Positions 1 to 64,000 of a stretch of DNA of 64,000 bases are shown here, one piece after another. Within the stretch, counting starts at the first letter, position 1. Every line of letters begins with the position of its first letter. A program made the position numbers and the translations under genes. The DNA comes from a bacterium. GTDB taxonomy: Bacteria; Myxococcota_A; Bradymonadia; UBA7976; UBA1532. The stretch spans positions 1 to 64,000 of the forward strand of contig JAUHYW010000018.1 in assembly GCA_030426085.1 (NCBI GenBank). The letters run 5' to 3'. The notes under the pieces were generated by a model. It was not told the DNA's origin. It made no database searches and saw nothing but the letters and a program-made list of their open reading frames with translations.

Positions 1-133
1 CGCCCGGTCGGGCCTGGGATCGGCCCGCCGGTGACGCCGGGCGGGCCGCCTCCACCGGGGATCGGCGCCCGCCCGGCGCCCGGCGGTCGCCTGCGACCGG
101 ATTCTGCGCCGAGGGCGCTCCCAGAGAACGCCT

Positions 134-205
134 GCGACCTCATTGGCCGGCGCAAACGGCGCCCGGCGGGCCGGTCGCACCTCATTTTCTGGAGCAAACG
201 GCGCC
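134..205. repeat. Degenerate direct repeat in the gene-free left edge
   Basis: Two 30-bp segments (134-163 and 176-205) share CACCTCATT/GACCTCATT at the left and GCAAACGGCGCC at the right, with differences between. A related pair of CTGCGCCGAGGG-like words sits at about 103-113 and 231-243. Nothing convincing is coded in 1-461: reading frames there lack recognisable protein character and ribosome sites. The stretch from about 240 becomes more A+T-rich and probably holds the promoter of the gene at 462, but no clean -35/-10 pair was found. Confidence 0.4.
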
Positions 206-461
206 AGAGGGGGTCTTCGGACCGGGATCTGCGCGTGTGCCACTGCGCCGAGGGCCGCTTTGATGACCCGGATGTGATGACAAATGACCGGAAAGTGTAC
301 GATGAATTGCAGGATATAGAGGGCTGTAACCGTTCAATTTTGCGGGCATAGCGCAAAACACACCGTGGGCGAAGAAAATGGTTGACCGCACAGGCGTGGT
401 TCTGCACGGTCTTTGGACAGCGAACAGAACCCTAGTCCTCACCCGAATGGGAGGCCCCCTG

Positions 462-1487
462 ATGTCCGACCCGTACAGCCGATACTTCGCCGTCAACCGC
501 CTCAGCCCCGGCCGGGCGGCGCTCGTCGCCAAGCAGATCCTGCGCATGGCCGACCGATTCGGCGAGGCGATGCTCATCGACCTCGCCACCCGCCTGCTCG
601 AGCGCGCCGAGCACTACGGGCGCATGAGTCACTATCGTCGGGGCCAGAGCGGCCGCCGGGGTGAGGGCAGCGCCTACAAGGTCGACAAGCGGGTCGATCG
701 CAACATCAAGGGCTACACCGAGCAGCTCGAGACCGTCATCGCCGACTACGGGGACGAGCACCCGCTGGGGCAGGCGGCGATCGCGCTGCGCCAGGACACC
801 GTGCCCGAGGGGCACTACGCGGTCACGAGCCTGCCCTACGAGGACGAGGTGCTCGTCGTCGAGGCGATCGTCGAGCGCTTGCAGCGCGAGGATCGGGCGA
901 CGCTGGCCGAGATGAACGTGCTGTACTACCTCACCCGCCTCGAGCAGCTCGTGCCGCTGTACGTCGAGGCGCTCGAGGTGCGGCGCATCATCACCTCGGG
1001 CGACATCAAGACCGCCCGCGAGGAGATGCACCGCGCGCTGTGTGATCTGGTGGGCTTCATCTGCGCCCGCTTCTCGGCTCCGGTCGACGCCGAGACCCGC
1101 GACGATCTGCTGGCCCCGGTGGACGATCAGCAGGATCGCATCTCGGCCCTGATGCGCGCCCGGCGGCTGGCCGGGCAGACCGGCGCGACCCCTGACGAGG
1201 ACGGCGAGCTGGACGAGCTGCTCGCCGCGGAGGGGGAGATGGACGCCGCGGGCGACGTCCCGGGCGTCGGGCCGGACGCCGCGCCGGACGACGGCGCGCC
1301 CGGCGACGGGGCGCCCGCGGCCGAGGCGGCGGGCGGCGAGGGCAACGCGCCGGCCGAGGGCGTCGGCGCCGGGGGCGCGCCGGTGGGCGATCAGCCGGCC
1401 GAGGCGGCGCCGGCCGAGGGGCAGCCGGCCCAGGGCGGCGAGGGCGCGGGCGAGGATCCGGTCGTGCTCCGGCCGCTGCCCCGCTGA
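462..1487 (+). CDS. Uncharacterised helical protein with acidic Ala/Gly/Pro tail
   Basis: This gives a 341-aa protein. The ATG at 462 was chosen over upstream in-frame ATGs (378, 447) because GGGAGG ends 7 nt before it. Residues 1 to about 240 look soluble and mostly alpha-helical, with many charged residues and no signal peptide or membrane segment. Residues 250-341 are low-complexity Ala/Gly/Glu/Asp/Pro, probably disordered. I recognise no catalytic motif and do not assign a family. It stands alone: the next gene starts about 190 bp downstream after a 14-bp tandem repeat. Cytoplasmic location is inferred only from the lack of a leader. Confidence 0.8.
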   Translation: MSDPYSRYFAVNRLSPGRAALVAKQILRMADRFGEAMLIDLATRLLERAEHYGRMSHYRRGQSGRRGEGSAYKVDKRVDRNIKGYTEQLETVIADYGDEHPLGQAAIALRQDTVPEGHYAVTSLPYEDEVLVVEAIVERLQREDRATLAEMNVLYYLTRLEQLVPLYVEALEVRRIITSGDIKTAREEMHRALCDLVGFICARFSAPVDAETRDDLLAPVDDQQDRISALMRARRLAGQTGATPDEDGELDELLAAEGEMDAAGDVPGVGPDAAPDDGAPGDGAPAAEAAGGEGNAPAEGVGAGGAPVGDQPAEAAPAEGQPAQGGEGAGEDPVVLRPLPR

Positions 1488-1501
1488 GCGCGCTGATCGC
1501 T

Positions 1502-1571
1502 CTCGGGGCCGTGACCTCGGGGCCATGACCTCGGGGCCGTGACCTCGGGGCCGTGACCTCGGGGCCGTGAG
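1502..1571. repeat. 14-bp tandem repeat, five copies
   Basis: Five head-to-tail copies of CTCGGGGCCGTGAC, the second with A for G and the last ending GTGAG. They fill the gap between the gene at 462 and the UvrA-like gene. No terminator-like dyad or coding function is evident. The copy number is likely variable by slippage. Confidence 0.9.
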
Positions 1572-1679
1572 CGGGGCCCTGCCCGGTCGCATCCGCTTTC
1601 GGTGACCCGTCCGGCGGCCTCTCCGGTCGCCGCGCCCGGGCGGCTTTACACGCCGCCTCCGCTCGGCTACACCCGCGCC

Positions 1680-4066
<2,387 letters not shown>

Positions 4067-4070
<4 letters not shown>

Positions 4071-4537
4071 AGGTGAACCTGCGCCCGGTGACCGCCGCCG
4101 ATCTGCCGACGCTGTTCGACCAGCAGATCGATCCCGAGGCCCATCACATGGCGGCCTTCACCCACCGCGACATGCACGATCGGGCCGGCTTCGTGGGGTG
4201 GTGGGGGCGCGTCCTCGAGCTGCCCGATGTGCACGCCCGGGCGATCGACGCCGACGGCGCGCTGGCGGGCAGCGTCCTGTGCTGGCCGAGCGACGAGGGG
4301 CTCGAGGTGAGCGACTGGCTGGGGCGGGCCTTCTGGGGGCGGGGGGTGGCCACCGCGGCGCTGAAGGGGCTGCTGGCCGAGGTCGACGCGCGGCCGGTCT
4401 TCGCCCGGGCGGCGAGCGACAACCGGGGGTCGGTGCGGGTGCTGGAGAAGTGCGGCTTCGTGGAGGTCGGCCGCGAGGTGAGCCACGCCGAGGCCCGGGG
4501 GGCGGCGATCGAGGAGACGATCTTCCGGCTGGGCTGA
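4067..4537 (+). CDS. GNAT-family N-acetyltransferase
   Basis: A 156-aa protein of usual GNAT length. It opens with the typical LRPVTAADLPTLF strand-helix, has the acetyl-CoA pyrophosphate loop region around FWGRGVATAALKGLL (residues ~85-100), and ends with the SDNRGSVRVLEKCGFVEVG segment typical of RimJ/RimL-type enzymes. The GTG start overlaps the UvrA2-like stop (GTGA), with a GGGAGGGGG ribosome site just upstream. Translational coupling to UvrA2 suggests a joint resistance or detoxification role, but the acetyl acceptor cannot be read from sequence. Cytoplasmic. Confidence 0.85.
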
Positions 4538-4561
4538 GCCGGCGGGGCTGCTCCTGCGGGG

Positions 4562-5161
4562 CTACTTCTGCTGGTCTTCGACGAAGATGGCCGAGACCCG
4601 CCCCAGGTAGTGGCCGATGCGGCCGACGTGCTGGAAGATCGAGGGGTTGGTGAGGCTCGGGGTGTCTTCGCCTTTGATCGCGATCTCGGCGTCGGGGTCT
4701 TCCTTGCGGGTGTAGCGCACCCGCACGTCGATCTTGCTGTTGCGCGTCGCGAAGGGGATGAGCCGGCCGATGTCCAGCTCGCGCACCTTCACCACCGCGA
4801 CGGTGGTGCCCTCGGCGGGGGTCTCGCCCTCGGCGAGCCGGGCCGAGGTGGGCCAGACCGAGGTGAAGCCGTCGAGGAACTTGGTCTCGAAGCGGGCCTT
4901 CAGGTCGGTCCAGGTCTTGCCGTACTCGGGGTCCTTGGCGGTCTTCTCGGTGACCCAGTTCTCTTCGGAGCGGCCCTCGACGACGAAGTCGGTGTAGTCG
5001 AAGGCGACCTTGACCTCGACGGCGCCGCGCAGCGCCGAGGGCGGGCCGGATGCCTTGATGACCTTGTAGTGGCTGCCACAGGCCACACACAGCAGCGAGA
5101 GGGTCGCGAGGGCGAGCAGGTCGAGGCGCAGGCGCGCGGCGAGCGGTCGGGGCGGTGTCAT
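4562..5161 (-). CDS. Uncharacterised lipoprotein
   Basis: A 199-aa protein with an N-terminal Arg-containing leader and hydrophobic stretch ending in the lipobox LLCVACGS, predicting an inner- or outer-membrane lipoprotein. AGGAG precedes the ATG at 5161. The mature part has alternating polar and hydrophobic strands and no recognised motif; the C-terminus ends in a charged EDQQK. It is convergent with the GNAT gene (24 bp apart) and divergent from the Cys-rich gene at 5303. The function is unknown. Confidence 0.8.
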   Translation of the reverse strand: MTPPRPLAARLRLDLLALATLSLLCVACGSHYKVIKASGPPSALRGAVEVKVAFDYTDFVVEGRSEENWVTEKTAKDPEYGKTWTDLKARFETKFLDGFTSVWPTSARLAEGETPAEGTTVAVVKVRELDIGRLIPFATRNSKIDVRVRYTRKEDPDAEIAIKGEDTPSLTNPSIFQHVGRIGHYLGRVSAIFVEDQQK

Positions 5162-5302
5162 CGGGGGGCTCCTGGGGTGGCGGTGAGCGGGGAGCATAGC
5201 CCGCATCGCTGCGGGGTGCCATGCCCCGCGGTCGCGCCCGCGGCGTGATTGTTCCGGATGCGGATCGGCCAGTACGGTGGGGAGGGTCGACGAGGAGGCG
5301 CG

Positions 5303-7432
5303 ATGCGAGGCCTGTTTCTGGGGGTGGTGTTCGTCGGGGCGCTGGCGGTCGGGTGCGCGCCGGGCGGCGGCGTGGGCGGGGGCGGGGGCGATGACCCGGA
5401 CGCCGGCCCGCTGCCCGATGCGGCGCCGCTCGCGCTCGACGCGGCGGGCCCGGCCTCCGATATGGCCCCGGCGCCCGAGCCGGAGGACGAGCCGGAGCCG
5501 AACCCGGAGCCGGAGGGCGAGCCGGAGCCGAACCCGGAGCCGGAGGGCGAGCCGGAGCCGATCCCGGAGCCGGAGGGCGAGCCGGAGCCGAACCCGGAGC
5601 CGGAGGGCGAGCCGGAGCCGAACCCGGAGCCGGAGGGCGAGCCGGAGCCGAACCCGGAGCCGAACCCGGAGCCGGAGGGCGAGCCGGAGCCGAACCCCGA
5701 GCCCGACCCGAGCCCCGATCCCGAGCCGGCGCCCGATCCCGGCCAGCCCATCCCCGGCTGCGCCGAGCTGAGCGACTGCGCCGCCGCCTGCCCCGACCCC
5801 GCGTGCCAGCGGGCGTGCATCGAGGCCGCGCCGCCGGGCGCGCTCCAGGGGGTCCAGGCGGTGAACACCTGCGCGACCGCCGCCGGCTGCGTCTCGCCCG
5901 AGGGCGCCCTCGACGACGCCTGCCTCACGGCCGAGTGCCGGGCCGAGGTGGAGGCGTGCTTCGGGGTCGAGCCGCCGCCGGAGGGCGAGGGCACCTGCGC
6001 CGAGCTGAACGACTGCCTGACCCTCTGCCCGCCGGACGATGTCATCTGCGGGCAGGCGTGCGCCGATGACACCGCGCCGGGTGAGCGGGCGCTGTTCGAC
6101 GCCGTCTTCGCGTGCATCGACGCCAACGGCTGCGAGGGCCCCGACGGCGCGCTGGACGAGGCGTGCTATCAGGCGGCGTGCGCGGCCGAGCTCGAGGCCT
6201 GCCTCGGCCCGCCGCCGGGCCCCGACGGTGACGGGACCTGCGCCGAGCTGAACGACTGCCTGGGCCTCTGCCCGCCCGACGACGCCCCCTGCGGGCAGCG
6301 CTGCGTCCGCGAGACCTCGCCGGACGCCCTGGCGCGGTACGACGCCATCTTCGACTGCATCGACGCCAACGGCTGCCAGGGCCCCGATGGCATGTTGGAC
6401 GAGGCGTGCTATCAGGCGGCGTGCGCCGCCGAGCTGGCGGCGTGCTTCGGCCCGGCGCCCGACCCCGAGCCCGAGCCGGCGGGGGAGGGCACCTGCGCCG
6501 AGCTGAACGACTGCCTGACGCTGTGCCCCCCGGGGGACGCCGCCTGCGGTCAGGCGTGCGCCGATGACACCGCGCCGGGCGAGCGGGCGCTGTTCGATGC
6601 CATCTTCGCGTGCATCGACGCCAACGGCTGCCAGGGCCCCGATGGCATGTTGGACGAGGCGTGCTACCAGGCGGCGTGCGCCGCCGAGCTGGAGGCGTGC
6701 TTCGGCCCGGGGCCCGTCCCCGAGCCGGAGCCCGAGCCCGAGCCGGAGCCCGGGAGCCCCTGCGTGCAGCTCGCGCAGTGTGTGACGGCATGCAACGGCG
6801 GCGCCCAGTGCGAGCGGCTGTGCCGGGGCGGGGCCGAGCCCGACGCGCGCGCCGCGTTCGAGGCGCTCGAGGCCTGCGCGGCGGCCAACGGCTGCGGCTT
6901 CGACGATCAGCCGTGCCTCGAGGCGGCCTGCTTCGACCCGCTGGTGGCCTGCGTGGGCGGCCAGCCGGCGCCGGCCGGCGACCTGACGTGCAGCGCATAC
7001 AACGCCTGCCTCGACGGCTGCCCCGACGACGCCTGCGTCGCCGACTGCCGGGTCGCCGCCTCGCCCGAGGGCGCCGCGCTGCACGACGCCGCGCTGGCCT
7101 GCGTCGAGGCCAACGGGTGCCTCGACGCCGCCGGCGCGATCGACGACGCGTGCGCCGACGCGGCGTGCGCCGCCGAGATCGACGCCTGCCTCGGCCCCCG
7201 GGTGCGCCCGGTGGGGCAGGGGACCTGCGCCGCGCTGAACGACTGCCTGATCGCGTGCCCCGACGGCGATCAGCCGTGCGTCGACGCCTGCGTCACCGCC
7301 GCCTCGCCCGACGCCCACGATCGGCTGCTCGCCGCGGCGGCCTGCGTCGAGGCGTCGGGGTGCCCGGCGGACGACGCGGCCTGCGCGCAGGCGGCGTGCG
7401 GGGTCGAGATCGAGGCCTGCCTCGTGGATTGA
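5303..7432 (+). CDS. Cys-rich repeat lipoprotein with PEPN-type stalk
   Basis: This gives a 709-aa protein. The start at 5303 follows GAGGAGG. The leader ends in a lipobox (ALAVGC). A Gly/Asp-rich linker is followed by about 75 residues of Glu-Pro-Asn repeats, likely a rigid stalk. Seven imperfect repeats of about 75-90 aa follow, each starting [13 protein letters not shown] or similar and containing ~8 conserved Cys with the marker DANGC and a closing AAELEACxG. The repeats are probably disulfide-stabilised at the cell surface. I know no named domain for this repeat. It probably has a surface display or adhesion role (inference). Confidence 0.85.
5491..5700. repeat. 30-bp minisatellite encoding the Glu-Pro stalk
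   Basis: There are five near-perfect 30-bp units (5491-5640), then one unit enlarged by 12 bp (5641-5682) and a partial unit. Each unit encodes a ten-residue Glu-Pro-Asn/Gly block. One copy carries ATC for AAC. Because the units are multiples of 3, slippage would lengthen or shorten the stalk without a frameshift. Confidence 0.9.
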
Positions 7433-7492
7433 TCCGGGCGCCGGGCGGGGTATGCTGCGGCCACCACCCCCGACGTCCCCCGGAGTTCTGCG

Positions 7493-9181
<1,689 letters not shown>

Positions 9182-9235
9182 TTCGCAGTTCGGACACGCC
9201 AAGAGCCGCATTGTAAAGCGATTCTTTCGCCCCGA

Positions 9236-9250
9236 TTGTGCAGTGCACAA
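9236..9250. promoter_or_regulatory. Inverted repeat upstream of the phasin promoter
   Basis: A perfect dyad TTGTGC-N3-GCACAA ends 7 bp before the -35 hexamer of the phasin promoter. Phasin genes in other PHA producers are repressed by PhaR, and a phaR gene lies 3.6 kb downstream, so this is a candidate PhaR operator. That link is inference. Confidence 0.45.
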
Positions 9251-9257
9251 AAACCGG

Positions 9258-9286
9258 TTGACGGCGCCCGATCCCCGCCCCATACT
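9258..9286 (+). promoter_or_regulatory. Sigma70-type promoter of the PHA operon
   Basis: TTGACG (9258-9263), a 17-bp spacer and CATACT (9281-9286) make the best housekeeping-type promoter seen in the window. It sits in an A+T-richer pocket 48 bp upstream of the phasin ATG. Transcription should begin near 9293 and run through the phasin and synthase genes. Confidence 0.7.
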
Positions 9287-9333
9287 GGCCTCCATCGCAC
9301 GGCGATCACCACGAGAGTCCGAGAGGGAACGTC

Positions 9334-9582
9334 ATGACCGAGCTCTTCGAGCAGTCCAAGTCGCTCTTCACCGAGCAGTTCGAGTGGTACACCGGCCAGG
9401 TGACCAAGGCGACCGAGGCGATGCTGGCCGACGCCGAGAAGGCCGCCAAGGCCGGCCGCGAGACCTGGGGCGCGATGGCCGATCGCCAGATCGAGCTGGC
9501 CACCGAGCTCGGCAAGCAGACCCAGAGCTTCGTCGGCAAGCAGATGAAGCTGGTCGAGCAGGCGTTCGCGCCCGTCGAGTGA
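9334..9582 (+). CDS. Small phasin-like PHA granule protein
   Basis: This 82-aa protein is almost entirely amphipathic helix, rich in Glu, Lys, Gln and Ala with periodic Phe/Trp/Tyr in the first 25 residues. It has no Cys, no leader and no membrane segment. The composition and its position directly upstream of PHA synthase genes match phasins, which coat the surface of PHA granules and limit their coalescence. It is shorter than most phasins (usually 110-190 aa). GAGAGGGAA precedes the ATG. Expression is probably driven by the promoter at 9258 and tuned by PhaR. The main doubt is the short length. Confidence 0.75.
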   Translation: MTELFEQSKSLFTEQFEWYTGQVTKATEAMLADAEKAAKAGRETWGAMADRQIELATELGKQTQSFVGKQMKLVEQAFAPVE

Positions 9583-9687
9583 GCCCGTGACCGCCCCCCG
9601 GGGCGGTCGACCCGTGCCCTGCGGCGGGCCGTCGCAGGGCACCGGCCGACCGGGTCCGACGAGCCGGTGTCCGATGGAGAGGGAGCG

Positions 9688-10113
9688 ATGAGCGAAGAGC
9701 GCAAGAACCCGCTGTTCGAGATGTTCGGCAAGCTGGCGAGCCAGCCGGCCGAGGCGATGAAGACCTGGGAGAAGTGGCTCGCCGGCCGCTTCGACGAGCT
9801 GGCCCGCAACGAGTCGTTCCTGGGGCAGATGGGCAAGGCGATGGAGGGCTCGATGCTCTTCCGGGCCCAGATGAACCGCATGACCGAGCAGACGCTGCAC
9901 AACATGCGCATGCCGACCCTGGGCGACGTCGAGGGGCTGCACGGCCGGCTCGACGAGCTGGAGCGCATGATCGACCGGCTGGGCCACCGGCTCGAGGCGG
10001 CCGACGCGCAGAACGCGGCGCTGGTGACCCGGCTCGAGGACTTCGCCGCGCGCAACACCGAGCTGGCCGAGCGGCTCGAGGCGGCCCTGAGCGGGGCCGG
10101 GGAGGCGGCGTGA
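9688..10113 (+). CDS. phaE: PhaE-like subunit of class III PHA synthase
   Basis: A 141-aa acidic, helical protein with a predicted coiled coil (heptad-like Leu/Ala in residues ~85-138) and Met/Phe-rich helices before it. It is placed directly upstream of a short PhaC, overlapping it by 1 nt (TGATG). This is the arrangement of class III synthases, in which PhaE is needed for PhaC activity. It is shorter than purple-sulfur-bacterial PhaE (~350 aa), so it may be a minimal PhaE or a second granule-associated protein. The ATG at 9688 has GAGAGGGAG before it. The symbol is given from context and helix pattern, not a diagnostic motif. Confidence 0.6.
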   Translation: MSEERKNPLFEMFGKLASQPAEAMKTWEKWLAGRFDELARNESFLGQMGKAMEGSMLFRAQMNRMTEQTLHNMRMPTLGDVEGLHGRLDELERMIDRLGHRLEAADAQNAALVTRLEDFAARNTELAERLEAALSGAGEAA

Positions 10114-11147
10114 TGAAGCAGATCGCCGGCGCCGTCAAGGACGCCCTCGGCCGGGTCGTACCGATGGAGTATCGCGGGGTCGACGCCGAGACGGGCCACC
10201 TGCCGTTCGACGTCGTCGCCAGCCGGGGGCCGATGCGGGTGCTGTACTACGCGCCCCGCGGCGAGAAGCGGCTGCGCACCCCGATCGTGTTCAGCTACTC
10301 GCTGATCAACCGGTTCTACATCCTCGACTTCATGCCCGGGCGCAGCCTGCTGGAGTACCTCACCGAGGCCGGCCACCCGTGCTACGTCATCGACTGGGGG
10401 GTCCCGGGCACCGCCGAGGTCAAGAAGACCTGGGAAGACTACGCGGTCACCTACATCGACCTCGCCATGCGCACCGCCTGCGAGCGGGAGGGGGTCGAGC
10501 AGGCCCACCTCTACGGCTATTGCATGGGCGGCACGATGGCCCTGGCCTACGCCGCGCTGCGCCCGGCCCGGGTCAAGACGGTGGTCTCGATGGCGGTGCC
10601 GGTCGACTTCCACGACGACGGGCTCTTCAGCACCTGGACCCGGCCGCAGAACTTCAACCCCGACGCCATCGTCGACGCCTTCGGCAACGTGCCGACCTGG
10701 CTGATGGAGGGCGGCTCGCGGCTGCTGATGCCCCTGACCAACGCCACCAAGTGGCGCGATCTGTGGGAGAACCGCGAGCGGGACGGCTTCATCGAGATCT
10801 GGCGCCGCATGGAGAAGTGGTCGTCGGACAACGTGCCCTTCCCCGGCGAGCTGTACCGGCAGTACATCAAGGACTGCTACCAGACGAACAACTTCCTGCA
10901 CGGGAAGATGTTCATCGGCGGCGAGCGGGTCGACCTCGGCCGCATCACCGCCCCGGTGCTGACCATCGTCGCCCTGCGGGATCACATCGTGCCCCCGCCC
11001 AGCGCCCGGGTGCTGCTCGACGTCGTCGGCAGCGAGGACAAGTCCGCGATGGAGTTCAAGACCGGTCACATCGGCCTCAGCTCGTCGAGCAAGGGGCGCA
11101 AGGTGTTCTGGCCGGCGATCAGCGGCTGGATCGCCGAGCGGGACTGA
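10113..11147 (+). CDS. phaC: Poly(3-hydroxyalkanoate) synthase, class III catalytic subunit PhaC
   Basis: A 344-aa alpha/beta-hydrolase-fold enzyme of class III length (~355 aa). It has the lipase-like box GYCMGG with nucleophile C137, acid D290 in LRDHIVPP and base H319 in GHIGLSSS. It polymerises (R)-3-hydroxyacyl-CoA into PHA at the granule surface, releasing CoA. The conserved FxFSYSLINRFYILD region (residues 60-72) and the WP near the C-terminus are typical of the family. The start overlaps the PhaE-like stop, indicating translational coupling. Confidence 0.95.
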   Translation: MKQIAGAVKDALGRVVPMEYRGVDAETGHLPFDVVASRGPMRVLYYAPRGEKRLRTPIVFSYSLINRFYILDFMPGRSLLEYLTEAGHPCYVIDWGVPGTAEVKKTWEDYAVTYIDLAMRTACEREGVEQAHLYGYCMGGTMALAYAALRPARVKTVVSMAVPVDFHDDGLFSTWTRPQNFNPDAIVDAFGNVPTWLMEGGSRLLMPLTNATKWRDLWENRERDGFIEIWRRMEKWSSDNVPFPGELYRQYIKDCYQTNNFLHGKMFIGGERVDLGRITAPVLTIVALRDHIVPPPSARVLLDVVGSEDKSAMEFKTGHIGLSSSSKGRKVFWPAISGWIAERD

Positions 11148-11220
11148 GCGGGGCCGAGCGTGACCGAGCGGGGATCGGCGGAGGAGCCATCGTGAGCCAT
11201 TGCAGCCAGCGGAGCATGCC

Positions 11221-12747
11221 ATGCTGACCGGCCACGCCGACGTCATCGAGCAGTGGGCCCGGGTCGCCCCGTGGCGGGTGGCGCTGCGCGAGGTCGAGAC
11301 CGGCCGGGCGCTGCGCTACGGCGCGCTCTCGGCCCGGGCGTGGCGGCTGACCCACGCCCTCGCCGCCCAGGGGGTCATGCCCGGCGATCGGGTGTGCCTG
11401 CTGGCCCGCAACGGCATCGAGACGTTCGAGATGGTGGTGGCCTGCCTGCGCCTCGGCGCGGCCTTCACCCCGCTCAACTGGCGGCTGGCGGCCAAGGAGC
11501 TGGAGGACATCGTCGCCCGCTGCCGGCCCCGGGTGCTCATCTACGATTCGCCCTCGGCCGAGGCCGCCGGGGCGATCTTCGAGGCCCACCGCGATCTGCG
11601 GGGCGTCGCGCTCGGCGAGCCGGTCCGGGGGGGCGATCCGGCCTACGAGGCGCTGCTGGCGGACGCCGAGGACACCCCGGCTCCGGTGGGGCGCGACCCC
11701 GACACGGTGGGCATGCTGCTCTACACCAGCGGCACCACCGGCAAGCCGAAGGGGGTGATGATCCCCCACCGGCAGCTCTTCTACAACGCGATCAACACGG
11801 TCTACGCCTGCGACCTCTCGCCGGCCGACAAGGTGCTGGCCTTTCTGCCGCTGTTCCACACCGGCGGCCTGAACTGCCTGGCGACGCCGACGCTGTACCG
11901 CGGCGGCACGGTGGCCCTGATGAGCGCGTTCGACGCGCCGCTGTCGCTGAAGGTGATCGAGGAGTGGGGCATCACCGCCACCGTGGCGGTGCCCACGATG
12001 TATCAGATGCTGCTCGACGCCGGCCTCGACGGCTGCGACACGCGCAGCCTGACGACCATCTTGTGCGGGGGCGCGCCGCTGCCCGAGCCGCTGCTCGATG
12101 CGTGGCTCGACCGGGGCTTCATGTTCCGCCAGGGCTTCGGCATGACCGAGGTCGGCCCCAACTGCTTCTCGCTGCCCCCGTGGATGGTGCCCCACAAGCG
12201 GGGCAGCGTCGGTCAGCCGGTGCTGCACGGCGCGGCCCGGGTGGTCGACGACGGCGGCCGCCCGCTGCCGGTGGGCGAGGTCGGTGAGCTGCTGCTCGGC
12301 GGTCCGCACGTCTGCCTGGGCTACTTCGAGGATCCGGCGAACACCGCGAAGGTGATGCGTGACGGTTGGTTCGCCACCGGGGACTACGCCCGGGTCGATG
12401 AGGACGGCTACTTCTACGTCGCCGGCCGCAAGAAGGACATGTTCATCAGCGGCGGGGAGAACGTCTACCCCGCCGAGATCGAGAGCGTGATCCTGGCGAT
12501 GCCGGGGGTGGCCGAGGTGGCGGTGGTCGCGGTGCCCCACGAGAAGTGGGGCGAGGTCGGCCTCGCGGCGCTGGTGGCCGAGGGCGGCGCCCGGCTCGAT
12601 CCGGCCGCGGTGAAGCAGTGGTGCGTCGATCACCTGGCGAAGTTCAAGGTGCCCAAGCGCTACGTGCTGCTCGACGCGCTGCCCAAGAACGCCAGCGGCA
12701 AGGTGCTCAAGGCCGCCGTCAAGGCGGAGGCCCTGGCCATGGGCTGA
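11221..12747 (+). CDS. Acyl-CoA synthetase (AMP-forming, ANL superfamily)
   Basis: A 508-aa enzyme with the A3 AMP-binding motif LLYTSGTTGKPKG (from residue ~167), the A5 region GFGMTEVGP, the A7/A8 hinge TGDYARVDEDGYFYVAGRKKD and the A10 lysine in NASGKVLK. It activates a carboxylic acid to its CoA thioester through an acyl-adenylate. No specificity residues can be read, but the family fits medium- or long-chain fatty acids. It lies 73 bp behind phaC in the same direction, so it may feed hydroxyacyl-CoA precursors to PHA synthesis. ATG 11221 is preceded by GGAG; an in-frame TTG at 11200 is a weaker alternative. Confidence 0.92.
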   Translation: MLTGHADVIEQWARVAPWRVALREVETGRALRYGALSARAWRLTHALAAQGVMPGDRVCLLARNGIETFEMVVACLRLGAAFTPLNWRLAAKELEDIVARCRPRVLIYDSPSAEAAGAIFEAHRDLRGVALGEPVRGGDPAYEALLADAEDTPAPVGRDPDTVGMLLYTSGTTGKPKGVMIPHRQLFYNAINTVYACDLSPADKVLAFLPLFHTGGLNCLATPTLYRGGTVALMSAFDAPLSLKVIEEWGITATVAVPTMYQMLLDAGLDGCDTRSLTTILCGGAPLPEPLLDAWLDRGFMFRQGFGMTEVGPNCFSLPPWMVPHKRGSVGQPVLHGAARVVDDGGRPLPVGEVGELLLGGPHVCLGYFEDPANTAKVMRDGWFATGDYARVDEDGYFYVAGRKKDMFISGGENVYPAEIESVILAMPGVAEVAVVAVPHEKWGEVGLAALVAEGGARLDPAAVKQWCVDHLAKFKVPKRYVLLDALPKNASGKVLKAAVKAEALAMG

Positions 12748-12767
12748 GCAGACTCCAGATTCGGCGG

Positions 12768-12836
12768 GGCCCGGCACCGTCCCTCGACGTGGGTACGTCG
12801 GGGGGTTCTCCATTCACCGTGCGCCGGTGCCGGGCC
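12768..12836. promoter_or_regulatory. Nested inverted repeats between the ligase gene and phaR
   Basis: Outer arms GGCCCGGCACCG (12768-12779) and CGGTGCCGGGCC (12825-12836) are perfect complements. A second perfect dyad, CGACGT-N4-ACGTCG, lies at 12785-12800 inside the loop. There is no T-tract after the outer arm, so an intrinsic terminator is not certain. It may terminate the upstream operon, attenuate phaR, or be a regulator site for PhaR itself. Confidence 0.5.
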
Positions 12837-12904
12837 TCGCCTCTCTCTTCATAACAGACCGCCCGGCCGGGGCCAACGCCCAACACGCCGAGCCGGAGCA
12901 CGCC

Positions 12905-13591
12905 ATGACCTCCAACCTGCCGGACGCCGCCCGGCTGCTCGACCCCCGCTCGCTCTTCGCCGCCGCGCTTGCGTCCCGCACGCTCGATGCGCAGACTCCC
13001 GAGGAGTCGTCGAGCGAGAAGGGAGAGCCCGTGGCCGTGCTCATCAAGCGCTATCGCAACCGCCGGTTGTACGACACGGGGCGCAGCGCCTACATCACGC
13101 TCGATGATCTGGCCCGTGATCTGGCCGAGGGGCGGGTGGTCAAGGTCATCGACGCCTCGACCGACGAGGATCTGACCCGGCGCACGATGGTGCAGGTGCT
13201 GCTCACCGACACCCATGTGCACAAGCTCGACTTCCTGCCCGACGACTTCCTGCGCACGCTCATCCGGCTCGAGGATCAGTCGCTCATCCGGCTGTTCAGC
13301 CACTACATCAAGATGACGCTCAGCTCGTTCAGCGTGGCCCAGAGCGCGATGAACCAGAACCTGGAGCTGCTGCGCAACATGGCCCCCGGGCCCACCGACT
13401 TCATGTCGGGCCTCGCCGGGCTGTTCGGCGGTCGGGGCCGGGGGGTGAAGTCGAGCGCGCCCCGGGCCGAGGCGCCGGCCGCCGCCGCCGAGCCGCCCGC
13501 CGAGCCCGAGGCGCCGGCCGCCGCCGCCGCCGAGCCGCCCGCCGAGCCCGAGGCCGCCGCGCCTTCGGATGACGAGCCGCCCGAAGGCTGA
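12905..13591 (+). CDS. phaR: PHA synthesis repressor PhaR-like
   Basis: A 228-aa protein. Residues 47-107 carry the PHB/PHA accumulation regulator DNA-binding domain, with the hallmark IKRYRNRRLYDT, the SAYITLDDLA stretch and a VIDASTDEDLTRRTMVQ segment. Residues 110-165 resemble the granule-binding part. The last ~60 residues are Ala/Pro/Glu repeats (AEPPAEPEA), a phasin-like or disordered tail. Known homologues bind both the phasin promoter and nascent PHA, releasing DNA when granules form. Start at ATG 12905 after GGAG. It is expected to control the phasin promoter at 9258, which has a dyad upstream. Confidence 0.92.
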   Translation: MTSNLPDAARLLDPRSLFAAALASRTLDAQTPEESSSEKGEPVAVLIKRYRNRRLYDTGRSAYITLDDLARDLAEGRVVKVIDASTDEDLTRRTMVQVLLTDTHVHKLDFLPDDFLRTLIRLEDQSLIRLFSHYIKMTLSSFSVAQSAMNQNLELLRNMAPGPTDFMSGLAGLFGGRGRGVKSSAPRAEAPAAAAEPPAEPEAPAAAAAEPPAEPEAAAPSDDEPPEG

Positions 13592-13689
13592 GCGCCGCCT
13601 GCGCACCCCCCGCCCGGACCCCCGCCGACGGGTGATCGCCTCGCCCGAGATGTGCGACCTTCGCCCGCCGAACGCCGAGGAGGGCTCCG

Positions 13690-15606
13690 ATGACGGTATT
13701 CCTGGCTCTGGCCGCGATCCTGGCCACCCCCCAGCTCGAGCACGCCCGCGACTGCCCGCCCTCGCCGACCGTCGGCTGGGAGAACGCGCTCTATGTCGAC
13801 GGCAGCGACGGGCTCTTCCGGCAGGAGGCCTTCCTCCCGGTGACCGAGTGGGGCGACGACACCCCCGGTGATCCCACCGCCTCGCAGCTCGTCGCCGACT
13901 GCTTCGGGGCTTCTGCCCCCCACAGCCGGGCGGTCGTGCTGCACCACCTCGCCCCGGCCCCCGACGCGCCGCCCCGCGATCGCCCGGTGCTGCTGGTGCC
14001 CGGGGCGGGGGACAACGCCATCCGCTCGTACACCTTCATGGCCCTGACCCTGCGGCTGGCCGGCTTCGAGGTCTACGCGATCACCTTCGCCCACCGCCAC
14101 GGGGACAACTTCCTGCAAGCCGAGCAGGTGGCCAACGCGCTGGCGGTCATCGGCGCCCGGCACCCCGACGCGCTGATCGACGTGGTGGCCCACTCCAAGG
14201 GCGGCATGCCGACCCGCATCTACGCCAGCAACCACCCCGGGGCCGACTGGTCGGCGGTGCACCCGGCCTACGACGCGCGCGGCACCCGCTACCGGGGCGA
14301 CATCGGGCGGCTCTTCTTCTTCGGCGCGCCGCTCGCCGGGCTCGACACCAGCTTCCGCTGGCCGTCGGCCAACTTCTTCCCGGTCTACGGGGTGCCGCTC
14401 GACAGCCCCGGGAGCTGGCGCACGTTCTTCACCGCCGGCAACCCCTTCCTGCCGGTCGACCTCGAGCCCTACAGCCTCTACGGCGGGGCCGACGGCAGCT
14501 TCCCCGGGCAGGCCCAGATGCTCGCCCCGTGGGACGAGGTGTACGACCTGCCGGGCAGCAACCCGCTGCTCGGCGTCTACGCCAGCGTGCAGCAGGACTG
14601 GTTCACCACCTATTACGGCGGCTTCGGCTTCGTGAGCGAGAGCGATGGCATCGGCGACGCCATCGAAGAGAGCGGGGGGGTCGTCGAGGCTTTGCAGCGG
14701 ACGGGGGTCGACCCCGACATCGACCTCTACGTCGTCGGCGGGGGCAACCCCATCTTGTCCAGCGCCGGGTTCGGGGGGCTGGCCTTCGCCTCGTGGTTCG
14801 CCGACGGCGACGCCGCCGCCCGGCGCAACTTCTGGGAGGACGGGGTCGCGGCGGTGCTCGACCTGTACTTCCCCTGGTGGCCGGCCTTCGAGGACGAGCT
14901 GCCCCGGCTGGTGGCCGGCACCGCCTTCCTCGGCGAGATCAGCGGCCCGTCGGACGGGGTGCTCTTCGTCGACAGCGCGCTGGACGAGAGCGGGATCACG
15001 CTGCGGGGGGCCGAGGTGCTCGAGAGCCGGTTCTTCCCCCGGCTGAACCACGTCGAGCTGCTGGCGGCGGGGGTGCTCTTCGCGGCCTTCCACGAGGATC
15101 CGGAGAACGGGTTCTTCGACCCCGAGCTGGCGGCGAAGTATCGCGATCCGGACAACCAGATCCTGGAGTGGCTGGTGGAGATCCTGAGCCGGCCGGTGCC
15201 GGTCGAGGGCGATCCCGACCCCGAGCCGGACCCCGGCGACGCCGCGGTCGGGCCGCCGGATGCCATGGCGCCGGATGCCATGCCGCCCGACGCGGGGGCG
15301 GATGCCATGGCGCCGGATACCATGAACCCGGACGCCGCGAGCCCGGATGCCGAAGCCGAAGAGACGCCCGACGCCGGCGCGATGCCGCCCGAGATGGGCC
15401 GGGATGCCATGCCCGCAGACACACCGGACGCCGGGGAGGCGTCGCCCGAGGCCGGCGCGCCGCCGCCGGGCGCGGCCGACGCGGGCAACCCGGGCGCCGA
15501 TCTGCCGGTGGGCTGCGCCGCGGCGCCCGGGGCCCCGTCCGATCGGTGGTGGCTGGTGATCCCGCTGCTGATCGGCGGGGTGTGGCGTCAGCGCCAGTCG
15601 GCGTAG
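13690..15606 (+). CDS. Exported lipase/esterase-like protein with MYXO-CTERM-like tail
   Basis: A 638-aa protein with a short hydrophobic leader (VFLALAAILATP). The alpha/beta-hydrolase core has nucleophile S169 in AHSKGG (Gly-less variant of GxSxG, as in LipA-type lipases) and the oxyanion region VLLVPGAGDN. Residues ~505-600 are an Asp/Ala/Pro/Met linker of PDAM-type repeats. The C-terminus has GC, a Trp-rich hydrophobic segment and WRQRQ, matching the MYXO-CTERM layout for surface anchoring. GAGGAGG precedes the ATG. It probably hydrolyses triglycerides or other esters outside the cell; a PHA depolymerase role is possible from the neighbourhood but unproven. Its last codons lie inside the 25-bp repeat that borders the next cassette. 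Confidence 0.85.
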   Translation: MTVFLALAAILATPQLEHARDCPPSPTVGWENALYVDGSDGLFRQEAFLPVTEWGDDTPGDPTASQLVADCFGASAPHSRAVVLHHLAPAPDAPPRDRPVLLVPGAGDNAIRSYTFMALTLRLAGFEVYAITFAHRHGDNFLQAEQVANALAVIGARHPDALIDVVAHSKGGMPTRIYASNHPGADWSAVHPAYDARGTRYRGDIGRLFFFGAPLAGLDTSFRWPSANFFPVYGVPLDSPGSWRTFFTAGNPFLPVDLEPYSLYGGADGSFPGQAQMLAPWDEVYDLPGSNPLLGVYASVQQDWFTTYYGGFGFVSESDGIGDAIEESGGVVEALQRTGVDPDIDLYVVGGGNPILSSAGFGGLAFASWFADGDAAARRNFWEDGVAAVLDLYFPWWPAFEDELPRLVAGTAFLGEISGPSDGVLFVDSALDESGITLRGAEVLESRFFPRLNHVELLAAGVLFAAFHEDPENGFFDPELAAKYRDPDNQILEWLVEILSRPVPVEGDPDPEPDPGDAAVGPPDAMAPDAMPPDAGADAMAPDTMNPDAASPDAEAEETPDAGAMPPEMGRDAMPADTPDAGEASPEAGAPPPGAADAGNPGADLPVGCAAAPGAPSDRWWLVIPLLIGGVWRQRQSA

Positions 15607-15609
15607 GGG
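15585..15609. repeat. Left 25-bp direct repeat of the DUF262-HipA cassette
   Basis: These 25 bases are identical to 18696-18720. The repeat begins GCGTCAGCGCCAG and ends GGCGTAGGGG, and contains the small dyad CGCC-N4-GGCG at 15592-15603. It covers the last seven codons of the lipase-like gene including its TAG stop. A weaker match (AGGCCCG) continues beyond both copies. It is probably an attachment-site or target-site duplication. Confidence 0.9.
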
Positions 15610-15630
15610 GGGAGGCCCGAGGAGGATGAG

Positions 15631-15659
15631 TTGCGCCGCGATGCGCCCGGGGTGATATA
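15631..15659 (+). promoter_or_regulatory. Candidate promoter of the DUF262-HipA operon
   Basis: TTGCGC (15631-15636), a 17-bp spacer and GATATA (15654-15659) lie just inside the left repeat and 41 bp before the TTG start. A strong AGGAGG follows at 15688-15693. The cassette would therefore carry its own expression signals. Confidence 0.45.
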
Positions 15660-15700
15660 CAGGCGTCGGCGGACGACCTGACGCTTCAGGAGGACATTCG

Positions 15701-17470
15701 TTGGCGACCCGAACGCGGCCCGAGATCTCGGCCAATACGCTGCACGTCGACGAGCTCGTGGGGCGCGCGCTGTCGGGTCATGTGCGGATCCCTCAGTTTC
15801 AACGGGATATCAAGTGGCGGGCCCACGACGTCCGGCAACTCTTCGACAGTATCGATCGCGGCTTTCCGATCGGGACGCTGCTCATGTGGAAGAAGCCTGC
15901 CGCGGCCGGCGTCATGAGCTTTGGCCCCAAGCGCGTCGAAGTGAGGGCCACCGATGATGCCTGGTGGGTCGTCGACGGGCAGCAGAGGCTGACCAGCCTG
16001 GTGGCCGCGTTGCATCACCCTGACCCCGACCCGACCAGGCGGGACGCCGATCGCTTCGTCGTCTACTATGATCTGCTGTGGTCCGACGGACGCGGTCGTG
16101 ATGCGCCGCGCGGAGGGGGCACCGCCTCTCTGCCATTTATGGAGTCTGAGTCCGCCGGCCCGGATGCGGAGGGTGATGAGCCTCCCGAGAGTCCGACCGG
16201 AACCCGTCCGTCAGGCCCCTTCTTCCGACCCAACAGGCTCCGGCGGGCGGATGACTACAGCATGCCTCTGGCGCAGGTCCTCGACGCCGCGAGCTTTCAA
16301 GGTTGGCTCCTCGATTTCGTGCAGAAGACCGGCCGGCGGGATCTGATCGCCCGCGCGAGTGAGGTCGCGACCCGCATCCGCAACTACCGGGTCCCGGTCT
16401 ATGTCGTCGAGACGGAGGATCCGGAGACCGCGCGGGAGATGTTCTTGCGAGTCAATCGGGCCGGGCGACCCCTCGAAGTCCATGAGGTCTTCGCTGCCTT
16501 GGCCCCGACCGGTACGCCAAAGGCGCATAGCCCGGAGGTCATCGCAGACCGACTCGGTCGCCTGCACGGCCCGATCGAGCCGAATGTCATCACCCGCGCA
16601 GCGTTGGCCCTCCTGGGTGATGATGTGACGCGATTGCCGGCGAGCCTGGGCAGCAGCGCCGAACACGCGCCCTGGATGTCGCGCACCGAGGACGCGGTCG
16701 ATCGTGCCCTGAGCGCGATCCGTGATTTTGGCGTGCCTCACACCCGCCTGCTGCCCCATCGAGTGACCCCCGTCGTCACCCTCGCGCGGTTCTTCGACTT
16801 CTTCCCCGATCCCAGTGAACGCAATGTACGGCTGCTGCGGCGATGGCTGTGGCGGGGCTTCATGTCCGATGGTCTCAACTCGGACGCCCGGACGTTGAGA
16901 CGGGCCGTGGTGGCCGTGAAGAAGGAGCAGGGTGAGGATGCGGCCGTGCAGGCCTTGCTCAAGCAGGTCCCGACCACGATCAGATTCCAACTTCCGGAGC
17001 GATTCGACGCCAGGATGGGCGCTGCCCGCCTGGCCATGCTGATTCTCGCGCTCGAAGAGCCGCACGCCCCCAGCGCGGGGAACCTGGAGCTGTGGGACAC
17101 CGGGGCCGATGGCACGGGCGACGAGCTCGGAGTTGCTGATTGGCTGCGTGAGCATGGCGCGCGCGTCTTCACTCGATTGAATGGCAACAACAACGGCCCG
17201 GAGGCTCGATTCCTGACCCCTGCCTGCTCCTCCGGGCATCTCGGGGAGGCGCTCAGGGGGTGGGCCCGGTCCGATCTCGAGCATCCGGCTCTGCGGTCGC
17301 ATCTGGTCGATGCCACGGGTGCACGTTCTCTGCTCGATGGTGACCTCGATGCATTCTTCGAGGCCCGCAGACGCGCGATGGAGGCGCGTGCCGCGTCTGC
17401 ATTCACCGCATTCGGCGAACCCCGACATGCCGATCGCAGGGCGTTGCCCGCGCTCGAAGGCGAGTCATGA
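15701..17470 (+). CDS. DUF262 (GmrSD-type) domain protein
   Basis: A 589-aa protein. The N-terminal DUF262 domain, a ParB/sulfiredoxin-like fold, is marked by IPQFQRDIKW (residues 30-39) and VDGQQRLTSL (91-100). The family-typical MFLRVNRAG segment sits in the middle. In GmrSD restriction systems this domain uses its DGQQR motif for nucleotide hydrolysis. I see no HNH/DUF1524 nuclease signature in the C-terminal half, so any nuclease would be absent or novel. Start is TTG 15701, 7 nt after AGGAGG. Its stop overlaps the HipA start (ATGA), so both products are made together. It probably has a role in defence or toxin control (inference). Confidence 0.85.
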   Translation: MATRTRPEISANTLHVDELVGRALSGHVRIPQFQRDIKWRAHDVRQLFDSIDRGFPIGTLLMWKKPAAAGVMSFGPKRVEVRATDDAWWVVDGQQRLTSLVAALHHPDPDPTRRDADRFVVYYDLLWSDGRGRDAPRGGGTASLPFMESESAGPDAEGDEPPESPTGTRPSGPFFRPNRLRRADDYSMPLAQVLDAASFQGWLLDFVQKTGRRDLIARASEVATRIRNYRVPVYVVETEDPETAREMFLRVNRAGRPLEVHEVFAALAPTGTPKAHSPEVIADRLGRLHGPIEPNVITRAALALLGDDVTRLPASLGSSAEHAPWMSRTEDAVDRALSAIRDFGVPHTRLLPHRVTPVVTLARFFDFFPDPSERNVRLLRRWLWRGFMSDGLNSDARTLRRAVVAVKKEQGEDAAVQALLKQVPTTIRFQLPERFDARMGAARLAMLILALEEPHAPSAGNLELWDTGADGTGDELGVADWLREHGARVFTRLNGNNNGPEARFLTPACSSGHLGEALRGWARSDLEHPALRSHLVDATGARSLLDGDLDAFFEARRRAMEARAASAFTAFGEPRHADRRALPALEGES

Positions 17471-18693
17471 GAGCCGTGCGAATCAGCCTCGGCCCGCGCG
17501 CCGTCGGCGAGCTGCGGGGGGATCGCGACGCGTCCCGTTTCCACTTTCGTCCGGATTACCTGGATGCACCGGACAGGGCGGTTCTGGGTCAGTGGTTCGA
17601 GGACCGGTTGACGTCCCGGATCCGGCGCTTCCGGCGCCACTTCCACCCCTGGTTCGACAACGCGCTGCCCGAGCGGGGAGGGGCCCTCAGGGCTCGGCTG
17701 ACCCGCGCCTCGGGGCTGAGTGAGGATGACGACTTCGGGCTTCTCATGCGGTTGGGCGAGAACCTGCCGGGCAACGTCTACGCCCATCAGGTTGCGAATA
17801 CGGGGCCGCAGTCGGATTCGTCCGCGATGGGCGACGAAGTCATCGACGAGCCGGATCGGGTTTCGAGAGGTCTCCGGGTTTCGCTCGGCGGGATTCAGCT
17901 GAAGTTCGCGTTGTCCGGGCAACCGGACCGGCTGACCCTGCCCATCGTGCGCGAAGATGACTCCCGATGGATCCTGAAACTCCCGGGTCGTGGATTCGAG
18001 GATCTGGTGGCCACCGAATTCGGTGTGATGAACTGGTGCCGGGCTGCCGGCTTCCATGTCCCGGAGACTCATGTCATCCCCCGTGATGCGTTTCCGGATG
18101 AGTTGGGCGACTTGCCGGAGGTCTCGTCGGGGTTTCTCATCGAGCGATTCGATCGAAGCGATGTCGGGCGGATTCATCAGGAAGACTTCGCTCAAGTGCT
18201 CTGTGTACACCCCGAGAGCAAGTACAAGGCGACCGACGCCTTGGGGTTGGGGCGGTTCGTCCTCGCGATCCTCGGCTCGCAGGGCTTCGAAGAGTATCTG
18301 CGTCGGTTGGTGGCGGTCGTCGCCACGGGCAATGCCGACGCGCACCTCAAGAACTGGTCGCTATTGTATCCCGATGGCGTAGAGCCCGAGTGGTCTCCGA
18401 TGTACGATCAGGTCTCCACTGTCGCCTTCAAAGGCCTCGAGACCCGACTCGCCATGCGCATCGGGAACGCCCGGTACCTTCGTCAGGTGGAGATGTCCCA
18501 CCTGTGCTGGCTGGCCGAGCAGGTCGGCCTGTCGCGCGCCACGGCCGAGAGTGCGGTAGACACCACCATCATTCGGCTTCGAGACGCCTTTCGACCAGAA
18601 GCCATAGGAATGCCATCCCGGGTGGCTGAAGTCCTCCGCGGGTACTGGAAAGAAGTGCCTCTGCTGCGTCGGCATGGCCTGGACGCGGGCTGA
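17467..18693 (+). CDS. HipA-family serine/threonine kinase (toxin-like)
   Basis: A 408-aa protein close to full HipA length. The N-terminal HipA subdomain (residues ~1-110) has the GENLPGNV segment. The kinase core shows SLGGIQLKF (140-147), ATP-binding K171 in WILKLP, catalytic D291 in NADAHLKN and metal-binding D314 in MYDQ. All key residues of an active HipA-type kinase are present. HipA of E. coli phosphorylates GltX and causes persistence. No HipB-like DNA-binding antitoxin is beside it; the partner is the DUF262 protein instead. It ends 3 bp before the right direct repeat. Confidence 0.88.
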   Translation: MRAVRISLGPRAVGELRGDRDASRFHFRPDYLDAPDRAVLGQWFEDRLTSRIRRFRRHFHPWFDNALPERGGALRARLTRASGLSEDDDFGLLMRLGENLPGNVYAHQVANTGPQSDSSAMGDEVIDEPDRVSRGLRVSLGGIQLKFALSGQPDRLTLPIVREDDSRWILKLPGRGFEDLVATEFGVMNWCRAAGFHVPETHVIPRDAFPDELGDLPEVSSGFLIERFDRSDVGRIHQEDFAQVLCVHPESKYKATDALGLGRFVLAILGSQGFEEYLRRLVAVVATGNADAHLKNWSLLYPDGVEPEWSPMYDQVSTVAFKGLETRLAMRIGNARYLRQVEMSHLCWLAEQVGLSRATAESAVDTTIIRLRDAFRPEAIGMPSRVAEVLRGYWKEVPLLRRHGLDAG

Positions 18694-18695
18694 CC

Positions 18696-18720
18696 GCGTC
18701 AGCGCCAGTCGGCGTAGGGG
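18696..18720. repeat. Right 25-bp direct repeat of the DUF262-HipA cassette
   Basis: Identical to 15585-15609. Here the repeat covers the final codons (PYADWR and stop, minus strand) of the ankyrin-repeat gene. The gene reads intact to its stop through this copy, so this side probably represents the original target. Confidence 0.9.
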
Positions 18721-19922
18721 AAGGCCCGCCGGGCGACGCTCGCCAGGGCGTCGGCGTCGGGGTGGTCGGCGGCGCGCAGGTGGTGGATCAGCGCTCGGGC
18801 CTCGTCGTCGCCGAACGACATGGCCCCGATGCGGGCGGCTTTGGTCTCGCAGATCGTGCGCACCACGTCGGCGAAGTCGCCCCGATCGGCAGCGCCCGGG
18901 GCCCGGCAGGCGAGCAGGCACAGCTCGACGGTCGAGAGCTGCTCGTCGGCGTAGTCGTCGAGCGCGCCGCCCTCGTCCTCGTCCATCTGCTCGAGGCCGA
19001 GCCGCTCGCCGTAGACGTCTTCGGTCAGGTCGCCGTAGTCCACGGTCAGCTCGAGCAGCGCCCGCACCAGCTCACCCCACGCCGGATCGGCCACCACCGC
19101 CGGGTGCATCAGCAGCCCCCGGGTCCACAGGCGCAGCTCGGCGTGGCGTCCGGCCGCCTTGCGCCCCAGCGCCCGGCGGGCCCGCTTCTCGAAGTCGGGG
19201 GTGCCCAGCGCGGCGACGACCGCGTCGATCTTCTCCTGCGCCTTGCGGGCCCGCGCGTCGCCCTCCAGCCGGGCGGCCCGGGCCCGGGCGAGCCAGTCGT
19301 GCAGCGCCTCCCAGTCGGGCCGGTGATCGCCGATGATCTGCATCAGCTCGAGCGTCGCCCGCCCGCTGGCCTTGTCCGCCCGGCGGCGGCTCTTCAGGGC
19401 GTCGAGTGGCCCGTCGCCGATCTGGTCGAGCAGATCCCGGTCGAAGGCGTCCGGCTGCCGGGGGTCGGCCCCCGCTTCGAGCAGCGCCTGCAGCGCCTCG
19501 ACCTTGGGGCCGCCCGGCTCGTCGGGGGCGAAGTACGTCATCAGGGCCAGGACGGCGTTGCCCATGCAGCCCACCGCGTTCACGTCGGCCCCGGCCTCGA
19601 TCAGCCGGCGGATGACCGCCGCCCGCCCGGTCTGGGCGGCGAAGTGCAGGGGGGTCTCGGTGCGGTAGTTGAGCCCGTCCACCGGGGCGCCCGCCGCCAG
19701 CAGCGTCTCGACGATCCGGAGCGCGGCCGCCTCGCCGCCTTCGCGGCTGCGGCACGCCTCGCCCAGCGGCGTGTAATACGGCGCGCCGTCCAGGCAGCCC
19801 TCGGCCGATCCGCGCCAGATCTCGTTGTCCGACCCGTCGACCGCCGCGCCCCGCTCGACCAGACGCTCGACCCGGCCCGGGTCGAGGGCGTAGCACGCCC
19901 GCGTCAGTTCGCTCTTGCTCAT
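18699..19922 (-). CDS. Ankyrin-repeat protein
   Basis: A 407-aa protein. Residues ~1-165 hold four ankyrin-like units, clearest at TPLHFAAQTGRAAVIRRLIEAGADVN and LQALLEAGADPRQ (repeat consensus residues kept). The remainder is helical and charged with no known catalytic motif. There is no leader, so it is probably a cytoplasmic protein-interaction module. GGGGGAG precedes the ATG at 19922. Its stop is inside the right cassette repeat, convergent with the HipA gene. The partner is unknown. Confidence 0.85.
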   Translation of the reverse strand: MSKSELTRACYALDPGRVERLVERGAAVDGSDNEIWRGSAEGCLDGAPYYTPLGEACRSREGGEAAALRIVETLLAAGAPVDGLNYRTETPLHFAAQTGRAAVIRRLIEAGADVNAVGCMGNAVLALMTYFAPDEPGGPKVEALQALLEAGADPRQPDAFDRDLLDQIGDGPLDALKSRRRADKASGRATLELMQIIGDHRPDWEALHDWLARARAARLEGDARARKAQEKIDAVVAALGTPDFEKRARRALGRKAAGRHAELRLWTRGLLMHPAVVADPAWGELVRALLELTVDYGDLTEDVYGERLGLEQMDEDEGGALDDYADEQLSTVELCLLACRAPGAADRGDFADVVRTICETKAARIGAMSFGDDEARALIHHLRAADHPDADALASVARRAFPYADWR

Positions 19923-20040
19923 CGTGGCTCCCCCTCGTATCGGGTGAGGATGCGATGGCGCAGGGGGCATGTCCAGATCGGGCGGCGCAGATCGGGCGGC
20001 GCCGTGGCACACATGGATCCGGCACAGCGAGGAGGTTCGG

Positions 20041-21300
20041 ATGCGGCGATGGTGCGTGTTGATTCTGGCGCTGTTCGGCTGCGATGACGGCAGCCGCAGC
20101 CGGATCGATGGGAGCGAGCAGGAGAGGGTCGATCGGGGGCTGCTGGATGGCAGCCCGCTGGATGGCAGCCCGGCGGACGCGGCGTCCGATGAGGTGCCCG
20201 ATGGGGCGCCCCGGCTCGACATGGGCCCGCCCGCGAACTGCCGGCTCGAGGTCGAGATCATCCCCACCGCCCACCGCCCCGACTTCGAACCCATCGTCGA
20301 CGGCGACACGGTCTACTTCACCGAGGCCGGCCCCGAGGGCTTCGACCGCACGGTCCGGGCCCGCGACCGGGCGCCGGTGGGCGGCCCCAGCGACCGGCTC
20401 GTGGCGGCCCGGGGCGGCGCGTTCCTGCTCGCCCGGCAGGACGGTGACGGCGGGCGGCGCCTGATCTACCGCGACGCGGACGGCGATGTGCCGCTCGCCG
20501 ACCGCTTCGACTGGCCGGTCGGCGGCGAGATGGCGTGGCGCCCGCCGCAGTGGGTCGAGCCGGGGCGGGCGATCTTCCTCGACGGCGGCCGGCTGTATCG
20601 GTGGTCCGGCGGCGCGCTGGAGGCGGTCGACGAGGGGGTCGCCGAGGCGGCTCTGCGGGCCGGGCGGGTGGCCTACGTCAAGCGCACCGCCGACGACGAG
20701 GCGCCCTATCGCACGGTCTGGATCGACGGGCAGCAGGTGTGGGTCGAGGGCTCGGCCCGCTTCGCCGACGACGCGCCGCCCCGGCGCTTCGTCTCGGGCA
20801 CGCTGCGGGCCGACGAGCGCTGGGTCTGGCACGCCGGGGGCCACGTCGTGGGGCGGATCGGGTGGGATGGCGAGGGCTGGGGCGAGTTCGCGGCGCCCGG
20901 CTCGCTGCGCGCGCTGGCGCTCGACGTGGGCGGGGGCGGGGCGCTGGTGACGATGACCGATGGGATGGGCGCGTCGGTGTACCAGTTCGACCCGCTGCCG
21001 GCGCCGCTGGCCGCCGAGCCGACGGCCTCGACCCGATGGGGCGTCGGCGGCGTCGTGCGGGCGACGTGGGCCGAGCCCGACGCCTGGTGCCAGCCGACGC
21101 GCGAGGGGTCGATCGGCTGGTCGTCGACGGTCTACGAGGATCCCACGCCGTTGGCGCCCATCGGCACCGGCTGCCTGTGCTGCGGCGCCTACTGGCCCCG
21201 GCTGACCATGGAAGCGAGCGACACGGTCATCGCCTGGAACTACGCCGTCACCGAGGACGGGACCCCGGGCATCGGCGTCGCCCGCCGGATCTGCGACTGA
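20041..21300 (+). CDS. Lipoprotein with beta-propeller-like mature domain
   Basis: A 419-aa protein with lipobox LALFGC after a short leader (MRRWCVLILALFGC). An Asp/Gly/Ser linker (LLDGSPLDGSPAD) follows, then a beta-rich domain with recurring W- and D-containing strands (for example DADGDVPLADRF and WAEPDAW) suggestive of a propeller fold. A GTGCLCCGAYWPR motif near the C-terminus clusters three Cys. GAGGAGG lies before the ATG. It is likely on the outer surface; the function is unknown. It shares the linker style of the next gene. Confidence 0.8.
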   Translation: MRRWCVLILALFGCDDGSRSRIDGSEQERVDRGLLDGSPLDGSPADAASDEVPDGAPRLDMGPPANCRLEVEIIPTAHRPDFEPIVDGDTVYFTEAGPEGFDRTVRARDRAPVGGPSDRLVAARGGAFLLARQDGDGGRRLIYRDADGDVPLADRFDWPVGGEMAWRPPQWVEPGRAIFLDGGRLYRWSGGALEAVDEGVAEAALRAGRVAYVKRTADDEAPYRTVWIDGQQVWVEGSARFADDAPPRRFVSGTLRADERWVWHAGGHVVGRIGWDGEGWGEFAAPGSLRALALDVGGGGALVTMTDGMGASVYQFDPLPAPLAAEPTASTRWGVGGVVRATWAEPDAWCQPTREGSIGWSSTVYEDPTPLAPIGTGCLCCGAYWPRLTMEASDTVIAWNYAVTEDGTPGIGVARRICD

Positions 21301-21405
21301 CGTCGACGCCGGGGGTGGATCGACGCTGCGCTCGACTTGCCGTGAAGCGCCCTTCGGCGCGACAGTGCGGGCAGCCCGTGAGCTGTGAAAGCTTCGAGGG
21401 AGCCC

Positions 21406-24123
21406 ATGCCCCGCACCGCCCGATCCCCGATCCCGGCCCTCGCGCTCCTGGTGCTCGCCGCCTGTGAGCCGGCCGACGAGCTCTCTGCCGACGCCGCGGT
21501 CGACGACCCCCCCGACGCCGTCGCCGAGGCCGGCCTCGATCTCGACGCCGAGCCCGCCGGCCCGCCGGGCAGCGCCCTCGCCCGGGTCGAGGGCGAGGTC
21601 GACCCGCTCTTCCTCGGGGTGTGGGCCTCGGGCCCCGACGAGGTCTTCTTCGCCGGCGGCGGCCGGGGGCCGACCGGCGGCGTGCTGGCCCGCTTCGACG
21701 GCGACCGCATCACCCAGGAGCCCATCCCCGAGGGCCGCACGCTGTGGTGGGTCTGGGGCAGCGACCCGCGGCACGTCTGGGCCTGCGGCGAGGGCGGCCG
21801 GATCATCGGCTGGGCCGACCGCGCGTGGCGCGAGGAGGCGACCGGCCTGCCCGACAGCGCGGTCTTGTGGGGCTTGTGGGGGTCGAGCGCGGCCGACGTG
21901 TGGGCCGTGGGCGGCTCGCCGCAGCCGGGCGGGCCGAAGGGCGTCGTGATGCGCTCCGACGGCCGCGGCGACTGGTGGCGGGTCGATGATCCGGCGCTGC
22001 CCGTCGATCTGAACCTGTACAAGGTGTGGGGCACCGGGCCCGATGACGTGCACATCGTGGGCGAGGGCGGCGTGGCGCTGCACTACGACGGCGAGGCGCT
22101 GCGGCCGGTCGAGACCGGCACGACCGATCTGCTGTTCACGGTGCACGGCCGGGTCGATGGCCCGGTGCTGGCGGTGGGCGGGCTGCAATCGGCGGTCGTG
22201 CGCCGCTTCGACGGGGTCGAGTGGGTCGACGACGGCGCCCCCGAGGGGCTGCCTCCCCTCAACGGGGTCTACGTGCGGCGGGACGGGGTGGCGATCGTCT
22301 CGGGCAACCGGGGGGTGGTGGCGGTGCGCGACGTCGACGGGGCCTGGACCCGCCTGCCCGGGGCCCAGGAGGGCGGCTGGGCGTCGGATACGCTGCACGC
22401 GGTGCTCAGCGCGGGCGACACCTGGGCCGTCGGCGGCGACTTCGCGTCGCTGGCGTACGGCACCATCCTCACCGATCGCCGGCCGCTGCCGGTGGTCGAT
22501 CTGTCGGCGGTGGCCCCGCCCCGGCCGCTCGACATGGGCCTCGACCCGCCCGATCTCGACGGGGGGGCGCCCGACGCCACCCCGGACGCCATGCCCGATG
22601 CCTGGCCCGATGCGGCGCCCGATGCCATCCCGGATGTCTTCCCCGATGCCATGCCGCCGATGGACGCCGAGCCGCTCGACGCCGCGGTCGACCTCGGGCC
22701 CGATCTGGCCTTCGCCCGCTGCGGCGACGGGCTGCTGTCGGTGCTCGAGGACTGCGACGACGGCAACACCGAGCCGGGCGACGGCTGCGACGCCCGCTGC
22801 CGCTTCGAGTGCGGCAACGGGCGGCTCGACGGCGACGAGCAGTGCGACGACGGCAACCGGGTGGGCGGCGACGGCTGCGATGGCAACTGCGGGTCGGAGT
22901 GCGGCAACGGGGTGCTCGATCCCGCCGAGGCGTGCGACGACGGCGACAACGCGCCGGGCGACGGCTGCGATCCGCTGTGCCGGCTGGAGTGCGGCAACGG
23001 CGCGCTCGAGGGCGCCGAGCAATGCGACGACGGGGGGCAGAGCCCCGATGACGGCTGCGACGCCGAGTGCCGGCTGGAGTGCGGCAACGGGCGGCTCGAC
23101 GGGGCCGAGGAGTGCGACGACGGGGGCCGCGCGCCGGGCGACGGCTGCGGGGCGGGGTGTCGCTTCGAATGCGGCGACGGCGTCGTGGATGCCGCCGAAG
23201 AGTGCGACGACGGCAACCGGGCGGCGGGCGATGGCTGCGACGCCGGGTGCCGGGTGGAGTGCGGCAACGGGCTGCTCGACGGGGACGAAGAGTGCGACGA
23301 CGGCGACCGCGTCGGCGGGGACGGCTGCGACCCGATGTGCCTCGACGAGTGCGGCAACGGGCAGCTCGACGGGGGTGAGGAGTGCGACGACGGTGGCCGG
23401 GCGCCGCTCGACGGCTGCGACGCCGCCTGCCGGCTGGAGTGCGGCAACGGGGTGATCGAGGGCGACGAGCAGTGCGACGACGGCAACCGGGTGAACAACG
23501 ACGGCTGCGACATGAACTGCCGCCAGCGCTGCGGCAACGGCCGGGTCGATGGGGGCGAGCAGTGCGACGACGGCAACCGGGTCGACGGCGACGGCTGCTC
23601 GGCGGGCTGCCTGAGCGAGTGCGGCAACGGCGTGCTCGGCGGGGATGAGGAGTGCGACGACGGCAACCGGGTGGCCGACGACGGCTGTGATCCCGGCTGC
23701 CGGCTGGAGTGCGGCAACGGGGAGATCGACTTCGGCGAGCAGTGCGACGACGGCAACCGGGACGAGGACGACGGCTGCGACGCCGCCTGCCGGCGGGAGT
23801 GCGGCAACGGCGAGATCGAGGGCGACGAGGAGTGCGACGACGGCAACATCGTCGCGTTCGACGGGTGTGATCCCGCCTGCCGCCGGGAGGCGCTGCCCGG
23901 CCCGGGCGAGGACTGCCGGGGCTTCTTGTGCGCCGAGGGACTGAGCTGCTTCGGGGTGGCTCAGGCCGGCTTCCGCAACGTGTGCACCCACCCCTGCGAG
24001 ACCAATGACGACTGCGCCGACTTCGAGGTCGAGACCTGCTGCGAGCCGCCCGGCCCTCAGCTCGTCGACGCGTATTGCGTGCGCCGGGACATGCTGCGCA
24101 ACGGGTGTGCGAACGAGCAGTGA
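21406..24123 (+). CDS. Surface lipoprotein: beta-propeller plus 13 DUF4215 Cys-rich repeats
   Basis: A 905-aa protein. Lipobox VLAAC follows a hydrophobic leader. Residues ~50-370 form Trp-rich blades (GVWASGPDEVFFAGG, VWGTGPDDVHIVG) of a propeller found in many myxobacterial proteins. Next is an Asp/Ala/Pro linker (PDATPDAMPDA), then thirteen 30-residue repeats of the form CGNGxLDGxEECDDGNxxxGDGCDxxC (DUF4215, the Myxococcus Cys-rich repeat). A final Cys-rich domain closes it (~FLCAEGLSCFG to CANEQ). The repeats are probably disulfide-knotted, extracellular and calcium- or matrix-binding by analogy. Start is chosen at 21406 after CGAGGGAG; an ATG at 21385 is in frame. Confidence 0.9.
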   Translation: MPRTARSPIPALALLVLAACEPADELSADAAVDDPPDAVAEAGLDLDAEPAGPPGSALARVEGEVDPLFLGVWASGPDEVFFAGGGRGPTGGVLARFDGDRITQEPIPEGRTLWWVWGSDPRHVWACGEGGRIIGWADRAWREEATGLPDSAVLWGLWGSSAADVWAVGGSPQPGGPKGVVMRSDGRGDWWRVDDPALPVDLNLYKVWGTGPDDVHIVGEGGVALHYDGEALRPVETGTTDLLFTVHGRVDGPVLAVGGLQSAVVRRFDGVEWVDDGAPEGLPPLNGVYVRRDGVAIVSGNRGVVAVRDVDGAWTRLPGAQEGGWASDTLHAVLSAGDTWAVGGDFASLAYGTILTDRRPLPVVDLSAVAPPRPLDMGLDPPDLDGGAPDATPDAMPDAWPDAAPDAIPDVFPDAMPPMDAEPLDAAVDLGPDLAFARCGDGLLSVLEDCDDGNTEPGDGCDARCRFECGNGRLDGDEQCDDGNRVGGDGCDGNCGSECGNGVLDPAEACDDGDNAPGDGCDPLCRLECGNGALEGAEQCDDGGQSPDDGCDAECRLECGNGRLDGAEECDDGGRAPGDGCGAGCRFECGDGVVDAAEECDDGNRAAGDGCDAGCRVECGNGLLDGDEECDDGDRVGGDGCDPMCLDECGNGQLDGGEECDDGGRAPLDGCDAACRLECGNGVIEGDEQCDDGNRVNNDGCDMNCRQRCGNGRVDGGEQCDDGNRVDGDGCSAGCLSECGNGVLGGDEECDDGNRVADDGCDPGCRLECGNGEIDFGEQCDDGNRDEDDGCDAACRRECGNGEIEGDEECDDGNIVAFDGCDPACRREALPGPGEDCRGFLCAEGLSCFGVAQAGFRNVCTHPCETNDDCADFEVETCCEPPGPQLVDAYCVRRDMLRNGCANEQ
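22720..23889. repeat. Thirteen 90-bp tandem repeats (DUF4215 array)
   Basis: An exact 90-bp periodicity encodes the 13 Cys-rich units; the conserved core reads TGCGACGACGGC. Copies differ at many positions, so the array is old rather than a recent slippage product. Confidence 0.9.
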
Positions 24124-24198
24124 CGGCGGCGGCGGCGGGTGGCCCCCGGCGCCGCGATCGGGCATATTGCCTCCGAACGAGCCGAGGATCGGGTACCG

Positions 24199-26730
24199 GT
24201 GGCGATCGACGACCGTCCGACGATGACCGAGCACGCGTGGCGCCTGACGGTGCTCGACCGGGTGGTCGGCGCCCGCCAGCTCCCGGTCGAGACCATCGGT
24301 CAGCCCGACTCGACCCAGGCCGGGGCCCCGGCGGCGAACTACGAGGTCGTCGGCACGCTGGGCAAGGGCGGCATGGCCCTGGTGCTCGACGCCCGCCAGA
24401 CCTCGCTCGAGCGCGACGTGGCGCTCAAGGTCTTCCGCCCGAGCAACGAGGACGGGGCCGATCTCGCCGAGGAGCTCAAGCAGTTCGCCCGGGAGGCGGT
24501 GCTCACCGCCCGGCTCGATCACCCCCACATCGTGCCGATCTACGCGCTGGCCAAGGATCACAAGGGCCGGCTCTTCTTCACGATGAAGAAGGTCGATGGC
24601 ATCCCCTGGCGCTATCTGCTGCACCCCGACGAGGTCAAGGACGACGCGCTGCGGGCCCAGGTGGCCATCCGGGCCGAGACCCTCGACTGGAGCGATCACC
24701 TGCGCATCTTGCTCAAGGTGATGGACGCGGTGGCCTACGCCCACAGCAAGGGCATCCTGCACCGTGATCTGAAGCCGAGCAATGTCATGGTGGGTGACTT
24801 CGGCGAGGTCTATGTCATGGACTGGGGGCTGGCGATGCCGTTCGGCCCCGAGGCCGGCGCCGAGGGCCCGGCCGCCGACGAGGTCCTCGACGGCACCGAC
24901 ATCAAGGTCGCCGGCACCCTGCGCTACATGGCCCCCGAGCAGATCAAGGGGCAGTACAGCCGCTTCAGCGAGGCCACCGACGTGCACCTGCTGGGGGGCA
25001 TCCTCTTCGAGATCGTCACCGGGCGCCCGCCCCGGGCCAGGAAGGGGGCCCACGAGATCATCGCCGCCGCGGTCGCCGGCCGGGTGGAGGATCCGGCGCG
25101 GGTGGCCGGCGCGCGCCACGTCACCCCCCACATCCGGCGCATCATCCTCAAGGCGCTCGACCCCGAGCCGACCGAGCGCTACGCCAACGTCACGGTCATG
25201 CGGGCCGACATCGAGGCCTATCTGGTGCACGCCGACGCGCTGGGGGTGGCCGAGGAGGCGGCGATCGACCTCGCGGCGCTGTCGGATGATCTCGTCGTGC
25301 CCCGGGGCGACGGCACCGACGACATCCGCCGGCTCGACCGCGAGGCGGCGGTGGTGGCCTACGACCGCCTGACCGAGTGCATCAGCCGCCTGCGCGGCTC
25401 GCTGGTCCGCTTCCCGGTCAACGGCCCGGCCCGCTCGACGCTGTTCGACGCGCTGGTGCTCCAGATCCGGCTGGCCATCGGGCAGGGCGATCTGACGCTG
25501 GCCGAGGTCCAACTCAAGAATCTGGCCGACGTGCCCGGGCCGGGCACCGACGACACCTTCACCCGCGCGGTGCAGGGCCACATGCAGTCGCTGGGGCTGG
25601 CGATCCACGCCGAGCGGCGGCGGCGCAAAGGCACGTCCCGCACCGCGCGCTGGCTCAAGCCGCTGGCGCTGGTGCTGCTGATCCTGGCGGTGGCGGGCAT
25701 GCTCTTCGGCTATGTGATGGCCGACGCCCGCCGCGAGGAGGCCATGCGCAGCGGGGCCCGCATGTTCCAGGTGGCGGTGCAGGGCCGGGCGATGATGATC
25801 GAGGACTTCCTGCTGCGCACCGAGCGGCTGACCGAGCAGTACCGCTCGGCGGCGGTCGATCTGCTCGCCAGCCCCGAAGACGAGCTGTCGCCCCAGCCGG
25901 AGACGCCCGCCGGGCGGGACGGCTACTACCTCGACGCCGACTACTATGATCCGAAGACCGCGCCCCCCGATCTGCGGGCGCTCCCGGGGTACGACGGGCA
26001 GGTGTCGTTGCGGCACCCGACAGTGGTGATGGCCCCGTGGGTCGATCAGCCCGACGAGCTGGCCGTCGCCCGGGCCGACGCCGCCCGGCTGAGCCGCCTG
26101 GGCCCGATCTTCGGCCGCATCCACCGCAGCCACGGCGGCGAGATCAAGTGGTCGCTCGCCGGCACCCGCACCGGGCTGCTCATCGGCTTCCCCGGCTCGG
26201 GGCGCTACGCCGACAACCCGCGCTACGATCCGACGACCCGGCCCTGGTTCCGGTTGGCCATCGACGCCTCCGACGACGCGCCCCGCTGGGGGGCGCCCTA
26301 CACCGACGCCTCGACCCGGCTGCGCATCATCCCGTGCATGGCCCGGCTGCGGGTGGGCGAGGCGACGCTGGGCGTGGTGGGGGTCGAGGTCACGCTGCAA
26401 TCGGCCCAGCAGATCCTGCTCGAGTTCGCCCGGGACGGCAGCGACGAAGATCTGCGGGCGATGCTGCTGCGCCCGGTGCCCGGCGCCGACGGCGGTGAGA
26501 AGCTGACGGTGCTCATCGACACCGCCGACGATGTTCAGGGCGATCACTGGCGCCAGGAGCCGCAGCGGCTCTCCGTCGAGGATCTCGACCCCGAGACCCG
26601 CGACTTCGTGGCTCAAGTGCTCGTCGACAAGGAGCGCTCGCCGCTGGTGCTCGGTGATCGCATGTTCACCCACGCCTTCCTCGACCACCACGGCTGGCTG
26701 CTGGTGGTGACGACCCGCCGCCCCGACTGA
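24199..26730 (+). CDS. Transmembrane Ser/Thr protein kinase with extracytoplasmic Cache-like sensor
   Basis: An 843-aa protein. The cytoplasmic kinase domain (residues ~47-345) has the Gly-rich loop LGKGGMALV, VALKVF lysine, HRDLKPSN and a DWG in place of DFG, then GTLRYMAPEQ. A helical linker follows, then one membrane segment (ALVLLILAVAGMLFGYVMA, ~residues 487-507). The C-terminal ~330 residues carry Cache/PDC signatures (TTRPWFRLA, WGAPYTD, LGVVGVEVTL). A ligand outside the membrane would thus control kinase activity, unusual next to PASTA-type kinases. Start is uncertain: GTG 24199 has GAGGA 10 nt upstream; ATG 24223 has none. It is followed by an outer-membrane protein gene. Confidence 0.9.
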   Translation: MAIDDRPTMTEHAWRLTVLDRVVGARQLPVETIGQPDSTQAGAPAANYEVVGTLGKGGMALVLDARQTSLERDVALKVFRPSNEDGADLAEELKQFAREAVLTARLDHPHIVPIYALAKDHKGRLFFTMKKVDGIPWRYLLHPDEVKDDALRAQVAIRAETLDWSDHLRILLKVMDAVAYAHSKGILHRDLKPSNVMVGDFGEVYVMDWGLAMPFGPEAGAEGPAADEVLDGTDIKVAGTLRYMAPEQIKGQYSRFSEATDVHLLGGILFEIVTGRPPRARKGAHEIIAAAVAGRVEDPARVAGARHVTPHIRRIILKALDPEPTERYANVTVMRADIEAYLVHADALGVAEEAAIDLAALSDDLVVPRGDGTDDIRRLDREAAVVAYDRLTECISRLRGSLVRFPVNGPARSTLFDALVLQIRLAIGQGDLTLAEVQLKNLADVPGPGTDDTFTRAVQGHMQSLGLAIHAERRRRKGTSRTARWLKPLALVLLILAVAGMLFGYVMADARREEAMRSGARMFQVAVQGRAMMIEDFLLRTERLTEQYRSAAVDLLASPEDELSPQPETPAGRDGYYLDADYYDPKTAPPDLRALPGYDGQVSLRHPTVVMAPWVDQPDELAVARADAARLSRLGPIFGRIHRSHGGEIKWSLAGTRTGLLIGFPGSGRYADNPRYDPTTRPWFRLAIDASDDAPRWGAPYTDASTRLRIIPCMARLRVGEATLGVVGVEVTLQSAQQILLEFARDGSDEDLRAMLLRPVPGADGGEKLTVLIDTADDVQGDHWRQEPQRLSVEDLDPETRDFVAQVLVDKERSPLVLGDRMFTHAFLDHHGWLLVVTTRRPD

Positions 26731-26825
26731 GCGCCTCACCGCGCCGCCCTCGAAAGGCGAAGGTTGATCCGCGGCGCCACACGGCGTCTACTCGGTTCAC
26801 CCGCACTGTGAGGAGGGAGGGGAGC

Positions 26826-27863
26826 ATGACCCGCAGAGGGAGAGTCGGTGCGCTCGCGGCGGTGCTCGCCGTCGGGCTGCTGGGGCCGGCGGCGGCCCAG
26901 GAGACGCCGCCCGAGGCGCCCGCTGCGCCCGAGGCGGCCGAGACCCCGGAGGCGCCCGAGGCCCCGGCGGCGCCGGTCACGCCGCAGCCGCCGGTGGCCC
27001 AGCCCGACGCGCCGGCCAAGGCGCCCATGGCCGACAAGCCGGGCCCGGTGCGCTGGACGTTCAGCCACCTGGACGTCATCCGCCTCAACCCGCTGGGCCT
27101 CGAGACCCAGAACAAGCTGCTGTATCGGCGGCGGCTGCAGGAGAGCGAGTCGATCCTCTTCGCCGACACCTACGGCGCCGCCGGGGCCAGCCTCAAGCTC
27201 AACCCGGCCTTCCTCAAGGTGGGCCCGGTCTTCGAGTTCCAGCCCATCGCGGTGCTGCACCTCAAGGTGGCCTACGAGTTCATGCAGTTCTTCGGCACGT
27301 TCGATTACGTGCAGTCGTACGCCGAGCCGACCGACCCCGAGGGCTACGCCGACGACAACCGGGCCGACAACGCCGACGCGGCCTACGTGACCAACGGGCA
27401 CCACGTCTACATCGAGCCCACCTTGCAGGCCAAGGCCGGCGCGGTGGCCATCCGCTCCAAGTTCGCGCTGGAGTGGTGGCGCATGGACCTCGAGGGCGAG
27501 GACACCGTGTGGTACGACGCGACGCTCGACACCTACGTGCCGGGCGAGGGCTTCGTGGTCACCAACGACACCGATCTGCTCTACCTCGGCATCGAGGGCT
27601 TCATCATCGGCGCCCGCATGTCATGGGTGAACCCGATCTACCGTGACGAGCACTTCGTAGGCGATGCCATCCCCGATGGCTTCGATGGCATGAGCCACCT
27701 GCGGGCGGGCCCCCTGGCGCTGTACACCCTCTCCGAAGAGAAGGGCGCGGTGCCGATCATGCACCGGGTGCTGGCCAACGTCTCGTGGTACGTGAACCAT
27801 CCGAACCGGGAGGGGGCGATGCCCTACATCCTGGTGGGTTATGCCTACAACCGCGACATCTGA
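26826..27863 (+). CDS. Outer-membrane beta-barrel-like protein
   Basis: A 345-aa protein with a Sec signal ending AAAQE, then a ~45-residue Ala/Pro/Glu linker. The rest shows alternating amphipathic strands with many aromatic girdle residues (YEFMQFFGTFDY, FALEWWRMDL), typical of an outer-membrane barrel. No porin family is recognised. GGGAGGGGAGC precedes the ATG. It follows the Cache kinase by 95 bp in the same direction and may be its target or co-expressed partner (inference). Confidence 0.75.
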   Translation: MTRRGRVGALAAVLAVGLLGPAAAQETPPEAPAAPEAAETPEAPEAPAAPVTPQPPVAQPDAPAKAPMADKPGPVRWTFSHLDVIRLNPLGLETQNKLLYRRRLQESESILFADTYGAAGASLKLNPAFLKVGPVFEFQPIAVLHLKVAYEFMQFFGTFDYVQSYAEPTDPEGYADDNRADNADAAYVTNGHHVYIEPTLQAKAGAVAIRSKFALEWWRMDLEGEDTVWYDATLDTYVPGEGFVVTNDTDLLYLGIEGFIIGARMSWVNPIYRDEHFVGDAIPDGFDGMSHLRAGPLALYTLSEEKGAVPIMHRVLANVSWYVNHPNREGAMPYILVGYAYNRDI

Positions 27864-27899
27864 TCGTGCCCCGCCCTGATCCCCGGGCCCGCCCCTCGC

Positions 27900-28052
27900 T
27901 TCACCGGGCAGCGGGTGCTGGTGCTCGGCGTGCGCCGGCGCGGATGGATGCTGTTCAACCCGGCGCAAGATGCCATCATCGAAGACGGTGACCGGGCGGT
28001 GTGTCTCGCCGCCCATCGCCCCGATCCGATCCGTGCAGGAGGCGAGCCATGA
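27900..28052 (+). pseudogene. Remnant resembling a TrkA-C (RCK) domain
   Basis: The open frame between the upstream stop and 28052 reads VLVLGVRRRGWMLFNPAQDA followed by an IEDGDRAV stretch. This is close to the end of TrkA-C domains (a hydrophobic GIRR-type strand, NP, then GD), which bind ligands in K+ channels and transporters. There is no start codon with a ribosome site and no upstream part of such a protein. The stop overlaps the next ATG (ATGA), as in a coupled operon, suggesting an older gene now reduced to its 3' end. The assignment rests on a short pattern. Confidence 0.3.
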
Positions 28053-28603
28053 GCGAGCGCACCCGAGAGCAGGACCTCGACGCCGAGAAGGCCGCCGCGC
28101 AGGCCGAGGCCGAGCGCGCCGAGCAGGAGGCCCGCGAGAAGGCGAAGGCCGAGGAGGAGGCCCGCGAGGAGGAAGAGACCGACGAGGAGAAGGCCGAGAA
28201 GCGCGGTCCCCGCGGGCCGTGGCTGACCCGCAGCCCTGTCAGCCGGCTGGCCCTCGCGCTCTCAGTGGCCGGGGTGCCGCTCGCCGAGCACCTCGCCGAG
28301 CACGTCGTCGAGTTCGACTGGCACAAGGACGGCCGCTTCGAGTTGATCCTGGCGACCGGGCTCAGCTTCGCCACCCCCGAGGGCGAGCTGGTGCTCGAGG
28401 ATCAGGTCACCGGCGTCGCCGACCACAGCGGGCTGAGCTTGCTGGAGGGCGTCTCGCACGCCGGCCCCGAGGTGGGCGGGCAGGTGGAGCGCATCACCGG
28501 GGAGGACGTCGGCACGCAGCTCGAGCTGCACCTCACCGACAACCCCGAGCCGGTGCGCATGAAGGCCCCGGCCCACGACGCGCCGCCCAAGCCGGTCATC
28601 TGA
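28049..28603 (+). CDS. Uncharacterised protein with charged coiled-coil N-terminus
   Basis: A 184-aa protein. Residues ~5-52 are almost all Glu/Ala/Lys/Arg, a strong single-helix or coiled-coil predictor. Residues ~65-184 have a more balanced composition with beta-strand-like segments (FELILATGLSF, GELVLEDQVTGV), and no leader is obvious. AGGAGGC precedes the ATG. It is convergent with the Fur-like gene (29 bp). No family is recognised. Confidence 0.75.
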   Translation: MSERTREQDLDAEKAAAQAEAERAEQEAREKAKAEEEAREEEETDEEKAEKRGPRGPWLTRSPVSRLALALSVAGVPLAEHLAEHVVEFDWHKDGRFELILATGLSFATPEGELVLEDQVTGVADHSGLSLLEGVSHAGPEVGGQVERITGEDVGTQLELHLTDNPEPVRMKAPAHDAPPKPVI

Positions 28604-28631
28604 ATCCCGCGCGGAGAGGGCAGGGCCGGCG

Positions 28632-29051
28632 TCAGCGACAGTCGTCGCACACCCCGCGCATCTGCACGTCGATCTGCCGGGCGGCGACCGCCGCCGGCAC
28701 CCGCTCGCTGACTTCGAAGCCCATCACCGGCAGGCACTCGACCTGCCCGCAGTCGGTGCACACGAAGTGGGGGTGCCGGGGGTCGCCCGGCTCGAGCGAG
28801 AGCGCCTCGAACCGCCAGACGTGGTCTACGTCGAAGCGGCGCAGCAGGCCGGCGTCGGCCAGATCCATCAGGTTGCGGTAGACCGTCGCCCGGTCGAACC
28901 CCCCGAGCGCTTCGGCCAGCTCGGCGTGGGAGACCGGGCCGTCGGCGGTGATCACGGTGCCGAGCACCACCATCCGCCCTCGGGTGGCCCGCAGGCCGGC
29001 CCCGCGGATGGCGGCGCGCAAATCGTCGTCGGTGGGCTCGGGTCGCGGCAT
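28632..29051 (-). CDS. Fur-family repressor, probably Zur-like
   Basis: A 139-aa protein of standard Fur length. A winged helix (residues ~10-80, with ATVYRNLMDLADAGLL as recognition region) is followed by the metal-binding/dimer part HPHFVCTDCGQVECLP and a C-terminal CDDC pair. The two CxxC pairs make the structural zinc site. It is divergent from an outer-membrane porin gene and is followed on the other strand by ZnuA, His-rich lipoproteins and a COG0523 GTPase, which favours a zinc (Zur) rather than iron role. Nur (nickel) is the main alternative, because the nearby boxes resemble TTGCAA-N5-TTGCAA. Confidence 0.88.
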   Translation of the reverse strand: MPRPEPTDDDLRAAIRGAGLRATRGRMVVLGTVITADGPVSHAELAEALGGFDRATVYRNLMDLADAGLLRRFDVDHVWRFEALSLEPGDPRHPHFVCTDCGQVECLPVMGFEVSERVPAAVAARQIDVQMRGVCDDCR

Positions 29052-29120
29052 GCCCCTACGCTAGCGCGCTCCGCCGCGCGCTGCAATTGCGGAAACACAA
29101 CAATCGAGACCACAGCGCAT

Positions 29121-29137
29121 TTGCAATCGCTTTGCTT
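29121..29137. promoter_or_regulatory. Candidate Fur/Zur-family box before the porin gene
   Basis: TTGCAA-N5-TTGCTT lies 9 bp before the ATG at 29146, between the divergent repressor and porin genes. Two further boxes with the same spacing occur before the COG0523 GTPase (32563, 32601). The first half also reads as a -35-like hexamer, so binding would block transcription. A second short dyad, GCAATTGC, is at 29093-29100. Confidence 0.5.
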
Positions 29138-29145
29138 TTACGCTC

Positions 29146-30333
29146 ATGATGCGCCGCATGCGCGCCCTGCTGACATGGCTGCTCGTCACGCCCGGACTCG
29201 CCGTCGCCCAGCCGCTCGACCCCGCCGAACTCGACGCCCTCAACGCCGGGCTCGCCGCCGACGCCGCTGCTGCGCCGGCCCCCGAGGCGCAGCTTCACGC
29301 TGCGGCGCCGGTGGGCAACAGCAACCCCGACATCTCGCTGATCCTCGACGTGGCCGGCGCCTGGTTCAACGGCGAGCCCGACCAGCGCGGGGCCCACGAC
29401 CCCCAGGCGACGGGGTTCAACCTCCAGCAGCTCGAGATGCACATCGCGTCCAACGTCGACCCGTTCTTCCGGCTCGAGGCCAACCTCGTCTTCGCCGAGT
29501 TCGGGGTCGAGGTCGAAGAGGCCTACGGCACCACCCTGGCGCTGCCCGCCGATCTCCAGCTCCGGGCGGGGCAGTTCCTCACCCGCTTCGGGCGCCTCAA
29601 CCCGACCCACCCCCACGCGTGGCGCTTCGTCGACCAGCCGCTGGTCAACGGCAAGTTCCTCGGCGGGGAGGGCAGCCGGGGGCTGGGGGCCGAGCTGTCG
29701 TGGCTCGCGCCGCTGCCGTGGTTCGTCGAGTGGGTCGGCAGCGCGACGATGGCCGGCGGGGCGTGCTGCGCCCGCAGCTTCTTCGGGGGGGACGACCTCG
29801 GCGTCGAGACGCCGGCCGATCTGCTCTACACCGCCGCGCTGAAGCAGTTCTTCGCCCTCGACGGCGCGTGGTCGCTGGCCTGGGGCCTGTCGGGTCAGTT
29901 CGGGCCCAACGCGTCGGGCAACGGCAACCGCAGCGAGATCTACGGCACCGACGTCTTCCTGCACTACCGGGCGCCGAACTCGCCCGACCGGGCCTGCGTG
30001 AGCCTCCAGATCGAGGCGATGTACCGCACCCGGCAGGTGCCCGACGATCGACTCGAAGACTACGGCGGCTACGCGGAGCTGGTGTGGACCATCGACCCCC
30101 GGTGGGAGGTCGGCGGGCGCTACGGCTACGTGAGCGGGCTGGCCGACGACCCGCTCGATCCGGGCTGGGTCGACGGCCGCCACCGGGCCAGCGCCCAGGT
30201 CACGCTGTATCCGTCGCACTTCTCGCGGGTGCGCATCCAGGGCAGCCGCGACGATCGGGGCGACGCGGTCACCTGGGGCGGATTCCTGGCGCTCGAGCTG
30301 CTCGTCGGGGCCCACGGGGCCCACAGCTTCTGA
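29146..30333 (+). CDS. Outer-membrane porin-like protein, probably zinc-regulated
   Basis: A 395-aa protein with a signal peptide ending AVAQP. The mature part is rich in alternating strands and aromatic residues, with a FRLEANLVFAEFGVEVEEAYGTTLALP region and LRAGQFLTRFGRLNPTHPH resembling phosphate-selective-porin-like barrels. The start is at the first of ATGs 29146/29149/29158; no ribosome site is visible, so a leaderless transcript or the ATG at 29158 is possible. A CCARSFF pair sits mid-protein. Placement after a Zur-like box and before ZnuA suggests outer-membrane entry of zinc or its chelates. Confidence 0.8.
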   Translation: MMRRMRALLTWLLVTPGLAVAQPLDPAELDALNAGLAADAAAAPAPEAQLHAAAPVGNSNPDISLILDVAGAWFNGEPDQRGAHDPQATGFNLQQLEMHIASNVDPFFRLEANLVFAEFGVEVEEAYGTTLALPADLQLRAGQFLTRFGRLNPTHPHAWRFVDQPLVNGKFLGGEGSRGLGAELSWLAPLPWFVEWVGSATMAGGACCARSFFGGDDLGVETPADLLYTAALKQFFALDGAWSLAWGLSGQFGPNASGNGNRSEIYGTDVFLHYRAPNSPDRACVSLQIEAMYRTRQVPDDRLEDYGGYAELVWTIDPRWEVGGRYGYVSGLADDPLDPGWVDGRHRASAQVTLYPSHFSRVRIQGSRDDRGDAVTWGGFLALELLVGAHGAHSF

Positions 30334-30342
30334 GGAGGGATC

Positions 30343-31281
30343 ATGACTCGATCCATGCGATGCCCGCCCGCCCGATGGCTGCCCGCCCTGATGCTCGGCG
30401 TGTATCTGCTCGGGCCCGCGCCGGCCGCGGCCGAGCTGCGGGTGGTCGCGACCCTGCCCGACCTCGCGGCGCTGGCCGCGGCGGTCGGTGGCGACGACGT
30501 CGAGGTGACCGCCCTCGCGCCGCCCAACCAGGACCCGCACTACGTCGACCCGCGGCCGAACCTGATCCTGCCGCTCAACCGGGCCGATCTGCTGATCGTC
30601 AACGGCCTCGAGCTCGAGGTGGGCTGGCTGCCCCCGTTGCAGGTCGCCGCCCGCAACGGCCGCATCCAGGCCGGGGGGTCGGGCTACTTCGACGCCTCGG
30701 CGGTCGTGCGCCGCCTGGAGGTGCCCACCGGCAAGATCGACCGGGCGATGGGCGACGTGCACCCCGGCGGCAACCCGCACTTCCTCTACGATCCGCGGCA
30801 GGCGCGGCGGGTCGTGGCCGCGCTCGCGGCCCACATGGGCCGGCTCGATCCGGGCAACGCCGCCGACTACGCCCGCCGGGCGGCCGCGTTCGACGCCCGG
30901 CTGGCGGCGCTCGCCGGGCGGCAGGCGGCCCGCTTCGGGGCGCTGTCGGCGGCGCAGCGCCGGGTCGTCACCTATCACGCGTCGCTGACCTACCTGTTCG
31001 ACTGGCTCGACGTCGAGGCCGTGCAGACCGTCGAGCCGCGGCCGGGCATCCCGCCGACGCCGGCCCACACCGCGCAGGTGCTGTCGACGATGAAGGCCCG
31101 GGACGTGCGGCGGGTGGTGCAGGAGAGCTTCTACCCCCGCAAGACGAGCGAGACGCTGGCCCGGCTGGTGGATGGCGCGGTCGTCGTGCTGCCCGGCAGC
31201 ACCCGCTTCGACGAGGGCGAAGGCTACCTGACTCATATGAACGACATCGCGGAGCGACTGTATGACGCCTTGGCGAAGTGA
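30343..31281 (+). CDS. znuA: ZnuA-like periplasmic metal-binding protein
   Basis: A 312-aa protein with a Sec signal ending PAAAE. It is a cluster A-I solute-binding protein with metal ligands H66 (QDPHYVDPRP), H146 (GNPHFLYDP, H140 nearby) and H212 (TYHASLTYLF), and an acidic ligand near FDEGEGYLTH. Zn(II) or Mn(II) binding is expected. It lacks the long His-loop of some ZnuA proteins. GAGGAGGG precedes the ATG. No ZnuB permease or ZnuC ATPase lies nearby, so the transporter must be encoded elsewhere or the protein acts alone. Its end overlaps the next gene by 20 nt. Confidence 0.88.
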   Translation: MTRSMRCPPARWLPALMLGVYLLGPAPAAAELRVVATLPDLAALAAAVGGDDVEVTALAPPNQDPHYVDPRPNLILPLNRADLLIVNGLELEVGWLPPLQVAARNGRIQAGGSGYFDASAVVRRLEVPTGKIDRAMGDVHPGGNPHFLYDPRQARRVVAALAAHMGRLDPGNAADYARRAAAFDARLAALAGRQAARFGALSAAQRRVVTYHASLTYLFDWLDVEAVQTVEPRPGIPPTPAHTAQVLSTMKARDVRRVVQESFYPRKTSETLARLVDGAVVVLPGSTRFDEGEGYLTHMNDIAERLYDALAK

Positions 31282-32029
31282 ACCCGCGGCGAAGATCCAT
31301 CCGGCGGCCCTGCTGGCCGCGCTGCTGACCGCGCTCGCGGGCTGCGCCTTCGACGACGGCGAGCCGTGGGGCGCGGTGCACGTCGAGCTGACCGCCAGCG
31401 CCCCCGAGACGCTGCGCACCGCCGACGGGCGCTCGGTCGAGATCGACCGGCTCGAGCTGGCGACCGACGCCGTCCTCTTGTTCGCTGGCGCGTCCTCGGC
31501 CAGCGCGGCCTTCGACCCCGCCGACCCGCCCGAGGGCTGCACCCTGTGCCACGGCGGCCACTGCCACTGCGGCGACGCGCTGGTCGACTACGAGGATCTG
31601 GCCGCGCGCGTCGCCGGGGCCGGAGACGACGCCGCCCCGGTCGCGGCGTTGTCGGCAGAAGGCCCGGCGGTCGCGCTCGGCGCCGAACCCCGGGGCGTGC
31701 CGCTCGTCGGCTGTGTCGGCGGGTGCCCGGTGCCTCGCGGCGCGCTGCGTCGGGTCGAGGTGCGGATCGTGGGCCTGCGCGCCGTCGGTCGGGTCGACGG
31801 GGCGTCGTTCGACCTCGAGCTGGCGCTCGACGCCGGGATCAGCGCCGGCACCGAGGTCGTCTTCGACCGCGGGCAGCCGGTCGACGCCACGCTGGACCTC
31901 GCCCTGACCCTGCCCGTCGAGCTGCTCGACGGCATCGACCCGGCCGCCCCGGCACCCGACGCGGCGGCCATATCGTCCGACAACCTGGCGACCTTCGCCC
32001 GACTCGCCGTCGACGTCCGGCGGCCCTGA
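31262..32029 (+). CDS. Lipoprotein with CxxC/His metal-binding cluster
   Basis: A 255-aa protein with lipobox ALAGC. The mature part contains CTLCHGGHCHCG (residues ~91-102), four Cys and three His, an apparent zinc site, and later GCVGGC. The remaining ~120 residues form a beta-rich domain without known relatives. The ATG at 31262 overlaps the ZnuA gene; co-transcription is certain from the overlap. It probably holds or hands over zinc at the outer membrane (inference). Confidence 0.82.
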   Translation: MTPWRSEPAAKIHPAALLAALLTALAGCAFDDGEPWGAVHVELTASAPETLRTADGRSVEIDRLELATDAVLLFAGASSASAAFDPADPPEGCTLCHGGHCHCGDALVDYEDLAARVAGAGDDAAPVAALSAEGPAVALGAEPRGVPLVGCVGGCPVPRGALRRVEVRIVGLRAVGRVDGASFDLELALDAGISAGTEVVFDRGQPVDATLDLALTLPVELLDGIDPAAPAPDAAAISSDNLATFARLAVDVRRP

Positions 32030-32044
32030 CCCCCTGGAGACACC

Positions 32045-32548
32045 GTGCGTACCCTGATCCGCCTGTTCATCTGTGGCCTCGTCGCCGTCGTCCTCGCCGC
32101 CTGCGATGACCACGATCACGACCACGAGCACGAGCACGAGCACGAAGACCCGACCGAGGAGGCCTGCGAGCACGCCGCCGACGGCCCGTTCCAGCCGGTG
32201 AACGCCGCCGAAGTCGACGCGGCGCCCGCCATCCAGAGCTATGAGCACACCCGGGTCGACATCACGCTGCTCGCCGGCGCGGACGGCAACGGGGGCAGCG
32301 TCTCGTTCAACGTGGTCGAGGCGGGGGATTACGTGTTCTTCCTCACCGACGACGTGCCGCTCGCTTTCGACGACGACAGCGGCGCCGTCGAGGTCGAAGA
32401 GACCGCGGTCGTCGACCTCTGCGACGCCGTCGCGGTGTCCCACACCGTCGAGCTGGCGCCAGGGGTGGTCACCCTCACCTTCGGGCCGACCGACGCCACC
32501 GAGGTCGGGCTGGTCTTCGAGATGGGCGGCGAGCACGACCACGAGTAG
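32045..32548 (+). CDS. His-rich zinc-binding lipoprotein
   Basis: A 167-aa protein with lipobox VVLAAC followed at once by a run of alternating Asp/His and Glu/His residues (DDHDHDHEHEHEHE), and a second GGEHDHE at the C-terminus. Alternating His binds zinc or other divalent metals strongly. The rest is a beta-sandwich-like domain (~residues 55-160). Start is GTG 32045, 15 bp behind the previous stop. It probably buffers zinc in the periplasm or at the surface. Confidence 0.85.
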   Translation: MRTLIRLFICGLVAVVLAACDDHDHDHEHEHEHEDPTEEACEHAADGPFQPVNAAEVDAAPAIQSYEHTRVDITLLAGADGNGGSVSFNVVEAGDYVFFLTDDVPLAFDDDSGAVEVEETAVVDLCDAVAVSHTVELAPGVVTLTFGPTDATEVGLVFEMGGEHDHE

Positions 32549-32562
32549 CCGACTCGCCTTTT

Positions 32563-32579
32563 TCGCAACTCGGTTGCAA
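32563..32579. promoter_or_regulatory. Candidate Fur/Zur-family box 1 before the COG0523 gene
   Basis: TCGCAA-N5-TTGCAA has the same spacing as the box at 29121. The core GCAAC-N3-GTTGC is a perfect dyad. It lies 64 bp before the GTPase ATG and 21 bp before box 2. Confidence 0.5.
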
Positions 32580-32595
32580 TAAGCTCCCGGACGAT

Positions 32596-32622
32596 CAAAG
32601 ATGCAACCCGATTGCATCTTTG
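32596..32622. promoter_or_regulatory. Candidate Fur/Zur-family box 2, perfect 11-bp inverted repeat
   Basis: Arms CAAAGATGCAA and TTGCATCTTTG are exact complements around a 5-bp spacer (32607-32611), centred on ATGCAA-N5-TTGCAT. It is the strongest operator-like dyad in the zinc cluster and lies 21 bp before the COG0523 GTPase start. Binding here would hide the ribosome site region or promoter of that operon. Confidence 0.65.
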
Positions 32623-32642
32623 CTGCCCACGGGAGGCTCTCG

Positions 32643-33863
32643 ATGACCGACCCCCGCCTGCCGGTGACCGTGCTCTCCGGCTTCCTCGGCGCTGGCAAGA
32701 CCACGCTGCTCAACCACGTCCTCAACAATCGCGAAGGCCGCCGGGTGGCGGTCATCGTCAACGACATGAGCGAGGTCAACATCGACGCCGCGCTCGTCGA
32801 GCGGGGCGGGGCGGCGCTCTCGCGCACCGAAGAGACGCTGGTCGAGATGTCGAACGGCTGCATCTGCTGCACCCTGCGCGACGATCTGCTGAGCGAGGTC
32901 GCCCGCCTCGCCGCCGACGGTCGCTTCGACTACCTGCTCATCGAGTCGACCGGCATCAGCGAGCCCATCCCGGTGGCCCAGACCTTCACCTTCACCGGTG
33001 AGGACGGGGTCAGCCTAGCCGACGTCGCCCGGCTCGACACCATGGTCACCGTCGTCGACGCCGCCGCCTTCATGCGGGACTACGCCGCCGCGGACAGCCT
33101 CGCGAGCCGGGGCGAGGCGCTCGGTGAGGGCGACACCCGCACCGTCACCGATCTGCTCGTCGATCAGGTCGAGTTCGCCGACGTCATCGTGCTCAACAAG
33201 CTCGACCTCGTCGACGAGGCCGGCGCCCGCCGGGTCGAGGGCGCGATCCGGGCGCTCAACCCGGGCGCGGCGATCGTGCCCACGGTGAAGGGGGCCGCGC
33301 CGCTCGACGCCGTGCTCGACACCGGGCGCTTCGACTACGAGAAGGCGGCGTCGTCCGCCGGCTGGATCCGCGAGCTGGCGGGGGAGCACACCCCCGAGAC
33401 CGAAGAGTACGGGATCAAGAGCTTCGTCTACGCCGAGCGCCGGCCGTTCGACGCCGCGCGGCTGCACGCCTTCTTCCACGCCGACGACCGCCGCTGGGGG
33501 CGGGTGCTGCGCTCGAAGGGCTTCTTCTGGATCGCCGCCGACGACCGGCTGGCCTACGCCTGGGCCCAGGCCGGCGGCATCGCCTCGTACTCGGTGGCCG
33601 GGACCTGGTGGGCCGCGACGCCCCGCGAGCACTGGGGCCACCCCGACGGCCAGCGCCCGGACCAGCGGCCCGACTGGCACCCGCGCTACGGCGATCGGTG
33701 TCAGCAGCTCGTCTTCATCGGCCAGGACCTCGACGAGCCCGCCATCCGGGCCGCGCTCGACGCGTGCCTGCTCGACCCGGCCCTCGACGCCGCCGGCCCC
33801 GAGGCCTGGCGGGCCCGGCCCAACCCGTTCCCCGGCCCATCGCAGGCCGAGGCCGCGGCCTGA
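32643..33863 (+). CDS. COG0523/CobW-family zinc metallochaperone GTPase
   Basis: A 406-aa G3E GTPase. The Walker A is GFLGAGKTT (K19), the metal motif is GCICCTLR (C73, C75, C76), the switch segment is ESTGISEP and the G4 motif is NKLD. The C-terminal CobW_C domain includes [13 protein letters not shown]. The family delivers Zn to client enzymes under zinc starvation; some members are Zur-regulated. The ATG at 32643 has GGGAGG 8 nt upstream; an earlier in-frame ATG at 32601 lies inside the operator and is unlikely. It probably works with the other zinc genes here. Confidence 0.92.
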
Positions 33864-33884
33864 CCCGGTCCAGGAGGTCCACCG

Positions 33885-34259
33885 ATGAGCCGGATCGATC
33901 GGGTCGGCGTCCTGGCCAGCGGCGCCTGCGCCGCGCATTGCGCCCTCAGCGCGCTGCTGCCCGGCGCGTTGTCGGCCGTGGGGCTGACGCTGTTGCTGGG
34001 CCACGAGGCCGAGTGGGCCTTGACCCTGGCGGCGGTCGCGTTCGCCGGCGCGGCCCTCGTCATCGGATGGCGCCGCCACCGCTCGATACTCGCCGCGGGC
34101 GGCCTCGCGCTCGGCATCGCAGGCCTGATCGCCGCCCGCTTCGTCGAAGAGGCGGGGAACCACGGCTCGGGGCTGACCCTCGCGCTCACCGGGGGGGCGG
34201 TGCTCGTCGCTGCGCACATCGCCAACATCCGCGCCGCTCGGCGCGCGGCGATGCCATGA
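33885..34259 (+). CDS. MerC-like membrane protein
   Basis: A 124-aa inner-membrane protein with four hydrophobic segments. The first contains GACAAHCALSAL, with two Cys and a His, matching the metal-binding N-terminus of MerC-domain proteins. MerC itself imports Hg(II); homologues outside mer operons are often Zur-linked and may handle zinc. It sits 21 bp after the COG0523 gene with AGGAGG before the ATG and overlaps the next start (ATGA). Confidence 0.75.
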   Translation: MSRIDRVGVLASGACAAHCALSALLPGALSAVGLTLLLGHEAEWALTLAAVAFAGAALVIGWRRHRSILAAGGLALGIAGLIAARFVEEAGNHGSGLTLALTGGAVLVAAHIANIRAARRAAMP

Positions 34260-35428
34260 CGCTCGACTGGCTCATCATCGGCGGTGGCATCCACGGGGTG
34301 CACCTGGCGATCCAACTGATTCGAGGAGCCGGCATCCCGGCCGATCGACTCGCGATCGTCGATGGTCACCCCCGCCTGCTCGCCCGCTGGCGGGCGTGCA
34401 CCGCGAACACCGGTATGACCCACCTGCGCTCGTCGCTGGTGCATCACCTCGATCCCGACCCGTGGGCTCTCAAGCGCTTCGGCGCGCGCAATCGGCGGCT
34501 GGGCGGCTTCGCGCCGCCGTACGACCGGCCGGCGCTGACGCTGTTCGACGGGCACTGCGATGCGCTGATCGAGCGCTATGGGCTGGCCGGTCGGCATCGG
34601 GTCGATCGGGTCGAGGCGCTCGCGCTCGGCGAGGATGGCGTGCGGGCGACGCTGGCGTCCGGCGAGGCGGTCAGCGCGCGCTTCGGGCTGCTCGCGCTCG
34701 GCGCGAGCGAGCGCACCCACTGGCCGGCCTGGGCCCTCGCTGCGCGGGCCGCCGGCGCCCCGATCGAGCATGTCTTCGATCCCGACGTCCGGCTCGACGC
34801 GGCGCAGCCCGGGCGGCTCGCCGTCATCGGGGGCGGGATCACCGCCGCGCAGCTCGCCAACCGCTTCGCCGGCGAGCGTCAGGTGCACCTGATCACCCGG
34901 CACCCGCTGCGCCAGCACCAGTTCGACAGCGATCCCGGCTGGGTCGGGCCGCGTCACCTCGAGGGCTTCGCCCGCGTCGCCGACCCCGACGCCCGGCGGC
35001 GGATCATCACCGCCGCCCGCCACCGGGGCTCGATCCCGCCCGGGACCCGGCGCCGGCTGGCGCGGCTGTGTGATCGGGGGGGCGTCACGCTGCACGTCGC
35101 CGAGGTCTCCGACGCCCGGCCGCTCGACGGGGGCCTCCGGCTGACCGTCGGGGGTCAGCCGCTCGACGTCGACCGGGTGCTGCTGGCGACCGGCTTCGCT
35201 GGCGGACGCCCAGGGGGCGCGCTCGTCGACGGACTCGCCGCGGATGGGCTGCCCTGCGCGGCCTGTGGCTTCCCGATCGTCGACACCCACCTGAGGTGGC
35301 ACCCGCGCCTCTTCGTCAGCGGGCCGCTCGCCGAGCTCGAGATCGGCCCCGCCGCCCGCAACATCGTCGGCGCTCGCCTCGCGGCCCGGCGCATCGTGCC
35401 CTGGGCCAGTCATCACCGCGCCGGTTGA
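34256..35428 (+). CDS. FAD/NAD(P)-binding oxidoreductase
   Basis: A 390-aa protein with a first dinucleotide-binding motif at the N-terminus (LIIGGGIHGVHLA) and a second in the middle (LAVIGGGITAAQLA), typical of two-nucleotide flavoproteins. The N-terminal part with HLRSSLVHHLDPDP and a C-terminal ATG-like motif LATGFAGGRPGG fits the lysine/ornithine N-monooxygenase-like FAD proteins. A CAACG cluster (residues ~336-340) may bind metal. It is cytoplasmic and coupled to the MerC-like gene. The substrate is unknown; a redox link to zinc-thiol chemistry is speculative. Confidence 0.8.
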   Translation: MTLDWLIIGGGIHGVHLAIQLIRGAGIPADRLAIVDGHPRLLARWRACTANTGMTHLRSSLVHHLDPDPWALKRFGARNRRLGGFAPPYDRPALTLFDGHCDALIERYGLAGRHRVDRVEALALGEDGVRATLASGEAVSARFGLLALGASERTHWPAWALAARAAGAPIEHVFDPDVRLDAAQPGRLAVIGGGITAAQLANRFAGERQVHLITRHPLRQHQFDSDPGWVGPRHLEGFARVADPDARRRIITAARHRGSIPPGTRRRLARLCDRGGVTLHVAEVSDARPLDGGLRLTVGGQPLDVDRVLLATGFAGGRPGGALVDGLAADGLPCAACGFPIVDTHLRWHPRLFVSGPLAELEIGPAARNIVGARLAARRIVPWASHHRAG

Positions 35429-35456
35429 ACGCGGCGCGCATCACATCGAGGACGTC

Positions 35457-36284
35457 ATGAGACGCATCGCACTCTCGCTCGCTCTCCTGCTGTCGGCCTG
35501 TGGCGTCGAGGACTCCGCCGACGCGCCGCCATGCGGCGGACACGGTGAGCCGCACGGCGACCACTGCCACTGCGACGAAGGCTACGCGCCGGCGCCGGGC
35601 GATCCGCACGCATGCGTCCCGGAAGAGCCCGAGCCCGAACCGGCGCCCGAGCCCGAGCCCGAACCGGCGCCCGAGCCAGAGCCCGAGCCGACGCCCGAAC
35701 CCGAGCCGGCGCCCGAGCCCGAGCCCGAGCCCGAGCCCGAAGTGGATCTGAGCGGGGCCGACGTCGGCGCCCGGACACTGACCGACCACGAAGGGCAGCG
35801 GGTGTGGCTGCTCGACGCGCGCGCGGGCAGCCATCACCTGCGCATCGAGAACTACGCGGCGTTCGGCGGCCCGTCGGCGCCCGGGCGCCACCCGATCGAC
35901 GTGGCCGAAGCCGACTACGCGAGCTGCGGCCTGTGCCTCGTCCTGCACACCGGCTGCGCCGGAGCCGAGGGCCCCTGCGACACCACCTGGATGCCGGTGC
36001 CCGGCAGCGGCGCCGTCGAGTTGACGGCGCTGGGCGTCGCCGAGGGCGAGCCGCTCGCCGGTCGGGTCGAGGGCCTGCGATTTCGGGAGGTCGCCATCGA
36101 CCCCGACACCTACGCGACCACCGTCGCGCCCGGCGGCCGCGAGGTCGACCTCGTCGACTGGGCGTTCGACGTGACGCTCGACGTGGAGTGCAGCGGCCAC
36201 GGGCACCTGCACGGCGACACCTGCCACTGTGACGCGGGCTATCGGACCGACCCCGACGATCCCGGTCGTTGCGTACCCGAATGA
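35457..36284 (+). CDS. Lipoprotein with two His-rich EGF-like modules and PEPE linker
   Basis: A 275-aa protein. Lipobox LLSAC. The N-terminal module CGGHGEPHGDHCHCDEGY resembles an EGF fold whose loop is filled with His. A Pro-Glu linker of about 40 residues follows, then a domain of ~130 residues. A C-terminal twin module CSGHGHLHGDTCHCDAGY closes the protein. Both modules contain several His plus Cys, so metal binding is likely in this zinc cluster. I know no family with this exact layout. It overlaps the next start by ATGA. Confidence 0.82.
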   Translation: MRRIALSLALLLSACGVEDSADAPPCGGHGEPHGDHCHCDEGYAPAPGDPHACVPEEPEPEPAPEPEPEPAPEPEPEPTPEPEPAPEPEPEPEPEVDLSGADVGARTLTDHEGQRVWLLDARAGSHHLRIENYAAFGGPSAPGRHPIDVAEADYASCGLCLVLHTGCAGAEGPCDTTWMPVPGSGAVELTALGVAEGEPLAGRVEGLRFREVAIDPDTYATTVAPGGREVDLVDWAFDVTLDVECSGHGHLHGDTCHCDAGYRTDPDDPGRCVPE

Positions 36285-36994
36285 GCGGACGCGATCCGGA
36301 GCAGACCGCGGGCGGCGCGGTGCGGCGGGTGCATGTCATCTGCGGCGCTGTCGCGGTCGTCGGCGGCGTGATCAACGCCGTGTCTGATCTGATGCTGCGC
36401 TCGGGGCCCGTCAGCGGGGCGGACATCACCCATGCCTACATGGCGACGATGCCCTACGAGCAGACTCTGGCGGGCGCGTTGCTCGGGGCGGCCGTCGGCG
36501 TCCCCATGTGGCTGGCGGCGCTGGTGCCGCTGTACGCGTTGCTCCGCCCGGCCGGCGTCTGGCGGTGCGCCGCGACGGTCGCGTCGCTGGGCTATCTCTT
36601 CGTCGTCACGGGCACCTACCACGGCGTCTACGCGCTGTATGCCTCCAGCCACCAGCTCGCATCGCAGGGCGCCGAGGCGGCGCGCCTCGCGGCGACGCTG
36701 CTCGAGCAGAACGCGGCGTTCGAGGCGTGGCTGGGCGGCGCGTGGTTCGTGGGGGCGGCCCTGAGCTCGGTGGGGTTCGCCGCCGCCGTGCTCGGCGGGC
36801 GGACCGCGCTGCCGCGGTGGAGCCTGCTCGTCGCGCCCGCCGCGAGCATCGTCGCGTCGCTGGCGAGCGCCCGGTTGCCGGCGCCCGTCGGCGGCTACAT
36901 CCGGCCCATGGCCGGTTCGCTGGTGTTCACGGCGCTCTTCGTCGTCATCACCTGGACCTGCTGGCGGGCCCGTTCACCGGTGGAGGCCCGATGA
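36281..36994 (+). CDS. Multi-pass membrane protein, DUF6796-like
   Basis: A 237-aa protein with about six hydrophobic segments (for example VHVICGAVAVVGGVINAV, VGVPMWLAALVPLYALL and VFTALFVVITWTCW) and a conserved TGTYHGVYALYASSHQL loop. The layout resembles the DUF6796 family, of unknown function. It is translationally coupled on both sides (ATGA at each end), so it belongs to the zinc-cluster operon. The transported substrate, if any, is unknown. Confidence 0.7.
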   Translation: MSGRDPEQTAGGAVRRVHVICGAVAVVGGVINAVSDLMLRSGPVSGADITHAYMATMPYEQTLAGALLGAAVGVPMWLAALVPLYALLRPAGVWRCAATVASLGYLFVVTGTYHGVYALYASSHQLASQGAEAARLAATLLEQNAAFEAWLGGAWFVGAALSSVGFAAAVLGGRTALPRWSLLVAPAASIVASLASARLPAPVGGYIRPMAGSLVFTALFVVITWTCWRARSPVEAR

Positions 36995-38088
36995 GCCGAT
37001 CCCATGATGATCTTCCCCGCGCGCTGCGCCATCCGATCCCGGGTGTCACCCGCCGCGATTGTCTGAAGACCACCGCCGCGCTGGCGGCGACCGCGCTCGC
37101 CTCTGGCTGCGGGGCCTCCCCGAGCGCGACCCACTCCGCGGCCCGGACCGCGAACCATCGGAGCATGGACATGACATACGACGCGATCATCGTCGGCGGC
37201 GGCCCGGGTGGCCTCGCCGCTGCGCTCACCCTCGGGCGGGCCTGCCGCGAGGTCTTGCTGTGCGACGCGGGCACCCCCCGCAACGCCGCGGCGACCCACA
37301 TCCACAACTTCGTCACCCGCGACGGCACGCCCCCCGCCGAGTTCCGGCAGATCGGCCGGGCCCAGCTCGCGCCCTACACCACGGTCGAGGTGCGGGACAC
37401 TCGGGTCGAGGCCATCGACGGCGAGCCCGGCGCCTTCGAGGTGAAGACCGCCGCGGGTTTGGTGCGGGCCCGCCGGGTCGTGCTCGCGACCGGCATGATC
37501 GACGGGACGATCGACATCCCGGGCTTCGCCGAGGCGTGGGGGGGCTCGATCTTCCAGTGCCCCTACTGCCATGGCTGGGAGGTGCGCGGGCGCCGCTGGG
37601 GCTACCTGACGCTCGGGCTGGAAGGCATCCAGCATGGCTTCCCGGCCATGCTGCGGGGCTGGAGCGAGGACGTCGTCGTCTTCACCCACGCGGCCGTCGA
37701 CGTGCCCGCCGAGCAGGCCGAGGCGCTGAGCCGCGCGGGCGTCCGGATCGAGCCCCGGCCGATCGCGAAGCTGGTGCACGAGAAGGGGCGCATGACCCAT
37801 GTCGAGTTCACCGATGGCAGCCGCATGGCGCTCGAGGTGCTCTACGCCCACCCCCCGCAGCGGCAGGTCGGCGTCGTCGACCGACTCGGGCTCGAGCTCG
37901 ATCCCATGGGCTTCGTGAAGGTCGATCCGATGACCCGGCAGACCTCGCGGGCCGGGATCTACGCCGCCGGCGATCTGACCAGCCGGGCCCAGGGCGCGAT
38001 CTTCGCCGCGGCGACGGGCTCGCACGCGGCGGCCATGCTCAACCACGACCTCAGCATGGCTGCGCTGCGCGACACCGCGGCGCCGTGA
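36991..38088 (+). CDS. Exported thioredoxin-reductase-like flavoprotein
   Basis: A 365-aa protein. Residues 1-41 contain a twin-arginine motif (TRRDCLKTT), a hydrophobic stretch and a lipobox-like ASGC, so export by Tat and lipidation is predicted. From residue 62 it is a TrxR-like enzyme: FAD motif IIVGGGPGGLA, redox pair CPYC (C190, C193), and GIYAAGDL near the end. Alternative internal starts at 37166/37172 would give a cytoplasmic form. Normal TrxR is cytosolic, so a Tat leader would be a notable feature. An NADPH source outside the membrane is unclear. Confidence 0.85.
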   Translation: MSRSHDDLPRALRHPIPGVTRRDCLKTTAALAATALASGCGASPSATHSAARTANHRSMDMTYDAIIVGGGPGGLAAALTLGRACREVLLCDAGTPRNAAATHIHNFVTRDGTPPAEFRQIGRAQLAPYTTVEVRDTRVEAIDGEPGAFEVKTAAGLVRARRVVLATGMIDGTIDIPGFAEAWGGSIFQCPYCHGWEVRGRRWGYLTLGLEGIQHGFPAMLRGWSEDVVVFTHAAVDVPAEQAEALSRAGVRIEPRPIAKLVHEKGRMTHVEFTDGSRMALEVLYAHPPQRQVGVVDRLGLELDPMGFVKVDPMTRQTSRAGIYAAGDLTSRAQGAIFAAATGSHAAAMLNHDLSMAALRDTAAP

Positions 38089-38109
38089 GCGCCCGCCAAC
38101 GCCCCGCGA

Positions 38110-39147
38110 TCACGGCCGGCCTTCGAGCCACCGCCGCTGGGCTTCGAGCAGGCCGCTGACGCCTTCGAGGCGCGCGCCGTCGACGCGGGCTTCGACGGTG
38201 GGCGCGTCGGGCGGGCCCTCGAAGAGCGACGCCGCCGTCAGCGCCGCGCCGGCGAGATCGGCCCCCCGCAGATCGGCGCCTGCGAGCCGGCAGCCCTCCA
38301 GATCGGCGCCCTGCATCTGCGCCTCGCGCAGGTCGGCTCCGCGCAGGTCGGAGAGCGTCAGGTTGGCGCCGCGCAGATCGGCCCCCGGCAGGCGCGCCTC
38401 GCGCAGATCGCAGTTCTTCAGCTTGATCGCGCCGATGACCCGCTCGGCGGGATCCCACCCCCGCAGATCGGCGCTGCGCACGGTCTGCCGCCGCCAGCGG
38501 GCGAAGCCCCGGCCGGCGCGCAGCGCAGCCAGCTCGGTCGGCTTGAGCGACCCGTCCACATAGCGCTGGTCGCCGGGCCAGGGATCGGCGCCGTCGTGAT
38601 AGCCGTCGGTGCGCTCCCAATAGCCCAGCGGGTGGTCTGCGCGCAGCTCGACGCGCCGCAGCCACTTCAGGCTCTTATAGAAGTATCGCCCCACCGTCAC
38701 CGTGCGCAGCGGGCCCCCGTGCTCGACGCTCAGCGGCGCCCCGTCGGCGGCGTGCACCACCCAGGTGTCGGCCAGGGCCACCGCCAGCGGCAGCGAGGTG
38801 TCGTGGTCCCGCGCGGAGTAGGCCACGAAGCGCACGGTCGACGCCTCGGACGAGACGCCGACGCCTTCCAGCAGTCGGGTCAGCGGCACCCCGGTGAAGG
38901 TCGTGCGCCGCCGCGACCAGCGGGTGACGCAGTGGATGTCCATCGTGAGGGTGCCATGGCTCAATGCCATGTAGTCATACCATGCCAGCGTACGGGGGTG
39001 GCTCACACAGCCGTCGACCGTCAGCCGCCAGCGCGCGGGGTCGAGCGCCTCGGCGGTTGGCGTCCGCTCGCCGACCACGGGGAACTTGCGCGTCGCCTGC
39101 TGGTCGGGCGGCAGCCAGTCGTCGGTGGGGTGCGATCGGTCGGTCAT
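38110..39147 (-). CDS. Sulfite-oxidase-type molybdopterin oxidoreductase fused to pentapeptide repeats
   Basis: A 345-aa protein. Residues ~20-190 form an oxidoreductase molybdopterin-binding domain with the Mo-ligand Cys C73 in DIHCVTRWS, and YSARDHDTSLPL and GGPLRTVTVGRYFYKSLKWLR segments. Residues ~225-310 hold about 15 pentapeptides of type ADLRG, a right-handed quadrilateral beta-helix. This fusion is unusual. No Tat signal is seen, so it may be cytoplasmic, unlike YedY/MsrP. Its ATG overlaps the HIRAN stop (ATGA), so expression is tied to the HipA/HIRAN pair. Confidence 0.85.
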   Translation of the reverse strand: MTDRSHPTDDWLPPDQQATRKFPVVGERTPTAEALDPARWRLTVDGCVSHPRTLAWYDYMALSHGTLTMDIHCVTRWSRRRTTFTGVPLTRLLEGVGVSSEASTVRFVAYSARDHDTSLPLAVALADTWVVHAADGAPLSVEHGGPLRTVTVGRYFYKSLKWLRRVELRADHPLGYWERTDGYHDGADPWPGDQRYVDGSLKPTELAALRAGRGFARWRRQTVRSADLRGWDPAERVIGAIKLKNCDLREARLPGADLRGANLTLSDLRGADLREAQMQGADLEGCRLAGADLRGADLAGAALTAASLFEGPPDAPTVEARVDGARLEGVSGLLEAQRRWLEGRP

Positions 39148-39932
39148 CGAGTCGGCGCGCCGTCGACGCGCGCCTCTGCGCGGATTGGGTGGTGTTCGAT
39201 GGTGTCGAGCGCTCGAAAACTGTCGGGCCATGGTCCATCGACTGCGCAGAGCAGTGCGCGTTGAAAGGGGGCCCGACCGAAGTTGTTCTGTTTCACTCTC
39301 ACGGTGAGCGAAGCGCCGAGGCGCCCGAGGCGCACCAGATCGGGCGCGAAGTAACGCGGCACGTAGCCCACGCAGAAGCCATCGTCCGAATCGAGCCGGT
39401 GAGCGTACGGATCGAACGGGTTCTCCGGCTCGGGCACAAGGGACAGCCGCTCACCGACTTGCAGGTCGGCTGCGCGCTCTCGCTCGCGATCGGTTCGGAA
39501 CCTCAGACCGGTCACCAGGAACGCGAGCCGGTACCGGGAGCCTCCAGGTGTGACGTGTGCCCGCGGGCGGGCGTAGACCCGGAAATAGTCGGTCGCCCGA
39601 TAGCCCTCACTGCGGGCCAGGATATCGAGCGGACCGGCGGACTCGTCGAGACCGAGCTGATGTACGAAGTGCCCGTAGTCCGGGCGGCTCGGCCGCATCA
39701 GGCGGTTCGTGAACAGCGGGAAGAGCGCGTCGGACACATAGCGTGTCTCGGCCTCGGGGAAGCCGAAGATGGGGCGCATGCCCGCATCCCGCCGAGCCAT
39801 GCGGAAGCCCTCTGTGTACTCGAAAGCGTAGCGTTCATCGAACGCATATAGGTGCCCCACTGTGTACCAGCGTGGATGTTCGGGGGCCAGCCACGCCACG
39901 TAGAGTTCGCGCACGCTGGTCGACTCACTCAT
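39144..39932 (-). CDS. HIRAN-domain protein with HipA-N-like region
   Basis: A 262-aa protein. Residues ~1-120 resemble the N-terminal HipA coupling region (VGHLYAFDERYAFEY, LFPLFTNRLM, DILARSEGYRATD). Residues ~135-217 are a HIRAN domain, marked by EPENPFDPYA and VGYVPRYFAPDL. HIRAN domains bind DNA ends or damaged DNA. The protein overlaps the HipA-like kinase by 8 nt and the Mo enzyme by 4 nt, so the three are coupled. It may act as the separated N-subdomain or antitoxin of the kinase, similar to split HipBST systems (inference). Confidence 0.82.
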   Translation of the reverse strand: MSESTSVRELYVAWLAPEHPRWYTVGHLYAFDERYAFEYTEGFRMARRDAGMRPIFGFPEAETRYVSDALFPLFTNRLMRPSRPDYGHFVHQLGLDESAGPLDILARSEGYRATDYFRVYARPRAHVTPGGSRYRLAFLVTGLRFRTDRERERAADLQVGERLSLVPEPENPFDPYAHRLDSDDGFCVGYVPRYFAPDLVRLGRLGASLTVRVKQNNFGRAPFQRALLCAVDGPWPDSFRALDTIEHHPIRAEARVDGAPTR

Positions 39933-40821
39933 CGCAGATCCGGGTCCGGTTGAAGTCGAGGATACGCCGCGCGAAGGCCCGATGGGCGGCGGAGATGCGG
40001 TCATCGGGGACTCGCTGGATACACTGCATGATGCGCTCATCATCCACCATTTCCAGCACACGGCGCCAATGCGAGGCCGTGTCGGGTTCGATCTCCCTGG
40101 CGCGTTGCCAGGCCGCCAGAGGCGCGAGTGGTCGCGTGCCCGGGCGGCTCCCCGCGGGAAAAAGCGCCGAGCGCGCCCGCTTGGCGTACGCCTCGACGGT
40201 GCGCCGGCGATCACGGGTCATCAGTCTCTCGGCGGCGACGTCGGCGCGGAGCTCGCGCCCGAGGCATGTCGCGTGGTCGAAAGTCGGCGCGAGGCGGTCA
40301 CCATCCGCGCCATGCACCAGCCCCCAGTTCTCGTGATGGCGGTCGGTGTTGCCGATCCACGCGTCGAACAGCAGGTAGCCGACGAAAACACCACGAGCGC
40401 CCATGGCATCGGGGCCACCGAGCGGCCCCCGGAAGCCGTCGAGCGCATCGAACACGCGCTCGACGGTGTGGTCGAGGGCGCCTCTCTTTCGCTGCATTGG
40501 ATAGGACGGATCCAACTCAGCCAAGACCTCGTTGCCATGGATCAATGTCTCTCCCGGGGCGACGAACGAGCGCGTCACCACGCCCCGGAGCTGCCGATAC
40601 GCCCCCAAGGCGTAGGGGGCGTGGGGCAACCTCAGCAGATCGGCCAGCTCGGCGGCGACCTTCTCCGACCAGTCTTCGTTAGGGCGGGCATGCTTGAAGA
40701 GCAACGACGGGGGATCCTCGCCCGGCTCGGCGGGATACCAGAACTTGTCCTTCGTCCCCAGCACCTCGTCCAGACGAAGGGCGTCGTCGGGCACGCGGAC
40801 CGTGGGATAGAAGGCATTCAC
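39925..40821 (-). CDS. Short HipA-like kinase (C-terminal domain only)
   Basis: A 298-aa protein with the HipA kinase core but no N-terminal subdomain. K43 lies in LLFKHARP, sEK-type helix WSEKVAAELADLLRLP follows, catalytic D160 is in GNTDRHHENWGLV, and D182 is in FDHA. It is thus likely catalytically active. Start is GTG 40821 with a poor ribosome site, 13 bp after the mutase stop, so re-initiation is possible. The HIRAN gene downstream carries the missing N-terminal part. It may be a toxin; no HipB is visible. Confidence 0.83.
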   Translation of the reverse strand: MNAFYPTVRVPDDALRLDEVLGTKDKFWYPAEPGEDPPSLLFKHARPNEDWSEKVAAELADLLRLPHAPYALGAYRQLRGVVTRSFVAPGETLIHGNEVLAELDPSYPMQRKRGALDHTVERVFDALDGFRGPLGGPDAMGARGVFVGYLLFDAWIGNTDRHHENWGLVHGADGDRLAPTFDHATCLGRELRADVAAERLMTRDRRRTVEAYAKRARSALFPAGSRPGTRPLAPLAAWQRAREIEPDTASHWRRVLEMVDDERIMQCIQRVPDDRISAAHRAFARRILDFNRTRICDE

Positions 40822-40834
40822 CCGAAGACCGGCG

Positions 40835-42481
<1,647 letters not shown>

Positions 42482-42534
42482 CGCATGGCTCCTGGATGGC
42501 TTCTCGGTGGCTTCTACGGGGCGCGGCCGACGGA

Positions 42535-43059
42535 TCAGGCCCCGGCTTCGGCCGGCTCGATGGTCACCAGCTCGGCGTCGCCGTCGACCCGGTCGTCGGC
42601 CGCGACGTGCACCGCGGTGACGGTGCCGGCCACCTCGGCCCGCAGCTCGTTCTCCATCTTCATGGCCTCGACGATGGCGACCCCCTGGCCGGCGGTGACC
42701 GCGTCGCCCACCTCGACGAGCACCTTCACCACCCGCCCCGGCATGGGCGAGCGCACCACGCCGCCGCCGGCCGCGCCCGCGCCCCCGCCGAGCCGGGCCC
42801 GCCGCCGGGCGGTGGCCGCGTCGAGCACGGTCACCCGGGCGTCGAGCCCGCCGTGCTGCCCGTGCTGACCATCGCCCCGCGCGCCGAGCTGGACCGCGCG
42901 GCTGGCGGTGCCGTCGAGCAGGTGCACCAGCCCGCCGTCGACGAACGCGTCGACCACCCGGGCCTCGCCGTCGCCGATCTGGATGGCGTAGCGCCCGGCG
43001 CCGGCCGGGGTGACGTCCACCGCGTGGCTCTCGCCGCCGTATTCGATCGTGAATCGCAT
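42535..43059 (-). CDS. Biotin carboxyl carrier protein of an acyl-CoA carboxylase
   Basis: A 174-aa protein. The C-terminal ~75 residues form a biotinyl/lipoyl domain with EAMKMEN (biotinylated K134) and PMPGRVVKV upstream. The N-terminal ~95 residues are a small beta domain plus a Gly/Ala/Arg linker. It carries CO2 between the biotin carboxylase (19 bp upstream) and a carboxyltransferase. Next to it the mutase suggests propionyl-CoA as substrate. Confidence 0.9.
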
Positions 43060-43078
43060 GGTTCGCTCCTCCCGGCCC

Positions 43079-44572
43079 TCAGCCCAGCACCCGGTTGCGC
43101 CCGGCGGTGCGCCAGCCGCTCGGCCCGCCCGGCTGCGCCTCGCGGATGCGCTGCCCCCGCACCGCCTCCTCGTGGCGGGCGATGGCCGCCGCCGCCAGCA
43201 GCCCGTCGCGCCAGCCGCCGTCGGGCTTGCGGGCCGCCGGCAGGGGGGTGGCGAGCACCCCGGTGTCATAGCGCCCGGCGACGAAGTCGGGGTGCTTCAG
43301 GATGCGGTGATGCAGCGCCCGGTTGGTGGTGATGCCCAGCACCCGGGTCTCGTCGAGCGCCCGGTGCATGCGGCGGATGGCCTGATCGCGGTCGGCGCCC
43401 CAGGTGCACAGCTTGGCCACCATCGGGTCGTAGCTCATCGGCACCGTCGAGTGGGCGTCGACCCCGGCGTCGACCCGCACCCCGGGGCCGGTGGGCCACT
43501 CGAGCCCGGTGATGCGCCCCGGGCTGGGCAGGTAGGTGTCGGGGTCTTCGGCGTACAGCCGGCACTCGACGGCGTGGCCCCGGGGGATCAGGGCCTCCTG
43601 CCGCACGCTCATCGGCTGCCCGGCGGCGATGCGGAGCTGCTCGTCGACCAGATCGACCCCGTACACCAGCTCGGTGACGGGGTGCTCGACCTGCAACCGG
43701 GTGTTCATCTCGAGGAAGTAGAAGCCCTGGTCGCCGCCGACGAGGAACTCGACCGTGCCCGCGCCGCGGTAGTCGCAGGCCCGGGCGGCGGCCACCGCGA
43801 CCGCGCCCATCGCCTGGCGGGTCTCTTCGGTGATGAACGGGCTGGGGCACTCCTCGACGACCTTCTGGTGGCGCCGCTGGGCCGAGCACTCCCGCTCGCC
43901 GACCCACACCGCGCCGCCGTGATCGTCGCACAGCACCTGGATCTCGACGTGGTGTGGCTCGACGATGAACTTCTCCACGTAGACCGCATCGTCGCCGAAG
44001 GCCCCGGCGGCCTCGCGCCGGGCGGCGTCCACCGCGCCGACGAAGTCCTCCGGGCGCTTCACCAGCCGCATGCCCTTGCCGCCGCCGCCGGCCGACGCCT
44101 TGACCATGACCGGGAAGCCGACCTCCCGGGCGAACGCCAGCGCGGCGTCCGGGTCGCTGACCGGCTCGCTGAGCCCGGGCACCACCGGCACCCCGGCCGC
44201 CTCGACCGTGCGCCGGGCGGTGAGCTTGTCGCCCATGACCTCGATGGCGCCGGGCGGCGGGCCGATCCAGGTCAGGCCGGCCTCGGCCACCCGCCGGGCG
44301 AAGGTCGCGTTCTCGCTGAGGAAGCCATAGCCTGGGTGGATCGCCTGCGCGCCGGTGCGCCGGGCGGCGTCGAGCACTGCGTCCATGTTCAGGTAGCTCT
44401 TGGCCGACGCTTCGGGGCCGACGCAGACGGCGACGTCGGCCATGCGCACATGCAGCGCGTGGCGGTCGGCCTCGGAGTAGATGGCGACCGGCGAGATGCC
44501 CCGGTCGCGCAGCGTGCGCATGACCCGGATGGCGATCTCGCCCCGGTTGGCGATGAGCACCCGCTCGAACAT
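43079..44572 (-). CDS. Biotin carboxylase subunit of acetyl/propionyl-CoA carboxylase
   Basis: A 497-aa protein of usual length. It starts MFERVLIANRGEIA, the classic biotin carboxylase opening. The ATP-grasp Gly-rich loop KASAGGGGKGMR, HVEIQVL and the EMNTRLQVEHPVTE motif are all present, so it is active. It carboxylates biotin with ATP and bicarbonate. GGAGCGG precedes the ATG at 44572. It is followed by the carrier and mutase in the same direction. The carboxyltransferase subunit (~520 aa) is not in the window. Confidence 0.93.
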   Translation of the reverse strand: MFERVLIANRGEIAIRVMRTLRDRGISPVAIYSEADRHALHVRMADVAVCVGPEASAKSYLNMDAVLDAARRTGAQAIHPGYGFLSENATFARRVAEAGLTWIGPPPGAIEVMGDKLTARRTVEAAGVPVVPGLSEPVSDPDAALAFAREVGFPVMVKASAGGGGKGMRLVKRPEDFVGAVDAARREAAGAFGDDAVYVEKFIVEPHHVEIQVLCDDHGGAVWVGERECSAQRRHQKVVEECPSPFITEETRQAMGAVAVAAARACDYRGAGTVEFLVGGDQGFYFLEMNTRLQVEHPVTELVYGVDLVDEQLRIAAGQPMSVRQEALIPRGHAVECRLYAEDPDTYLPSPGRITGLEWPTGPGVRVDAGVDAHSTVPMSYDPMVAKLCTWGADRDQAIRRMHRALDETRVLGITTNRALHHRILKHPDFVAGRYDTGVLATPLPAARKPDGGWRDGLLAAAAIARHEEAVRGQRIREAQPGGPSGWRTAGRNRVLG

Positions 44573-44691
44573 GTCCGCTCCTCGATCTGGTGCGGGGCAA
44601 GCTAGCAGAGATCGGGCCGGCGGGGGAGGGCGTCGGCGCTTTGCCGGGGGTCGCCGATCGGGCATGCTGTCCGGCAAACGGGGAGGACCTC

Positions 44692-45984
44692 ATGGGATCG
44701 AGGACGAGTCGATGGTTGACGGCGGCCTGCGCGCTGGCGCTCGGCGGATGTCTGCCGGCGGGCGATGGCGACGGCGGGGGTGGCAACGGCGGCGGGGCGC
44801 AGGCCGACGGCGGCGGCGGCTTCGGCGGGGCCGGGGGCGGCTTCGGCGGGGCCGGGGGTGGCGGTCCGAGCGAGGGCGCGTTCACCCGCTTGACCGGGGG
44901 CGGGGCCTGCCCGGCCGAGGGCGACGAGATCGTCTTCGAGCTGATGCCGCTCGACGGCGCGGCGGCGTTGACCCCGGGGACCCGGCTCGAGGGCGCGATG
45001 CAGCCGCTCGGCGAGGTGTGGTCGGCGGCCGACGTGCGGTTCTCCATCGTCGACGAGGGCCCCGCGGGCGACGGCACGGTAGAGGTGCCCGGGGGCGACC
45101 TCTCGCCGATCACGCTGGATCCGGTGGCGCTCGAATACGCGCCGCTCGGCGGCGCCGGGCGGGCGGGTGATGCCACGCTGGTGGTGCTGATGATGGATCA
45201 CTCGGGCAGCATGGTCGGCCGGGATCCGATCACCGACGAGTTCGACCCGTCCCGGGCCTCGGATCTGAACGATCTCCGCCTCGCGTTCATGTCCCAATGG
45301 CTCGAGCGCCTGCCAGACGATGTGCTGGTGTCGCTGGTGCCGTTCCAGGGGGAGTTCGCCGACATCACCCCCGAGTTCTCGACGCCCACCCGCAATCGAG
45401 ACGTGATCGCCGAGGGGCTCGAGACCCTGCAATTCGACGAGAGCGGCCCGACCCCGCTGACGCGCACGCTGCGGGACAGCCTCGAGCGCATCATCGAGCC
45501 CAACCCGGCCATGAATCCGGTCGTTCTGCTCTTCACCGACGGCGTCGAAGACGGTGATCCGACCGACCAGCAGGGGGGCTTCGAGCGGGTGGTCGACGCC
45601 TATGCGAACGGGAGCACGCCGACCCCGGTGATCGTGATGCACCTCCAGCCGCCGGGCACGCTGCCCGACGCGCGCCGGGGGCGCGACCCGCGGCTGGTGA
45701 ACCTCGCGTGTCGCACGGGCGGGGCGTATGTCTTCCTGCCCAGCGCCGAGGGGCTCCTCGTCGATCCCGAACTCATGACCCGGATGGTCAACCGGATCGG
45801 AGGGGCGTGGCGGGCGCGCGTGCGCAGCGATGTCGAGGCGGGTGAGGCGCCGCAGCTCATCTCGACCGAGGTCGAGGTCGAGATCGACGGGCGCGCGCTG
45901 CGCTATGTCTTCGCCCGCGCGCCCGGCGCGGGCGGCGAGCGGCTCGACACCCGGGCGGTGCTGGTCGCCGAGCCGACGCCCTGA
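44692..45984 (+). CDS. VWA-domain lipoprotein
   Basis: A 430-aa protein with lipobox LALGGC, then a Gly-rich linker (GGGGFGGAGGG type) to residue ~60. A von Willebrand A domain spans ~160-400 with MIDAS DHSGS, a TDGVEDGDP stretch and a T between. Intact MIDAS predicts Mg(II)-dependent protein binding at the cell surface. GGGAGGACCT precedes the ATG. It is divergent from the carboxylase operon. Confidence 0.88.
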   Translation: MGSRTSRWLTAACALALGGCLPAGDGDGGGGNGGGAQADGGGGFGGAGGGFGGAGGGGPSEGAFTRLTGGGACPAEGDEIVFELMPLDGAAALTPGTRLEGAMQPLGEVWSAADVRFSIVDEGPAGDGTVEVPGGDLSPITLDPVALEYAPLGGAGRAGDATLVVLMMDHSGSMVGRDPITDEFDPSRASDLNDLRLAFMSQWLERLPDDVLVSLVPFQGEFADITPEFSTPTRNRDVIAEGLETLQFDESGPTPLTRTLRDSLERIIEPNPAMNPVVLLFTDGVEDGDPTDQQGGFERVVDAYANGSTPTPVIVMHLQPPGTLPDARRGRDPRLVNLACRTGGAYVFLPSAEGLLVDPELMTRMVNRIGGAWRARVRSDVEAGEAPQLISTEVEVEIDGRALRYVFARAPGAGGERLDTRAVLVAEPTP

Positions 45985-46108
45985 GCGGTCTCGGCCCATC
46001 CGGCTGTCCGCCCGTTGCGCTCACTCCCGTCCCGCGACCGGTCTGATTCGATCCATCGCGTATTCGCGTCCGAGGACGTATGATGCGTCGGCTTCGGGAG
46101 GCGCAGGC

Positions 46109-47593
<1,485 letters not shown>

Positions 47594-47597
47594 TTGG

Positions 47598-48482
47598 ATG
47601 ATCATGCGCCCCATCTACTTGGTCGCCGTGCTCGCGCTCGGCGCACCGCATCCGGCGTCGGCCGCGCCGGATCTGGATGCGCAGCGGGCCGAGACCTACA
47701 GCACGCTCGGCATGCAACTCGCAGCCGAAGAGCGCTTCGCCGAAGCACTCGACGAGTTCCGCCGGGCCGAGCAGCTCATCGAGCACGTGTCCCTGCCGGG
47801 TGTCCTGTACGGCAACATCGGCTTCTGTCTCGTCAAGCTCGGCCGCGATCGCGAGGCTCTCGCCGCCTTCCGCGCCGGCGAGGCGCGGTCGGAGAGCGCG
47901 GACATGCGCGCCCGCCTGGCGCGAAACGCCCGCGAGATCGAGGCGCGGCTCTTCGCCCGGCTGACGGTGCGGTGTGATGTCGAGGCCACGGTGGCGGTGG
48001 GCGAGACGCCTCCCGTGCCCTGTCCGGTGAAGCGACGCCTCCTCGAAGCGGGTCGCTACACGTTGCGGGGGCAGAGCACCGAGGGGATTTCGACCGTGGG
48101 CGAGGTCGACCTCGTCGCTGGGAGCTCGAGCGAGTTCGATCTGTCGTTCCCGGCCGGGCTGAGGGTCGAGAGTACGGCGCCGGGCATCGTGCGGGTCGAC
48201 GACGAGCCGCGAGGGCGGACGCCGCTGGAGTTGGCCGACCTCGATGTCGGGTCGCATCGCGTCGTGGTCGAGCCCGACGACGGGTTGCCGTGGGAGGCGA
48301 CGATCGAAGCGCGTCCCGGCCGGTGGGTGGAGGTCGACGCTCGCCCCGAGCCGGCTCCGGAGGATGGCATGGTGTGGGTGTACGTGGGCATCGGCGCGGC
48401 GGCCGTGGCGGGTATCGCCGCGGTGTGGCTCGTCAGTGTGGACGAGCCGGCACCCGTGATGCGGGTCACCGTGGAGGAGTGA
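47598..48482 (+). CDS. TPR and PEGA-domain periplasmic protein
   Basis: A 294-aa protein with signal peptide ending ASAAP, two TPR-like helices pairs (residues ~25-115), then a PEGA beta-domain (~STAPGIVRVDDEPRGRTPLE). A C-terminal membrane segment follows (VWVYVGIGAAAVAGIAAVW, residues ~258-280). This architecture recurs beside kinases in Myxococcota. The ATG at 47598 or 47604 is weakly supported by GGATGATC. It likely binds the outside part of the kinase or cell wall (inference). Confidence 0.85.
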   Translation: MIMRPIYLVAVLALGAPHPASAAPDLDAQRAETYSTLGMQLAAEERFAEALDEFRRAEQLIEHVSLPGVLYGNIGFCLVKLGRDREALAAFRAGEARSESADMRARLARNAREIEARLFARLTVRCDVEATVAVGETPPVPCPVKRRLLEAGRYTLRGQSTEGISTVGEVDLVAGSSSEFDLSFPAGLRVESTAPGIVRVDDEPRGRTPLELADLDVGSHRVVVEPDDGLPWEATIEARPGRWVEVDARPEPAPEDGMVWVYVGIGAAAVAGIAAVWLVSVDEPAPVMRVTVEE

Positions 48483-48487
48483 GGGTC

Positions 48488-51028
48488 ATGGAGCGATTCG
48501 GGCTATGGTTGGGGCTGATAGTGCCCCTGGCGCTCGTCGCGTGTGCGCCTTCGCCCGAGGTCGTCGACGTGCGCTTCGATGTGAGCCGATGCATCGATGG
48601 GTTCGGGGATCGCGGCGCTTGTCGAGCGCGCCTGCTGGCCGCGGCGGGCGCGGGCCTGAACGCGTGCGTCATCATCACCGCCGAAGACGGGCGGGTCATC
48701 GAGCGTCACCCGATCACCTGGGACGGGCAGCCCGACGGATTGAGCGGATCGGATCTGCCGTTCGATCAGGCGGTGACGGTGGGGTTCTGGTTGTTCGAGC
48801 ACATCGTGGAGGATGGCTGCGCCGGGTTGGACCCGGACGCGGTGTGCGAGACGCTCCCGGGGTGTCTGCTGCGATTGCGTCACCCGGGCGTGCGTCTGGG
48901 CGAGACGGCCAGAGTGGACTTCGTTGTCGATGGGCAGTGTCGGGTGCAGAACGGCGAGGCCCTGACGGAAGGCGTCGGGTGCGATGGCGTCGACGACGAC
49001 TGCGACGGGCAGGTGGATGAAGGCGTCGAGTGTGAGCCCGAGTGCACGTCGATCGGCGAGGTCTGCAACGCCGTCGATGACGACTGTGACGGGCGGGTGG
49101 ATGAAGGCGCCGAGTGCGAGCCCGACTGCACGCCGATCGACGAGGTCTGCAACAGGCTCGACGACGACTGTGATGGAGTGATCGACGAGTTCCCCGAACC
49201 CTGCACCATCGGTGACGCCCCAGGCTGTGAGGAGGCCGGCGTCTACATCTGCGGCCCCGACGAGCAGCCTCGCTGCGAGCCCCGACCAGAGACCGGCACG
49301 CCCGAGGCCCCCGAAGGCTGCGAGCCCGACGCGGTCGAGGACTGCAACTGCAATGGCCTCGACGACGACTGCGACGGCCAGACGGACGAGGGGGTCGGCG
49401 CACCGCCGGCCGCAGAGCAGCGCGGGGTGTGTGCCGGCTCGACGCAGGTCTGTCAGCCGAACGCCGACGGCACGCGAGAATGGGTCGAGCCGGGGCCGGG
49501 CGACATCCTCCACTATGAGAGCCCCGAGCGCAGCTGCGATGGGCAGGACAACGACTGCGACGGTCGGACCGACGAAGACCGAGGCGACCCCGGCTCCAAC
49601 GCCGACGCCGAGCTGAACCTGGCCGCGTCGGTGCGAGCGACCCAAGGCGGGCCGGAGAGCGTCTGCGCCGGCCTGACGTTGGTCTGCGACCAAGGCGCCC
49701 CCCGGGAGCCGACCCCCGATGAGATTCGTGCCGGGGGGCGGGCGTTCGAGGAGGTCGAGCGGACCTGTGATGGGGCGGACAACGACTGCGACGGCGAAGC
49801 CGACGAGACGGACGACCTGGCCGATATCGGGGAGGGGTGCCAGACGGGCGAGGCCGGCGTATGCGGCCCGGGGACTCGGGTGTGTCGGGAGGGGGCGCTG
49901 GCTTGCGACCGGAACACCGAGCCGTCGGAGGAAGTCTGCAACGGCGAGGATGATGACTGCGATACTTCGGTCGACGAAGGCGTGTTCGCCGACTCGCCCG
50001 ACTGCGAGACCGGGTTGTCCGGTGAATGTGCGGCGGGGACCTCAGCGTGCGTCGGCGGGATGGAGACTTGCCGGCAGAGCGTCGCGCGAGCCGATGAGAC
50101 GTGTGACGGCCGGGACAACGACTGCGACGGTGTTGTCGATGACCCGCCGTTCGACGAAGACATCCCTCGGCACAGCCTGGGACGCGGCATCTGCATGGAC
50201 GTGGCCCAGGTCTGTCAGGGCGGTCTTTTTGTCGACCCCGACGTGCTGAGCTTCGATGGCACCGATGGTGCCGACGGCACCTGCAACGGCGATGATAATG
50301 ACTGCGATGGGATCTACGATGAGGGCGCCCCCGGCCTGGCGTGCGGGGCTGGCGAGGTCTCGAGCGACGCCGGCCCGCTCGGCGAAGCGAACCGGGCGAT
50401 CTGCGTCCGGGGCACCCGAACGTGCCCACGAAGCCCCGGCGAAGGCTATCTCCCCTGCGACGGTGAGACCGACGCCGCCGAGCGGGAGGTGTGCGACAAC
50501 GGCTTCGACGACGACTGCGACGGGTGGGCCGACGAGGGCTGCCTCGGCGGGCCCTGCCGGCTGGATGAGTGCCTCGCAGGCGAGGGGTGCCGCGCGCCGG
50601 CCGATTGCCCGGCGCCGCCCGAGGGGACAACCCGCGGGTGCTTCGACGATGGGCCGAATGGCCGCTGCGGCTTCGGGCCGGAGGGCGAAGGCGATGTCGC
50701 CGGATGCAGTTGCCGACCGTGTGCTCTTGATCTAATCAACGGCGAGGGGAGCTTCGAGGAGCTCGCGACGTGCGCCCGATGTGCAGCGCGGCTGACCGCG
50801 TGCAGCGGCGAGGCGTCGCCCGACGGGTACTGCGCGGCGATGGCGCGAGGCCAGGCGGACCGGTGCTATCGGGTCTGCGAAGCTGACGCCGACTGCCGGC
50901 CCGGTTGGCGATGCGCCGAGGTCATGGGCTGGAGTTATTACGAGGTCTCGGCGATGGGCGACGACGTCACCCGCGCCAACTTCGGCGACCCCGGGGAGCC
51001 CAACCCTCGCCTATGCCTCCCGCGATAG
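48488..51028 (+). CDS. MopE-repeat metal-binding surface lipoprotein
   Basis: An 846-aa protein with lipobox ALVAC, a ~150-residue N-terminal domain, then ten MopE-type motifs of form CDGxDNDCDGxxDEG (the first CDGVDDDCDGQVDEG). These Asp/Cys-rich loops resemble calcium-binding segments. A Cys-rich ending follows. It sits 5 bp behind the PEGA gene and is probably co-transcribed with the kinase. MopE of Methylococcus binds copper; here metal identity is open. Confidence 0.9.
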   Translation: MERFGLWLGLIVPLALVACAPSPEVVDVRFDVSRCIDGFGDRGACRARLLAAAGAGLNACVIITAEDGRVIERHPITWDGQPDGLSGSDLPFDQAVTVGFWLFEHIVEDGCAGLDPDAVCETLPGCLLRLRHPGVRLGETARVDFVVDGQCRVQNGEALTEGVGCDGVDDDCDGQVDEGVECEPECTSIGEVCNAVDDDCDGRVDEGAECEPDCTPIDEVCNRLDDDCDGVIDEFPEPCTIGDAPGCEEAGVYICGPDEQPRCEPRPETGTPEAPEGCEPDAVEDCNCNGLDDDCDGQTDEGVGAPPAAEQRGVCAGSTQVCQPNADGTREWVEPGPGDILHYESPERSCDGQDNDCDGRTDEDRGDPGSNADAELNLAASVRATQGGPESVCAGLTLVCDQGAPREPTPDEIRAGGRAFEEVERTCDGADNDCDGEADETDDLADIGEGCQTGEAGVCGPGTRVCREGALACDRNTEPSEEVCNGEDDDCDTSVDEGVFADSPDCETGLSGECAAGTSACVGGMETCRQSVARADETCDGRDNDCDGVVDDPPFDEDIPRHSLGRGICMDVAQVCQGGLFVDPDVLSFDGTDGADGTCNGDDNDCDGIYDEGAPGLACGAGEVSSDAGPLGEANRAICVRGTRTCPRSPGEGYLPCDGETDAAEREVCDNGFDDDCDGWADEGCLGGPCRLDECLAGEGCRAPADCPAPPEGTTRGCFDDGPNGRCGFGPEGEGDVAGCSCRPCALDLINGEGSFEELATCARCAARLTACSGEASPDGYCAAMARGQADRCYRVCEADADCRPGWRCAEVMGWSYYEVSAMGDDVTRANFGDPGEPNPRLCLPR

Positions 51029-51046
51029 CCGACGCCTTGAGCCCGC

Positions 51047-52492
51047 TCAGGCGGCGCCCTTCTGGGCGTGGATCGCGATGAGCTGCGCCACGCAGCCGGT
51101 CAGCTTGCGGCCCATGTCCAGGTGCAGGAACTCGTTGGGCCCGTGGGCGTTGCTGTTGGGCCCCAGCACGCCGGTGATCACGAACTGCGCTTCGGGGAAC
51201 CGGGCCCCGAGCATGCCCATGAACGGGATGGTGCCGCCCTCGCCCATGTGCATCGCCGGGCGGTCGAACCACGCGCGGGAGGAGACGTCGAGCGCGTCGG
51301 CCAGCCACGGATCGAGCAGCGGCGCGTGCCATCCGTCGGCCCCGCCGCCCTTCAGGGTCACCCGGGCCCCGTAAGGCACGTCGGTGGTGAGCGCCTCGCG
51401 CATCGCGGCGTAGGCCTTGTTCGCGTCGACCGTCGGCGGGGTGCGCAGGCTGAGCTTGAGCGCCGTGTAGGGCCGCTGCACGTTGCCCGCGTCGGCGAGC
51501 GGGGGCACGCCGCCCACGCCGGTGACCGACAGCGCCGGGCGCCAGCTCCGGTTGAGGATGGCCTCGGCCAGATCGTGGGTCATCGGCTCGGCGCCGTCGA
51601 CGAAGGGGAAGCGGCCGACGAGCATGTCGCCGAGCACCTCGGCCGCCGCGCGGGCCTGGGTGATGCGCGACTCGGGGATGGTCGCGTGAAACGCCGGCAG
51701 GCGGATGGTGCCGGTGGCCGGGTCTTCGACCCGGTCGAGGAGCTGCCGGGCGATGCGGAAGCTCGACGCCACGACCCCGCTGGCGTCGCCGCTGTGCACG
51801 CCCTCCCGCAGGATGTCGACCCGGAGCTGGCCCATCACCAGGCCCCGCAGCGAGGTCGTGCACCACATCTGCTCGTAGTTGCCGGCGCCCGAGTCGAGGC
51901 AGACGACGAGGTCGACCGGCCCGATGCGCGGGGCGAGGTGGTCGACATAGGCCGGCAGGTCGGTGCTGCCGCTCTCTTCGCAGGTCTCGATGAGGATGAC
52001 GCAGCGGGCGTGGGGCACGCCCTGGTCGCGCAGCGCGTTGATGGCGGCCAGCGAGGCGAAGACCGCGTAGCCGTCGTCGGCGCCGCCCCGGCCGTAGAGC
52101 TTGCCGTCTTCGATCACCGGCTTCCACGGGCCGAGGTGGTCGGCCCAGCCGGTCATCTCGGGCTGCTTGTCGAGGTGGCCGTAGAGCAGCACGTTGCCCG
52201 GCGCCTCGCCGGGGATCTCGAGCAGCAGCACCGGGGTGCGGTCGCCGAGCTTCACGACCTCGATGGTGGCGTCGCTCGGCGCGTGGTCCTTCACCCAGCG
52301 GTGGGCGAGGCCGACGGCGTCGGCGATGTAGCCATGGGAAGCCCAGTCTTTGTCGAAGGCGGGCGACTTGGCCGGGATGCGGATGTAGTCGACGAGGGTG
52401 GGGATGATCGAGTCGTCCCACAAGGTGTCGATCAGACGGCGGGCGCGCGCGGTGTCGAGCGGCCCGGGGGCGGGGGATTCGGGGGTCTTCAT
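51047..52492 (-). CDS. M20-family metallopeptidase
   Basis: A 481-aa protein. The zinc site includes H106 (YGHLDKQPE), bridging D139 (GGADDG), catalytic E172 and ligand E173 (ETCEESGS), D200 (LDSGAG), and a final His in AHGPNEFLH. A dimerisation lid spans residues ~220-380. No leader, so cytoplasmic. It cleaves dipeptides or acylated amino acids like carnosinase/CPG2-type enzymes. GGGCAT precedes the start but the ribosome site is weak. It is convergent with the MopE gene (18 bp). Confidence 0.93.
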   Translation of the reverse strand: MKTPESPAPGPLDTARARRLIDTLWDDSIIPTLVDYIRIPAKSPAFDKDWASHGYIADAVGLAHRWVKDHAPSDATIEVVKLGDRTPVLLLEIPGEAPGNVLLYGHLDKQPEMTGWADHLGPWKPVIEDGKLYGRGGADDGYAVFASLAAINALRDQGVPHARCVILIETCEESGSTDLPAYVDHLAPRIGPVDLVVCLDSGAGNYEQMWCTTSLRGLVMGQLRVDILREGVHSGDASGVVASSFRIARQLLDRVEDPATGTIRLPAFHATIPESRITQARAAAEVLGDMLVGRFPFVDGAEPMTHDLAEAILNRSWRPALSVTGVGGVPPLADAGNVQRPYTALKLSLRTPPTVDANKAYAAMREALTTDVPYGARVTLKGGGADGWHAPLLDPWLADALDVSSRAWFDRPAMHMGEGGTIPFMGMLGARFPEAQFVITGVLGPNSNAHGPNEFLHLDMGRKLTGCVAQLIAIHAQKGAA

Positions 52493-52585
52493 GCCCGGGA
52501 GGATAGCCCGAGCAGGGGCCCGGTCGCACGCGCATTCACCGCGCGTGGCCGGGCATGGGGCAGGTGAGGCCGGGCCGGGGCGGGA

Positions 52586-55243
52586 TCAGCGGGGCTGAGG
52601 CATCGGGGCCGGCTCGGGCTGCGGATCCATGCCGCCGCCTTCGTCGGGGTCGCCGCCGCCGTCCATGCCGCCGGCGATGCCGCAGTACTCCTCGACCCAG
52701 CACTCGCCGCCGTCGGGCGGGGGGATCGGGTCGGCGCACATCTCGCCCGGCGGGCACTCGGGGGGCAGCGCCCCGCCGCCCTGGCAGACCTCGACCGCGT
52801 GCACCTCGCAGGCGGGATCGGCGCCGCAGGCCCGCACGTCGAGCATCCCGCAGTACAGCTCGACCGGCAGGCAGGCGGCGGGCGCCGGCCGGCCGACGCA
52901 CGGCTCGCACGGCTCGTTCGGCTCGCACGGCGGGCACATCACCTCACCGCCCTGGTCGAACCAGCGGCAGCTCGGGTCGGCGTCGCAGGCCTCTTCGCCG
53001 AACGCGAGGCACGGCTCGGGCATCACGCCGCCGTTCCATACGCAGCGGCCGTCGACCGGCGCGGGGCGGGGCGCGGGCTCCACCGGGTCGCCGGGATCGA
53101 CCGGCTCGGCCGGGTCGTTCGGATCACCATCGGCCGGATCCACCGGGTCACCGCCGCACTCGCAGATCTCCTGGCCGTCGGGCCCGACCCGGCAGACGCA
53201 CGGCTCGGGCATGTCCTCCATCACCCACTCGCACTCGGGGGCGTCGAAGCACATCGCCTCGTCCAGATCGGCGCAGGGATCCCCGCCGCCGCCGGCCACG
53301 CAGATCCCAGCCGGGACCAGGCAGTCGGGGCAGATCTCGTTGCCGGCCTCGTCGATGAAGCACGGCCCGCAGTCCGGATCGCGGGGCTCGTCGATCCACT
53401 CGCAGCCCGGCTGGCGGATGCACGTCGCCTCGTCGCCGATCCAGCCGCAGTCGTCCACCGGCGGGGCGTCGACGCAGAAGCCGCCGTCCACCGGGTCCTC
53501 GCAGAAGCAGATCTCTTCGCCGTTCTCGTCGACGAAGCAGCCGCACTCGCCGCCGCCGCCGGGGATCCACTCGCAGGCGGGGTCGGCCCAGCACATCCGC
53601 TCGCCGAGCAGCTCGCAGCCGCCGGGGCCGTCGTCCGAGGCGCACCACAGCTCGCACTCGCAGGGCGGGGCGATGAACTCGTCGCAGGCGCATGGCTCGC
53701 CGTTGTCGGGGCACTCGCAGTCGGGCGGGGGCATCGGCGCGCCGCCGTCGTCGCAGGCGCAGGCCTCTTCGACGTGGCACCCGGGGGTGTTGGCGCACTG
53801 GTTGGGATCGGCGATCTCTTCGCAGACCATGCCGCCCATCGGCACGCACTGCACCTCGCAGAAGCAGGGCACCGCGACCAGGCACGGGCAGGGCTCGCCC
53901 GGCGGGCACTCGCAGCCGTCGGGCGCCGGGGCCGGCTCGTCGCACTCGCAGACCTCTTCGAGGCCGCAGCCGTCGGTCGCCAGGCAGCGCTCGGGATCCT
54001 GGATGTCGAAGCAGCCGAGGCCGCCTTCGCCGGGGCCGGGCAGGCACACGGGCTCCTCGACGCACGGCGGGGCGATGCGATCGCCGTCCTGGTCGCCGCC
54101 GAAGTCCTCGCCGCCGCAGTCCATGATCCACTCGACGTGGCAGTCCGGCTCGCGCTCGCAGGCGTCGGGGTCGAGCTGGCCGCAGTTGAACGCGTCGTCG
54201 GGTACGCAGGCCGCCTCGCACTCGACGCAGTCGCACTCCGCGCCGGGCGGGCAGTTGCAGTTGTCGTCGCACGGGCCGGCCTCGGCGACGGTGCACCCGG
54301 GGGTGCGCTCGCAGGCGTCGAGCGGCACGTCGTTGCAGTCGAGCGGGCGCGGGTTGCAGACGAAGGCCTCTTCGCAGTCGTCGCAGCGCTCGGCGCCGTC
54401 GGGGCAGCGGCACTCGACCCACTCGCCGACGCAGTCGGGGCGCATCTCGCACTGCTCGGGCCCGAGCACGCCGCAGTCGCCCATCGGGCGCGCCATGCAG
54501 GCGTCCTCGGCCCACAGGCAGTCGGGCCGCATCGCGCAGTCTTCGAGGGCCAGATCGCCGCAAGCCATCTCGCCGGGGTCGACCTCGCAGCGGTTGTTGT
54601 GCCACCGGCAGTCTTCGCGGGCGTCGCACGGCCCGGGCATCGGCAGGTCTTCGCAGGCGGGCGGGCGGGGCATGCAGCCGTCTTCGGTCCACATGCAGCC
54701 GGCGTTCTCGCAGCTCCCGGGGTCGGGCTGGTCGCAGCGGGCGGGCTCGGGATCGTCGTGGCAGGCGTCGGCCCACCAATGGCAGCCGCCGCGGCGGCAC
54801 GGCTCGGCGTCGGCGTGATCGGCGCACGCCACCTCGACCGGCGAGCAGAGGTCGTCGCCCCATTCGCAGTCCTCGCGGGCGGCGCAGTCCCGATCGTCGA
54901 GCATGCCGCAGGCCACGTCGCCCAGGGGCTGGCAGTCGACGAAGTCGCCGAAGACATCCCGCCGGGCGGCGCAGTCTTCGCGGGTGGCGCAGTCGGCCTC
55001 GGCCTCGATCTCGGCGCACTCGCCGTCGACGACGCCGCCGCCCATACCGCCCATGCCGCCCATGCCCCCGGCGCCGCCCTCGCCGCCGGCGCCGCCCTCG
55101 CCGCCCATGCCTCCGGCGCCGATGCTGGCGTCGGGCCGGGGATCGGGCCCGGCGTCCGGGTCTTCACCCTGCTCGATGTCGCAGGCGGCGACGCCGCCCA
55201 CGAGCAGACAGATCGACAATATTCGAAGTGGAGCGCTGTGCAT
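52586..55243 (-). CDS. Very Cys-rich lipoprotein with repeated CxW modules
   Basis: An 885-aa protein with lipobox GVAAC and a GlyMet-rich linker (GGMGGMGGMGG). About 20 irregular modules follow with Cys pairs and an acidic core such as CxxxxDCxWxxxxC (for example CENAGCMWTEDGC and CEREPDCHVEW). A total of well over 80 Cys implies heavy disulfide bonding. GGGAGG precedes the ATG at 55243. No known domain is assigned. It is probably a rigid surface spike or matrix protein. Confidence 0.82.
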   Translation of the reverse strand: MHSAPLRILSICLLVGGVAACDIEQGEDPDAGPDPRPDASIGAGGMGGEGGAGGEGGAGGMGGMGGMGGGVVDGECAEIEAEADCATREDCAARRDVFGDFVDCQPLGDVACGMLDDRDCAAREDCEWGDDLCSPVEVACADHADAEPCRRGGCHWWADACHDDPEPARCDQPDPGSCENAGCMWTEDGCMPRPPACEDLPMPGPCDAREDCRWHNNRCEVDPGEMACGDLALEDCAMRPDCLWAEDACMARPMGDCGVLGPEQCEMRPDCVGEWVECRCPDGAERCDDCEEAFVCNPRPLDCNDVPLDACERTPGCTVAEAGPCDDNCNCPPGAECDCVECEAACVPDDAFNCGQLDPDACEREPDCHVEWIMDCGGEDFGGDQDGDRIAPPCVEEPVCLPGPGEGGLGCFDIQDPERCLATDGCGLEEVCECDEPAPAPDGCECPPGEPCPCLVAVPCFCEVQCVPMGGMVCEEIADPNQCANTPGCHVEEACACDDGGAPMPPPDCECPDNGEPCACDEFIAPPCECELWCASDDGPGGCELLGERMCWADPACEWIPGGGGECGCFVDENGEEICFCEDPVDGGFCVDAPPVDDCGWIGDEATCIRQPGCEWIDEPRDPDCGPCFIDEAGNEICPDCLVPAGICVAGGGGDPCADLDEAMCFDAPECEWVMEDMPEPCVCRVGPDGQEICECGGDPVDPADGDPNDPAEPVDPGDPVEPAPRPAPVDGRCVWNGGVMPEPCLAFGEEACDADPSCRWFDQGGEVMCPPCEPNEPCEPCVGRPAPAACLPVELYCGMLDVRACGADPACEVHAVEVCQGGGALPPECPPGEMCADPIPPPDGGECWVEEYCGIAGGMDGGGDPDEGGGMDPQPEPAPMPQPR

Positions 55244-55377
55244 CCGGGCCTCCCAGGCGGAAATGGATTCGGTGGGGGCGGGCCCCCTCGTCGCCTGCGC
55301 GTCGCAAGAAGAAGGCCACCGTCACGCTCCCCCACACGGCGCAGAATGCCGTCGGGCGGGGGGTCGATGCCATCAGG

Positions 55378-55421
55378 AATCCGCGAGGGGCCGCCCGCGC
55401 GGCCCGGAAATCCGCGAGGGG
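55378..55421. terminator. Hairpin between two 13-bp direct repeats
   Basis: A perfect 7-bp stem GGGCCGC/GCGGCCC (55388-55394, 55399-55405) with CCGC loop sits downstream of the minus-strand gene ending at 55431. It is framed by AATCCGCGAGGGG at 55378-55390 and 55409-55421. There is no T-run, so termination is uncertain. The rest of 55244-55430 holds no gene. Confidence 0.4.
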
Positions 55422-55430
55422 GGTCGCCGT

Positions 55431-57533
55431 TTATTCAGCCGCGGCGACTTTTTTCGCCGGATCGCGGCGCAGCACCGTCGGATCGCGGCGGTGCGCGGCC
55501 ACCCGGGCAAAGAAGTCGCGCAGCGCGGGCCAGTCCTCGGCCGATACGACGCCCGGGATCAGCTCGAGCCGCTCGGTCAGCGTCAGCCCGCCCTTAGGGC
55601 CTGGAAGGGAATTACTCGGACAAGCGAGGTCGCGGCCGCAGCCCGAGTAATTCGCTGACAGGCCCTTAGCCGCTCGCTCGAGGCGGTAGGTGCCGTAGGG
55701 CGACTCGATCACCGTCGGCTCGGGGCTGCGGACCACCGCCCAGCCCTCGCCCGCCGGCAGGTGCAGCCCGTTGACGAAGCCCATGGCCCCGGTCAGGACC
55801 ACCGGCCGCCGCCGGGCTTCGACCCCGGCCATCGTCAGCACCGGCTCGCCGAAGACGACGTCCAGCGGCACCGTCGCCCACCGCGCGCCGCGGGCGAAGG
55901 CGCCCCGGGAGATGAGCACGTTCTCCAGTGCGAACCGCACCGGGCCGGCGTCGGCCTCGTGCCCCGAGACGCCGATGCGGGCCGCCTCGATGCCATCGAG
56001 GAAGACCTCGCCCGCGTCTTCGGCGGCCTGCTCGGGGGGCAGCGGGTGGTCGCGCAGCCACGCCCGGACCCGGGCCGCGTCGGTGTCGTGCAGCACGACC
56101 TCGCCGGTGCGGGCGACCAGCCCCCGATCGCTCAGCTCGACGGTGTACCGCCGCTCGACCGGCGGCGCCGGATCGGCGGGCAGCGTCATCGGCTCGGCCG
56201 GGCCGGCGCCCCGGTCGAAGACCAGCGCCGGGCGCCCCCGCACGTCGGCCCCGATCTGGCCCGGGGCGCAGCCGGAGCAGCCCGGATCGAGCAGCACGCT
56301 GTCGGCGCCCTGCTTGCAACTGGCGAGCAGCCGGTCACCCGCCGCGGGGATCGGGAACTCGGGATCCACCGGCGGGGCGCCGTGGCGGCTGGTGTAGATC
56401 AGGCGGCAGTCCACCCCCCAGCTCCGCAGCGTGCCGTACAGCAGCTCGGCCCGATCGTCGGCGGTGGCCCGACGGTAGTGGGCGAGCGCCTCGAAGTCGT
56501 CCATCCGTGCCGGCAGTGGGGTCACCCCATCGGCCAGATGATCGTGGACCCGGCGCCAGGCGGCCTCGATGTGGCCTTCGCCCGGCGCGGGGTAGGTCAG
56601 CGCCTGCGGCAGCCGCGGGCGGGGGCTCAGCGCCCGGCTGTGCATCTCGCGCAGCAGATCGCCCCAGCTCCCGATCACCGGCCCCTTGCTGCCGTCGGTC
56701 ACCGTCAGCCGCAGCCCGGCCCGCCCACCCGGCGGGCGCGCGTCGCCCGGCAGCAGCGGCTCGAAGGGCAGATCACGCGCGGTCCACTCCCGCACGATCA
56801 TGTCGCCCGACTGCCCCGTCGCCATCTTCAGGCCCTGCGAGCGGTAGCGGATCTTCACCGCCTTCGGCGCCCGCATCCGATAGACCGCCTCCCGCACCGG
56901 CACGCCCTCGGGGGCCCGCCACGCGTCGACCGGCCGCCAGCCGGGCAGGCGGATCCGGTAGGCCCAGCGCACGATCGAGCCCGGCCCGGCGTGGGGGAAG
57001 GCGAACACCAGCGCCCGATCGGGCGGGGACTTGTAGTAGCGGGTCAGATCGAAGGTCTGCGTCTCCTCGACCGGGATCGTGCGCCCGTCGGCGGTCTGCG
57101 TCTCGGCGATCAGGCCGTGCAGCAGATCATAGCTGTCGAACACCAGCCGCACCTGCGCCGCGTCGGCCGCCGACCGCGTATCGAGGCGCACCGCCCGCCG
57201 GACCTCGACGACGGTGTGGGCCCCCAGCGGGTGGCCCGTGCCGAAGCTCACCGTGCGCTCGTCGACCAGGATCACGGCCGGCGCGCCCGCCTCTTCGGGG
57301 CGCACGGTCCGGGCGTCCTCGGGCAGCGGGGGCAGCGTCAACTCGCCGCCGGCCGCGTCGCGCACCGAGCGCTCGGCCAGCCGGGTCAGGTGCACGACGC
57401 GCCGCTCGTGGGTCTCGGGCCAGCCCTTGGGGTGGAAGATGTGGACCGCGCAGCCCTGGGCGACGAGGCCCGCCGCCGCGATGAGCAGCGCGCGCGCCCG
57501 GCGCCGGCCACCCGATGGGGTTCGACGGCTCAC
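55431..57533 (-). CDS. Transglutaminase-like lipoprotein lacking the catalytic Cys
   Basis: A 700-aa protein. The leader ends in a lipobox (LVAQGC). It has DUF3857-type N-terminal strands and a transglutaminase-like core, but the GDCKD nucleophile motif of its upstream neighbour is replaced by TADDRAELLY. It is therefore probably inactive. Residues near 617-643 (AKGLSANYSGCGRD and following) come from a palindromic DNA insertion. Start GTG 57533 follows GGGAGG and overlaps the neighbour stop (GTGA). The pair may form a complex in the periplasm. Confidence 0.8.
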   Translation of the reverse strand: MSRRTPSGGRRRARALLIAAAGLVAQGCAVHIFHPKGWPETHERRVVHLTRLAERSVRDAAGGELTLPPLPEDARTVRPEEAGAPAVILVDERTVSFGTGHPLGAHTVVEVRRAVRLDTRSAADAAQVRLVFDSYDLLHGLIAETQTADGRTIPVEETQTFDLTRYYKSPPDRALVFAFPHAGPGSIVRWAYRIRLPGWRPVDAWRAPEGVPVREAVYRMRAPKAVKIRYRSQGLKMATGQSGDMIVREWTARDLPFEPLLPGDARPPGGRAGLRLTVTDGSKGPVIGSWGDLLREMHSRALSPRPRLPQALTYPAPGEGHIEAAWRRVHDHLADGVTPLPARMDDFEALAHYRRATADDRAELLYGTLRSWGVDCRLIYTSRHGAPPVDPEFPIPAAGDRLLASCKQGADSVLLDPGCSGCAPGQIGADVRGRPALVFDRGAGPAEPMTLPADPAPPVERRYTVELSDRGLVARTGEVVLHDTDAARVRAWLRDHPLPPEQAAEDAGEVFLDGIEAARIGVSGHEADAGPVRFALENVLISRGAFARGARWATVPLDVVFGEPVLTMAGVEARRRPVVLTGAMGFVNGLHLPAGEGWAVVRSPEPTVIESPYGTYRLERAAKGLSANYSGCGRDLACPSNSLPGPKGGLTLTERLELIPGVVSAEDWPALRDFFARVAAHRRDPTVLRRDPAKKVAAAE
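55592..55669. repeat. Palindromic element inserted in a coding region
   Basis: Arms of 27 bp (55593-55619 and 55643-55669) match at 23 positions as an inverted repeat, separated by a 23-bp loop that holds GCGGCCGC. Both arms share AATTACTCGG and GGGCCT. CCGC flanks both sides (55588-55591 and 55670-55673), a possible target duplication. The coding frame stays open through the element, adding about 27 residues. It resembles a MITE/REP-type unit; no second copy was noticed in the window. Confidence 0.7.
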
Positions 57534-59449
57534 GACGCACCTCCCTCGGGCGCGGCCCGTACGACCATGCCCCGGCCGACCCGGGCCGCGTGCTCCATCA
57601 GCGCCCGCAGCGCCGCCAGCCCGTCGGCCTCGACCCGCGGCGTATCGATGCGCAGCTCGTGGGCCATGCGCAGGCGCCCGTCGGCGGCCTCGACCGTCCA
57701 TCGGCTCGCGCCCAGCGCGGTCTCCTCGACGCCGACGCCCGGCGACACCGCCTCGATCCCGCCGGTCCACGGCAGATCGAGCCGCACCACCCGGCTGCGG
57801 GGCTGACCCAGATCGATCGCCGAGTCCCGCTCGGCCGGCACCCGGATCTCGGCGCTGCCCCCGACGAACCGGTGCAGCGGCAGGCCCTCGACGCCCGCGT
57901 CGAGCGCGGTCCACAGCCCCGGCCAGCGGCCGTCGACCACCACCCGGGCCGCCGCGCCCTCGCCGGTGATCTCGACCGCCTCGACCACCGCCGCCGGATC
58001 GCCCTCGAAGAACGCCCCCCGGGCGATGGCCGCCCGGGCCTCGGCGTCATCGGGCGCCGCGCGCCACGGGCGGGCCGACAGCCCGGCGAAGCGGGCCTCG
58101 ACCCGCACCCGATCCCCGGCGTCGAAGGTCCAGCTCAGCTCGACGCGCTCGTCGCCCGGCGTCGCGGCCGGCAGGTCGATCAGGGCTCCGTCGTCGGCGT
58201 CGACCCGCAGCCCGGGGCGTCCGGCGACCGCCGGCAGCAGGTGCCCCGGCGCGCCCTCGCTGTCGGTGGGGTCGGCGTAGACCCAGCTCTCGCCCACCCG
58301 GACGGCGGCGATGACGTGATCGAAGGCCGACACCGTCGGCAGCTCGGGATCGAGCACCCCGTTGCCCCGAGTGCCCACCAGGACCGGCCGCACGTCGAGG
58401 TCCAGCGCCCGGCCGAGCGCGATGTACAGCGTCACCATGTCCTTGCAGTCGCCGTGGCCGCTCGCCAGGACCGCCTGCACCGCGTGGGGCTGGAAGGCGC
58501 CGATGCCCACGTGGGTCGCCACGTAGCGGATACGATCGCGCACGAAGTCGTCGACCCAGGCCAGCCGCTCGGCGGGGGCCATGCCTTCGGTGGCCGCCTT
58601 CGCCTGCGTCGCCACGGCCTCGGGCAAAGCCAGCCGCGGCGTCATCAGATCGCGGTACCAGCCGGCCACCGCGGCCCACGAGCCGGTCTCGGCCACCGAC
58701 TCGAAGCGCAGCCGCAGCCGGGCGACCTGCTCGGCGAGCGGCGGCCCATAGGGCTCCGGCTCGAAGGCGGGCACGTCGCGCCGCTCGAAGACCAGCCAGT
58801 CGCCGTCACCGTCCCGGCTCCGGGTCGGCTCGAACGCCTCGACCCGCCCCCGGCGCACGAAGCTCCACCGGGCCGGGGCGTCGGACCGCTCGGCGACCAT
58901 CAGCCGGCTGCGGACCACCGGGATCTCCCACTCGAAGACCCAGTCGGGCAGCGCGAAGAGCCGCTTCGAGAAGACGCGGTACCGGTAGTCGACGATGTCG
59001 CCCACGTCGACCCCGGGCACCGTCGCCTGCGCGAAGCGGCCGTCGGCGAACAGGACCCCGGCGCCGGGGCGGGCCGGCGCGCTCGACATGGCGGCGGGCG
59101 GCAGCCGCTCGAGGTCGTGGGTAGAGGGTCCGAAGCTGTAGCCTTCGAGCGCGGTGAGGGTCGAGAAGCCGTCCAGCGGCACCGCGATGTCGGCCCGGGC
59201 CCGGCCGCGGGGGGTGAGCACCTTCAGCCGGACGTGGCGCTCGAAGACGTAGCCCCGCTCGCGCCCGTCGGAGTAGCTCAGGCGGCCTTCGTCGAGCAGG
59301 ACGACGGCGTCGGCGTGGGGGTGCGCGGCCCGGTCGATCGGATCGTAGGTGTAGTCGACCGCCCCGCCACACCCGGCGAGCGGCGGGCCGAGCAGGCCGA
59401 GCAGGGCCAGCAGAGGCAGCCGGTGGGCTGCGGCGAAGGGTCGGCTCAT
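57530..59449 (-). CDS. DUF3857 transglutaminase-like lipoprotein (active-type)
   Basis: A 639-aa protein with lipobox PLAGC (C27). An N-terminal DUF3857 beta domain spans ~30-260, and a transglutaminase-like domain contains GHGDCKDMV (C335), AFDHVIAAV and YADPTDSEG: the complete Cys-His-Asp triad. It thus should act as a periplasmic protease or transamidase. GGAGG precedes the ATG at 59449. It is followed by the inactive-looking paralogue with overlap. Confidence 0.88.
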   Translation of the reverse strand: MSRPFAAAHRLPLLALLGLLGPPLAGCGGAVDYTYDPIDRAAHPHADAVVLLDEGRLSYSDGRERGYVFERHVRLKVLTPRGRARADIAVPLDGFSTLTALEGYSFGPSTHDLERLPPAAMSSAPARPGAGVLFADGRFAQATVPGVDVGDIVDYRYRVFSKRLFALPDWVFEWEIPVVRSRLMVAERSDAPARWSFVRRGRVEAFEPTRSRDGDGDWLVFERRDVPAFEPEPYGPPLAEQVARLRLRFESVAETGSWAAVAGWYRDLMTPRLALPEAVATQAKAATEGMAPAERLAWVDDFVRDRIRYVATHVGIGAFQPHAVQAVLASGHGDCKDMVTLYIALGRALDLDVRPVLVGTRGNGVLDPELPTVSAFDHVIAAVRVGESWVYADPTDSEGAPGHLLPAVAGRPGLRVDADDGALIDLPAATPGDERVELSWTFDAGDRVRVEARFAGLSARPWRAAPDDAEARAAIARGAFFEGDPAAVVEAVEITGEGAAARVVVDGRWPGLWTALDAGVEGLPLHRFVGGSAEIRVPAERDSAIDLGQPRSRVVRLDLPWTGGIEAVSPGVGVEETALGASRWTVEAADGRLRMAHELRIDTPRVEADGLAALRALMEHAARVGRGMVVRAAPEGGAS

Positions 59450-59516
59450 GACGATGCCTCCAGGTGTATTCGTGCGATCACTGCACACCGGCGGACGCAT
59501 CTTTTCGCCACCGCTG

Positions 59517-59825
59517 TCACTCGGCCGGTGCCCGCTCCTTCGCCCGCACGTCGTTCGCCGGCAGGCGATCCCGGGTCAGGCGCACCCGGCACTCGTGCAG
59601 GCAGGCCTTCACCCGCGCCTCGAGCTCGACCTCGTCGGCCGCCTCGTCGGCGTAGCCCCGCATGCGCATGCCGCAGTGCGTATCGCACACCCGGTCGATG
59701 CTGCGCATCTCGCCGACCGTCAGCGGCCGCTCGGCCGGCGGGGTGATGATCTTGGTGTAGACGACCCCCCCGATCATCGCGGCGGTGACGAGCCCCATCA
59801 GGGTGAAGAGCAGCTTGAGCGACAT
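59517..59825 (-). CDS. Small membrane protein with twin CX3C motif
   Basis: A 102-aa protein. One N-terminal membrane segment (LFTLMGLVTAAMIGGVVY) is followed by a periplasmic part with CDTHC and CLHEC, an exact CX3C pair about 30 residues apart. Such twin CX3C helices form disulfide hairpins in small mitochondrial Tim proteins and a few bacterial ones. It ends in an acidic AKERAPAE tail. Function is unknown; it may be a redox partner or chaperone. Confidence 0.72.
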   Translation of the reverse strand: MSLKLLFTLMGLVTAAMIGGVVYTKIITPPAERPLTVGEMRSIDRVCDTHCGMRMRGYADEAADEVELEARVKACLHECRVRLTRDRLPANDVRAKERAPAE

Positions 59826-59973
59826 CGGGCCTCGGCGCCGGGCGCGGTCGGTGAAGGGGGGTAGACTAGCGGCGCGGTCCGCCGGTCGCAATGGGGGCGC
59901 GCGGGGCATGACACGACCCCCGACGTCATGGCACACAGCGCACAGCGCCGGGGACGCGAGAGGGGAGGTGACC

Positions 59974-61038
59974 GTGAGCGACGCAGGAACCGAAGGGCTC
60001 GGCGGGCGGGTGCTGGTGATGGGGTGCGGGGGCATCGGCGGCACGGTCGCCGCCCACCTCGCCGAGCTGGGGGTCGACGTCTGCGCCGTCAGCCGCAACG
60101 CCGCCGTCGTCGACGCGGTCGCGACGCACGGCTTCCGGCTCGTCGGCGACAGCGGCCGCCGGGCGATCCCCGGGCGGGTCGTGCCCGCGGTGCCCGACGG
60201 GCCCTTCGACTACGTGCTGCTCGCCACTCAGCCGCCCGACGTCGAGTCCGCCGCCCGTCAGGCCGCCCCCGCGCTGGCCGCCGACGGGCACATGGTCTGC
60301 TTTCAGAACGGCCTGTGCGAAGAGCGGGTCGCCGACGTGCTCGGTGACCGGCGGCGGGTCATCGGGGGCATCGTCGCCTGGGGCGGCTCGATGATCGAGC
60401 CCGGCGTCTTCGACCGGACGAGCGCCGGCGGCTTCGTGCTCGGGGGCATCGCCGACGCCGATCCCGCCGCGGTGCGACGCCTCGCCGCGCTGCTGGAGTG
60501 CGTCGGCCCGGTCGACGTCAGCGACAACCTCGCCGGCGCCCGGTGGAGCAAGCTGGCCATCAACTGCGCCATCTCGTCGCTCGGCACCCTCAACGGCAGC
60601 ACGCTGGGCAAGACCATGCGCAGCCGGATGGCGCGCCGGCTGGCGCTCGAGATCATGACCGAGGTCGTGCGGGTCGCCCAGCGGGCGGGGGTGACGCTGC
60701 AGAAGGTCAGCGGCACCCTCGACCTGGAGTGGATCGCGCTCACCGAGGCCGATCTCGACACGGACATCGGCTCGCTGAGCCTCACCGCCAAGCACACCCT
60801 GCTGCTCGCCGTCGGCATGCGCTATCGCCGGCTGCGCAGCTCGATGCTGCGGGCCATCGAGCGGGGGCGGGCCCCGGCGGTGGACTTCCTCAACGGCGAG
60901 ATCGTCGAGCGCGGCGGGCGCTACGAGGTGCCGGTGCCGGTGAACACCGCCGTCGTGCAGCAGGTGTGGCGGCTGGCCCGGGGCGAGGTGCAGCCGGGGC
61001 CGCAGCTCATCCGCGCGCTCTACGCCGCGACGCGCTGA
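59974..61038 (+). CDS. Ketopantoate-reductase-like dehydrogenase (PanE/ApbA family)
   Basis: A 354-aa protein. Rossmann motif GCGGIGGTVAAHL opens the NADPH domain, and KLAINCAISSLGTLNG in the middle holds the family Lys/Asn. PanE reduces ketopantoate to pantoate in CoA synthesis; many paralogues have other 2-ketoacid substrates, so panE is not assigned. Length (354) is longer than PanE (~300). Start is GTG 59974 with GGGGAGG; ATG 59908 is in frame too. Confidence 0.85.
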   Translation: MSDAGTEGLGGRVLVMGCGGIGGTVAAHLAELGVDVCAVSRNAAVVDAVATHGFRLVGDSGRRAIPGRVVPAVPDGPFDYVLLATQPPDVESAARQAAPALAADGHMVCFQNGLCEERVADVLGDRRRVIGGIVAWGGSMIEPGVFDRTSAGGFVLGGIADADPAAVRRLAALLECVGPVDVSDNLAGARWSKLAINCAISSLGTLNGSTLGKTMRSRMARRLALEIMTEVVRVAQRAGVTLQKVSGTLDLEWIALTEADLDTDIGSLSLTAKHTLLLAVGMRYRRLRSSMLRAIERGRAPAVDFLNGEIVERGGRYEVPVPVNTAVVQQVWRLARGEVQPGPQLIRALYAATR

Positions 61039-61040
61039 GC

Positions 61041-61056
61041 CGGCGCGCGAGCGCCG
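61041..61056. terminator. Short hairpin between convergent genes
   Basis: CGGCGC-N4-GCGCCG lies 3 bp after the dehydrogenase stop. There is no T-run, so it may only assist termination. Confidence 0.3.
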
Positions 61057-61089
61057 CCCACGCCAGCCGGGCGGGCCCGGATCCGGCGA

Positions 61090-64000
61090 TCAGAGCGGCG
61101 TGAACCCGACCTCCAGCGTGCCTTCGCCCTCCTCGAAGTCGTCCACGCCGTCGATGATCAGGAAGTACCGCCCCGGCGCCAGATCCAGCTCGAGCCCCGA
61201 CAGCACGTCGATGAAGTCGTCGTTGCAGTCCAGCTCGGTGCCCGGATCATCGCAGTCGGTGCGCAGGGTCAGGCTCGTATCGAAGTCCCCGTCGATGATC
61301 ACCATCGACACCTCGGACGCGACCTCCACGTCGATCACCGCCACCGCCTGCCCCGCGCCGCCGGTGAAGCACAGGTCGCTGAGCCCGCTGGTCGCCTCGC
61401 CCACCGTGCTGAACGCGAACTGCCCGCCCGGCGCGGCCACCGCGAAGACGTTGTCGGTGAAGGCGCACAGCCCGCCGCCGCCCTGATCGTCGCCCCCGTC
61501 GAGCGGATCGGTGCCTCCGGCGACCTCGTCCCCGTCGCTCAGCCCGCCGCCGTCGGTGTCCGGGTTCAGCGGCAGCGTGCCGTGCACGTTCACCTCGGCC
61601 CCGTCGCTCAGCCCGTCGCCGTCGGTGTCGGCCACGCCGGGATCGGTGCCCGCCGCCTGCTCGCCCAGGTTCACCAGCCCGTCGCCGTCGGGATCGAGCC
61701 CGCTCTCGTCGAGCCCCAGCGGGTCGAAGCCGGCGGCGGCCTCGAAGCCGTCGAACAGCCCGTCGCCGTCGCTGTCGGGGTCGGCCGGATCGGTGCCCAG
61801 GGCGGCCTCGACGTCGTCCCGCAGGTCGTCCCCGTCGCTGTCGGGCACCATCACCCGGTTGACCACCGCCGCGGTGAGCGCGGGGTCGAGCCCGGCCAGC
61901 GCGGCGCCCTGCAAGCGCAGCAGGCTCTCGGCGACCGGGATCCCGTCCACCGCCACCGCCCGCTGCGCGGCGAAGTGCACCAGCGCCGCCGAGCCGCCGG
62001 CCTCGATGGCCAGGGGCCAGGTGATCTCGAAGATGTCGTCGTCGAGCCGGCTCGTCGGCTGGAGCGCCGCGTCGGCGTCGCTGGCGACCACGACCACCGC
62101 CGGATCACCCCCCGGGCCGTCGTCGGTCACCCACCAGTCGTCCCCGTCGCCGATCACCCCGTCGCCCGAGCTGTCGGCGGTGACCGCGGTGTCTTCGTCC
62201 GAACCCAGGTTGCCGGCCAGGGCGACCGAGAGGTCGAGCGGGGCGCCGCCTGGGTTCTCGAACAGATCCACGTAGCGGATCCAGCCGGCGTCGTCGGGCA
62301 CGAAGATGTGCCGGGTGATGCGCACCGGGCCCTCGAGGGTCGCCAGCTCGACCGGCCCCGCGATCAGCGTGCGCCCGCCGACGATACGCGCCTGATCGGG
62401 CCCGGCGAAGAACACGTCGCCGTCCAGCCGGAAGGCGGTGTCGAACGCGTCCTGGGTGCCCTCGGCGACCGCGCCGGTGGGCTGCACGTCCCATTCGAAG
62501 CCGGCCCCGTCGACCAGGGTCAGCGGCAGATCGACGAAGGCCAGATCATCGCCCCCGTCGAGCGGGTCGGTGCCGTCGGCCCGCACCTCGTCGAAGTCGC
62601 TGCGCCCGCCGCCGTCGCTGTCGCCGACGGTGGGATCGGTCCCGATGGCCACCTCTTCCCCGTCGCGCAGCCCGTCCCCGTCGGTGTCGAAGACCCGGGG
62701 ATCGCTGCCCGCCGCGAACTCGCCGGCGTTGGGCAGATCGTCGGCGTCGGGGTCGGCCGCGCCGTCGGCCGGGTCGTTGGGGTCGAAGCCCTCGGCGAAC
62801 TCGTAGCCGTCGGGCATCGTGTCGCCGTCGGTGTCGGGATCGGCCGGATCGGTCCCCAGCGCCAGCACCTCGTCGCCGTCGTCCAGCCCGTCGCCGTCGC
62901 TGTCGAGCGCGGTGGGATCGCTGCCGTGGATCAAGACCTCGTCGCCGTCGCCCAGCCCGTCGAGATCGGTGTCCATCGAGCGGGGGTCGCTGCCGATGTC
63001 GAGCACCTCGTCGCCGTCTTCGAGCCCGTCGCCGTCGGTGTCCGGGGCCCCGGGATCGGTGCCCGCCGCCTGCTCGCCGAGGTTGTCCAGCCCGTCGCCG
63101 TCGGGGTCCAGGCCCTGCTCGCCCGCCGTGAGCGGGTCGAAGCCCGCGTCGACCTCGAAGCCATCGAGCAAGCCATCCCCGTCGGTATCGGGCAGGTCGG
63201 GGCGGGTGCCGATGGCCAGCTCGTCGTCGTCGGCCAGCCCGTCGCCGTCCGCGTCGGGCCGGGCGGCGAAGTTCACGATGGCCGCCCGCTCGGCGGCGGT
63301 CAGCCCGGCCAGCGCGGCCTCGGGCAGCGTCGCCAGCCGGGCCGCCTGAGCCAGCGCCTCGGCGCGGGTCGCGCTCTGGGCCGCGAAGTGCATCACGATG
63401 CGCCGCTCGCCGGGCGGGATGACCAGCGGGAACTCGACGCGCCAGGTGTCGGCCACCTGCTGCACGCTGTCGGGGCGCAGCGCGGCGCCGGGGCCGGCGA
63501 AGACCAGCGTCACCGGCGGATCGCCGCCCAGCGCGGCGCCGTCGTCGGTGGCGAACCAGTCATCGGTGGCATCCACGATGCCATCGGCGATGGCGCTGCC
63601 GATCACCGTCGTCTCGTCGTCGCTGCCGTAATTGCCCGCCAGCCGCACCCGCACCGCGCGCGGCTCGGGGTGGGGGTTGTCGATGATGGCCAGCAGCCGG
63701 GCGAAGCGGTCGTCGTCGGGCACGTAGATCTTGCGCCGCACGTTGACACCGGCCAGCGCGGCGGGCCCCAACCTCAACTGGCGCCCGCCGAGCTGCGGGG
63801 TCAGCAGCCCCAGCTCAGGGTAGCGCGCGCCGTCGACGAACACGTCGAAAGCGTCGTCGAACGCGTCATCGGTGCCCCGCTCGATGTGCCCGTCGCCCTG
63901 CACGTCCCAGTCGAAGTCGCCGCCGTCGGTCAGCGTGATCGGGGCCGCCGCCCGGGGCAGATCGTCGCCCGCGGCGCTGGGATCGGTACCGTCGTCGCGC
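61090..64000 (-). CDS. Large surface protein with thrombospondin-type-3 calcium repeats (5' end off window)
   Basis: At least 970 residues; the frame is open to the right edge, so the start lies outside. Two copies of a ~170-residue beta domain (TDGGDFDWDVQ and DGAGFEWDVQ starts) are followed by many DTDGDGLxDGDEVxxGTDP loops, the calcium-binding thrombospondin type 3 pattern. A final domain of ~125 residues (FAVAAPGGQFAFSTVG to LEVGFTPL) resembles PPC domains of secreted bacterial proteins. It is probably extracellular and calcium-stabilised. It is convergent with the dehydrogenase gene. Confidence 0.9.
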   Translation of the reverse strand, partial: RDDGTDPSAAGDDLPRAAAPITLTDGGDFDWDVQGDGHIERGTDDAFDDAFDVFVDGARYPELGLLTPQLGGRQLRLGPAALAGVNVRRKIYVPDDDRFARLLAIIDNPHPEPRAVRVRLAGNYGSDDETTVIGSAIADGIVDATDDWFATDDGAALGGDPPVTLVFAGPGAALRPDSVQQVADTWRVEFPLVIPPGERRIVMHFAAQSATRAEALAQAARLATLPEAALAGLTAAERAAIVNFAARPDADGDGLADDDELAIGTRPDLPDTDGDGLLDGFEVDAGFDPLTAGEQGLDPDGDGLDNLGEQAAGTDPGAPDTDGDGLEDGDEVLDIGSDPRSMDTDLDGLGDGDEVLIHGSDPTALDSDGDGLDDGDEVLALGTDPADPDTDGDTMPDGYEFAEGFDPNDPADGAADPDADDLPNAGEFAAGSDPRVFDTDGDGLRDGEEVAIGTDPTVGDSDGGGRSDFDEVRADGTDPLDGGDDLAFVDLPLTLVDGAGFEWDVQPTGAVAEGTQDAFDTAFRLDGDVFFAGPDQARIVGGRTLIAGPVELATLEGPVRITRHIFVPDDAGWIRYVDLFENPGGAPLDLSVALAGNLGSDEDTAVTADSSGDGVIGDGDDWWVTDDGPGGDPAVVVVASDADAALQPTSRLDDDIFEITWPLAIEAGGSAALVHFAAQRAVAVDGIPVAESLLRLQGAALAGLDPALTAAVVNRVMVPDSDGDDLRDDVEAALGTDPADPDSDGDGLFDGFEAAAGFDPLGLDESGLDPDGDGLVNLGEQAAGTDPGVADTDGDGLSDGAEVNVHGTLPLNPDTDGGGLSDGDEVAGGTDPLDGGDDQGGGGLCAFTDNVFAVAAPGGQFAFSTVGEATSGLSDLCFTGGAGQAVAVIDVEVASEVSMVIIDGDFDTSLTLRTDCDDPGTELDCNDDFIDVLSGLELDLAPGRYFLIIDGVDDFEEGEGTLEVGFTPL

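Follow-up and report, generated by a model that had tools for sequence, protein, structure and literature searches.

The window, by which we mean the whole 64,000-nucleotide stretch of bacterial DNA analyzed here, contains a DUF3857 gene lengthened in frame by a short palindromic segment, and we conclude that this segment is very probably a non-autonomous MITE that inserted in frame, was trimmed to its paired ends and is tolerated by the protein. Under this explanation the MITE would have inserted at TTA (TAA on the coding strand, across an Ala-Lys codon pair) with duplication of 3 bp, through a transposase supplied in trans whose most likely family is IS5 (IS1031-like). A deletion of 165 bp between two CGAGG repeats would then have left the paired ends only, and the remaining stop-free 72 bp would leave the C-terminus of the protein in place and add 24 residues close to it, where the corresponding connection in homologues is short. 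The copies, their ends, the duplication, the deletion, the open frame and the lack of the segment in homologues are shown directly; the transposase family, this sequence of events and the continued function of the lengthened protein are inferred.

Table 1. Features of the element and its host gene in the window
Feature	Position	Strand	Basis
MITE-like element with internal deletion, 69 bp core	55597..55665	-	69/69 identity to C71 ends; in frame in host gene
Left terminal inverted repeat GGGCCTGGAAGGGAATTACTCGG	55597..55619	+	
Right terminal inverted repeat GGGCCTGTCAGCGAATTACTCGG (minus-strand reading)	55643..55665	-	
Target-site duplication TTA, left copy	55594..55596	none	
Target-site duplication TTA, right copy	55666..55668	none	
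CGAGG micro-repeat holding the junction of the 165-bp internal deletion	55625..55629	none	C71 alignment
Host ORF, DUF3857 protein, +24 residues near C-terminus	55431..57914	-	Pfam DUF3857
Neighboring paralogue, DUF3857 + transglutaminase core, without insert	57530..59500	-	Pfam; alignment

A preliminary description of this DNA had reported an imperfect hairpin of 78 bp that added about 27 residues to the gene and was possibly flanked by a CCGC duplication. The hairpin itself is real: its 27-nt inverted arms (55593-55619 and 55643-55669) are 85% complementary, and the fold, at about -43 kcal/mol (z about -6.5), was not equaled in stability by any of 200 shuffles. Its limits had to be redrawn, since the family alignment puts the element ends just inside TTA; the core is 69 bp long, and CCGC was rejected as the target duplication in favor of TTA. 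The frame is preserved as had been described, and the net insert of element plus 3-bp duplication comes to 72 bp, or 24 codons. None of the Rfam covariance models matched in four loci at the gathering threshold, and we rejected a structured RNA identity on that basis.

Searches for more copies, which the preliminary description had proposed for a suspected mobile-like element, found them in the element's own genome (G000, 10.1 Mb) and in a genome of the same genus (G001). With the hairpin as query, the whole of G000 gave many matches to one or both halves, the halves lying mostly well apart, and about two dozen places were recovered when the query was a full copy. The total for G000 is about 27 family sites, which, like all copy numbers here, is a lower bound, with a limited number of candidates scored per genome. 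The elements are multi-copy, measure 54-237 bp and are too short to encode a transposase; at full length they span 232-237 bp, and by the family alignment the short forms of 176-180 bp lack an internal module of about 57 bp that is rich in GC. The 23-bp ends were retrieved by pattern on both strands, where control patterns gave about 0-1, and they define at least four subfamilies: GGGCCTGGAAG.../GGGCCTGTCAG..., GGCTCCGGAAGG.../GGCTCCGTCAGG..., GGGCCCGGCAAGAAACAACTCGG, and a GGGGCCGGAAGG type, found in the copies at C34 and C124. Four of the five copies examined in G001 have GGGCTTGG-type ends, and the copy at L056 has a diverged GGGGCTGG end. No whole copy was found in 36 other genomes of the family, order and class, two of which have short internal matches only, and an exact pattern of 30-odd bases gave 0 matches under a strict test against named genomes and viral contigs. 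As far as searched, the repeat family is limited to this genus, and it was apparently undescribed before.

The elements have a mostly open frame on the minus strand, which we set aside as evidence of a coding role because the copies share descent and because, at about 73% GC, a 78-codon frame would by our own estimate be stop-free by chance roughly a quarter of the time. A long open frame is thus not unusual, and we do not claim that the element itself codes for anything. The GC-rich module of about 57 bp (GGGGGCCAAGCCC..GGGGCGTAGGCCCGG..; L004:1412-1468 within the full-length elements) also occurs on its own at many places in both genomes of the genus, including loci L036-L041 (C26, C178, C34, C91, C7 and C38 of G000), and where it lies within the element varies with the subfamily, two positions being seen, so that one repeat is nested inside another.

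Judged from sequence, the element is mobile and the hairpin is a mobile-element insertion. Identical 3-bp flanks border 13 of the 24 two-ended copies, where random positions would agree at about 4% each and about 1 would be expected; when the flanks were re-paired, 20,000 shuffles gave a mean of 2.4 matches and a maximum of 9. Agreement over 4 bp was seen in 0/24 copies, and the duplication is imperfect or absent in 11/24. The motif TNA makes up the left flank in 15/24 copies and the right flank in 15/24, against a background of 1.7%. Additionally, two empty sites were found in the sister genome G001: for the C139 copy the flanks are the same there but enclose one TAA in place of the element (CTGTGCTAA|CCCCGA), and for the C87 copy the empty site is an uninterrupted gene.

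The window copy is 69/69 identical to both ends of the 234-bp copy at C71 in G000, relative to which it lacks 165 bp between two CGAGG repeats; any position in the micro-repeat of Table 1 can serve as the junction, since every breakpoint there preserves the 69/69 match. A full element of the C71 type in the host frame would occupy 234 + 3 = 237 bp, or 79 stop-free codons, so an open frame did not depend on the deletion, whose effect was to cut the potential insert from 79 to 24 residues. It is quite possible, if not the course we favor, that the deletion came first and the element had already been shortened to 69 bp when it transposed into the gene, with no trimming in place. This would fit a copy whose two ends have survived between perfect TTA repeats, and a second bare hairpin of 54 bp, at C171:33480-33533 in G000 (L067:2481-2534), shows that such trimmed forms arise elsewhere. 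However, the particular deletion of the window copy is common to no other copy found, and with the full element also open in frame, shortness was not needed for tolerance. Insertion followed by deletion in place could be part of a wider pattern in which the family repeatedly trims to the bare hairpin, the deletion here having made a 79-codon insert into a tolerated segment of 24 residues; we put this forward tentatively and regard it as somewhat unlikely. If it is true, the gene captures a stage at which a transposon is being turned into new protein sequence. The 54-bp hairpin lies a little upstream of an apparent ATG start.

The host gene had been described as transglutaminase-like. Pfam does give DUF3857 in the host protein, but it finds the transglutaminase core only in the neighboring paralogue, with which the host protein shares 27% identity in an alignment of about 430 columns (E 1e-10). 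The ORF translation contains LVAQGC, a lipobox-like sequence; the host protein is a probable lipoprotein, and the true start of the gene probably lies downstream of the first GTG of the ORF. The preliminary description had named orthologues that all carry the segment as the finding that would speak against an insertion, and the comparison turned out otherwise: the alignment runs through the insert site and has a 23-column gap there in all four proteins compared, namely the DUF3857 homologues L071 (from G047), L072 (G045) and L073 (G053), which are distant and only 21-25% identical overall to the host protein, and the paralogue in the window. Taking out the element with one TTA (72 bp) gives ...YRLERAAKGGLTLTERLEL..., which is collinear with the homologous C-termini, and the insert-free host sequence ...SPYGTYRLERAAKGGLTLTERLELIPG... 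matches up with ...SPFGEMRVDYQSVDGELLVDIRYSFAV... of L072. No close orthologue of the host gene was found in 12 genomes of the same genus and family, nor one that gives its empty site at base level, and a wider search returned only distant homologues; a protein scan of genome contigs and a PDB sequence search, made in the same hunt, gave no match. An AlphaFold run without an alignment reached a mean pLDDT of 34 and was discarded. Adjoining the host gene is an 885-residue ORF (window 52586-55243, minus strand) whose product is very cysteine-rich and has no Pfam match.

Three further explanations can be set against a trimmed, tolerated insertion. The lack of an orthologue in those 12 genomes means that the family as a whole can do without the gene, and its product could already have been non-functional or dispensable, in which case the tolerance would be only apparent. 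We consider this unlikely, given that the ORF is intact, that codon usage is of the coding type on both sides of the insert and that the homologous C-terminus is preserved. If the element were a palindromic repeat of the REP/REPIN type, with a RAYT (TnpA_REP) transposase to spread it, that would account for the strong hairpin, the mostly intergenic copies and their number of tens per genome; this identity is nevertheless highly improbable, because terminal inverted repeats of 23 bp, a 3-bp TNA duplication and empty sites are not REP features. Finally, a segment that had long belonged to the protein, its palindrome a coincidence, would also be in frame in a gene that is still open. The C71 copy, whose ends match the segment at 69/69 positions, already refutes this; the TTA duplication and the absence of the segment in 4/4 homologues also count against it, and we give it next to no credence.

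We think it likely that the MITE was mobilized in trans by an IS5 family transposase of the IS1031 type, a suggestion made because of the TNA targets and the GGGCCTGTC-like ends. Within the IS5 family, the IS1031 subgroup prefers TNA and makes exclusively 3-bp repeats, and one of its elements has ends GAACCTGTC... (PMC12016507). ISLrh (GAACCTGTCTAG...; PMC12016507) has ends of the G..CCTGTC type, like the family ends GGGCCTGTCAG... The present family shares with IS1031 a 3-bp TNA target duplication, whereas its end sequences differ beyond the CCTGTC core. Searches with PF01609 and PF13586, together with end scans of the draft assemblies G000 and G001, were negative for a transposase with matching ends: the DDE_Tnp_1 genes, three of them in G000 and one in G001, are all without family ends, and the DDE_Tnp_1_2 search gave no match. 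Both drafts may lack such a gene; the G000 assembly is broken into 178 contigs, with two copies at their ends (C150 and C160), so a multi-copy IS could be absent from it. We describe the family as working like an IS1031-type system and do not file it as a member of the IS5 family. Tourist-like MITEs and PIF-Harbinger elements likewise make 3-bp TWA/TNA duplications but have eukaryotic hosts and serve as a working analogy only; the eukaryotic PHIS superfamily, which uses TWA/TNA, has been linked to IS5 (PMC4482050).

In-frame fusions of MITEs with genes are best known from the Rickettsia palindromic elements (RPEs) and are also on record for ERIC, Yersinia and Neisseria elements (PMC10969869, PMC2229807). 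The likeness to RPEs drawn in the preliminary description holds as an analogy, and its statement that such insertions are rare elsewhere is somewhat overstated in view of the ERIC, Yersinia and Neisseria fusions (PMC2229807, PMC10969869). RPEs are likewise small and palindromic and can lie in frame in protein genes; the one RPE protein reported as tested, a guanylate kinase, was an active enzyme with changed affinity (PMC2229807). However, RPEs are often in frame in genes (nearly half of 44; PMC10969869), compared with 1/24 copies here, and their target-site duplication is given as unresolved (PMC2229807), while that of the present family is clear. Membership among the RPEs was rejected on this difference in insertion habit. 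ERIC, YPAL/RU-2 and Correia/NEMIS are likewise small stem-loop MITEs, mostly intergenic and sometimes fused in frame to genes (PMC2229807), but they have other hosts and other ends, several with TA termini and not a 3-bp TNA duplication.

By codon-usage gene calls, the other copies of the present family are mostly intergenic. In five of them (L005 at C95, L012 at C92, and L047, L052 and L056 of G001) the duplication is the stop codon of an adjacent gene; a TTA, TGA or TAA duplication at such a place means that insertion doubles the stop and the gene is spared. These harmless sites would be favored by TNA targeting in GC-rich DNA. The full-length C87 copy (L011:1739-1972) lies out of frame inside an endonuclease dU (PF01949) gene, whose interrupted product ends ten residues beyond the element and which is intact in G001 (L077), and the copies at C109 and C95:8780 may lie in former genes, where the coding signal is weaker. 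The window copy alone, 1/24 examined, adds residues to an otherwise intact protein. A full-length copy that breaks a gene and a trimmed copy that does not would together allow a direct test of how a transposon fragment can become protein sequence. Events of this kind are known, and as far as searched the family and so clean an example are new. Outside Rickettsia, this is a well-documented instance of a protein that has gained a peptide from a transposon, and it brings into view the target duplication and the deletion as well as the nearest sister copy and the protein in its form without the insert. As a separate observation, the flanks of the C92 copy (L012) match G001 at C94:135332 and C94:58643, about 77 kb apart, suggesting a rearrangement at or near that element.
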